Part shown: positions 1 to 32,329 of the stretch, one piece after another | Layout of the letters: each line of letters begins with the position of its first letter | Numbering within the stretch: the first letter of the stretch is position 1 | Source of the DNA: a virus | Length of the DNA stretch: 32,329 nucleotides | IMG/VR virus record: IMGVR_UViG_3300028388_000441 | Span: 1-32,329 of that record | Direction: 5' to 3' (one strand) | Program-made: the position numbers and the translations under genes | The notes under the pieces: model-generated | Databases searched by the model: none | What the model saw: the letters and a program-made list of their open reading frames with translations, nothing else | Told to the model about the DNA's origin: nothing

Positions 1-450
1 CATGTCATACTGAGACTTTTCTCCGAGATACCAAGTTTGTGTGAAAAAATGATTATTTTTTATTGTTTGATTTTTTACTGCTTCAATCACTTCCTCGAGT
101 TTTTGAGAAATTTCTGGTAGATCTTCCGGTCTACCGTTGCGAATAAAGAAAGATCTTTCCTTTTGAATAAATTCGCAAGCTGATTTAAATCTTTCAATCG
201 GATCTCTTCTTATTGCAATTTTAAATGAGTTTTTTCTGAATGGCAGATTAAATCCATCTGCTTCTTCTGTGACTCTTCGATATCGGTAATTATAATTACC
301 GGTCACATGTCCCATGTGCTCCATTCCATAGATTTTACGAAGAGCAGACTTTAATGTCGTCATTCCGTTTTTGGGACAAATCCTTACATCGATGTTATTT
401 GGAAAATATAAAACATTGTCATACGGTGAGATTTGATATTTCGGAATCAT
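1..450 (-). CDS. Sulfotransferase-family protein, 3' part cut by window edge
   Basis: The frame is open from an ATG at 450 to the left edge (150 codons, no stop), so the C terminus is missing. Residues 24-34 (ICPKNGMTTLK) resemble the 5'-phosphosulfate loop of PAPS-dependent sulfotransferases (usual form HIPKTGGTSL). Residues 81-91 (RRDPIERFKSA) match the 3'-phosphate motif (RdPxeRxxSaY). Residues 133-142 (NHFFTQTWYL) fit the downstream H-x-x-x-Q segment of the Sulfotransfer_2 type. The ATG at 450 is chosen because GGAAG lies 9 nt upstream and because the first motif lies upstream of the next ATG (363). It overlaps the end of the dCMP deaminase gene by 32 bases, so the two are probably translationally coupled. 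Family membership is inferred from motifs. The substrate is unknown; a surface glycan or phage protein is a guess. Confidence 0.7.
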   Translation of the reverse strand, partial: MIPKYQISPYDNVLYFPNNIDVRICPKNGMTTLKSALRKIYGMEHMGHVTGNYNYRYRRVTEEADGFNLPFRKNSFKIAIRRDPIERFKSACEFIQKERSFFIRNGRPEDLPEISQKLEEVIEAVKNQTIKNNHFFTQTWYLGEKSQYDM

Positions 451-901
451 ATTTTAAGACTTCCACATTACATTTAATGAGAAAATCTATCCCAGATGTG
501 TCTCTGTACTCGTCTTTGAACCAGACTCGTTCGACGCCTGATTGATAGATCAGTTTTGCACATTCCATACAAGGAGATGCAGTTGTATATAGGGTCGATC
601 CTTCACAACTTTCATTACTCTTTGCAACTTTAGTAATGGCGTTTGCTTCTGCATGGAGAACTTCTGGTTTGGTTTTGAGTTTTCCAGTTTTTTCTAAATG
701 TGTGCCGACATCAAATACGCTAACCAGAAGTTCTTCTTCGTACTCGCAATCATTTTCCCATCCGCTTGGCATGCCATTGTATCCAATGCTGATTATACGA
801 TTGTCTTTTACGATGACACAACCAACCTTGAGATTCTTTGCAGTAGACAATTGAGAATAAATCTCAGCTGCCTTCATGTGCGCACATTCCCATTTGTTCA
901 T
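419..901 (-). CDS. cd: dCMP deaminase
   Basis: A 160-aa zinc-dependent cytidine/deoxycytidylate deaminase. It converts dCMP to dUMP, the substrate for thymidylate synthesis. The HAE zinc and proton-shuttle motif is at residues 83-85 and the PCMEC zinc motif at 110-114 (Cys111, Cys114). An N-terminal stretch (KVGCVIVKDNRIISIGYNGMPSG) matches the core of the family; T4 Cd is of similar size (about 190 aa). The start codon overlaps the stop of the MazG-like gene (ATGA, 898-901). The gene sits third in a nucleotide operon with glyA and the MazG-like gene, which fits a role in the dNTP pool. Confident call. Confidence 0.95.
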   Translation of the reverse strand: MNKWECAHMKAAEIYSQLSTAKNLKVGCVIVKDNRIISIGYNGMPSGWENDCEYEEELLVSVFDVGTHLEKTGKLKTKPEVLHAEANAITKVAKSNESCEGSTLYTTASPCMECAKLIYQSGVERVWFKDEYRDTSGIDFLIKCNVEVLKYDSEISNLTV

Positions 902-1296
902 TCTAGATCCAGTGCTTTCCGAATATTGGGTTTGAAATAGGTATCGGGTTTCATAATCTTGCCGTCTTCGCGACGAAGAATTTTACCGTCTATAACCTTG
1001 CTCATGTTCGATGCTCTGACCTCATCCCAGACTTTGTTGAATGGAATGTCAAGAGTCGAAGCAAGACCCATAATGACCCAGACCATATCGGCAAGACCGT
1101 CTGCAACTTCTACAATATCCTTATCAGCGAATGCTGCAATCGTCTCGTGAAACTCCTCAACGATGAGGTTCTTGTATAGTTCTGCTTGTTCCGTAAAGTT
1201 TTCGACGTCACGCTCAGAAGAATAGAGGACGGGTTGACCGCACGCATCCATAAACTCTTCAACATCACTTTGATAATCGTAAGCAATCCTAGTCAT
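898..1296 (-). CDS. MazG-like all-alpha NTP pyrophosphohydrolase
   Basis: A 132-aa protein of the MazG / phosphoribosyl-ATP pyrophosphohydrolase-like all-alpha superfamily. The metal-binding pattern is visible as EEFHE at residues 47-51 and ExxDGLAD at 63-70 (helices with EExxE and ExxxD). The tail KVWDEVRASNMSK (88-100) is typical of phage and dUTPase-like members. These enzymes hydrolyse (d)NTPs to monophosphates plus pyrophosphate. In the phage context this may mean cleaning or rebalancing dNTPs, or altering alarmone levels. The start ATG overlaps the glyA stop (ATGA), with GGAG 6 nt upstream inside the end of glyA. The end overlaps the dCMP deaminase start. Substrate cannot be told from sequence. 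Confidence 0.85.
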   Translation of the reverse strand: MTRIAYDYQSDVEEFMDACGQPVLYSSERDVENFTEQAELYKNLIVEEFHETIAAFADKDIVEVADGLADMVWVIMGLASTLDIPFNKVWDEVRASNMSKVIDGKILRREDGKIMKPDTYFKPNIRKALDLE

Positions 1297-2462
1297 TTTT
1301 TTTCTCCAATCAAATCAGCAATTCTATGAGCAGTTTCTCGGAACCACTCTTCATCATGTCTTTTAGTAGTTTCTGCAGCAGTGCCTAGTCGGATACCACT
1401 TGTCTGTACAAAGGAGCGAGGATCATTCGGAACACCGTTCTTATTGACAGTGATACCATGCTCTTCTAGAAGGTCCGCAGCCTGTCTTCCACTAAGTTTA
1501 TTATCCTTCAAATTGATGAGAATGATATGACTATCTGTGCCTCCTGTCTGAACCATGATACCTCTTTCCCTGAAGACTTCACACATCGCTCTTGCATTCT
1601 GCACAACGCGCTGAGCATAATCAACAAAATTAAAAGTGTATGCTTCAGAAAATGCCTGTGCTTTAGCAGCAATGATATTCATCAGAGGACCGCCTTGAGT
1701 GCCTGGGAAGATAGCACTATTGATTCTCTTGGTATAATCAGAATTATTCCATAGAATGATCCCACCCCTGGGTCCCCGTAACGTCTTATGCGTAGTGCTA
1801 GTCACAACATCGGCATAAGGAAGGGGACTATCATATGCGCCACCAGCAATCAATCCAGAGTAGTGAGCCATGTCTACCATCAAGTAAGAACTTGTCAGGT
1901 TTGCAATCTCACGAAACTTTCTCCAGTTAATCTGCCTAGGATAAGCAGACGCTCCTGCAATAATCAGATGCGGACGATGCTCAAGCGCCAATCGCTCGAC
2001 TTCATCATAATCAATAAATCCATCTTCATCTACGCCATAACTCTTAGCATTATATACTTTACCCGAAAGAGTTACTGGCGCACCATGAGTAAGGTGTCCA
2101 CCAGAAGCAAGGTCCATGCCAAGAATACGGTCTCCGGGTTTTAGAAATGCCTGAAAAACTGCGAGGTTAGCATTCGCTCCGGAGTGAGGTTGAACGTTAG
2201 CGAACTTACAACCGTAAATGCTTTTTAGGAGGTCAATCGCTAGTTGCTCAACTTCGTCCATATTAGCGCATCCATTATAGTAACGCTTACCCGGATAACC
2301 TTCAGCATACTTATTGGTAAAGATGCTACCGCAGAGTTGCATCACGGCATCACTAGCAAAGTTTTCGCTCGCAATAAACTCTAGAGTTTCATTCTGACGG
2401 GATTGTTCAGCATCAAGAATACTTTTAATCCTGGGGTCTATGCTTCCGTATTCGGATTCCAT
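1293..2462 (-). CDS. glyA: Serine hydroxymethyltransferase
   Basis: A PLP enzyme that converts serine and tetrahydrofolate to glycine and 5,10-methylene-THF, the one-carbon donor for thymidylate synthase. From ATG 2462 the protein is 389 aa (cellular GlyA is about 417). Visible hallmarks are NKYAEGYPGKRYYNG (about residues 50-64), the PLP-stacking region VDMAHYSGLIAGG (D197, H200), the Schiff-base lysine K226 in STTHKTLRGPRGG, and RLGTAAETT near residue 358. The frame also opens at TTG 2495, but ATG 2462 aligns with cellular N termini and has AGAGG 10 nt upstream. It is the first enzyme of an overlapping operon with MazG-like and dCMP deaminase genes. A complete, apparently functional copy is unusual for a T4-like phage. 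Probably acquired from a bacterium (inference). Confidence 0.95.
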   Translation of the reverse strand: MESEYGSIDPRIKSILDAEQSRQNETLEFIASENFASDAVMQLCGSIFTNKYAEGYPGKRYYNGCANMDEVEQLAIDLLKSIYGCKFANVQPHSGANANLAVFQAFLKPGDRILGMDLASGGHLTHGAPVTLSGKVYNAKSYGVDEDGFIDYDEVERLALEHRPHLIIAGASAYPRQINWRKFREIANLTSSYLMVDMAHYSGLIAGGAYDSPLPYADVVTSTTHKTLRGPRGGIILWNNSDYTKRINSAIFPGTQGGPLMNIIAAKAQAFSEAYTFNFVDYAQRVVQNARAMCEVFRERGIMVQTGGTDSHIILINLKDNKLSGRQAADLLEEHGITVNKNGVPNDPRSFVQTSGIRLGTAAETTKRHDEEWFRETAHRIADLIGEKK

Positions 2463-2487
2463 ATACATCGTACCTCTTTCTTGGGAG

Positions 2488-2637
2488 TTATCCAAATTTT
2501 GCGCCAGAGTTTACGCCATCGTCCTTCTTTTTTCTCCATGGGAGTTTACCTTCCTCTTTGTAGTCACCAAACGCTGCACCCATAAAAATTAAAACTGGAC
2601 TGATACACAGAACTAGAAAAAATAAAATTCCACTCAT
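2488..2637 (-). CDS. Small single-pass membrane protein (49 aa)
   Basis: A 49-aa frame starts at ATG 2637 with GGAG 8 nt upstream. Residues 3-25 are hydrophobic (ILFFLVLCISPVLIF), followed by a charged tail rich in Lys and Asp, so a short membrane protein with a cytoplasmic or periplasmic tail is likely. The start overlaps the stop of the 57-aa gene upstream (ATGA) and the end lies at the glyA start region, so it is part of the same coupled transcript. No family recognised. It could be a small membrane effector; no function is assigned. Confidence 0.65.
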   Translation of the reverse strand: MSGILFFLVLCISPVLIFMGAAFGDYKEEGKLPWRKKKDDGVNSGAKFG

Positions 2638-2807
2638 TCATTATACTCCACAACCTTATAAACACCATACAACTCACCAAGTTCTCTCGCCTCTTCGAAA
2701 GAGTCAAAAAGTTTGGTCTGAAGTTGAAACTTACTATCGCCCTCAGTCACATACAACCATGCCTCTTCAAGAGGAACCATAACGGCATACTTAGGTGAAT
2801 TCGACAT
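2634..2807 (-). CDS. Hypothetical protein (57 aa)
   Basis: A 57-aa frame from ATG 2807, with GGAG 10 nt upstream located inside the end of gene 44. It is acidic and aromatic (MSNSPKYAVMVPLEEAWLYV at the start, DSFEEARELGELYGVYKVVE near the end), which looks like a compact alpha/beta fold. The sequence overlaps gene 44 by 17 bases at its 5' end and the next small membrane gene by 4 bases. It sits where T4 carries clamp-loader subunit gene 62, but it is far too short and unlike gp62. Function unknown. Confidence 0.7.
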   Translation of the reverse strand: MSNSPKYAVMVPLEEAWLYVTEGDSKFQLQTKLFDSFEEARELGELYGVYKVVEYNE

Positions 2808-3726
2808 TTGCCATAATCTCCGTCATACATGCAACTAAATTTAGTTCGTGGTCGGCAACGAATGCGTTTTTGTATTGATAGTCTGCAAGAATAAGAACCA
2901 GTTGCGGAATCGACTGAGGAGCAACTGCCTCACTCATCGCATCATAGATTCCACGAAAGACCGCAGCAGGTTCGGTATCCATATTATTGACAACCCAACT
3001 ACGCATCTTCTTAAAGTCTTTCTCTTTCAGAAACTTGAACAGATCAGTATAATTGGTATTGCCGCCAAGGAGAACCTCGGTAGTTAGATTCCCGGAAATA
3101 GAACCACGTTGTGCCTCATTCAGCACTCGCCGCCAGTCCGGAGCATGCTTCATAATCAAGTTTGCAACGGTGTCTTTATTAAATTCGACTCCCTCGCCTT
3201 CAAGAATACGAATCATCCGAACAAAGAAGTCAGAGGACAACTTAACAAGTTCTTTCTTGGTGCAATTAAATTCATAGACACCACACCGAGAGTGGAGGGG
3301 TTCAATAATCTTGTTCTTGAAATTACAGGTGAGGATAAATCGGCAGTTCTGAGAAAACTCCTCGATGAATCCGCGCAATGCTGGTTGAGTAGACTGAGGA
3401 TTCAGATAGTCTGCCTCATCGAGGATCACAACCTTATACCCACCAGCAAGAGAAACAGACGAGGCAAACTGCTTAATCTTGCCTCGGAGTGTATCGATGT
3501 TACCTTCCTCTGAACCGTTTATCACGATATAGTCAAGGTCCAGTTCATTACAGATGGCACGGGCAACCGTAGTCTTACCAAGACCAGCAGTTCCCGTGAA
3601 CATCATGTTGGGCAGTTCGCCACCATCGACAATCTTCTGGAACGTATCTTTTAGAGGTTTCGGAAGGATAGTCTCCGCGACGGTGCGAGGACGGTACTTC
3701 TCGACCCACAAGAACTCATTAGACAT
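2791..3726 (-). CDS. 44: Sliding-clamp loader ATPase subunit gp44
   Basis: AAA+ clamp loader subunit that, with gp62, opens the gp45 ring and loads it on primer-template DNA. From ATG 3726 the protein has 311 aa (T4 gp44: 319). Walker A is GTAGLGKT (45-52), Walker B VVILDEAD (99-106), sensor 1 lies in ILTCNFKNKI, and the SRC motif with arginine finger is at 146-148. The N terminus FLWVEKYRP is the usual clamp-loader opening. An upstream in-frame start at 3738 exists, but ATG 3726 has GGAG 6 nt before it. The usual partner gene 62 does not follow; two small unassigned genes do. Confidence 0.95.
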   Translation of the reverse strand: MSNEFLWVEKYRPRTVAETILPKPLKDTFQKIVDGGELPNMMFTGTAGLGKTTVARAICNELDLDYIVINGSEEGNIDTLRGKIKQFASSVSLAGGYKVVILDEADYLNPQSTQPALRGFIEEFSQNCRFILTCNFKNKIIEPLHSRCGVYEFNCTKKELVKLSSDFFVRMIRILEGEGVEFNKDTVANLIMKHAPDWRRVLNEAQRGSISGNLTTEVLLGGNTNYTDLFKFLKEKDFKKMRSWVVNNMDTEPAAVFRGIYDAMSEAVAPQSIPQLVLILADYQYKNAFVADHELNLVACMTEIMANVEFT

Positions 3727-3748
3727 AACAAACTCCATAACATAGTAA

Positions 3749-3919
3749 TCACCAATTGTGAATAATGTTTGACATGATAAAGAAACAAGTCACAAAATTC
3801 ACAGTCACAAACAAAGAACGAACAATAGTCACAACATCATCATACTCGGCAGTTTTTTCGTCACTATAACTGCCGATCGCATACTTCCATATAGTCCAAA
3901 CCTTTTCTCTTGCTGTCAT
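3749..3919 (-). CDS. Small membrane protein (56 aa), conserved-looking
   Basis: A 56-aa frame starting MTAREKVWTIWKYAIGSYSD, with a hydrophobic C-terminal half (SLFVTVNFVTCFFIMSNIIHNW) that should span a membrane once. It resembles short proteins I associate with cyanophage-type T4-like genomes (memory, not a search). Its ATG (3919-3917) overlaps the TATAAT box of a consensus sigma-70 promoter at 3918-3946. A transcript from that promoter would therefore begin inside the gene. Translation would need read-through from upstream. No strong Shine-Dalgarno is visible, only GAAG 4 nt away. Function unknown. Confidence 0.6.
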   Translation of the reverse strand: MTAREKVWTIWKYAIGSYSDEKTAEYDDVVTIVRSLFVTVNFVTCFFIMSNIIHNW

Positions 3920-3946
3920 TATACTTCATGAAACCTCTAATGTCAA
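3918..3946 (-). promoter_or_regulatory. Sigma-70 consensus promoter overlapping a start codon
   Basis: On the minus strand TTGACA (3946-3941), a 17-nt spacer and TATAAT (3923-3918) form a perfect consensus. It lies across the end of the Ala/Pro-rich membrane gene and the start of the 56-aa gene. It would drive gene 44 and the downstream operon including glyA with host RNA polymerase (inference). Confidence 0.75.
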
Positions 3947-3948
3947 CC

Positions 3949-4365
3949 TCAGAGAGAATCTAAGAAAGTTTTGATCATGGTTGCCTTGTTCTTCCGAGCA
4001 TCAAGTTTGATACCTTTCTCGGCAGCCAATTTATCAATTTGTTTCTTGGTCATAGATTCAAGTTCTTCTTGAGTCACAGCAGGTGCTTTGGGTTTCGCCT
4101 TTGCTTTAGGTTTCGGAGGCGGAGCGGCAGATTCTGCCTTCGCAACTGCCGCATCTTCTGCAGCATCAGGTGCGAGAACTGCTTTAGCAAACACAGGTTC
4201 TGCCTTCGGGGGAGCAGCAGGAGTCACATCAGGTTTCGTGTCAACGCTACAATCAGAAGGGAAAGTCTCATCAAGACCATCCAACTTATTGTTCTCACGA
4301 CCAAGCCAAATATAAACAACAACTGAAACAACTACAAGAATACCAAGAATAAGTCCAAAGTCCAT
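3949..4365 (-). CDS. Membrane-anchored Ala/Pro/Lys-rich protein with SAP/HeH-like C terminus
   Basis: 138 aa from ATG 4365, which has GGAGG 5 nt upstream. The frame also opens at 4410, but nothing supports that start. Residues 3-21 are one hydrophobic segment (MDFGLILGILVVVSVVVYIW). Residues 45-97 are a low-complexity linker of Ala, Pro and Lys with APPPKPKAKAKPKAPA. Residues 98-138 (EELESMTKKQIDKLAAEKGI and on) resemble a SAP or HeH/LEM-type helix-extended-helix motif, often linked to nucleic acid binding. The architecture, N-in membrane anchor plus flexible spacer plus small helical domain, could tether DNA or a protein to the envelope. It lies directly downstream of, and overlaps the promoter-side start of, the cell wall hydrolase unit. 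Function unknown. Confidence 0.75.
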   Translation of the reverse strand: MDFGLILGILVVVSVVVYIWLGRENNKLDGLDETFPSDCSVDTKPDVTPAAPPKAEPVFAKAVLAPDAAEDAAVAKAESAAPPPKPKAKAKPKAPAVTQEELESMTKKQIDKLAAEKGIKLDARKNKATMIKTFLDSL

Positions 4366-4381
4366 ATCAACCTCCACGTTT

Positions 4382-4981
4382 TCACGGACGATAAAAAATA
4401 TGATTACCAATTACTGCAGTTACTATATAGTCATTCTTCCACTCTGGTTCAACATATTCGGCATGATAGTATAGAGCACCATCAGTAAAGTCAATCATGT
4501 TATTGCTTAGGAATTCTTCAACTAGTTCTTCCATTTCAAAGAACGTAGTTGCTTCGACGGGAATGTCAGAGAGTCCATCGCAGTACCAGGAGAACTGGCA
4601 CTGATCTCGTACTGGCCACTCATTTCCTAACCAATTCGTATAGGTCGGTCCTTGCGTCACAACGCTGCAAATGTCATCCGGAAAATGATGACTATAGACT
4701 CGATTGATAACAACCTGCATCGTAGCAAGTCGACCTGCTTTGCTTTGATTCCGCGCTTCATAATAGGTATTGATTGCTAGACATTGACGTCCTTTCTCAG
4801 TGTCTAGACCACGCTTCTGGTGTTCAGATTCGTCAACGGGTATCATCTCAGGTTCTTCTGTGATAATCTTGGCGCCAGTTGGCATTGGTCCCATTGGTCC
4901 TTTGACAGGAACCTCATCTTCAGATACAACAAACAAAAGGAACAGGATCAAACCGAATGCAGAAAGGAAAATTCTAAGCAT
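4382..4981 (-). CDS. SleB/CwlJ-type cell wall hydrolase (putative endolysin)
   Basis: 199 aa. Residues 4-20 are hydrophobic (IFLSAFGLILFLLFVVS), a signal peptide or signal-anchor, followed by a Pro/Gly-rich spacer. Residues about 65-199 match the Hydrolase_2 (SleB) family: CLAINTYYEARNQS with the catalytic-type Glu75, the core ATMQVVINRV, CQFSW at 128-132 and a YYHAEYV segment near 171. The family cleaves peptidoglycan, usually as a lytic transglycosylase. An N-terminal export signal suggests a secreted or signal-anchor-release lysin. The start (4981) has GGAG 4 nt upstream and overlaps the 62-aa gene. It probably acts in lysis, though a role in DNA entry cannot be excluded. Confidence 0.85.
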   Translation of the reverse strand: MLRIFLSAFGLILFLLFVVSEDEVPVKGPMGPMPTGAKIITEEPEMIPVDESEHQKRGLDTEKGRQCLAINTYYEARNQSKAGRLATMQVVINRVYSHHFPDDICSVVTQGPTYTNWLGNEWPVRDQCQFSWYCDGLSDIPVEATTFFEMEELVEEFLSNNMIDFTDGALYYHAEYVEPEWKNDYIVTAVIGNHIFYRP

Positions 4982-5162
4982 AATACTCCACCGTATTAAC
5001 TCTTGTTACTGGGTCTATTTGCCCATTCTTATCATAGACAATAGTATCGTAAGAAGTTTCAACGAATTTGCGATCACCTGGTTCTTCGCCAGGGACAACA
5101 TTAATCATTGTCTTTTGAGATACATAAGTAACGGGAACTGTGGAAGTTATTTCGGAGAGCAT
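4974..5162 (-). CDS. Hypothetical protein (62 aa)
   Basis: A 62-aa frame, starting MLSEITSTVPVTYVSQKTMI and ending VTRVNTVEYYA. It is rich in beta-forming residues with no membrane segment. It overlaps the gene upstream by 16 bases and the SleB-type hydrolase downstream by 8 bases, which supports a real, coupled gene. GAAG lies 8 nt before the ATG. No family recognised. Confidence 0.65.
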   Translation of the reverse strand: MLSEITSTVPVTYVSQKTMINVVPGEEPGDRKFVETSYDTIVYDKNGQIDPVTRVNTVEYYA

Positions 5163-5368
5163 CCTAGAAACTTCTTAAGTTGGGCAGGGGTAAGTTTGTT
5201 AAACTTACGATGAGATTTAGTGAAAGGCATAGGAGTATTTAGTTTAATTAGTTTGTCAGTGCCTTCTTTAATATAACCGACGAGTTTAGTTCGCTCAACA
5301 AAGTAAATATGGTTGGGCTGATTATAAGAAACATCTTTCCAATCAGTGATTTCTTGTAAGATTTGCAT
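5147..5368 (-). CDS. Hypothetical protein (73 aa)
   Basis: From ATG 5368 (GGAG 6 nt upstream, better than the upstream ATG at 5380 which has no ribosome site) the protein has 73 aa. It has a mixed alpha/beta look with many aromatic residues (WKDVSYNQPNHIYFVERTKL) and a basic C terminus (SHRKFNKLTPAQLKKFLG). It is the first gene after the tRNA-Ile gene and overlaps the next gene. No family recognised. Confidence 0.7.
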   Translation of the reverse strand: MQILQEITDWKDVSYNQPNHIYFVERTKLVGYIKEGTDKLIKLNTPMPFTKSHRKFNKLTPAQLKKFLGCSPK

Positions 5369-5388
5369 TGACTTCTCCATAATATAAT

Positions 5389-5464
5389 TGGTAGGACCGG
5401 GTGGGATTGAACCACCGACATCCCGCTTATAAGACGGACGCTCTAACCACTGAGCTACGGTCCT
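5389..5464 (-). tRNA. tRNA-Ile (anticodon UAU)
   Basis: A full cloverleaf reads on the minus strand: acceptor AGGACCG pairs with CGGTCCT, D arm GCTC/GAGC, anticodon loop CTTATAA with anticodon TAT, T arm GGTGG-TTCAATC-CCACC. CCA is encoded at 5391-5389. UAU decodes the AUA isoleucine codon. The anticodon stem contains two G-U pairs. A tRNA for a codon rare in many bacteria fits supply for the phage's own codon use. Confidence 0.93.
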
Positions 5465-5470
5465 ATAAAA

Positions 5471-5547
5471 TGGTCTCGGTGGAGAGATTCGAACTCCCGA
5501 CCCACTGCTCCCAAAGCAGTTGCGCTACCAGACTGCGCCACACCGAG
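5471..5547 (-). tRNA. tRNA-Pro (anticodon UGG)
   Basis: Cloverleaf on the minus strand: acceptor CTCGGTG/CACCGAG, D arm GCGC/GCGC, anticodon stem ACTGC/GCAGT with loop TTTGGGA (anticodon TGG), T arm GGGAG-TTCGAAT-CTCTC, and encoded CCA at 5473-5471. It lies 6 bases before tRNA-Ile, so both are probably cut from one transcript. Confidence 0.95.
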
Positions 5548-5582
5548 TCAAGGAATATACTAACACGATTAGTCACAAAAAG

Positions 5583-5673
5583 CAAGGACTAAATTTCTTT
5601 ATAAATCAAGGAGTTATAGTAAGTCCTTGAAAAATAAAGAAATTTAAATTTCCTTACAAATCAAGGACTTATA
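5583..5673. repeat. Repeat cluster between tRNA-Thr and tRNA-Pro
   Basis: Two 28-base direct repeats, 5591-5618 and 5646-5673, agree at 25 of 28 positions. A perfect 12-base inverted pair (5591-5602 with 5634-5645) and a perfect 8-base inverted pair (5583-5590 with 5622-5629) are interleaved rather than nested. A near-palindrome centred at 5645/5646 is also present. No reading frame is supported in the 127 bases between the tRNAs. It may be a duplication scar or an RNA-processing structure. Confidence 0.7.
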
Positions 5674-5674
5674 T

Positions 5675-5750
5675 TGGTGCCGCCACGAGGACTCGAACCC
5701 CGGACCCCCTGATTACAAATCAAATGCTCTACCAACTGAGCTATAGCGGC
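5675..5750 (-). tRNA. tRNA-Thr (anticodon UGU)
   Basis: Cloverleaf on the minus strand: acceptor GCCGCTA/TGGCGGC, D arm GCTC/GAGC, anticodon loop TTTGTAA (anticodon TGT), T arm CGGGG-TTCGAGT-CCTCG, encoded CCA at 5677-5675. It starts 7 bases after the 65-aa gene upstream ends and is followed by the repeat cluster. Confidence 0.95.
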
Positions 5751-5757
5751 ATAAAAT

Positions 5758-5955
5758 TTAATTGGCAGATTTCACTTTAAGAACACCGTTCAACCAATTT
5801 TCTGCAGCATCCTGAGCATAGTAAATGCTTTTGCCAGGAAGTTCACGAGTCTCAACAATCATGTCGTTCTCATAAAAATCAACTACGTACATTTCACAGG
5901 ACTCAGTATTAGTTTTATGAATCTCTGCACCACGATTTTCACGCTTTATATACAT
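5758..5955 (-). CDS. Hypothetical protein (65 aa)
   Basis: 65 aa from ATG 5955, which has GGAGG 4 nt upstream. A longer frame opens at ATG 6012 but has no ribosome site, so the shorter form is preferred. The protein contains YVVDFYENDMIVETRELPGK followed by SIYYAQDAAENWLNGVL: a beta-hairpin then a helix. Such small proteins are common beside phage tRNA genes, but no family is recognised. Confidence 0.65.
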   Translation of the reverse strand: MYIKRENRGAEIHKTNTESCEMYVVDFYENDMIVETRELPGKSIYYAQDAAENWLNGVLKVKSAN

Positions 5956-6060
5956 GATACCTCCAAATGTCTTCGCGACCATACCAGGAACGCCTGCTAT
6001 TAAATCTCTCATATTATTATCTTTATGTGTCGGTTGAGAGATTTATCCTTGCTAATTTAG

Positions 6061-6137
6061 TGGCACCCCGTGGAGGATTCGAACCTCCGACCCCATCTTT
6101 AGAAGAGATGTGTTCTGATCCGCTGAACTAACGGGGC
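6061..6137 (-). tRNA. tRNA-Arg (anticodon UCU)
   Basis: Cloverleaf on the minus strand: acceptor GCCCCGT/ACGGGGT (first pair G-U), D arm GTTC/GAAC, anticodon stem CATCT/AGATG with loop CTTCTAA (anticodon TCT), T arm GGAGG-TTCGAAT-CCTCC, discriminator G and encoded CCA. It decodes AGA. The 110 bases upstream (6138-6247) hold only a terminator tail and a weak inverted repeat (6179-6198). Confidence 0.95.
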
Positions 6138-6235
6138 GTTAATCACTAAACTATTTACAATTTTAAAAACTTAGAACTTTGTGATATCCCTTTCACAATA
6201 TGCTCTTGCTGTAATTTTACTAGACCGACTAATAA

Positions 6236-6268
6236 GAGGGTGCGGAGTTATTCCTCCCCGTCACCCTC
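6236..6268 (-). terminator. Hairpin terminator after the gene 45 unit
   Basis: On the minus strand GAGGGTG (6268-6262) pairs with CACCCTC (6242-6236), with additional pairing inside, and is followed by TTATTAG. It overlaps the last codons of the 66-aa gene. The T tract is short, so efficiency is uncertain. Confidence 0.5.
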
Positions 6269-6448
6269 ATCAGCAGACTGAAACTCTTCTGCCATTTGAA
6301 CAACTTGTACTGCTTGGTCGCGAAGTTGACCAATAGTAGAAAGTTCTTCGCCTTTAAATCCGCCCCGTTGTACAACAGTATCAATAACTGCGATGGTGGA
6401 ACGTGCTACTCGGTTACCTAGTTCGTACATTTTAGAATGATCGCTCAT
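6248..6448 (-). CDS. Hypothetical helical protein (66 aa)
   Basis: 66 aa from ATG 6448, which has GGAG 6 nt upstream and follows the gene 45 stop immediately. The longer in-frame start at 6478 lies inside gene 45 and lacks support. The product is almost all helical (MYELGNRVARSTIAVIDTVV, then QLRDQAVQVVQMAEEF) with an acidic end DEGDGEE. Being co-translated with the sliding clamp suggests a replication-linked role, but no family is recognised. Confidence 0.75.
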   Translation of the reverse strand: MSDHSKMYELGNRVARSTIAVIDTVVQRGGFKGEELSTIGQLRDQAVQVVQMAEEFQSADEGDGEE

Positions 6449-6449
6449 T

Positions 6450-7127
6450 TTATTCTCCATAAGTTGATGTTTTTTCAAGTGCGATAAAATACTCGATTGA
6501 AGATTGCTTACTCTTAAAGTGAGAAATCAACTTGGACGAAACATGAACGTCATAGTCTTCATTCAGCACTTTTAAGTTGTTTACGTTCAGAACGAAGTTG
6601 AATTTATCTTCTCCGGAGAACGAACCATCAACCTCTACCGAAAACACGTTAGAAGTCGAATTTTTGGTATCTAGGACTGCAAGTTGAATCGTTCCATTAG
6701 AAGGAAGAATCGAAATTTCCTGGTGTCCAAGAACCGCTGCCGCGCTCTTTAGAGAACCCAGCGTCTTACTATCTAGTACAAAATTTACCTCGCACTCAGG
6801 CATGACAATATCTTTATTGGGACTTGTTAGCATGTCAGGGTCAGAGAAAAAATACTTTACATTAGAACGACCATTAGAATCAGAGATCGTGGCAGATTGC
6901 TCTTCGATCTTAAGATTCGGATCATCAACCAAACTGAGAACACTTAAAAATTCATTGAGGTCATAGATACCAAAAGAAGAATCAAACTGCTCGTCAAGAG
7001 TCACCTTCGACATAACATTACGAGCAACCGAAATGGTTTTAAGTTCTTTGCCCGGAACAATCACCAGATTAGGGTTGATACTGGCGAAGTTTTTAAGAAC
7101 AGAAACAGTGCGGTCGGATAGTTGCAT
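6450..7127 (-). CDS. 45: Sliding clamp gp45 (DNA polymerase processivity factor)
   Basis: 225 aa from ATG 7127 (T4 gp45: 228). The N terminus MQLSDRTVSVLKNFASINPN matches T4 gp45 (MKLSKDTTALLKNFATIN). The clamp is a trimeric ring that tethers DNA polymerase gp43 and, in T4, also activates late transcription through gp55 and gp33. A GTG start at 7142 is possible, but ATG 7127 has GAGG 9 nt upstream and fits the family. A good sigma-70 promoter lies directly upstream (7159-7187), so the gene can be expressed early on its own. Confidence 0.95.
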   Translation of the reverse strand: MQLSDRTVSVLKNFASINPNLVIVPGKELKTISVARNVMSKVTLDEQFDSSFGIYDLNEFLSVLSLVDDPNLKIEEQSATISDSNGRSNVKYFFSDPDMLTSPNKDIVMPECEVNFVLDSKTLGSLKSAAAVLGHQEISILPSNGTIQLAVLDTKNSTSNVFSVEVDGSFSGEDKFNFVLNVNNLKVLNEDYDVHVSSKLISHFKSKQSSIEYFIALEKTSTYGE

Positions 7128-7158
7128 TTTATAAATCCTCACAATAAATTAGACACAT

Positions 7159-7187
7159 ATTATAACACAGGTAATTTAAAAAGTCAA
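7159..7187 (-). promoter_or_regulatory. Sigma-70 promoter for gene 45
   Basis: On the minus strand TTGACT (7187-7182), a 17-nt spacer and a perfect TATAAT (7164-7159) lie 32 bases before the gene 45 start. The -35 box overlaps the end of gene 46. This suggests early, host-polymerase transcription of the clamp. Confidence 0.75.
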
Positions 7188-7711
7188 TCTGCTTTTTTCA
7201 TCTTGCTGAAGTTCTTTTCTTTCACAAACTCTATCTTCTTCTGAAACTGAGCATCTTCCAACTCAGATTTATGAGAGATGACGAAAACGTTTGTCTCATC
7301 CCCCAAAGTATACAGAATTTTCATGAGATTGTCAACCCCATCATCATCGAGCGAAGAATCAAAAGTCTCATCAAGAATCAGAAGATTAGTTGCGACGCTG
7401 TTCTTCATCTTGGCAACTTGGCGCCAGGTAAAGAGTAGGGCAAGATCAATACGCTGCTTTTCACCTTCCGAGAAAGAGTCGTAGGAGAAACTGTCTCGGT
7501 GGCGCGAACGAATCGTCTCGTTGAACGACTCGTCCAGATCAAAGTGAACAAAGAAGTCGAGAATCTGCAGATACTGATTGGTCAGATTATTAATCACAGG
7601 CAGATACTGCTTAATGATCTTGGTCTTAATCCCAGTGTCCTTGAGCAGTTCAGAGCAGACTTGCTGATAGGAGTAGTCCTCATGCAGTTTATATTTTATC
7701 GTTCGAGAGAT
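7184..7711 (-). CDS. 46: Recombination nuclease subunit gp46, C-terminal part (+1 frame)
   Basis: This frame carries the ATP-binding C-terminal lobe of gp46 (SbcC/Rad50-like). It shows LLKDTGIKTKIIKQYLPV, the ABC signature SFSEGEKQRIDLALLF, Walker B NLLILDETFDSSLD and the H-loop VFVISHKSE. It is open from 7711, without any ATG; the first conventional start is GTG 7597, which would drop conserved sequence. The preceding frame (7689-8837) holds the N-terminal lobe. The two frames overlap at 7689-7711, and joining them by a +1 shift gives about 550 aa (T4 gp46: 560). So this is one gene split by a single-base shift: an indel error, a mutation or recoding. Confidence 0.85.
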   Translation of the reverse strand: MSRTIKYKLHEDYSYQQVCSELLKDTGIKTKIIKQYLPVINNLTNQYLQILDFFVHFDLDESFNETIRSRHRDSFSYDSFSEGEKQRIDLALLFTWRQVAKMKNSVATNLLILDETFDSSLDDDGVDNLMKILYTLGDETNVFVISHKSELEDAQFQKKIEFVKEKNFSKMKKAD

Positions 7712-8837
7712 TTAGAATTTCTTGCTGGAGTTGATCAATGGTTCGCTGCAGACGAGCAATAGAGTTGTTATTAATATTGATTTGGTTCTGCCACTCTCGA
7801 ATAGTCTCCATCTGTTGAACGAACTCCTGCTCTCTCTGCTGCAGGATGTCTATCTGCTCTCTTGCTTTAGACATCGCTTCGGCAAGTTCTTTTGCCTTTA
7901 CCCTTCCCTCAGTCGTATGCGTAGATCTTGTCTCCGAATCAATTTCCTGTCCGCAGGTTGGGCAATCATCATTCTCCGAGAAGAACTTAATTTCTTTTGC
8001 AATGGACTTTGCTTTTGTCTTGAAGGAGGCATCAAAATCAACCAGTTGCGAAAGTTGGGTTCTTGTTTTTGTAAGACCAGCCTCCGTAGACGGTAGGTTA
8101 TCGCTAATTTGTAAAGATAAATTGGAGTTCTGCTTTTGGATCGTTTTAATCTCTTCTTGTGCTCCGGAGATAGAAGCTTCTTTTTCTTTACGGTATGCCG
8201 AGCTAATGGCGGTAAGGTCACGAAGATACTTTTTCTGGCCATTAATCTGTGTTTTAACGATTTCGGTGGAATGTGCATTTTGACGAATATCCTCTTTTAA
8301 GACTGCCATCTTCTCTTTGAGAAGTTGATTCATCTTGGAGAACATATTGATATCTAGCAGATCCTCAATCACCTCGCGACGTGCCTGGGCAGGTAACTGC
8401 ATAAAAGGAACAAAGGAGGAAGAACCTAGCACCACGATCTGGTGGAAAGATTTATGATTCAACTTGATGATATTCTTCTCAAGAACCGACTGGTATTCTT
8501 TCGAGTGTGAGTTCTGATTGATCATATTACCATTGACCCAAATCTCAAACTTATTGGGTTTGATACCACGAACAATTTTATAGTTACTCTTGCCAATCGA
8601 AAACTCAACTTCAACAAGCAGTCCCTTGTTGTTAATAGAATTAATCAATTGAGGTTTGGAGATCTTACGATGAGACTTACCAAATAGTCCAAAGGAAAGA
8701 GCGTCTAGCATCGTAGACTTGCCCGATCCATTATGCCCCACAATCAGAGTCGTTGGAGACTCTTGAAAATTAATCTCGGTGAAGTTGTTTCCCGTCGAAA
8801 GAAAATTCTTCCAACGTAGTTTTTCAAATTCAATCAT
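7689..8837 (-). CDS. 46: Recombination nuclease subunit gp46, N-terminal part
   Basis: 382 aa with the SbcC/Rad50 N-terminal lobe: Walker A GHNGSGKST (34-42), the Q-loop region VVLGSSSFVPFMQL, coiled coils from about 165 to 380, and a zinc-hook CPTC at 292-295. With gp47 it forms the nuclease that resects double-strand ends for recombination-dependent replication and host DNA processing. The frame stops at 7689-7691 just after coiled coil 2, before the second ATP-binding lobe, which continues in the +1 frame. Without the shift the product would lack the ABC signature and Walker B and be inactive. Confidence 0.9.
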   Translation of the reverse strand: MIEFEKLRWKNFLSTGNNFTEINFQESPTTLIVGHNGSGKSTMLDALSFGLFGKSHRKISKPQLINSINNKGLLVEVEFSIGKSNYKIVRGIKPNKFEIWVNGNMINQNSHSKEYQSVLEKNIIKLNHKSFHQIVVLGSSSFVPFMQLPAQARREVIEDLLDINMFSKMNQLLKEKMAVLKEDIRQNAHSTEIVKTQINGQKKYLRDLTAISSAYRKEKEASISGAQEEIKTIQKQNSNLSLQISDNLPSTEAGLTKTRTQLSQLVDFDASFKTKAKSIAKEIKFFSENDDCPTCGQEIDSETRSTHTTEGRVKAKELAEAMSKAREQIDILQQREQEFVQQMETIREWQNQININNNSIARLQRTIDQLQQEILNLSNDKI

Positions 8838-8840
8838 GCT

Positions 8841-9110
8841 TTAGGAAAGTTCCTTGATTCTCTTCTTGGCGTATTTAGTCGCTGCTTTCAGACTCTTTAC
8901 GAGTGCCTCACATTCTGATAGATGGTAAGAAGCGATCTTTTCTGCTCCCGGAGCAATGTATGCTTGAAGCAAATTATCAATCAAGTTCTCTAGACTTTCA
9001 GTCTCTTCGACCGCAGGTTCACAAGAACCTTCTCCAATATAAACAGACAATTCAACCTTGCCGTCATGTTCGATACCAAGACAAGCATCAATTTCAACAT
9101 GTTTAACCAT
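8841..9110 (-). CDS. Hypothetical protein (89 aa)
   Basis: 89 aa between gp47/small genes and gene 46. ATG 9110 has GAGG 9 nt upstream. The N-terminal half is acidic and beta-like (HVEIDACLGIEHDGKVELSV), the C-terminal half helical and basic (ECEALVKSLKAATKYAKKRI). It ends 3 bases before the gene 46 start, so it belongs to the 47-46 unit, where T4 also has a small gene (46.1/46.2 position). No family recognised. Confidence 0.75.
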   Translation of the reverse strand: MVKHVEIDACLGIEHDGKVELSVYIGEGSCEPAVEETESLENLIDNLLQAYIAPGAEKIASYHLSECEALVKSLKAATKYAKKRIKELS

Positions 9111-9148
9111 TACGAATTACCTCTTTGTTTCCATCAGTGTAAATATAT

Positions 9149-9269
9149 TCAGTCACCTTCCCGTAGTTCATCACCGACAGGAGGTTTCTTCTTTCCGAAG
9201 ATTCGATCCCAGTTGTCGTCAAACTGTTTTCGGTCTTTGACTGGTCGCTGTTTACTTCCTTTCCGTCAT
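9149..9269 (-). pseudogene. Possible small basic protein split by a +1 frameshift
   Basis: ATG 9269 has GGGAAG 8 nt upstream but reaches a stop after five codons (MTERK). In the +1 frame just after it, a protein-like stretch runs without interruption: KQRPVKDRKQFDDNWDRIFG, then KKKPPVGDELREGD and a stop at 9149. Joined, they give a 39-aa basic protein. The alternative overlapping frame (9103-9285) is low-complexity Ser/Thr-rich and looks like a shadow. This is judged on residue composition only, so confidence is modest. An indel at about 9252-9255 would explain it. Confidence 0.4.
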
Positions 9270-9274
9270 GCCAG

Positions 9275-9415
9275 TTACTTCCCATTTTTGTCAATCTCTT
9301 GATAGACTTTGGTGAGCATATCCCGATTTTTATGATCGAGACTATTATACATTCTTTTGACTGCTTTGTCAACCTTACCTGATTTTCGAAGCATTTTTGC
9401 TTTCTTGCCGTTCAT
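9275..9415 (-). CDS. Small basic protein (46 aa)
   Basis: 46 aa, beginning MNGKKAKMLRKSGKVDKAVK and ending VYQEIDKNGK: strongly basic and helical. Its ATG overlaps the gene 47 stop (ATGA, 9412-9415). Short Lys/Arg-rich proteins of this type occur next to gene 47 in T4-like genomes as I remember them. A perfect sigma-70 promoter (9344-9372) lies within this gene. A nucleic-acid-binding role is possible but unproven. Confidence 0.7.
   Translation of the reverse strand: MNGKKAKMLRKSGKVDKAVKRMYNSLDHKNRDMLTKVYQEIDKNGK
9344..9372 (-). promoter_or_regulatory. Sigma-70 consensus promoter inside the 46-aa gene
   Basis: TTGACA (9372-9367), a 17-nt spacer and TATAAT (9349-9344) on the minus strand form a perfect consensus. 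It points toward the 89-aa gene and gene 46, giving them a start independent of gp47 and gp55. Confidence 0.7.
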
Positions 9416-10470
9416 ACAACCTCCAAGAGTTGTGCCTCTGTCATTAGGTCTCCAATCTCTTTTTTAATACGATTTTTGTCGAGACTGGTATCAACAGCAT
9501 CTATATAGTTAAACATCATTTGATCAGTGTCTTCAACCGAGATCTCTGAGTCCTCGACATTGTTTCCAAGAAACTCCTTGAAGTCCTCTGCGATTTTGAG
9601 TTCATGAATCTTCTGATTCTGAACGCGATCTACAAAGCGTTCAAACTCGTAAAGATCGCCCTTATCAACAACAATCAGTTTGACAAATTTGTTGTCAAGA
9701 TAACTGAGATCTTTGAATTTATTCATTTTGGTATGATCATAATATACTTTTTCAAAGATTGTTAAAGGATTATGGACTTCAGTCAGTTCTCGAGTCTCGG
9801 TGTCAAGTACATGAAAATATTTTTTCTCATGAGCATCGTTCCAGAAAAATTCCATCTGCGAACCAAGATAATGAATATTCCCATTGGAAGATTTGGTATG
9901 AAAGTGCCCTGACAGAACCATCTCAAATCTACTGAAGATAGAGGGGTCCATTCCGTCGGTGCATGGCATACCACGCTGCATATCGAACCCTGCGACCTCC
10001 AGATGCGCTCCTAGGATATCTGCCTTACAACTGGAGAGAAACTCAAGAGTCGACTTTTCGTTCTCCGCATTAATCCACGGCACCAGAGCAACATTTAAAT
10101 TTCCATACTTCACGATCGAAGGTTCCATGATCAGGTTCACCTCGTTCATGTAGTGTCCCTGAAGTTCTTTCAGAGCATTTAGTTCATTGGTGTTTTTATA
10201 ATAAACATCATGATTGCCAGGAATAATATCCATCGTAATGCCAAACTCACGAAGGCGATCAAGAAAGACCTTTCGATTATGATTCAGTGCCTTGAAGTTG
10301 ACAGTCTTACGATTGTCATAGTAGTCTCCAAGGTGAATAATCTGCTTGATGTTATTCTCTAGGAGATACGGGAAGAAAATCTCTGAATAGAATCTTTCCT
10401 GATAGTCCATGAAAATGTCAGACGAGTTACGAATGCCTGCATGAGTATCGTTGAGTATAGCGATCTTCAT
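9412..10470 (-). CDS. 47: Recombination nuclease subunit gp47 (SbcD/Mre11-like)
   Basis: 352 aa (T4 gp47: 339), a calcineurin-like metallophosphoesterase. Metal ligands are visible in order: D8/H10 in NDTHAG, D49 in HLGDYYDNR, N86-H87-D88 in PGNHD, H156 in GAHLE, and H189/H191 in SGHFHT. With gp46 it makes the ATP-dependent nuclease for end resection in recombination-dependent replication. The stop overlaps the next small gene by 4 bases. It begins 1 base after the gene 55 stop. Confident call. Confidence 0.96.
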   Translation of the reverse strand: MKIAILNDTHAGIRNSSDIFMDYQERFYSEIFFPYLLENNIKQIIHLGDYYDNRKTVNFKALNHNRKVFLDRLREFGITMDIIPGNHDVYYKNTNELNALKELQGHYMNEVNLIMEPSIVKYGNLNVALVPWINAENEKSTLEFLSSCKADILGAHLEVAGFDMQRGMPCTDGMDPSIFSRFEMVLSGHFHTKSSNGNIHYLGSQMEFFWNDAHEKKYFHVLDTETRELTEVHNPLTIFEKVYYDHTKMNKFKDLSYLDNKFVKLIVVDKGDLYEFERFVDRVQNQKIHELKIAEDFKEFLGNNVEDSEISVEDTDQMMFNYIDAVDTSLDKNRIKKEIGDLMTEAQLLEVV

Positions 10471-10471
10471 A

Positions 10472-11062
10472 TTATTCTACCAGAAAATCAGAAAGATCCG
10501 AATCGACTTTGACGGTACGTTTCCGTCGCTTCTTTTCTTCTTGCATGTATTCTTTAAATTCATCATCAGCACCCTTAACTACGTCGATTCTATGGCGAAG
10601 AACTTCTACCAGCGGAACGACATTACTCCAATCAGGATCATCGTCTCCAACTTCGATATGATGTTCGATTCCTGCCTCGGAGATATACTTCAAACGAATA
10701 TCCTGCTGCTTCTTCTCTCGATTAATTCGACGCAAGAAAGCATACCAGGCGATCTGAGTAAAGTATGCAAAAGCATTCGGAGTACCCGTACGAGTTGCTG
10801 CTTCGACGTTGTAGTTTTCAATTGCTTTGAGGCAGTTCTCAACAGCGTCCATCACCATCTCTTCACGGTAAGTATAACGAACAAAATTCGACTTGTGAGA
10901 AAGTCCTTCAGCGATTTTCAAAAAACACTCGGCAATATAATCAGTAACAATCGGCGGAGGGTCACCATTCGCAATCGCATCTTGTTTAGATTTTACATAT
11001 TCGACCACCGCCAAAGAAAACTCTTTGTTATTGACATAGTGCGGTTTGTTCTTCTTTTCCAT
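10472..11062 (-). CDS. 55: Late-transcription sigma factor gp55
   Basis: 196 aa from ATG 11062 (GGGG 6 nt upstream; the frame extends to 11080 without a ribosome site). T4 gp55 has 185 aa. Residues about 61-118 carry a divergent sigma-70 region 2: TYREEMVMDAVENCLKAIEN, then NAFAYFTQIAWYAFLRRINR. The extreme C terminus SDLSDFLVE is hydrophobic and acidic, like the sliding-clamp-binding tail of gp55. It directs RNA polymerase to TATAAATA late promoters; such boxes occur in this window at 14183, 18415 and 22705. A sigma-70 promoter (11092-11120) precedes the gene. Confidence 0.93.
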   Translation of the reverse strand: MEKKNKPHYVNNKEFSLAVVEYVKSKQDAIANGDPPPIVTDYIAECFLKIAEGLSHKSNFVRYTYREEMVMDAVENCLKAIENYNVEAATRTGTPNAFAYFTQIAWYAFLRRINREKKQQDIRLKYISEAGIEHHIEVGDDDPDWSNVVPLVEVLRHRIDVVKGADDEFKEYMQEEKKRRKRTVKVDSDLSDFLVE

Positions 11063-11091
11063 AATAAACCCCAAGTACATGATTAAGCAAT

Positions 11092-11120
11092 ATTATAAAG
11101 TAAACTGACACAAAAAGCAA
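11092..11120 (-). promoter_or_regulatory. 55: Sigma-70-like promoter for gene 55
   Basis: On the minus strand TTGCTT (11120-11115), a 17-nt spacer and a perfect TATAAT (11097-11092), ending 29 bases before the gene 55 ATG. It is back-to-back with a plus-strand consensus promoter at 11124-11152. Confidence 0.65.
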
Positions 11121-11123
11121 CCC

Positions 11124-11152
11124 TTGACAAAACCGAAAAAATAAGGTATAAT
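11124..11152 (+). promoter_or_regulatory. Orphan plus-strand sigma-70 consensus promoter
   Basis: TTGACA (11124-11129), 17-nt spacer and TATAAT (11147-11152) on the plus strand, a perfect consensus. Transcription would start near 11159 and run antisense to the 121-aa gene and uvsW. No convincing plus-strand gene follows until dam at 14209. An 8-base hairpin (11177-11197) lies in the predicted leader. Confidence 0.7.
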
Positions 11153-11184
11153 ATTAGAGTCCTGCCGGGGAAGGTTGAGTATCC

Positions 11185-11550
11185 CTAGTGGATATTCGGT
11201 TTGAAAGGTATGATATTCGTTCCAGAGTCATCAGAAAAAGAATCTTCGGCAACTGAACTTTTTTCCGAAGGATTCTCATTCAATTCTTTGATCCCAATGA
11301 CATACTCTTTGATTAAATCCGGAGTGGGGTTGGCATAGGCAACAATTTTATCTGCACGAATAACGATTAGGTCTTCTTCTTTTTCTTGATAGACCATAAA
11401 AGGGCGAAAGGTGTAGATTCTAATACCAAAATCTGTCATCTTTGATACTATTTTCAGAGCGTCTTTTATGACGACATCAAAATCACCATCCTCAATAACC
11501 CTGCAGAGAATTTCTTCGCCCGTAACTAACTTAATTTGTTTTACTGACAT
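11185..11550 (-). CDS. Hypothetical protein, possible Sm-like N-terminal domain (121 aa)
   Basis: 121 aa; AAGGA lies 6 nt before ATG 11550. The N-terminal 75 residues are beta-rich and begin MSVKQIKLVTGEEILCRVIE, then FDVVIKDALKIV. This pattern (strand, TGE-turn, strand, 'long-chain' strand) is reminiscent of Sm/LSm-type small barrels, but I cannot test it. The C-terminal 40 residues are acidic and Ser-rich, ending NIIPFKPNIH. It sits between uvsW and gene 55. Its stop lies in the loop of a hairpin. No firm function. Confidence 0.8.
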   Translation of the reverse strand: MSVKQIKLVTGEEILCRVIEDGDFDVVIKDALKIVSKMTDFGIRIYTFRPFMVYQEKEEDLIVIRADKIVAYANPTPDLIKEYVIGIKELNENPSEKSSVAEDSFSDDSGTNIIPFKPNIH

Positions 11551-11559
11551 GAGATTTCC

Positions 11560-13038
11560 TTATTTTAGGTTTATTGGGTAAATTTTATATTTGAATCCTT
11601 CTTTGGTATATATCTTTATTCTTTCCGCACTGTGCCGGAGAGTAAAGTTCTTATACCCTCTGGTATGAAAATCGTCAGCAATGTCATACAGAACGGTGTC
11701 TTTTCCGTCGTCAGACTTTCTCAGTCCTCTTCCGATACTTTGAAGTACTTTGATCTGAGATTTCGACGGAGAGGCAAATATAATGTTATTAAGATTCCGT
11801 ATATTAATACCGGTGCTAAAAGTTCCAAGAGAGGCAACGATGATTGCATTTTTCTGTTTCTCCACGATACCACGGATTTGTTCTCTGTCCGTGGCGTCAA
11901 CCTCACCAGAGACGTAAAAAACTTTACGCTCACCTTCTGCCCTTTCTCTCATCATATCGTAAAGCACCTTGCCGTGCTTTTCCACAAATTGAAAAAGAAC
12001 AAGTGTATTACCTTCCAGCGAAAGTGCCAGGTTGGTAATAAACTTGTTCCTCTGTTCGTTCGTAACTATATAGTCAAGTTCTTCCTGATAAGTCTTATTT
12101 TGAATCATATGGCAAACGTCATTATGATACTGAAGCAACATTATCTTAATGTCAAGTTCAGCAAGAGTTTTCTTTTTCTGCAGGTCTACAGTGGTGGTGA
12201 CTTTGTAAACTGGACCAAAAAGTCCTTCAAGTACCAATTTATTAGTTTCAGTACCGTCAAGAGTTCCTGTTGTACCGAATCTATATTCTGCGTTGATTGC
12301 TTTATTCATAATTCCGGACAAAGACTTTGCCTTAAATCCATGAACCTCATCTCCAAATATCGCACCGAACTGATGAAACCAGTCTCCACTCAATTTGTAT
12401 ATTGATTGCCAGGTGGAAATGATGATTCGCTTCTCGGTATTTTTATCTTTACCAGAGTAAACCTTGTGGCAAACATTTTCGACATCAAATCCATAATCTG
12501 AAAAATCCTTGTACATTTGCTCAACCAAAGAAGTTGTAGGAACGATTACAAGAACTTTCTCTTCATGGTTGTCTAAGTACCAGCGCATAAGGTTGTAGAT
12601 GATAAAGGATTTACCAGAACCTGTGGGAGAAAGCAGAATGCATCGTTTGTTCTCAATGCCGTGAGAGATTGCATTATACTGGTAGTCACGCACATCGAAA
12701 GGACTGCCAAGATTCTCTAGGTATTTAACGAGTTCCTGATGATTGACAGGATTCTTAAGTTCAGGATGCCCATAGTCACCATCGATGATCTGTAGAGGGT
12801 AGAACCTATCCGCGCAAAATTTCTTCAGGTGTTGCCAAAGACCAACGTTAAGTTCCTTGGATACCTGATTAAACAACCGCACTTTGCCGTCCCAGACTTT
12901 ACGCTTAAATGCAGGCATAAATTTATGCCCCGGTACAAAGAACGAAAAGTATTCTCGGAGTTCTTGCGATTGCGCAGGATTACAGTCTATGAGAAGCATA
13001 GAATGATTCCGCATTTGAACGCGGATAGTATTCTCCAC
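11560..13038 (-). CDS. uvsW: RNA-DNA and DNA helicase UvsW
   Basis: 492 aa (T4 UvsW: 503), superfamily 2 helicase. Motif I is SPTGSGKS (137-144), motif Ia VLVIVPTTSLVEQM, motif II GDEVH (229-233), motif III TGTLDG, motif V VASLGTFSTGI and motif VI QSIGRGLRK. It unwinds R-loops and branched DNA, shutting off origin replication and supporting recombination. The start is GTG 13038, overlapping the stop of the small basic gene; AGGG lies 6 nt upstream. The N-terminal residues (MLLIDCNPAQSQELREYFSF) align with the T4 N domain, so this start is preferred over ATG at codon 9. Confidence 0.95.
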   Translation of the reverse strand: MENTIRVQMRNHSMLLIDCNPAQSQELREYFSFFVPGHKFMPAFKRKVWDGKVRLFNQVSKELNVGLWQHLKKFCADRFYPLQIIDGDYGHPELKNPVNHQELVKYLENLGSPFDVRDYQYNAISHGIENKRCILLSPTGSGKSFIIYNLMRWYLDNHEEKVLVIVPTTSLVEQMYKDFSDYGFDVENVCHKVYSGKDKNTEKRIIISTWQSIYKLSGDWFHQFGAIFGDEVHGFKAKSLSGIMNKAINAEYRFGTTGTLDGTETNKLVLEGLFGPVYKVTTTVDLQKKKTLAELDIKIMLLQYHNDVCHMIQNKTYQEELDYIVTNEQRNKFITNLALSLEGNTLVLFQFVEKHGKVLYDMMRERAEGERKVFYVSGEVDATDREQIRGIVEKQKNAIIVASLGTFSTGINIRNLNNIIFASPSKSQIKVLQSIGRGLRKSDDGKDTVLYDIADDFHTRGYKNFTLRHSAERIKIYTKEGFKYKIYPINLK

Positions 13039-13190
13039 TACCGACCCTGCCCTCTATACTTTTTCCAATTTCTACGTTTGTGTTTGTTAGCAGGCTTGGA
13101 ATTATGAGACATTCCGATCGAAGTTCTTTTACCAGTGCTATTACTGTGAAGAACAACTTTTTTGTTTTCTTCTTTTTTAAGTTTTGCCAT
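13038..13190 (-). CDS. Small basic protein between uvsY and uvsW (50 aa)
   Basis: 50 aa from ATG 13190, with GGAG 6 nt upstream (an in-frame start at 13223 lies inside uvsY and lacks support). The product is very basic: MAKLKKEENKKVVLHSNSTG, then SKPANKHKRRNWKKYRGQGR. T4 carries small genes uvsY.-1 and uvsY.-2 at this place. The Arg/Lys-rich C terminus suggests nucleic acid or ribosome binding (inference). Its stop overlaps the GTG start of uvsW, so the two are coupled. Confidence 0.75.
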   Translation of the reverse strand: MAKLKKEENKKVVLHSNSTGKRTSIGMSHNSKPANKHKRRNWKKYRGQGR

Positions 13191-13191
13191 G

Positions 13192-13638
13192 TTATGCTCC
13201 AGACTCAAACTTACGCCATTCAATGATGTTTTTGATAGTCTGATGGCGCCATTTCAGATTATCAACAATCTCTGATAAAGTATCTATAATAGTCTTAAGA
13301 TAAACAATTTTTTCTTCACTTCGTTGAATTTCCGGATCAGAATCGTAGTAATGATCCATCTCACCTTTCAAGATCTTTAACCCATTAAAGGGGTCAGGTT
13401 CCCACCCTTTGGTTTGAAGTTCTTCTTGACTCATCTTTCCGTTATAGTACAACCATTTATCTTTAAGCAAAACCTTCTGGGAATGCTCTGCTCGCTTCAA
13501 TTGAAGTTTGGTTAGAGAAAGGTATTGCAGATATTTAGCATGCAGTTTTGGTGTTTCTTGAGAGACTTGCTCATACCGATCACGGGGAATTTCGCAGTCT
13601 TCGTTCCATTCTTTCAGGATCGTATCAAGGTCAATCAT
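13192..13638 (-). CDS. uvsY: Recombination mediator UvsY
   Basis: 148 aa (T4 UvsY: 137). It is fully helical with the UvsY layout: N-terminal IDLDTILKEWNEDCEI, a central basic segment (LQLKRAEHSQKVLLKDKWLYYNGK), and a C-terminal helix ending HQTIKNIIEWRKFESG, close to T4 (FAIKHIQDMRAFEAGK). It loads the UvsX recombinase on gp32-coated single strands. The neighbour uvsW and the order uvsY-small-uvsW support the call. Confidence 0.9.
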   Translation of the reverse strand: MIDLDTILKEWNEDCEIPRDRYEQVSQETPKLHAKYLQYLSLTKLQLKRAEHSQKVLLKDKWLYYNGKMSQEELQTKGWEPDPFNGLKILKGEMDHYYDSDPEIQRSEEKIVYLKTIIDTLSEIVDNLKWRHQTIKNIIEWRKFESGA

Positions 13639-13654
13639 AATAATCCTCAGTCAA

Positions 13655-14158
13655 TTAATTAATTACAAATGTGCTAAATCTAAAAGTTGCTTCGAAAGTT
13701 AAATATGAAACATCATTAGTAGTTGCCGACAATTCAATCGATCCAATATTTGTTGGTATGCAATCGTTATATCTAATCTTTACGTTCTCGTTATTATGAC
13801 TTGTTAAGATTGATACTGTAATGTCAGAGTATGTGGGAAGTTGGTTTGATTGTAGTGCTTGTCGAGAACTTACTTGTCCGGCATTAACAGTTCTTTCCAA
13901 CCAAGACTGCATTTCTTTATATGCAACTAGATCTTCGTCTAGAATCATTGATACAGAGAGTTCTCCATAATTTATTTTGTCGCCAGCAAGAGGGATTGAT
14001 GCGACTCTGCGGACAGGCAATTCTGTTGGAGGAACAGAAGCACCAGGATGAGTAACTGCCTGAGCAAAATACTCAAGATTTGGATAATCTTCCCTGTTGA
14101 TAACTACCTTGAAACCTGTAGGTTGTAAATAGTTTTTATTTGATGTAAGGGTTGCCAT
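13655..14158 (-). CDS. gp19-like tail-tube paralogue
   Basis: 167 aa. Its C-terminal third, CIPTNIGSIELS (133-144) followed by LTFEATFRFSTF, repeats the pattern of gp19 at 20309-20836 (CFPTNVGSIDLS, then FTVEFQVQYW), so it shares the tube fold. It lacks the ARPNLF N-terminal motif of true gp19. A late promoter box (14183-14190) lies 25 bases upstream. It could be a tube initiator, a baseplate-proximal ring or a capsid-to-tail joining ring. Position between gp23 and uvsY differs from T4. Confidence 0.8.
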   Translation of the reverse strand: MATLTSNKNYLQPTGFKVVINREDYPNLEYFAQAVTHPGASVPPTELPVRRVASIPLAGDKINYGELSVSMILDEDLVAYKEMQSWLERTVNAGQVSSRQALQSNQLPTYSDITVSILTSHNNENVKIRYNDCIPTNIGSIELSATTNDVSYLTFEATFRFSTFVIN

Positions 14159-14180
14159 ATTTGCTCCTATAGGGTATAAT
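14152..14180 (+). promoter_or_regulatory. Sigma-70-like promoter for dam
   Basis: Plus-strand TTGCCA (14152-14157), 17-nt spacer and TATAAT (14175-14180), 28 bases before the dam ATG. It overlaps the first codons of the minus-strand gp19-like gene and abuts that gene's late promoter. Confidence 0.65.
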
Positions 14181-14182
14181 TC

Positions 14183-14190
14183 TATTTATA
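14183..14190 (-). promoter_or_regulatory. T4-type late promoter for the gp19-like gene
   Basis: TATAAATA on the minus strand, 25 bases before ATG 14158. This exact box is what gp55 recognises in T4. The expected start site (about 14177) falls on the -10 box of the opposing dam promoter. Confidence 0.7.
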
Positions 14191-14208
14191 TTTTATTCTG
14201 AGGATCCT

Positions 14209-15060
14209 ATGAAGAAACTAAAAACTCCTTTGCGATATCCTGGCGGTAAGTCTCGTGCTATGAATTTCTTATTTTCTTCGGAAAATATGCCTGTGACTGG
14301 AATCGTAGAGTATCGAGAACCGTTTTTGGGCGGGGGTAGTCCTGCTATTGCATTTAGTAAATTATACCCTGAAACTCCTGTCTGGGTCAATGATAAATAC
14401 TATAATTTGTTTTGTTTTTGGAAAACGCTGAGAGACGAGGGCGAGCGTCTTTCTGAGTACTCGCTAAAAATGAAGGCAAATCATCCTGACCACGATTCCG
14501 CCAAGAAACTGTTTGTTGAGTGTAAAAATGACATTGGAGACCAGAGTGATCCTTTTGAGATTGCCTGGCGTTTCTTTGTGCTTAACAAAGCATCTTTCTC
14601 TGGACTAGGCGAGAGTTCTAGTTTTTCCAAAATGGCATCGGATAGCAACTGGTCTGTGACTGCTTGTGAGTCTCTGAAATATTACAGCAAACTGATCCAA
14701 AACTGGAAGATAACAAACGAGGACTACACCTCGATGCTCTCGGACGATCCAAACGTGTTTGTGTTCCTAGACCCTCCCTATGACATTAAGTCTTTTCTGT
14801 ATGGCAAGAAAGGCGGAATGCATAAAGGGTTCAACCACATGGAGTTTGCTAAAAACCTTTGTGCTCATAAGTGTATGATGATGGTCACCTATAATTCCAA
14901 TGAGCATATTCGCGATTGGTTCAAAGGATGGGATCAGCGTGAGTGGGAACTGACTTACACTATGCAAAGTAAAGGTGCGTATCTCGAAGATCAGAAGAAT
15001 CGAAAGGAACTTCTTTGTCTTAACTACGAAACTCCTACTACAAAAATTCTAGACGCATAA
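14209..15060 (+). CDS. dam: D12-class DNA adenine-N6 methyltransferase (Dam-like)
   Basis: 283 aa (T4 Dam: 259). SAM-binding motifs PLRYPGGKS (7-15) and FLGGGS (39-44) plus catalytic DPPY (188-191 in FVFLDPPYD) place it in the D12 (alpha-type) family, whose phage members often methylate GATC. GAGG lies 5 nt before the ATG. It is the only clear plus-strand gene in the window and has its own promoter. A GATC occurs at 14203-14206, between ribosome site and start codon. It probably protects phage DNA from restriction or marks it. The recognition site is inferred from the family, not shown. Confidence 0.93.
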   Translation: MKKLKTPLRYPGGKSRAMNFLFSSENMPVTGIVEYREPFLGGGSPAIAFSKLYPETPVWVNDKYYNLFCFWKTLRDEGERLSEYSLKMKANHPDHDSAKKLFVECKNDIGDQSDPFEIAWRFFVLNKASFSGLGESSSFSKMASDSNWSVTACESLKYYSKLIQNWKITNEDYTSMLSDDPNVFVFLDPPYDIKSFLYGKKGGMHKGFNHMEFAKNLCAHKCMMMVTYNSNEHIRDWFKGWDQREWELTYTMQSKGAYLEDQKNRKELLCLNYETPTTKILDA

Positions 15061-15084
15061 AAAAGGGGGACCGAAGTCCCCCTT
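15059..15084 (-). terminator. Strong rho-independent terminator after gene 23 (TTCG loop)
   Basis: On the minus strand GGGGGAC (15082-15076 read as its complement), loop TTCG, GTCCCCC, then TTTTTT (15064-15059): a classic intrinsic terminator with a stable tetraloop. It ends the capsid transcript. It also abuts the dam stop codon from the other side, where the trailing T run is weak, so it may slow the converging dam transcript. Confidence 0.9.
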
Positions 15085-15125
15085 GAAGAGTGGCAGGTGA
15101 AACCCTGCTCTTGTTAGAATCTAAC

Positions 15126-16472
15126 TTATGCGAGGATGTTGTCGACGCGGAAGATTCTGTAGTACTGGTTCGACTTGACGGTACCCAGACCGTTGTTCGA
15201 GATCGCGCCAGGGACAAACGGATTTGCTGCCATGCCGTAGCGAGTCTTAAACCCGATGCGGGGTTGGAAGTCATTCTCACCAACTGCTTTGACCATCTGC
15301 AGAGGAACGTAGGGGCAGTAGAAAACACCAGAATCGTAGGGATTCGTGCCCTTGTACCCAACAGTGATGTAGTCTGCGGATGCATACGGGTCAATGTAGA
15401 CACGCATACGACCGTTGAGTGTGCCGGCAAAAGTGTTGCCAGTATCGTCAACTTGCAGTTCAGTGCTCATGTTAGGAGTGTAGTCGAGCATACCAGAAGC
15501 AGCAAGAGCAGTAGCAACGTCAGAGGAGCAGATAACGACGTTACCCTTACCACGACGAGTTTCTTTTGCGATTACGTTTGCTTCACGATCAAGTTGAACA
15601 ACGAGACCCTTGAACTTCTCAGCGGACCAACGACCGTCAGCGTCAGTGCTGAGGTTGAAGATACCGTTGATTGCAGTGTTGCCCTGAAGGCAACCAGTCT
15701 TCGCTTGAGAGTTGATAGTACGGATAACTTCGCGGTTGATTTCAGCAAGGATTTCCGTGCTGAGGATGTTCGCGAGTTCCGTCTCGGCGTCAAGACCGTG
15801 AATTGCACGGAGGTCTTGAGCGAGTTCGAGAGAGTACTCGGCTTTCAACGCACGAGAAACTGCAGTAACAGTTTGCTTCTCGATAGTGAAACCCATTTCA
15901 CGGAAAGCAGAACCACCGGAACGACCGAGTGCTTCAGCATCCGCAGTAGGCATACCAGTAGCAGCAAGAGCAGTCAGACGCTGATCGTCAACAGTGCTGT
16001 CGGAGTCATCGTCGCTAATACCGTTGAAACCAGATGCATTATCAGAATCATGAGTGCCGCTGGAATCACCAGAGAACTTGGTTTCTGCTTCGTTGAAGAG
16101 TGCTTCACGAGAAGTGGTATCACCAGAACCGTAGCGAGACTTCATCGCGAAGATGAGACCAGTCGGACCGGACATAGGTTGAACACCGCACACATCGTAT
16201 GCGATCATGTTAGGCATAGCACGACGAACGAGGGAGATCAGAATGGGATCCCAAGTGCCGATAGAACCAGTGTTAGCACCAGCGGAAGCAGCAGCGTTTT
16301 CCGAAAGGAAACCGAATTCTGCATTTCGAGATTCTGCGAGTGCACGCTCTTGGTTTTCGAGGACAGCAGCAGTAACTGCCTTCCGGTGGTGATCTTTGAT
16401 CGCGCCAGCAGAAGACTCGTTAAGGACTGGTGCCCACTTTTCGATAAGTCTGTCGTAAGAAAGGTTTTCCAT
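15126..16472 (-). CDS. 23: Major capsid protein gp23
   Basis: 448 aa (T4 precursor: 521). The T4-family core is clear: RRAMPNMIAYDVCGVQPMSG (83-102), GLIFAMKSRYG (105-115), and the C-terminal TRYGMAANPF and QYYRIFRVDNIL. The helical N terminus (MENLSYDRLIEKWAPVLNES) and the site FLSE (55-58) before NAAASAGANTG fit the L/I-x-E cleavage rule of the gp21 protease, giving a mature chain starting near residue 59. AGGA lies 9 nt before the ATG. It forms the hexamers of the head; vertex protein gp24 is not seen nearby. Confidence 0.96.
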   Translation of the reverse strand: MENLSYDRLIEKWAPVLNESSAGAIKDHHRKAVTAAVLENQERALAESRNAEFGFLSENAAASAGANTGSIGTWDPILISLVRRAMPNMIAYDVCGVQPMSGPTGLIFAMKSRYGSGDTTSREALFNEAETKFSGDSSGTHDSDNASGFNGISDDDSDSTVDDQRLTALAATGMPTADAEALGRSGGSAFREMGFTIEKQTVTAVSRALKAEYSLELAQDLRAIHGLDAETELANILSTEILAEINREVIRTINSQAKTGCLQGNTAINGIFNLSTDADGRWSAEKFKGLVVQLDREANVIAKETRRGKGNVVICSSDVATALAASGMLDYTPNMSTELQVDDTGNTFAGTLNGRMRVYIDPYASADYITVGYKGTNPYDSGVFYCPYVPLQMVKAVGENDFQPRIGFKTRYGMAANPFVPGAISNNGLGTVKSNQYYRIFRVDNILA

Positions 16473-16484
16473 GGTTAGAGTTCC

Positions 16485-17522
16485 TTATTGCTTTTGAGAG
16501 GTTTTGCGAATAGTGTTAAGGTAACGCTCCATCGCAGAAGAGACTTCAACTTCTTCAGTTGCATCTTCTTCGATAGTTTCGGTAGATTCTACCGAGGTTT
16601 TAGCAAAGTACGATTCTCTGATTGTAGCAACTTTTTCGGCGAAAGATTTTTCGTCGTCAAAGTCAATTCCATCAACAAGAGACTTCAATTTTTCAACCTG
16701 AGTCTCTGCGAGGTCACGGCAAGCTTCTGCAATTACTGCATTACGCTTGTAGACTTCGAGTTCTTCAGAGAGTTTGATTGCTTCGCCAGTTGTAGTGTTG
16801 AGTTTTTCTTCCAACTCTTCAACCTGCTCAGCAAGTTCGTCAACTAGGTCAACTTTGGTCTCAGGAACTTCAATGTAGGACTCAACGAAGAGATCCTTCA
16901 TCTTGTTCATGAAAGTTTCGGCAATTTCAGTACGGAGACCGTTCTGGATTGCGATCTTATTGTCTTCGACCCAAGTTTCAACAACGTAGTTTAGGTAGCT
17001 GTCAACTTTCTCGATCAGATCGCTCTTAATAGTAGCGACTTCTTCGGAAAGTTCCTCCTGATACTGCCCTTCGAGACGCTCAATTTCTTCAGCGAGTTTC
17101 GATTTAACAGCAGATTCGAAAATTACAGCAGTCTTTGTCTTAAACTCATCACTGAGAGTAGCTTCAGACTCAACAAGTGCATTCAGTTCTGCAGTAGTAT
17201 CAATGGTTTCAGCAACCATTTCTTCTTCTGCTTCAACTTCTTCACCCATCATTTTGCCGTATGCAGCTTGCAGATCAACTTTTTTCATTGCATTCATTTT
17301 TTGATACATTGCGTTGATCATTGCTGATTTAGTTTTCGGAACAGGAGCTTGTTTAGTAGCATCCGCTGCTTTATCCACAGTAGATACAGACTCTGGCTCA
17401 GAGACTGAGTCATCTTTACCAGCGCCAGCACCCTTTGGTTCAGCACGCTCTTCGAGAGTGTCCTCTACGATATCGTTATCATCATCGTAGAGATCAACTT
17501 CGACTTTTTGCTCGTCAGTCAT
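16485..17522 (-). CDS. 22: Prohead core scaffolding protein gp22
   Basis: 345 aa (T4: 269), very acidic and almost all helical. It has an acidic N terminus (EVDLYDDDNDIVEDTLEERA), a KSAMINAMYQKMNAMKK segment, long coiled-coil regions (about 125-195 and 230-275) and a C-terminal helix. Several L/I-x-E sites allow full digestion by gp21, as for the T4 scaffold. It lies between protease gene 21 and capsid gene 23 in the standard order. Assignment is by position plus composition; sequence identity to T4 is low. Confidence 0.88.
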   Translation of the reverse strand: MTDEQKVEVDLYDDDNDIVEDTLEERAEPKGAGAGKDDSVSEPESVSTVDKAADATKQAPVPKTKSAMINAMYQKMNAMKKVDLQAAYGKMMGEEVEAEEEMVAETIDTTAELNALVESEATLSDEFKTKTAVIFESAVKSKLAEEIERLEGQYQEELSEEVATIKSDLIEKVDSYLNYVVETWVEDNKIAIQNGLRTEIAETFMNKMKDLFVESYIEVPETKVDLVDELAEQVEELEEKLNTTTGEAIKLSEELEVYKRNAVIAEACRDLAETQVEKLKSLVDGIDFDDEKSFAEKVATIRESYFAKTSVESTETIEEDATEEVEVSSAMERYLNTIRKTSQKQ

Positions 17523-17532
17523 AATTGACTCC

Positions 17533-18192
17533 TTAGATTTTAGATTTGATTAACGAGAGGAAATTCTTAAACTCCCGAATTTGCACTTCCGGACGGAATG
17601 CTTTCGGAGCATTTGTAATTTCTGTCTCCATCTTTTCAATTAACCGAGGCTCCAAAATGCCGTTATTCCAGATCCAGTCAACACCTTCCATGATTCCATT
17701 AACAAATGCATCCGGTGCAGATGGATCTTGCACAATATCAACTGTGCTAAGAATAAAATCGTCTTTGACGTACATTGCGCCATTTCGTTGCTCAAGGCTA
17801 CCCATACCACGAGTTGACACGCCTAGTTGAACACCACCCTCAAGCAAACCTTTCACAATCTTACCCATGGGAGTATCCAATATTTGTGCCTTTCCGACCA
17901 CATCATTTCCCTCGAAATTGAGGTCAGTAATGAGGTGCGAAACTTTGTCCAGATTAACAGTGGGTCCTTCTGGGTGATTCAATTCACCGACCGCTCGTTT
18001 TTTGTTAATCTGATCAGAGACGTATTTACCAACAGCCTTCTCCATGATTGCTTTAGGATAAATACGCCCATTCCTATTTCTTTTTTCTGTTTGAGCGAAA
18101 ATGCCTTCGATGACGTATTTCTTCTCGCCATCTTCTTTCTTTTCAACGATGCAGTGAAGATCGTTTTCTACATATTCGCTAATCAGTTTCAT
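17533..18192 (-). CDS. 21: Prohead core protease gp21
   Basis: 219 aa (T4: 212), a serine protease of the herpesvirus-assemblin-like fold (S77/S80 type). The likely catalytic residues are His73 in GELNHPEG and Ser126 in GVSTRGMGS; an Asp follows at 152 (STVDIVQDPS). It cuts scaffold and capsid proteins during head maturation. Its ATG overlaps the stop of the gp68-like gene (TAATG). Confident from motifs and gene order. Confidence 0.94.
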   Translation of the reverse strand: MKLISEYVENDLHCIVEKKEDGEKKYVIEGIFAQTEKRNRNGRIYPKAIMEKAVGKYVSDQINKKRAVGELNHPEGPTVNLDKVSHLITDLNFEGNDVVGKAQILDTPMGKIVKGLLEGGVQLGVSTRGMGSLEQRNGAMYVKDDFILSTVDIVQDPSAPDAFVNGIMEGVDWIWNNGILEPRLIEKMETEITNAPKAFRPEVQIREFKNFLSLIKSKI

Positions 18193-18392
18193 TATAGTTC
18201 CTTAACAACTGCTTTCGCAGTTTTTTCTGCTTCAGACTGAGTTTTAAATGTGTCAAGTCTGTCGCCGTCTATATGAACAGTGAACCCTTTTTTGCCTTTG
18301 ACGATCTTAACTGGAATCCCTTCCATTTTTTTATCAAAGACAACTTCGCTATTTTTTTGTTTCGCTTCGCGAAGTTCTTTAAACGTTTTCAT
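18192..18392 (-). CDS. 68: Prohead core protein, gp68-like by position
   Basis: 66 aa with a basic profile: MKTFKELREAKQKNSEVVFD, then GIPVKIVKGKKGFTVHIDGD, then a helix (SEAEKTAKAVVKEL). T4 gene 68 (141 aa) occupies the same slot between 67 and 21, but this protein is half as long and the similarity is not obvious, so the name rests on synteny. TAGG lies 7 nt before the ATG and a late promoter box lies 23 bases upstream. It may help core assembly. Confidence 0.65.
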   Translation of the reverse strand: MKTFKELREAKQKNSEVVFDKKMEGIPVKIVKGKKGFTVHIDGDRLDTFKTQSEAEKTAKAVVKEL

Positions 18393-18414
18393 ACAGGTAC
18401 CTACTGTTTACATT

Positions 18415-18422
18415 TATTTATA
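18415..18422 (-). promoter_or_regulatory. T4-type late promoter for the 68-21-22-23 unit
   Basis: TATAAATA on the minus strand in the 41-base gap between the gp67-like and gp68-like genes, 23 bases before the latter's ATG. A separate start here would boost protease, scaffold and capsid over portal. Confidence 0.8.
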
Positions 18423-18433
18423 AAAATTTAATT

Positions 18434-18697
18434 TTAGGGATTTTCTTCTTCGTCGTCGTCTTCATCATCGTCTTCATCATCAAAATCCCAATCTTCTTCC
18501 TCGAACCAAGAATCATCATCGTCATCATCATCTAGTTCGTCATAGATTGTTTGGGCAACTGAAATTTTCTCAGCTTCTAATGCAGAAAAAACTTTGTCGT
18601 TGATTAACGAATTAAAGGTTTCTTCAGAGGAATTAAAGTTCCCTGCAGCAATTTGATCGATAAAATTGCCAATCTTTTCTTTATTTTCTTCACTCAT
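18434..18697 (-). CDS. 67: Prohead core protein gp67-like (very acidic)
   Basis: 87 aa (T4 gp67: 80). The N-terminal half is helical (MSEENKEKIGNFIDQIAAGN, then VFSALEAEKISVAQTIYDEL). The C-terminal 35 residues are almost only Asp and Glu with a few Trp/Phe (DDSWFEEEDWDFDDEDDDED). T4 gp67 is likewise helical then strongly acidic and lies in the same place between 20 and 68. It is part of the internal core that is digested during maturation. Call by synteny and composition. Confidence 0.8.
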   Translation of the reverse strand: MSEENKEKIGNFIDQIAAGNFNSSEETFNSLINDKVFSALEAEKISVAQTIYDELDDDDDDDSWFEEEDWDFDDEDDDEDDDEEENP

Positions 18698-18707
18698 AAT
18701 TTATCTC

Positions 18708-20231
18708 CTATTGGTTTAAATCTACTTCGTCAGTTGAACCTTCTTCGGTGTTACCTTGCTCTGATTCAATTTCATCTCTCATTTGTCGAATATCTTCTTC
18801 TGTAAACATCATTACGTTTTTCATAACCCATTCGCGAGAGAAATATTCACCTATGTACTGAGAAATTTGATCCATTGTCTGGAGTCGTTCTCTTAAAAGT
18901 TCAGCGTTCTTAAGTTCTACAAAATGATTATCACGGATAAAGTCGACTGTAATGTCATTCTTCCAAGACTCCCAATCTTGTTCAGTAATAATACCCTTAA
19001 GAATAAGTTGCTTCTTCAGAATACCAATAAGTAGATTAGAGAATCTCTTGCGAAGTCTGTCAATAAACTTCTGGAATTTAACTTCGTCTCTACTAATCTC
19101 AGTGGAACGCCCCAAAGAGAATTGTGCTTCTTGTTCAAGACGATTAATAGGAACATTCAAAGATCGATAAAGTCTCTTCTGAAAGTAGACGATATCATCG
19201 ATTTGTCCTAAGTTCTCACCGCCCGGAAGAGTGGAGATTTCTGTTCCTCTACCACCTTCTCTACGAGGCAACCAAAAGTCTTCAAGCATGGACATATGCT
19301 TGCGGTCGTCTTTTAAGTCGCCAGTGTTTGCATCATAGACAAGTTTGTTTCTGTATCTTGCCATGATGTCTTTCATATGTTGTTCTGCTTTACCTGCAGG
19401 AAGGTTTCCGACGTCAATATAGAAAATACGACGCTCAGGTGCACGCGCGAGTCGATAGATGACAAGAGAGTCTTCCATCATTCTCAATTGATTGATTGGT
19501 TTTATTGATTTGTGAAGGAAAGAGACAACTCTTTTTCTGCTAGGATCTAGTAACCCAGAAGTCACATAAGAAATCGAATCAGGCGAAATTTTGATTCCTT
19601 GCCCGTTTGTTCCCTGCTTTTCTTGATAAATGTAAAATTCATTTACCTTTTCTACAATCTTTGCCCCAGTTTTAGCGTCTTTTTTATAATTTACTTCCTT
19701 TACCTTTCTAATTTTGGTAGCATCAATAGGACGAATCTCTTGAATACCTGCTTTCAGATTGGATTCATTTACTACCAAATGGTGGTAGATACGACCATCG
19801 ATATACCAAGAACGGAAAATATCGTGTGCAAGTTCGCTGAAATTTAACATCGAGCAGATATTATTAAATTCTTCTACGATTATTTTCTTTATCTTATCAG
19901 AAGTTTCAACACCATCTAAGTCAATTTCTACTGGCGCTTCCATCTCAGAACCAGAAATTGCTTCGTTTACAATATCTTCGATTGCCGCATCAACTTCAGG
20001 ATGCTCGGCAAGTCCACGATATTTTTTAATTAACTGAACATTATCTTTTGCGTCGTTGCCTTCCATGTCAATATACTGACCATAGTGGGCACCGCTGGCA
20101 GTAACATAACCCGCACCATCGTCATCCGTTTTTGGGACAATGGACGGCAGATTTTCTTTCTCCTTTTCGGATTTTGATACTCTTTTGATTTCAAATCCAA
20201 AAAGGGTTAAGGGACTGTTTGATTCTGCCAT
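18708..20231 (-). CDS. 20: Portal vertex protein gp20
   Basis: 507 aa (T4: 524). The T4 portal signature is visible: YRGLAEHPEVDAAIEDIVNE (about 70-90), LEEF-type wing segments, GRIYHHLVVNE, RMMEDSLVIYRLARAPERRI (about 251-270), FYIDVGNLPAGKAEQHM, and the stem and crown region FSLGRSTEISRDEVKFQKFI. Twelve copies form the channel through which gp17 packages DNA. A terminator (20260-20293) separates it from gene 19 upstream, so it needs its own promoter or read-through. Confidence 0.96.
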   Translation of the reverse strand: MAESNSPLTLFGFEIKRVSKSEKEKENLPSIVPKTDDDGAGYVTASGAHYGQYIDMEGNDAKDNVQLIKKYRGLAEHPEVDAAIEDIVNEAISGSEMEAPVEIDLDGVETSDKIKKIIVEEFNNICSMLNFSELAHDIFRSWYIDGRIYHHLVVNESNLKAGIQEIRPIDATKIRKVKEVNYKKDAKTGAKIVEKVNEFYIYQEKQGTNGQGIKISPDSISYVTSGLLDPSRKRVVSFLHKSIKPINQLRMMEDSLVIYRLARAPERRIFYIDVGNLPAGKAEQHMKDIMARYRNKLVYDANTGDLKDDRKHMSMLEDFWLPRREGGRGTEISTLPGGENLGQIDDIVYFQKRLYRSLNVPINRLEQEAQFSLGRSTEISRDEVKFQKFIDRLRKRFSNLLIGILKKQLILKGIITEQDWESWKNDITVDFIRDNHFVELKNAELLRERLQTMDQISQYIGEYFSREWVMKNVMMFTEEDIRQMRDEIESEQGNTEEGSTDEVDLNQ

Positions 20232-20259
20232 ATTTTACTTTCCTAAAGTATCATAAAAT

Positions 20260-20293
20260 AAGTGTGCGGGCAATTTTAGTTACCCGCACACTT
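20260..20293. terminator. Intrinsic terminator between genes 19 and 20
   Basis: A perfect 11-base inverted repeat (20260-20270 with 20283-20293, AAGTGTGCGGG / CCCGCACACTT) with a 12-base loop. On the minus strand it is followed by ATTTTATG, on the plus strand by TTACTTA. It is well placed to end the gp18-gp19 transcript. A late-promoter-like TATAAGTA (20295-20302, minus) sits just before it. Confidence 0.8.
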
Positions 20294-20308
20294 TTACTTA
20301 TAAACGAT

Positions 20309-20836
20309 TTAACTCGTCGTGTCACTCTCCCAGTACTGAACCTGGAATTCGACAGTAAACTCTTCAAGAGTATCTACGGTCTCGTAGCTGAGATCGATTG
20401 ATCCAACATTTGTCGGGAAACAACCACGGAAGTTGTATCTCTTCAAAATACTTTCGTCTCGATCCAATTGCTCGACAATCAAATCCGCTTGATAATCAAC
20501 AGGGTTGGTGAAACCAGTATTAGCACTGTGTGCATTAATACCGTTCATCCAACGCTCCATTGCATTACGGACATTGAAGTCGGTGTCATTCAAAACGGTG
20601 ACAGTCCACGTTTCAAAGGTGCGATCTCCAGCAATTTTCAGCTGGCGACCACGAAACGGGACTTCGACAACGTTCATGACAGAGGCAGGTAACTGTGCTG
20701 CTTTGCAAAGGAACGATGTAAGTTCTACATCACCCCCAGCGTAAGCAGGAAAATTGACCGTCGCCTTGAAGAGATTCGGGCGAGCACCGCCACCTCTCAA
20801 CTTGGACTTAAAGTCATCTACGCCTAGAATTGCCAT
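20309..20836 (-). CDS. 19: Tail tube protein gp19
   Basis: 175 aa (T4: 163). The family's hallmarks are ARPNLFKATVNFP (18-30), LCKAAQLPAS (43-52), LKIAGDRTFETWTVTVLND (66-84) and CFPTNVGSIDLSYE (139-152), all close to T4 gp19 (CKATALPAG, AGDRTFDDWTVTVMND, LWPTNVGELQLDWD). It polymerises as hexameric rings to form the DNA channel inside the sheath. It lies directly after gene 18, as in T4, with a terminator behind it. Confidence 0.96.
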   Translation of the reverse strand: MAILGVDDFKSKLRGGGARPNLFKATVNFPAYAGGDVELTSFLCKAAQLPASVMNVVEVPFRGRQLKIAGDRTFETWTVTVLNDTDFNVRNAMERWMNGINAHSANTGFTNPVDYQADLIVEQLDRDESILKRYNFRGCFPTNVGSIDLSYETVDTLEEFTVEFQVQYWESDTTS

Positions 20837-20853
20837 TGGTTCTGCTCCTTAAC

Positions 20854-22641
20854 TTAAACAGTGCCAACAATTTCTTCAAACTCAACACCCGTTCTAACTG
20901 CGACAAAGTTAAGTGTCACAAAGTTAATCGAACGAGCAGGTTTGATGAAAATGCTAGCAACAAATTCGTTTCTATCAACGATTGCCGGAGTATTGTTTGT
21001 TTCGTCACAAACAACTCGGAAGTCAGTGATACCTCTACGACCCTGAATCTCACGAAGCAGAGGTTCAACCACGTTTACAAACTCAGCGCGAGTAAACTCG
21101 TCATTGAATTCAAACATGATATTTTTACCTGCCTGAGCAATCGAACGCTCAATCGCGAGGAAGAGGCGACGGACATTAATACGGTCAAATGCCGAAGGTC
21201 TGCCCTCAAAGGTCTTGTCGCCGAACAGGATCACGCCAGAACCAGGGATATTGGCGATCGGGTTGATCCCTGCCTTGTACAGCGTGTCTCTTTGGGTCTT
21301 ATTGGGATTCGAGAGAATGTCAGTAACACCGAGGTAGTTACCACGTCTCTGTCCTGCCGGAGAGAACCAAGGTGCAGCAACAAGATCAGTTGCCGCCATC
21401 AACCCTGCGGTGCTAGAAGCAGCAGGAATATTGACGTAGTTATCGTTGTACTTATCAAACACCTTCAGGTAGTTATTGTCAACAACCAGATAGGAAGATG
21501 CCGTAAGTGCACTTGCAAACGTTGTTGCAGCAGTCACGGGAGCAGCATTGCCGACAATTGCTTGTCTGTTGGGAGAAGTCGTAACAACGCAGTCTTTACG
21601 TGCTTCAGCAACTGCAACCGCATAGTTGATCACCGTTGCCGCATCGGAGTCATCAGAGACCTGAGGGCAAATGAGGAAGTCAACCGTGACAGTTTCTGTG
21701 TCTTCAAACTTGTCTAATCCAGTTTGAACCTGACCAACTGTGAGATCGGAAGAAGCAGCGCCACCACCAAGATCAATCTTGGCGACAGAGTTTGTCCACG
21801 CGCTGGTGCCGATGCTATAATCGACATTGGAGTCTACAGTTGTCGTCTTACCCCAGTTCTGACCAATGTTCTCAAATGTAGAACCAAATGCAGAGTCATC
21901 ACCGAAGTAACCGTTCCAGACGTACTGAGAACGAGCATTGATTACGTCAGAGATGTAGTTGGGCGAACCGTCCGGAGTAACCGCATTCTTTGCGACGGAC
22001 AAGAAAGGAAAGGTCTCAAGAACCGTGTTCGGTGTCCCTGTGAAAGCACCCGTGCGGTCAATGACTGCAACGTGAACTTCGTCTTTGGAACCACCGCGAG
22101 CATTTGCCCAGGCACTTGTGCCAGGCGCAGCATCGAAGGAACCGGAATAAGACCAAGCACCAAAGTAATCAGCACCTGCAGAATCGTTGGCGGGGCAGAA
22201 GGAAACGCTCAGGGCATTCCCGAGATCACCAGGGTACTTAGCGACGAACGATCCGGTCTTAAGACCAGATTCACCAACAGCACCCTTGACGTTGGTTTCC
22301 CAATCGGTTAGGTTTTCGACAACTGCAGAGTCACCAGTAAGTTTGGTTGCCGCAGAGTGCGCGTTAATTCCTCCATTGTTACCACGAACAATAAACAAGG
22401 AATCGGAATATTTTAGAAAGTATGCAGCAGAGTGAAAATCCACTGAATTGTTTTCGTCAGGAGCAGCAAAAGCAGTCACCAGTCCAGACTCGTCTGCGAC
22501 CAGCGTTCTATCATTTACCGGACCCCAACGAAAGTTTCCTACAAATGCTCCAGTAGAGGTGCTGACATTAGGTGCTACACCTGTCAGGTCGATCTCTCTA
22601 ACTGTAACTGCAGGAGAAGCAGACGGTGAGAATAGTGCCAT
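20854..22641 (-). CDS. 18: Contractile tail sheath protein gp18
   Basis: 595 aa (T4: 659). The N terminus SPAVTVREIDLTGVAPNVST is typical of T4-like sheaths. The conserved C-terminal domain includes LYKAGINPIANIPGSGVILF, GDKTFEGRPSAFDRINVRRL, FLAIERSIAQAGKNIMFEFN and GVEFEEIVGTV. The middle protruding domain is shorter than in T4. It forms the contractile sleeve. A late promoter box lies 64 bases upstream of the ATG. Confidence 0.97.
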   Translation of the reverse strand: MALFSPSASPAVTVREIDLTGVAPNVSTSTGAFVGNFRWGPVNDRTLVADESGLVTAFAAPDENNSVDFHSAAYFLKYSDSLFIVRGNNGGINAHSAATKLTGDSAVVENLTDWETNVKGAVGESGLKTGSFVAKYPGDLGNALSVSFCPANDSAGADYFGAWSYSGSFDAAPGTSAWANARGGSKDEVHVAVIDRTGAFTGTPNTVLETFPFLSVAKNAVTPDGSPNYISDVINARSQYVWNGYFGDDSAFGSTFENIGQNWGKTTTVDSNVDYSIGTSAWTNSVAKIDLGGGAASSDLTVGQVQTGLDKFEDTETVTVDFLICPQVSDDSDAATVINYAVAVAEARKDCVVTTSPNRQAIVGNAAPVTAATTFASALTASSYLVVDNNYLKVFDKYNDNYVNIPAASSTAGLMAATDLVAAPWFSPAGQRRGNYLGVTDILSNPNKTQRDTLYKAGINPIANIPGSGVILFGDKTFEGRPSAFDRINVRRLFLAIERSIAQAGKNIMFEFNDEFTRAEFVNVVEPLLREIQGRRGITDFRVVCDETNNTPAIVDRNEFVASIFIKPARSINFVTLNFVAVRTGVEFEEIVGTV

Positions 22642-22704
22642 GACTGTTATCCTTTTCGTTTACAAATGATAAGTGAGGCATAATACGGTTATTTTCAATA
22701 CATT

Positions 22705-22712
22705 TATTTATA
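22705..22712 (-). promoter_or_regulatory. T4-type late promoter for genes 18-19
   Basis: TATAAATA on the minus strand in the 87-base gap between genes 17 and 18. Transcript would start near 22699 with a leader of about 58 bases. It allows the sheath and tube to be made in far higher amount than terminase. Confidence 0.8.
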
Positions 22713-22728
22713 ATAATGCGTTTCTAGA

Positions 22729-24336
22729 CTAAAATCCATAATCTTCTTCATTGATCCAATCAACAACATGCCTTTCTCTATTCTCGATCTCTTGGATGTA
22801 TTGACTTCCATCATCTATAATTCCGAATGGAACAACGTCTCTTTCTATTTCATTCATTCTTTCTTCAAAAAGAACCTGCTTTAGGTTGATGTCAGTCATG
22901 TCCGAGAAAAACTGCGTCGAAGCAAAATATCCAAACATCACGAGATTCATCATCAAATCGTCATGATTTCCATCACTTGCTTCGTAGGATTGCCCTTTGG
23001 CAACAAAGGTAGAAATCTCAAGAATTGTATTTTCATCAACGATCTCTAGTTTGTTGTTTTCCAGTATGTCTTTGATTGCCGAGCAACCGAGACGTTTGGT
23101 CTTACGATTTATCTCGATGCCAAGAGCATTAGATTTCACGGAACTGGAGACATGAAGGTTTTCGTATTCCAAGTCATAATAAAGACCATTGCAAACTACC
23201 GAACCCTGATCATTTGCTTCAACAACAACATAAGCATTGCTGTAAAGATTCGCATACTTATAGATAATATTTGGAAAGAGTATTGGAGAGATAGAATTGT
23301 TACGATACACGGCAACTTGCCGAAAGGGAGTTGTGCTGATATCAATGACGTTAAACGTCGAAAAATCCTGTCCTCTTCCTTTAGAGACATCAACCGTTAT
23401 AAGGTATTCATGACCTTTTTCAGGTTTTTTGTAAAGAAGTAGATCTCCTCCTTCAAGGATTTCTACGGGGTTCTTTGCCCTCAAAGAAAGCAGAGTCTCT
23501 GCATTAATGAGAGTGTCGCCTGTACCAAAGAAGGTATTCCCAAATTCTTGATCAAACTGAAGTTGCGATGTGTTCGCAATGGTTTGTCGTTTCCAATCCT
23601 CATCTCTCCCAGGAACGTCCCACCAGTTAACTTCAAACGGTTTGTACTCGTTTACTCCTTGGACTGCCCCTGTCCAAATCTTCTCAAACTGATTCCCGAT
23701 ACCGTTTGCGGTAGAGGTGATAATAACCTTTGTGTCTTTACCCGAAGAAATTACGGGGTAAGTAGAGGTATAGAACTCAGCGGCACGCTCCACGAATGCA
23801 AACTCGTCGAGGAACAAGAGGTTAACAGACATACCCCGGATACTACTACCACTAGTGGCAGCAGCAATAACCCTTGAATTATTGCTAAACTCAATAGACC
23901 CTTTATTGAGGGCTCTGCATCCGGGTTGAAGAAAGAAAGGAAGGTTTTCCAGAGCGAGTGTAACACGAGCAAGCATCTCCCTCGCAGTTGCGCCTTTATT
24001 CGCCAGAACCGCGATAGTTTTTTCAGGGTGAAAGATTGCATACCAGAGAAGGTATACAACAGAGGAAATAGATTTACCAGACTGACGGCAAGCAAGAACG
24101 ATAGAGAAACGATTCTGATTGAAATGCTCAAACATTTTCTCTTGATAAGGATAAAGATTAAAGTTGACTAATCCTTTATCGAGAGATACGATTTTAACAT
24201 AGTTCTTCGCAAAATATGCAGGATCATTCATGCACTTAGCGTATTCGCGAACCTTCTCCTCTGTCCACTCTTCTTGAACGCCATCACGTTTGACATTGAT
24301 ATTACCGAGATAACTATTCTTCTCTTGCAGACTCAC
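22729..24336 (-). CDS. 17: Terminase large subunit gp17
   Basis: 535 aa (T4: 610). The ATPase domain shows Walker A CRQSGKS (83-89) and Walker B with catalytic Glu LLFLDE (173-178), then the coupling motif STANG near 208-212. The nuclease domain has its metal-binding acids in TVDVSKGRGQD (Asp316), VVEANDQG (Glu373) and HDD (Asp459/460). It cuts concatemeric DNA and pumps it through the portal. The start overlaps the end of gene 16 by 23 bases. Confidence 0.97.
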   Translation of the reverse strand: MSLQEKNSYLGNINVKRDGVQEEWTEEKVREYAKCMNDPAYFAKNYVKIVSLDKGLVNFNLYPYQEKMFEHFNQNRFSIVLACRQSGKSISSVVYLLWYAIFHPEKTIAVLANKGATAREMLARVTLALENLPFFLQPGCRALNKGSIEFSNNSRVIAAATSGSSIRGMSVNLLFLDEFAFVERAAEFYTSTYPVISSGKDTKVIITSTANGIGNQFEKIWTGAVQGVNEYKPFEVNWWDVPGRDEDWKRQTIANTSQLQFDQEFGNTFFGTGDTLINAETLLSLRAKNPVEILEGGDLLLYKKPEKGHEYLITVDVSKGRGQDFSTFNVIDISTTPFRQVAVYRNNSISPILFPNIIYKYANLYSNAYVVVEANDQGSVVCNGLYYDLEYENLHVSSSVKSNALGIEINRKTKRLGCSAIKDILENNKLEIVDENTILEISTFVAKGQSYEASDGNHDDLMMNLVMFGYFASTQFFSDMTDINLKQVLFEERMNEIERDVVPFGIIDDGSQYIQEIENRERHVVDWINEEDYGF

Positions 24337-24664
24337 CGCTAATCACCTTTTTTTCATTCTGTAGGAGTCTCTGAAGGTCGGTTGTAGAACCAATAAACAA
24401 GTTGTTGGTTGTGTTACCGAGTTGTTTAGCTTCTTCGGAGCGATTAATATCTTTGTTCTTTTTATTCAAATCCATGAGTTTGTCGTTGACATCTGATATA
24501 TTTTTCATCATATTTGACAAGACCTCAAAAGCACGAGGGTGCTCTGATTCGCGTGCAACCTCGATCATAAGATCCATTGCTTCGCGTCCCTTTTCGATCA
24601 ATTCGTAGTAAGTGTCACGAGAGTATTCGTAGTCACTTTTTACATTATCAGAACTGTCTATCAT
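24314..24664 (-). CDS. 16: Terminase small subunit gp16
   Basis: 116 aa, shorter than T4 gp16 (164). It is helical throughout: YYELIEKGREAMDLMIEVAR, then a central coiled-coil segment (SNMMKNISDVNDKLMDLNKK). This matches the central oligomerisation helices of gp16. The gene lies between 15 and 17 with overlaps on both sides (ATGA with 15). It regulates gp17 and recognises DNA ends. Call by synteny and helical pattern. Confidence 0.9.
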   Translation of the reverse strand: MIDSSDNVKSDYEYSRDTYYELIEKGREAMDLMIEVARESEHPRAFEVLSNMMKNISDVNDKLMDLNKKNKDINRSEEAKQLGNTTNNLFIGSTTDLQRLLQNEKKVISGESAREE

Positions 24665-25446
24665 GGGGCAGCACTGTCCAAGTAAAGTATGTTAAATCCG
24701 AAATCACTATCAGGACTGACACCTGTTGGAGTCGGTTTGATATTTATATTTTCAATGAAAACGTCGCTATCTGCAAGTCCTGCTCCGACGTTGAAAATGT
24801 TGTTATTAACTTCGCGAATGATCTTCCCGTCTTTTTCTGGCCCATAGAACGAAATTTTCATTCCAAACGTAAGAGTATAAATGATTGTTCTTCTTTGTTC
24901 TAGGGCGGCGTCGTAAGTATCTTCAAATGTAATTCCATTTAAAGCGATCGGAACGTCTTCAGTAATTTCTGGATAATCAGAAAATGGTTTAACCGAAACG
25001 GTATACTGCGGGTTAAAGTATGGTAAAATTTGCTCAACAATCTGGAGAGCGTCGTCCTGAGATTTTGCGTATATGTTTAATTGGAATGAGATATCATAAG
25101 GAACTGAAGTATAAATTCTTCTTTTTTGAGTTACAGACCCGTCAATAGCACGAACAATGCTGTTTGTTTTAGGAAGTTGCCTTTGAGAGTCATACGACAT
25201 ATCTGTAATTTCAAACGACATACGAGGAAGTTTAATCGCAACTCTACGCTCTGCTTCCTCTCCCTTTGACATTTCAGTAAGACGTTCAATGAAATTTCTC
25301 TTTGGTGCGTATGAAAGAGGAACCTTCACCTGAGAGACAGTTTCTCCGGCAGAGTTGTTTCTTAACACATAAATGTTATTGAAAAGAGAACCAAACACAG
25401 AAACTGCAGTTCGGACCCTTTTATGATAAAACCAAGTTCCAAACAT
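24661..25446 (-). CDS. 15: Tail sheath terminator / stabiliser gp15
   Basis: 261 aa (T4: 272). The N terminus MFGTWFYHKRVRTAVSVFGS with GSLFNNIYVLR, then VKVPLSYAPKRNFIERL, and the central IVEQILPYFNPQYTVSVKPF match T4 gp15 (GDLFSNIQI, VPITYASKEHF, IVEQILPYFQPHFN). It caps the tail tube and sheath and binds the neck. Its ATG overlaps the gene 14 stop (TAATG). Confidence 0.95.
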   Translation of the reverse strand: MFGTWFYHKRVRTAVSVFGSLFNNIYVLRNNSAGETVSQVKVPLSYAPKRNFIERLTEMSKGEEAERRVAIKLPRMSFEITDMSYDSQRQLPKTNSIVRAIDGSVTQKRRIYTSVPYDISFQLNIYAKSQDDALQIVEQILPYFNPQYTVSVKPFSDYPEITEDVPIALNGITFEDTYDAALEQRRTIIYTLTFGMKISFYGPEKDGKIIREVNNNIFNVGAGLADSDVFIENINIKPTPTGVSPDSDFGFNILYLDSAAP

Positions 25447-27188
25447 TATTGCATGTCTCCGAATGGGTTCGATTCGGTGAAGTCTAGGAAATCGCTCTCA
25501 AAGTCATCGAATACTGTATTCTGAGATTCTTTTTGAATTTCTTGCAACTCTTGTACGAGCGAAACCGCACTGACTGCACCTGATTCGCTACCAACAATTC
25601 TTTTCCCGGTAGTGAATGTATGATAATTTCCGTCTGTTGATCCGACATGAGCAAGTTGAAGAATTCTATCTGAATCTGACCAATCAGTAACTTCACCTTT
25701 TATTGTGTAAGAAGAATTGACTTGTGTGACTGTTTCGCCAATTACAAAATCGCTATCTTGGTAAGGTAAAGATAAAGTAACAGTCGGAGTTGTTAAATAA
25801 AATTCTCCGCTGTCTAGGATAGAAACACTAGAAACCGATCCGTCATCAGAATCAATGGATATGCTAAGAGAGACCGGACGACCATTTAAATGCAATAACG
25901 CAGCAGTATCAGAATCCGAATCAAATTCTGCTTCCGGAACATCAATCGAACTATCAAAAGAACCAGTGAATCGAGAGGAAAGAAGAGAAGATTTAGTTCC
26001 AACGGATGCTCTGAATTCGTCAATGTAACCATTCATAACAACCCATTGCTCGCTATCATATGTTCCAATAGCAGAGAATCCTATAGCATATCCTTCTCCA
26101 GTAAACAGATCAAGGTCTTCCGGATGCGTGCTATCAAATACTTTATCGCCGTCCAGATAGACATAATGATTCGTGCTATCAGCGCCAATCAGAAGATGAT
26201 GCCAATTGTTAACCGTAAGATCTACGTCCGAATAGATTTTTGGTTCTTGATTAAGGTTATTAAACCGAGTCGAGATTAATTTTCCGTTTTCGTTCACACC
26301 ATAAACAAATCTGAGTTGTTCGCCACTATCTTCGTTACTTCCGCCAGTAATCAATATACCTGCCTTTTGATTAGCAGAAGGAAGTTGATCCAAATAAACA
26401 AACATTTCAATTATGCCGTTATTCGACAACTGTTTATACGAGTTCTCTTTACCTCTTAGAAGGTTGACATTAAGAGAAGAGTTACCGAATTTTGAGAACC
26501 CCGAATCTGGGTCACTAATTGTAATTGTTGGTGGTGCGCTGTACCCGAATCCAGAATTATTGATAGAGGATGCTTGAACAGATCCTTGTTGATCTATTTC
26601 AAGAGTGATTTCTGCACGAGAAGACTCTGCTGAAGGAAGAGTGAGGGCATATTGATATGCACCTTCAAACTCAATTGCATCAATTTCCTCAATGTCTGTG
26701 TCGAAGTCTTCGTCGCTATATTCGAACAACTCACATTGCATTCTAAATGTTGGCAGTTGACTCAACTGATAGAAAGGAGTTTCGGTTTCTACTTTTCGGA
26801 TCTCAAATATGGAGTTGGAAAGAGGAAGATAAATTAAATCGCCTTCTCTTGGTCTGAAATCTGCCTCTTCAAGTCTTGCGCCAATCAACTGCTTCCAGCG
26901 TCTTCTCGCAACAACAAACGATGCTTGATCTCTCAGCTCTACGCCAAATTTGGTAAAAAGGTCTCCTTCACCATCAAACCCTTCAATGTTTTCAATATAC
27001 ATTTCAATTTTATATGCATCAGTAAACCTTGACGGAATATCGTCAACAAAGATTCTGTCTTTGTTTATAATTTCACGAGGGAGATAATATACATCTTGCC
27101 CGTAAAATTGCAAAGATTCTATAACAAGATCTTCATAGAGATTTTGCTCTGAGCGAACTTTTTGTGAAATGTACGGGTTTGTTGCCAC
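25446..27188 (-). CDS. 14: Neck protein gp14 with inserted LamG-like domain
   Basis: 580 aa, against about 256 in T4. Residues 1-160 are gp14: VIESLQFYGQDVYYLPREII, FTKFGVELRDQASF, GDLIYLPLSNSIFEIRKVET and PFYQLSQLPTFR. The extreme C terminus ESNPFGDMQ matches the T4 end (SSPFDNDFMD). Between them about 300 extra residues occur. They include a concanavalin-like LamG fold (about 240-400; NNWHHLLIGADSTNHYVYLD and MNGYIDEFRAS). Two similar beta repeats bracket it (SVQASSINNSGFGYSAPPTI at 203-222, SVSSVSILDSGEFYLTTPTV at 451-470). gp14 joins head to tail; the insert should project from the neck and might bind glycans or whiskers. No frameshift is seen. Confidence 0.9.
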   Translation of the reverse strand: MATNPYISQKVRSEQNLYEDLVIESLQFYGQDVYYLPREIINKDRIFVDDIPSRFTDAYKIEMYIENIEGFDGEGDLFTKFGVELRDQASFVVARRRWKQLIGARLEEADFRPREGDLIYLPLSNSIFEIRKVETETPFYQLSQLPTFRMQCELFEYSDEDFDTDIEEIDAIEFEGAYQYALTLPSAESSRAEITLEIDQQGSVQASSINNSGFGYSAPPTITISDPDSGFSKFGNSSLNVNLLRGKENSYKQLSNNGIIEMFVYLDQLPSANQKAGILITGGSNEDSGEQLRFVYGVNENGKLISTRFNNLNQEPKIYSDVDLTVNNWHHLLIGADSTNHYVYLDGDKVFDSTHPEDLDLFTGEGYAIGFSAIGTYDSEQWVVMNGYIDEFRASVGTKSSLLSSRFTGSFDSSIDVPEAEFDSDSDTAALLHLNGRPVSLSISIDSDDGSVSSVSILDSGEFYLTTPTVTLSLPYQDSDFVIGETVTQVNSSYTIKGEVTDWSDSDRILQLAHVGSTDGNYHTFTTGKRIVGSESGAVSAVSLVQELQEIQKESQNTVFDDFESDFLDFTESNPFGDMQ

Positions 27189-27191
27189 GAA

Positions 27192-27953
27192 TTATCCTAT
27201 AAAGAAAGTTGGACCAACGTCCTCTTCTTCCCTAAACTTAGTAAGAATTCTTTCAATGTCTTGGTTTGCGTCTTCTAGGATTTGTCGACCGCTGATGGTA
27301 ACTCCACCGGGGAGTTGCATTCCTTCAAATTTAGACATGTTGATACCCCACTGCTTTTTGATAAGTGCAGCGGTATATTCTTTCAAGAACGAGTGATTCC
27401 AGAGAGAGTGATAGTCGCTAGAACCAGAAGATGGTGTCCGGATACCATAGACTTCATAAACCAAGTAATCACCCGAAGAAATTTTCTCGTCTGAGAGATA
27501 AAAATAGAGTCGGTTCTCTTGACGCGAGAATGTCATCTCTGGTGTTCCAGTTAGTTTCATATCAATCAAAGACAAATATTGCTGCATCTGCTCATAGTAA
27601 GCCATGTCGCCTGCAAAATTATTCAAATCCATCACATCATTCAACATCATTTGGTATTTAATGTCGAAGAAATTCGTTGTCTGAGAGACAGTATTAATAG
27701 GAAAAACTCTTACCACCGTAAGAACATCGGTGTTGCCGATATCGATATATCCATTCGAGATATCTGTTTGCGTTAATTCATGAGAAATATAGAACCTGCG
27801 AGAACCATCAGGGTGTTTTTCTCTAAACCACTGCAATGCTTCGTCAACACGATCTTCAACCTGTTCATCGTCAACATTTATCTCGATAACAGGACTGCCT
27901 AACGCACGTAGGCAATAGTCGATCAGTTCTTCTCTATTGTTTGGCGACGCCAT
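27192..27953 (-). CDS. 13: Neck protein gp13
   Basis: 253 aa (T4: 309). The T4-family pattern is clear: REELIDYCLRALGSPVIEIN, VEDRVDEALQWFREKHPDGS at the N terminus, and LWNHSFLKEYTAALIKKQWG with MSKFEGMQLPGGVTISGRQI near residues 185-230. gp13 forms the ring below the portal to which gp14 and the tail attach. A late-promoter-like TATAAACA lies 18 bases upstream. It ends 4 bases before gene 14. Confidence 0.95.
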   Translation of the reverse strand: MASPNNREELIDYCLRALGSPVIEINVDDEQVEDRVDEALQWFREKHPDGSRRFYISHELTQTDISNGYIDIGNTDVLTVVRVFPINTVSQTTNFFDIKYQMMLNDVMDLNNFAGDMAYYEQMQQYLSLIDMKLTGTPEMTFSRQENRLYFYLSDEKISSGDYLVYEVYGIRTPSSGSSDYHSLWNHSFLKEYTAALIKKQWGINMSKFEGMQLPGGVTISGRQILEDANQDIERILTKFREEEDVGPTFFIG

Positions 27954-27970
27954 TTATGCTTCCTAAGTCT

Positions 27971-27978
27971 TGTTTATA
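27971..27978 (-). promoter_or_regulatory. Late-promoter-like box before gene 13
   Basis: TATAAACA on the minus strand, one base from TATAAATA, in the 37-base gap ahead of gene 13 and 18 bases from its ATG. It could start the 13-17 transcript. Weak because of the mismatch. Confidence 0.45.
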
Positions 27979-27990
27979 TCCAATCTCAAT

Positions 27991-28326
27991 TTAGTTTAAC
28001 AAAGTACCACTAGCATTATAGACATTAATTCTATTTGCTGTAATTTGATTATTGATAGTTGTGGAGAATGCTGAGTCATTGTTAATTGCTGCAGCAATCT
28101 CGCCTAGAGTATTTAGTTGATCTGGAGCACCATTAATGAGATTTGTGATTGCAACGTTAATGTCACTATCCGCTCTTACTGTTGTATAATAAAGATTGCT
28201 ACCTTCTGCGATATTATCTGTTGTGAGATTGGATACGTGAGAGGAATTAATTGCCCCATCCGCAATCATGCTAGACAAGATAGAGTTATCTGCGATAACT
28301 CTGTGAGTTATTTTCGTTAATGCCAC
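27991..28326 (-). CDS. Short fibre-like structural protein (111 aa)
   Basis: 111 aa. Residues 35-55 (TTDNIAEGSNLYYTTVRADS) are the same module found twice in the 783-aa fibre upstream. The rest (NGAPDQLNTLGEIAAAINND, then TTINNQI) is a repeat type common in phage fibre and appendage proteins. The N terminus (MALTKITHRVIADNSILSSM) also recurs in marine phage fibres. It follows a terminator and precedes gene 13. It may be a small fibre subunit, an adaptor, or the remains of a larger fibre gene. The ribosome site is AGG, 9 nt upstream. Confidence 0.75.
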   Translation of the reverse strand: MALTKITHRVIADNSILSSMIADGAINSSHVSNLTTDNIAEGSNLYYTTVRADSDINVAITNLINGAPDQLNTLGEIAAAINNDSAFSTTINNQITANRINVYNASGTLLN

Positions 28327-30553
28327 TCTACCTACTCCAATTATTCAGCAGGTGGTTAAAAAATAAGGATTTCTCCTTACGAGTTTATTTAGTTAAGTTT
28401 TATTCTGGATTGTTTTTTATATTTTCGATTTCAGAGCGAAGCGAATCAATCTGTTTCTGTTGCATTTTGACTGCTTCAATTAAATATCCTACAAGATTTC
28501 CATATGCAACACTCTTAAATCCACTGTCATGAACAAGTTCTGGTGCTATTTTTTCTAACTCTTGTGCAATTACCCCGCTTCCTTTCTCTCCATCTTTTAA
28601 AAAGGAAACCCCTCGCATCTGTAAAACTTTAGATCCGTCAAGTGTTTCGATATTAGTCTTGAGTCGCTCGTCAGAAGAACCTGTGACAGTTCCTGTCATG
28701 GTCAAGTTTCCGACACCATTAATCGTGCCATTGTAAGATTTAAATCTATCTTCTGCATCGTGATACAGATTAGCAGCAGGAATAGCAGAGATTGTTGTTC
28801 CAGAGCCGCCGTTCCAACCAAGTCTAATTGAGTCTCCCCCGCTAATTTCCAAAAAACGAGCAAACAGTTTGTGATATCCAACGGTCAAGTAAATAGATGT
28901 TCTAGAACTATCGTTGAAAAACGCTGTCGCTCCATGTGCACCGTAGTCGTCTGCGACTCTAACTCCATCAATGTACATGTCTACGGAATCGTCTGCTTCT
29001 ACACCAAACCTATAATCTCCTGCGGTAGTGATTAGGAGGTATCCATGAACTTCCGTTAAATAAGAATCTGCGGAAAGACTCAGTTGAGCACTATTATCCC
29101 AAGTTCCCGAAGTCCTAAAAGAAGTTATGTCGTCTCTTTCAACGGTATCAAATTCAATTTCGCTAAGAGGATGTATCGTTTCAGCGTGATTATATGCAAA
29201 ATAAGCAAGTCCTGTTTCTAGCGGAACGCCATCTTCATTTTCTCTTGGATAAACAATACCAGCATTAGTAGAATCTCTTTGCTCTATAATACCATCTGTT
29301 ATTTGTAAATCGCCAACACTAACTTGTGCCCCGGTACTTGTTGTCCTAAATTTTACTTGAGCACCGCTGTAAAGCTCCACTTGAGTATCAGAAGCAGTAA
29401 ACCAAGGATTGTTACTTTGGTTTTTAAAAATAACACTATTGCCGCTGATTAAGTTTAAAAATGCAGAACCAAGGTCCATGGTGAAGGATGCTCCTGATCC
29501 TCCCCGAGTGATCCCTGTTGTTGTTAGAACTCCTCCACTAATATCTCCGGTAACGAGAAAATCCCCGTTCGTATCAATATACCCAACGTTTGTGGATCCT
29601 GCATTCCATTCCATAATATTAATATTTGTTGTTGTAACCATAGTATTATCAACAACAACGCGACTTTGTAATCGAATGTAATCCGAACTTCCGGTTCCGT
29701 CGTTCTCTGATCCGATAACTAGAACACCTTCTTCTGATACTCCTGCATAATTAGGAAAATATGAAATATAAGCAAAGTCAGAAGGAGAATTAACGCCGGA
29801 TTTAAAGTAAATAGTAACCGGAGATGCATCTGCACCACTATGCAATTCAAGAGAAACGTTGTCTAAAGCACTTTCTACTTTCGGAGCACCACCAATTCCA
29901 TTAACATATGCTTTCGATCCGCCAGAATCTGTATCCTTTCCGGTTATGATGAGTGCGCCCCCACTGGTGATACGCATGTGTTCGGTGTTATTATACCTGA
30001 ATCGGAGCGCGTCTTGAATATATCCAATGTCGAAATAATTACCAAGCGCGTCAGACACACCTGTTTCGGCTAAGCGTATCCGCGCATCGTTAGAGGCAGT
30101 AGATGTTTCGGTGTCACGTATGGTTAAAATAGGATTTGCGGCACGAAGCTCCATTAAAGTATCGGGACTCGTCGTCCCAATCCCCGCACCACTGGCCAGA
30201 ACAATGTTCTTATCATCAACTTCAACGGTTGTACTATTAATCGTAGTAGTCGTGCCGTCAACCTGTAAATTACCTGCGATTACAAGTGTTCCGGTATCAT
30301 CACCATGAGTTGCCGGATCAATCGTAAAGGTACTTGGTCCGCGAATATATCCAGTAGTTGTGATATTACCAGTACTGATATTCCCGGTCAGATAATCTGC
30401 AATGTCACTATCCGCTCTTACTGTTGTGTAGTAGAGATTGCTACCTTCTGTCAGATCATCAGTTGTCTTTGTTGTCAGTCTTACATCAAAATCTGAATCT
30501 GCTCTTACTGTAGTATAATAAAGGTTTGAACCCTCTGTCAAGTCTGCTGTGGT
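28162..30553 (-). repeat. Three copies of a NLYYTTVRADSD module across two fibre genes
   Basis: Similar 63-base units lie at 28162-28224 (111-aa gene), 30404-30466 and 30491-30553 (783-aa gene). Each encodes TT-x-x-(L/I)-x-EGSNLYYTTVRADSD. The DNA itself is highly alike, not only the protein, which makes the copies substrates for recombination. Coordinates give the span; the space between is not repeat. Confidence 0.8.
28358..28379 (-). terminator. Rho-independent terminator after the PA14/S74 fibre gene
   Basis: On the minus strand TAAGGA (28379-28374), loop GAAA, TCCTTA (28369-28364) and TTTTTT (28363-28358). The stem is short, but the GAAA loop and six T residues make a good intrinsic terminator. 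Confidence 0.75.
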
Positions 30554-30751
30554 CTTAAGAGAAAAATCACTATCAAAATTCGGACCTGCATAGGTAAACA
30601 CACCTGTGGCAGAACTGTAGGTGAGCGAACCATCTCCGCTTGTTGCAGCAGAGAATGAAGTTCTTACATCCGAATCAAGAGTCTTCTCTGACTTGATGGT
30701 GCCATCTGCATTGAGAAGCTCAGAGAGAAATCTTGCTTTTGATTCTGCCAT
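28400..30751 (-). CDS. Tail fibre/adhesin with PA14 and S74 chaperone domains
   Basis: 783 aa. Residues 1-60 start MAESKARFLSELLNADGTIK. Two copies of TEGSNLYYTTVRADSD follow (72-87, 101-116). The middle is a repetitive beta shaft with GIGTTSPDTLMELRA (190-204). Residues about 512-663 are a PA14-like lectin fold (LITTAGDYRFGVEADDSVDM, YIDGVRVADDYG). Residues 692-783 are an S74 intramolecular chaperone: SDERLKTNI with Ser693 and Lys698 as the self-cleavage pair, GVIAQELEKIAPELV, and a C-terminal coiled coil. S74 domains drive trimer folding and are then released, leaving PA14 at the tip. It is a strong candidate for host receptor binding. A terminator follows. Confidence 0.88.
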   Translation of the reverse strand: MAESKARFLSELLNADGTIKSEKTLDSDVRTSFSAATSGDGSLTYSSATGVFTYAGPNFDSDFSLKTTADLTEGSNLYYTTVRADSDFDVRLTTKTTDDLTEGSNLYYTTVRADSDIADYLTGNISTGNITTTGYIRGPSTFTIDPATHGDDTGTLVIAGNLQVDGTTTTINSTTVEVDDKNIVLASGAGIGTTSPDTLMELRAANPILTIRDTETSTASNDARIRLAETGVSDALGNYFDIGYIQDALRFRYNNTEHMRITSGGALIITGKDTDSGGSKAYVNGIGGAPKVESALDNVSLELHSGADASPVTIYFKSGVNSPSDFAYISYFPNYAGVSEEGVLVIGSENDGTGSSDYIRLQSRVVVDNTMVTTTNINIMEWNAGSTNVGYIDTNGDFLVTGDISGGVLTTTGITRGGSGASFTMDLGSAFLNLISGNSVIFKNQSNNPWFTASDTQVELYSGAQVKFRTTSTGAQVSVGDLQITDGIIEQRDSTNAGIVYPRENEDGVPLETGLAYFAYNHAETIHPLSEIEFDTVERDDITSFRTSGTWDNSAQLSLSADSYLTEVHGYLLITTAGDYRFGVEADDSVDMYIDGVRVADDYGAHGATAFFNDSSRTSIYLTVGYHKLFARFLEISGGDSIRLGWNGGSGTTISAIPAANLYHDAEDRFKSYNGTINGVGNLTMTGTVTGSSDERLKTNIETLDGSKVLQMRGVSFLKDGEKGSGVIAQELEKIAPELVHDSGFKSVAYGNLVGYLIEAVKMQQKQIDSLRSEIENIKNNPE

Positions 30752-30781
30752 TTAAATTTTCCTTCGAGTACAATTTTCTTA

Positions 30782-32329
30782 TTAAGAATCGTTATTAGTT
30801 AAACCTAAAGTTTCGTCTTTTGCTCTTGGAGGTTTAACAGGTTCAACAATAACCTTTCCGTTCTCATCGGTCCAATCAGTATCATACATATGTTGATCTT
30901 GACGCTCGCCAACCACCATCCAACTAATGGTATCGATACAAGCAGGATCTTGTGCTTCAATCGTTAAGATATTCCCTTCTACCTTACCGCGAACCGCAGT
31001 CCATCCTGTTTCGTTGCTAGTGAAACACTGAATGTCTCTATTCAGTAGTACAAAAGTTCCTTCTGTCATTCCAGAAACTTCATCAATATTTACAGAAGCA
31101 GTCCCGTCAACAAGATCAACTCTACCTCTGTAGATATTATCTGCTTGAGGTCCCTCTACAAACGAGTGGACAAGATTATGAGTTTCATTTAATTCTGGTA
31201 AGGGGTGCGCAATCTTGAAAGATCCTGAACCTTTAGACAAAGAACCAGTTATAGTGACGCTTCCCGAAAATGTAGATTGACCAAGTCTATTGATGATTAA
31301 AATGTCTGTATTTGATCCAGCATTAGTATTACCACCAATTGCTAAATACCCATCACCTCCTTCTGCAGTGCTTCCATTATACTCGATAAACATATTAGCA
31401 CCAGTATAAGTAGCACCGTGTTGATCTCCCTCCCAAAAATTAATTCTAGAAGATGGATCGAAGTTACCTTTATTCAATGCATTAAAGTGCAACATTGAAG
31501 GTTGCGAAGAACTTTCGTTATCTATAGTTACGTCGCCTTTGACGTGCAATTCATGGTCTGGGCTACTCGTTCCAATCCCGACTCTGCCGCTGGAGGTGAT
31601 GCGCATATACTCAGTTGTATCGGCTTGGTTGGCAAACTTAAACGAGTCTGCAAAATGCAAACCAAAGTCGTTATTAGCACCTATTCTATAAGTGCCATCG
31701 TCGTTGCTTAAAGTAAGCGCAGCTTCATTTGTAGATGCTTCGTTTACATGTATCCGTGTACTAGGCGAAGCAGTGCCGATACCCACCTTGCCCTGTACAA
31801 AAGTTGCAAAAACACCATTTGCGTCAGAAACCTCTAAACTTCTTCTACCAATATTATCTTCGTTATGATGTATTAATACACCATGGGTAGTAGTAGAAGT
31901 AGCAGAACGCAATTCAACAGAATGCGCATTACCAAAACTACCTGTAGCAGAAGTAGAGAAATTGCGCAATTGCAACATTGGTTGGCCAGAATTTTCATCT
32001 GTTATACTAAGTTTAGCCGCAGGCGAACTCGTCCCAATCCCGACGTTACCGCTGAGGTCGATGCGCATACGTTCGTTCTTTTCAAACAAACCCTCTACAT
32101 CATCAACGCGAAATGATAAAGAGTTCCACGCTGCTAAAGTTAATTCGTTATTTTCAGTTGTACCGTTGTGGGCATATCCAATTCCGCCAGCCGTTTCAGT
32201 ATTATCTGTGAACCGAATACCTGTATAAGACGTGTTAGGAACTCTTGTTTCGATAAACGCATTAGCATTATTTTCAATAAAGAACAAACTATTTGAGTCA
32301 ACTGTTCCTGTTTCTCCGCTACTTCCGCC
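30782..32329 (-). CDS. Tail fibre protein, 5' part cut by window edge
   Basis: At least 515 residues; the frame is open through the right edge, so the N terminus is missing. The shaft has at least three repeats of GxVGIGT(S/A)SPxxxxx(V/I), e.g. GNVGIGTSSPAAKLSI, GKVGIGTASPSTRIHV, GRVGIGTSSPDHELHV. Such repeats are typical of trimeric phage fibres. The C-terminal part has FKIAHPLPELNETHNLVHSF and EGPQADNIYRGRVDLVDGTA, a module I know from marine T4-like fibres that otherwise carry it near the end. It ends with an acidic, charged tail (KPPRAKDETLGLTNNDS). It precedes the PA14/S74 gene by 30 bases. Role in adsorption is inferred. Confidence 0.82.
   Translation of the reverse strand, partial: GGSSGETGTVDSNSLFFIENNANAFIETRVPNTSYTGIRFTDNTETAGGIGYAHNGTTENNELTLAAWNSLSFRVDDVEGLFEKNERMRIDLSGNVGIGTSSPAAKLSITDENSGQPMLQLRNFSTSATGSFGNAHSVELRSATSTTTHGVLIHHNEDNIGRRSLEVSDANGVFATFVQGKVGIGTASPSTRIHVNEASTNEAALTLSNDDGTYRIGANNDFGLHFADSFKFANQADTTEYMRITSSGRVGIGTSSPDHELHVKGDVTIDNESSSQPSMLHFNALNKGNFDPSSRINFWEGDQHGATYTGANMFIEYNGSTAEGGDGYLAIGGNTNAGSNTDILIINRLGQSTFSGSVTITGSLSKGSGSFKIAHPLPELNETHNLVHSFVEGPQADNIYRGRVDLVDGTASVNIDEVSGMTEGTFVLLNRDIQCFTSNETGWTAVRGKVEGNILTIEAQDPACIDTISWMVVGERQDQHMYDTDWTDENGKVIVEPVKPPRAKDETLGLTNNDS

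Follow-up and report, generated by a model that had tools for sequence, protein, structure and literature searches.

A gene-less sigma70-type promoter conserved antisense to p121 and uvsW in marine T4-like phages

Among the closest described counterparts of the site reported here are the replication origins of phage T4, oriF/ori(uvsY) and oriG/ori(34). According to PMC3016281, T4 origins combine a promoter carrying a sigma70-type −10 box with an unwinding element, the R-loops formed at them are sequence-independent, and these R-loops are removed (unwound) by UvsW, which is expressed from a late promoter. In PMC2984593 a single theta origin is predicted for cyanophage Syn9, and the expression in cyanophage S-PM2 of CfrI, an antisense RNA of ~225 nt, is described. 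The promoter analysed here, called the orphan because it heads no gene, resembles CfrI (antisense to psbA and a homing endonuclease gene) in that a cis-antisense transcript is predicted at a T4-like phage locus; it differs in its location, in its conservation across the family, and in that its RNA is predicted whereas CfrI has been reported as expressed. With the host-sigma70-like early and middle promoters of T4-like cyanophages the orphan shares the form TTGACA-17-TATAAT, and a promoter of the same construction, with a start-site dyad, drives cpeT in Syn33; the orphan is the most conserved copy and yet is gene-less, with the dyad lying over the start site in relatives. No mention of the site was found in the excerpts available from the literature on T4-like phages.

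The window, that is the whole stretch of DNA analysed, is a marine T4-like viral contig of 32,329 bases, and C48C1 (family Kyanoviridae) is its nearest annotated phage. The orphan (11124–11152, plus strand) consists of a −35 box TTGACA (11124–11129, 6/6) and a −10 box TATAAT (11147–11152, 6/6) separated by 17 nt, so that the perfect plus-strand sigma-70 consensus reported in the first-pass annotation was recovered as a 12/12 match. It thus has the near-consensus boxes and the 16–18 nt spacing of a host sigma70-type promoter. It is the sole plus-strand 12/12 promoter between 7000 and 16000, and the pattern occurs once on that strand over the whole window. Two other 12/12 sigma70-type promoters are present, both on the minus strand (9344–9372 and 3918–3946). 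From the usual spacing of 6–7 nt past the −10 box, the RNA is predicted to start at a G near 11159 and to run antisense to p121 and then to uvsW. The annotation had further described the promoter as lacking a plus-strand gene for 3 kb and as standing back to back with the promoter of gene 55. Both descriptions agree with our results: the next plus-strand gene is dam, at 14209, and 3 bp separate the −35 box of the orphan from that of the gene 55 promoter (TTGCTT-17-TATAAT, 11120 to 11092, minus strand, 9/12).

All of the genes between the orphan and dam, like gene 55 itself, are on the minus strand. The late sigma factor gp55 is encoded at 10472–11080; its start may be an inner ATG near 11062, as alignments with relatives begin at residue 5–7. 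On the other side of the orphan lies p121 (121 aa, 11185–11550), the end of which the antisense RNA would cross first, followed by the helicase gene uvsW (11560–13038), uvsY (13192–13638) and the probable tail-tube gene gp19 (13655–14158). The p121 product is distantly related to PDB entry 3by7_A (E 1.7e-4), which is titled 'uncharacterized protein' and which we take to be an Sm-like protein. It occupies the place that in cyanophages is held by a gene lying between uvsW and gp55 and annotated as 'methylamine utilization protein', an annotation that looks doubtful. A late-promoter-like motif, ATAAATA (14183–14189, minus strand), lies 25 nt upstream of gp19; the motif is not more frequent over the window than expected by chance, and this copy is probably the start of a late unit gp19-uvsY-uvsW-p121 that ends at the orphan. 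The dam methyltransferase gene (14209–15060, plus strand) sits inside this minus-strand late block and has its own promoter (TTGCCA-17-TATAAT, 14152–14180), which abuts the ATAAATA motif of the opposite unit (14152–14189).

Conservation was assessed in 80 loci collected with close relatives of gp55; the p121 homologue was placed by protein search and the region near its stop was examined. A promoter matching at least 10/12 positions, antisense and 56–65 nt from the p121 stop, was present in 57 of 73 genomes, the window included. Several of the 15 failures retained the −35 box and had an altered −10 box (e.g., TACCCT, TATAAG). Six loci appear to have TACCCT as the −10 box but keep a −35-like box (TTGAC in five of them), a variant that might mark a different RNA polymerase preference. 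A larger set, assembled from the gp55 of cyanophages and pelagiphages, had a sigma70-type promoter at the same antisense position in 303 of 325 loci, usually at 54–63 nt from the stop codon of the gene that follows uvsW; these loci had already been picked at a match of at least 10/12, the protein-anchored 57 of 73 being the unbiased count. The loci are mutually related and hence not independent. Among 1703 other gene ends in the same loci, 5 reached 11/12 (0.3%) and 40 reached at least 10/12, the target set of this comparison having been subject to the same preselection. Cultured phages with the orphan include Pelagibacter phage HTVC008M and Synechococcus phage Syn33 (12/12 each) and ACG-2014i and S-RIM8 (11/12 each); the 190 kb of ACG-2014i contain no other TTGACA-16..18-TANANT on that strand.

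Conservation of this kind excludes chance as the origin of the promoter. The two boxes, on whose presence in relatives the first-pass interpretation had depended, are kept family-wide, TTGAC of the −35 box being invariant in 66 aligned relatives. A gene-less promoter preserved almost to the letter in phages of both SAR11 and cyanobacteria must have some role, and its survival in viruses of such different hosts indicates that the orphan is functional; the role is probably that of an antisense switch or of a replication start. At a single site, the orphan allows two unanswered questions about abundant ocean viruses to be tested, the timing of the early-to-late switch and the place where replication starts.

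The promoter is also kept when genes are inserted around it. In 33 loci its distance from gp55 exceeds 300 nt, usually with one or two opposite-strand genes between, and it is retained at distances of up to about 1.5 kb. The site between orphan and gp55 is a variable insertion site in L003, L004, L005 and about 26 more loci, where it contains one or two genes on the opposite strand, in most cases 110–160 codons long. Five other loci have an extra stretch between the orphan and p121. In insertion loci the orphan remains ~60 nt from the end of the abutting gene and is still directed at uvsW.

A second element, overlooked by the first-pass annotation together with the promoter class to which it belongs, was found over the predicted start (11153–11178, plus strand). 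Most relatives carry a short dyad directly past the −10 box and across the start site, the arms of which change together (AGGC-ATGT-GCCT, CCGG-TATGT-CCGG, ACCC-ATGT-GGGT, AACGG-TGT-CCGTT and GGTCT-ATGT-AGACC are examples). The TG at its centre is invariant in 66 aligned sequences and, at offset 5–6, fits −1/+1 of the predicted start in relatives. When right arms were swapped among sequences, dyad pairing fell: for the pelagiphage group and for the window's clade, none of 300 shuffles attained the pairing that was observed; within closely related cyanophage groups alone the test was not significant. In the window itself the dyad is weak (best score 2.5) and the TG loop is missing. Mismatches were compared as a guide to the strand of the dyad: those of the G.T type outnumbered A.C mismatches by 30 to 3 when pooled, stood at 9 to 9 in the window's clade, and elsewhere were in line with shuffles, so that the dyad was assigned to neither strand. 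As the left arm begins 1–2 bases past the −10 box, transcription should start downstream of it, and the dyad therefore appears to belong to the DNA surrounding the start site and not to the RNA.

The predicted RNA itself shows little sign of constraint. Its G-rich start (GCCGGGGAAGG, 11164–11174), which had been pointed out in the window, proved to be common to relatives: in all four relative groups the first 20 transcribed nucleotides are GC-rich, with a G skew of +0.33 to +0.63. The hairpin proposed at 11177–11197 does fold in the window but was absent from the nine relatives compared, and it was rejected as a conserved RNA and regarded as private to the window. The predicted RNA as a whole was no more stable than shuffles (z −0.98 and z −0.27). 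Terminators were found downstream of the orphan in 3 of 127 cases against 4 of 127 controls, none of them conserved, and no excess of synonymous constraint was detected in the codons of the overlapped gene. Rfam scans of the window yielded tRNAs only, with chance matches below threshold at the orphan locus. A hidden small plus-strand gene was also rejected, the open reading frames being 9–45 codons in the window and a median of 25 codons in relatives, with no conservation by eye. The suggestion of an unrecognised small RNA is weakened by these results, in which neither the conserved structure nor the terminator of a small structured RNA was found. A long structured RNA was rejected for want of synonymous constraint and terminators and is unlikely. 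That nothing is conserved as RNA past the first 20 nt argues for an effect in cis.

The reading that we prefer, tentatively and as somewhat short of probable, is that convergent and antisense transcription during the sigma70 phase holds down the late unit uvsY-uvsW-p121 until gp55 takes over; an antisense brake on late genes had already been suggested in the first-pass annotation. While the host sigma70 RNA polymerase is active and gp55 has yet to act, the orphan would fire head-on into p121 and uvsW. Convergent transcription together with the cis-antisense RNA would thereby hold UvsW and the Sm-like protein at low levels up to the late switch, with the RNA sequence past the first ~30 nt being irrelevant, and the GC-rich dyad over the start site may tune opening, escape or RNA start. 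That phages of SAR11 and of cyanobacteria retain the boxes, their spacing, the orientation and the position supports such a brake, as do the rarity of comparable matches at control gene ends and the persistence of the orphan through insertions. CfrI of S-PM2 provides a precedent, and the lack of a conserved downstream open reading frame, terminator, Rfam match or synonymous constraint fits an effect in cis that is independent of RNA sequence. The ATAAATA motif at the head of gp19-uvsY-uvsW-p121 makes the brake fit the place of the orphan at the end of a late unit, and the late, R-loop-removing activity of UvsW in T4 suggests that early silence of uvsW would be useful. Against the brake, ~1.9 kb separates the start of uvsW from the orphan, which would require either a long antisense RNA or interference acting over that distance. 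Where insertions lie on the gp55 side, moreover, an opposite-strand gene begins close to the −35 box, and transcription there seems to pass through the orphan. Late repression alone also leaves the elaborate start-site dyad unexplained.

A transcription-primed origin of the T4 oriF/oriG kind is possible but rather unlikely. The RNA made by the host polymerase would anneal by its G-rich start as an R-loop and prime the leading strand, to be shut off late by UvsW, which is encoded next door. The broader claim, that the gene-less promoter serves the marine T4-like family (Kyanoviridae) as its conserved R-loop replication origin, set beside the gene of the helicase that would switch it off, appears slightly less likely again. 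The sigma70-type −10 promoter, the slight dependence on RNA sequence and the link to UvsW are shared with the T4 origins, and a conserved promoter with an unconstrained RNA body and no coding RNA would fit such an origin, as would the GC-rich, G-skewed RNA start. Also in favour of an origin is the lack of motA and/or asiA in cyanophages (PMC2984593 and PMC5780444). The T4 origins, however, use MotA middle promoters with a defined unwinding element, whereas the orphan has neither a skew nor a strong AT signal. GC skew was negative as evidence of an origin, with no inflection at the element in Syn33, HTVC008M, C48C1 or ACG-2014i, a result compatible both with an origin and with none, and AT content at +20 to +60 was only slightly raised (0.64–0.77). 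Elsewhere in cyanophages, moreover, the promoter with its dyad drives ordinary genes.

The remaining explanations are less likely than either the brake or an origin. It is doubtful that the orphan makes a short phage RNA (about 30–150 nt) that acts in trans and is perhaps held by the neighbouring Sm-like p121. The conservation of the promoter and the first ~30 nt and the distant relationship of p121 to 3BY7 speak for such an RNA, but terminators were as rare as in controls, nothing structured is conserved beyond the dyad, and the left arm of the dyad would lie outside the RNA. Slightly more doubtful is an insulator, in which polymerase bound at the strong orphan would block late read-through from p121 to gp55. 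The orphan does occupy the usual place of a terminator, and within the window no intrinsic terminator was detected in the interval from p121 to gp55; in ~30 loci, however, the start of an opposite-strand gene adjoins the orphan and the gp55 promoter is more distant, an arrangement that seems to need read-through. That the orphan is a by-product of a divergent gp55 promoter architecture, with no role of its own, is very unlikely even though the two promoters are often back to back or interleaved, because near-consensus matches of this kind are rare at other gene ends, the orphan persists far from gp55, and the spacing between the two varies by clade. Most ACG-like phages have 3–7 bp between the −35 boxes, most Syn33- and S-RIM8-like phages have the promoters interleaved, and in the window's clade the gap is most often 5 or 34 bp; coupling of the orphan to the gp55 promoter was rejected on this ground.

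Copies of the promoter with its dyad were also found away from gp55. Syn33 has two further copies (at 13830 and 46909 of that genome), which drive cpeT and a small hypothetical gene and indicate movement or copying of the element inside the genome. Neither HTVC008M nor ACG-2014i has a strong full copy other than the orphan. When viral contigs were scanned for the exact pattern, 80 loci matched, of which 59 were the orphan beside gp55 and 21 lay elsewhere. The dyad as a mark unique to the gp55 locus was rejected on these grounds. Many of the 21 precede small genes, including those for CpeT (phrog_488), a RusA-like resolvase (phrog_244), phrog_718 and phrog_627. An early-gene element has reportedly been described for Syn9 by Doron in 2016. 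The start-site dyad marks a class of promoters that in cyanophages also drives host-derived genes such as cpeT.
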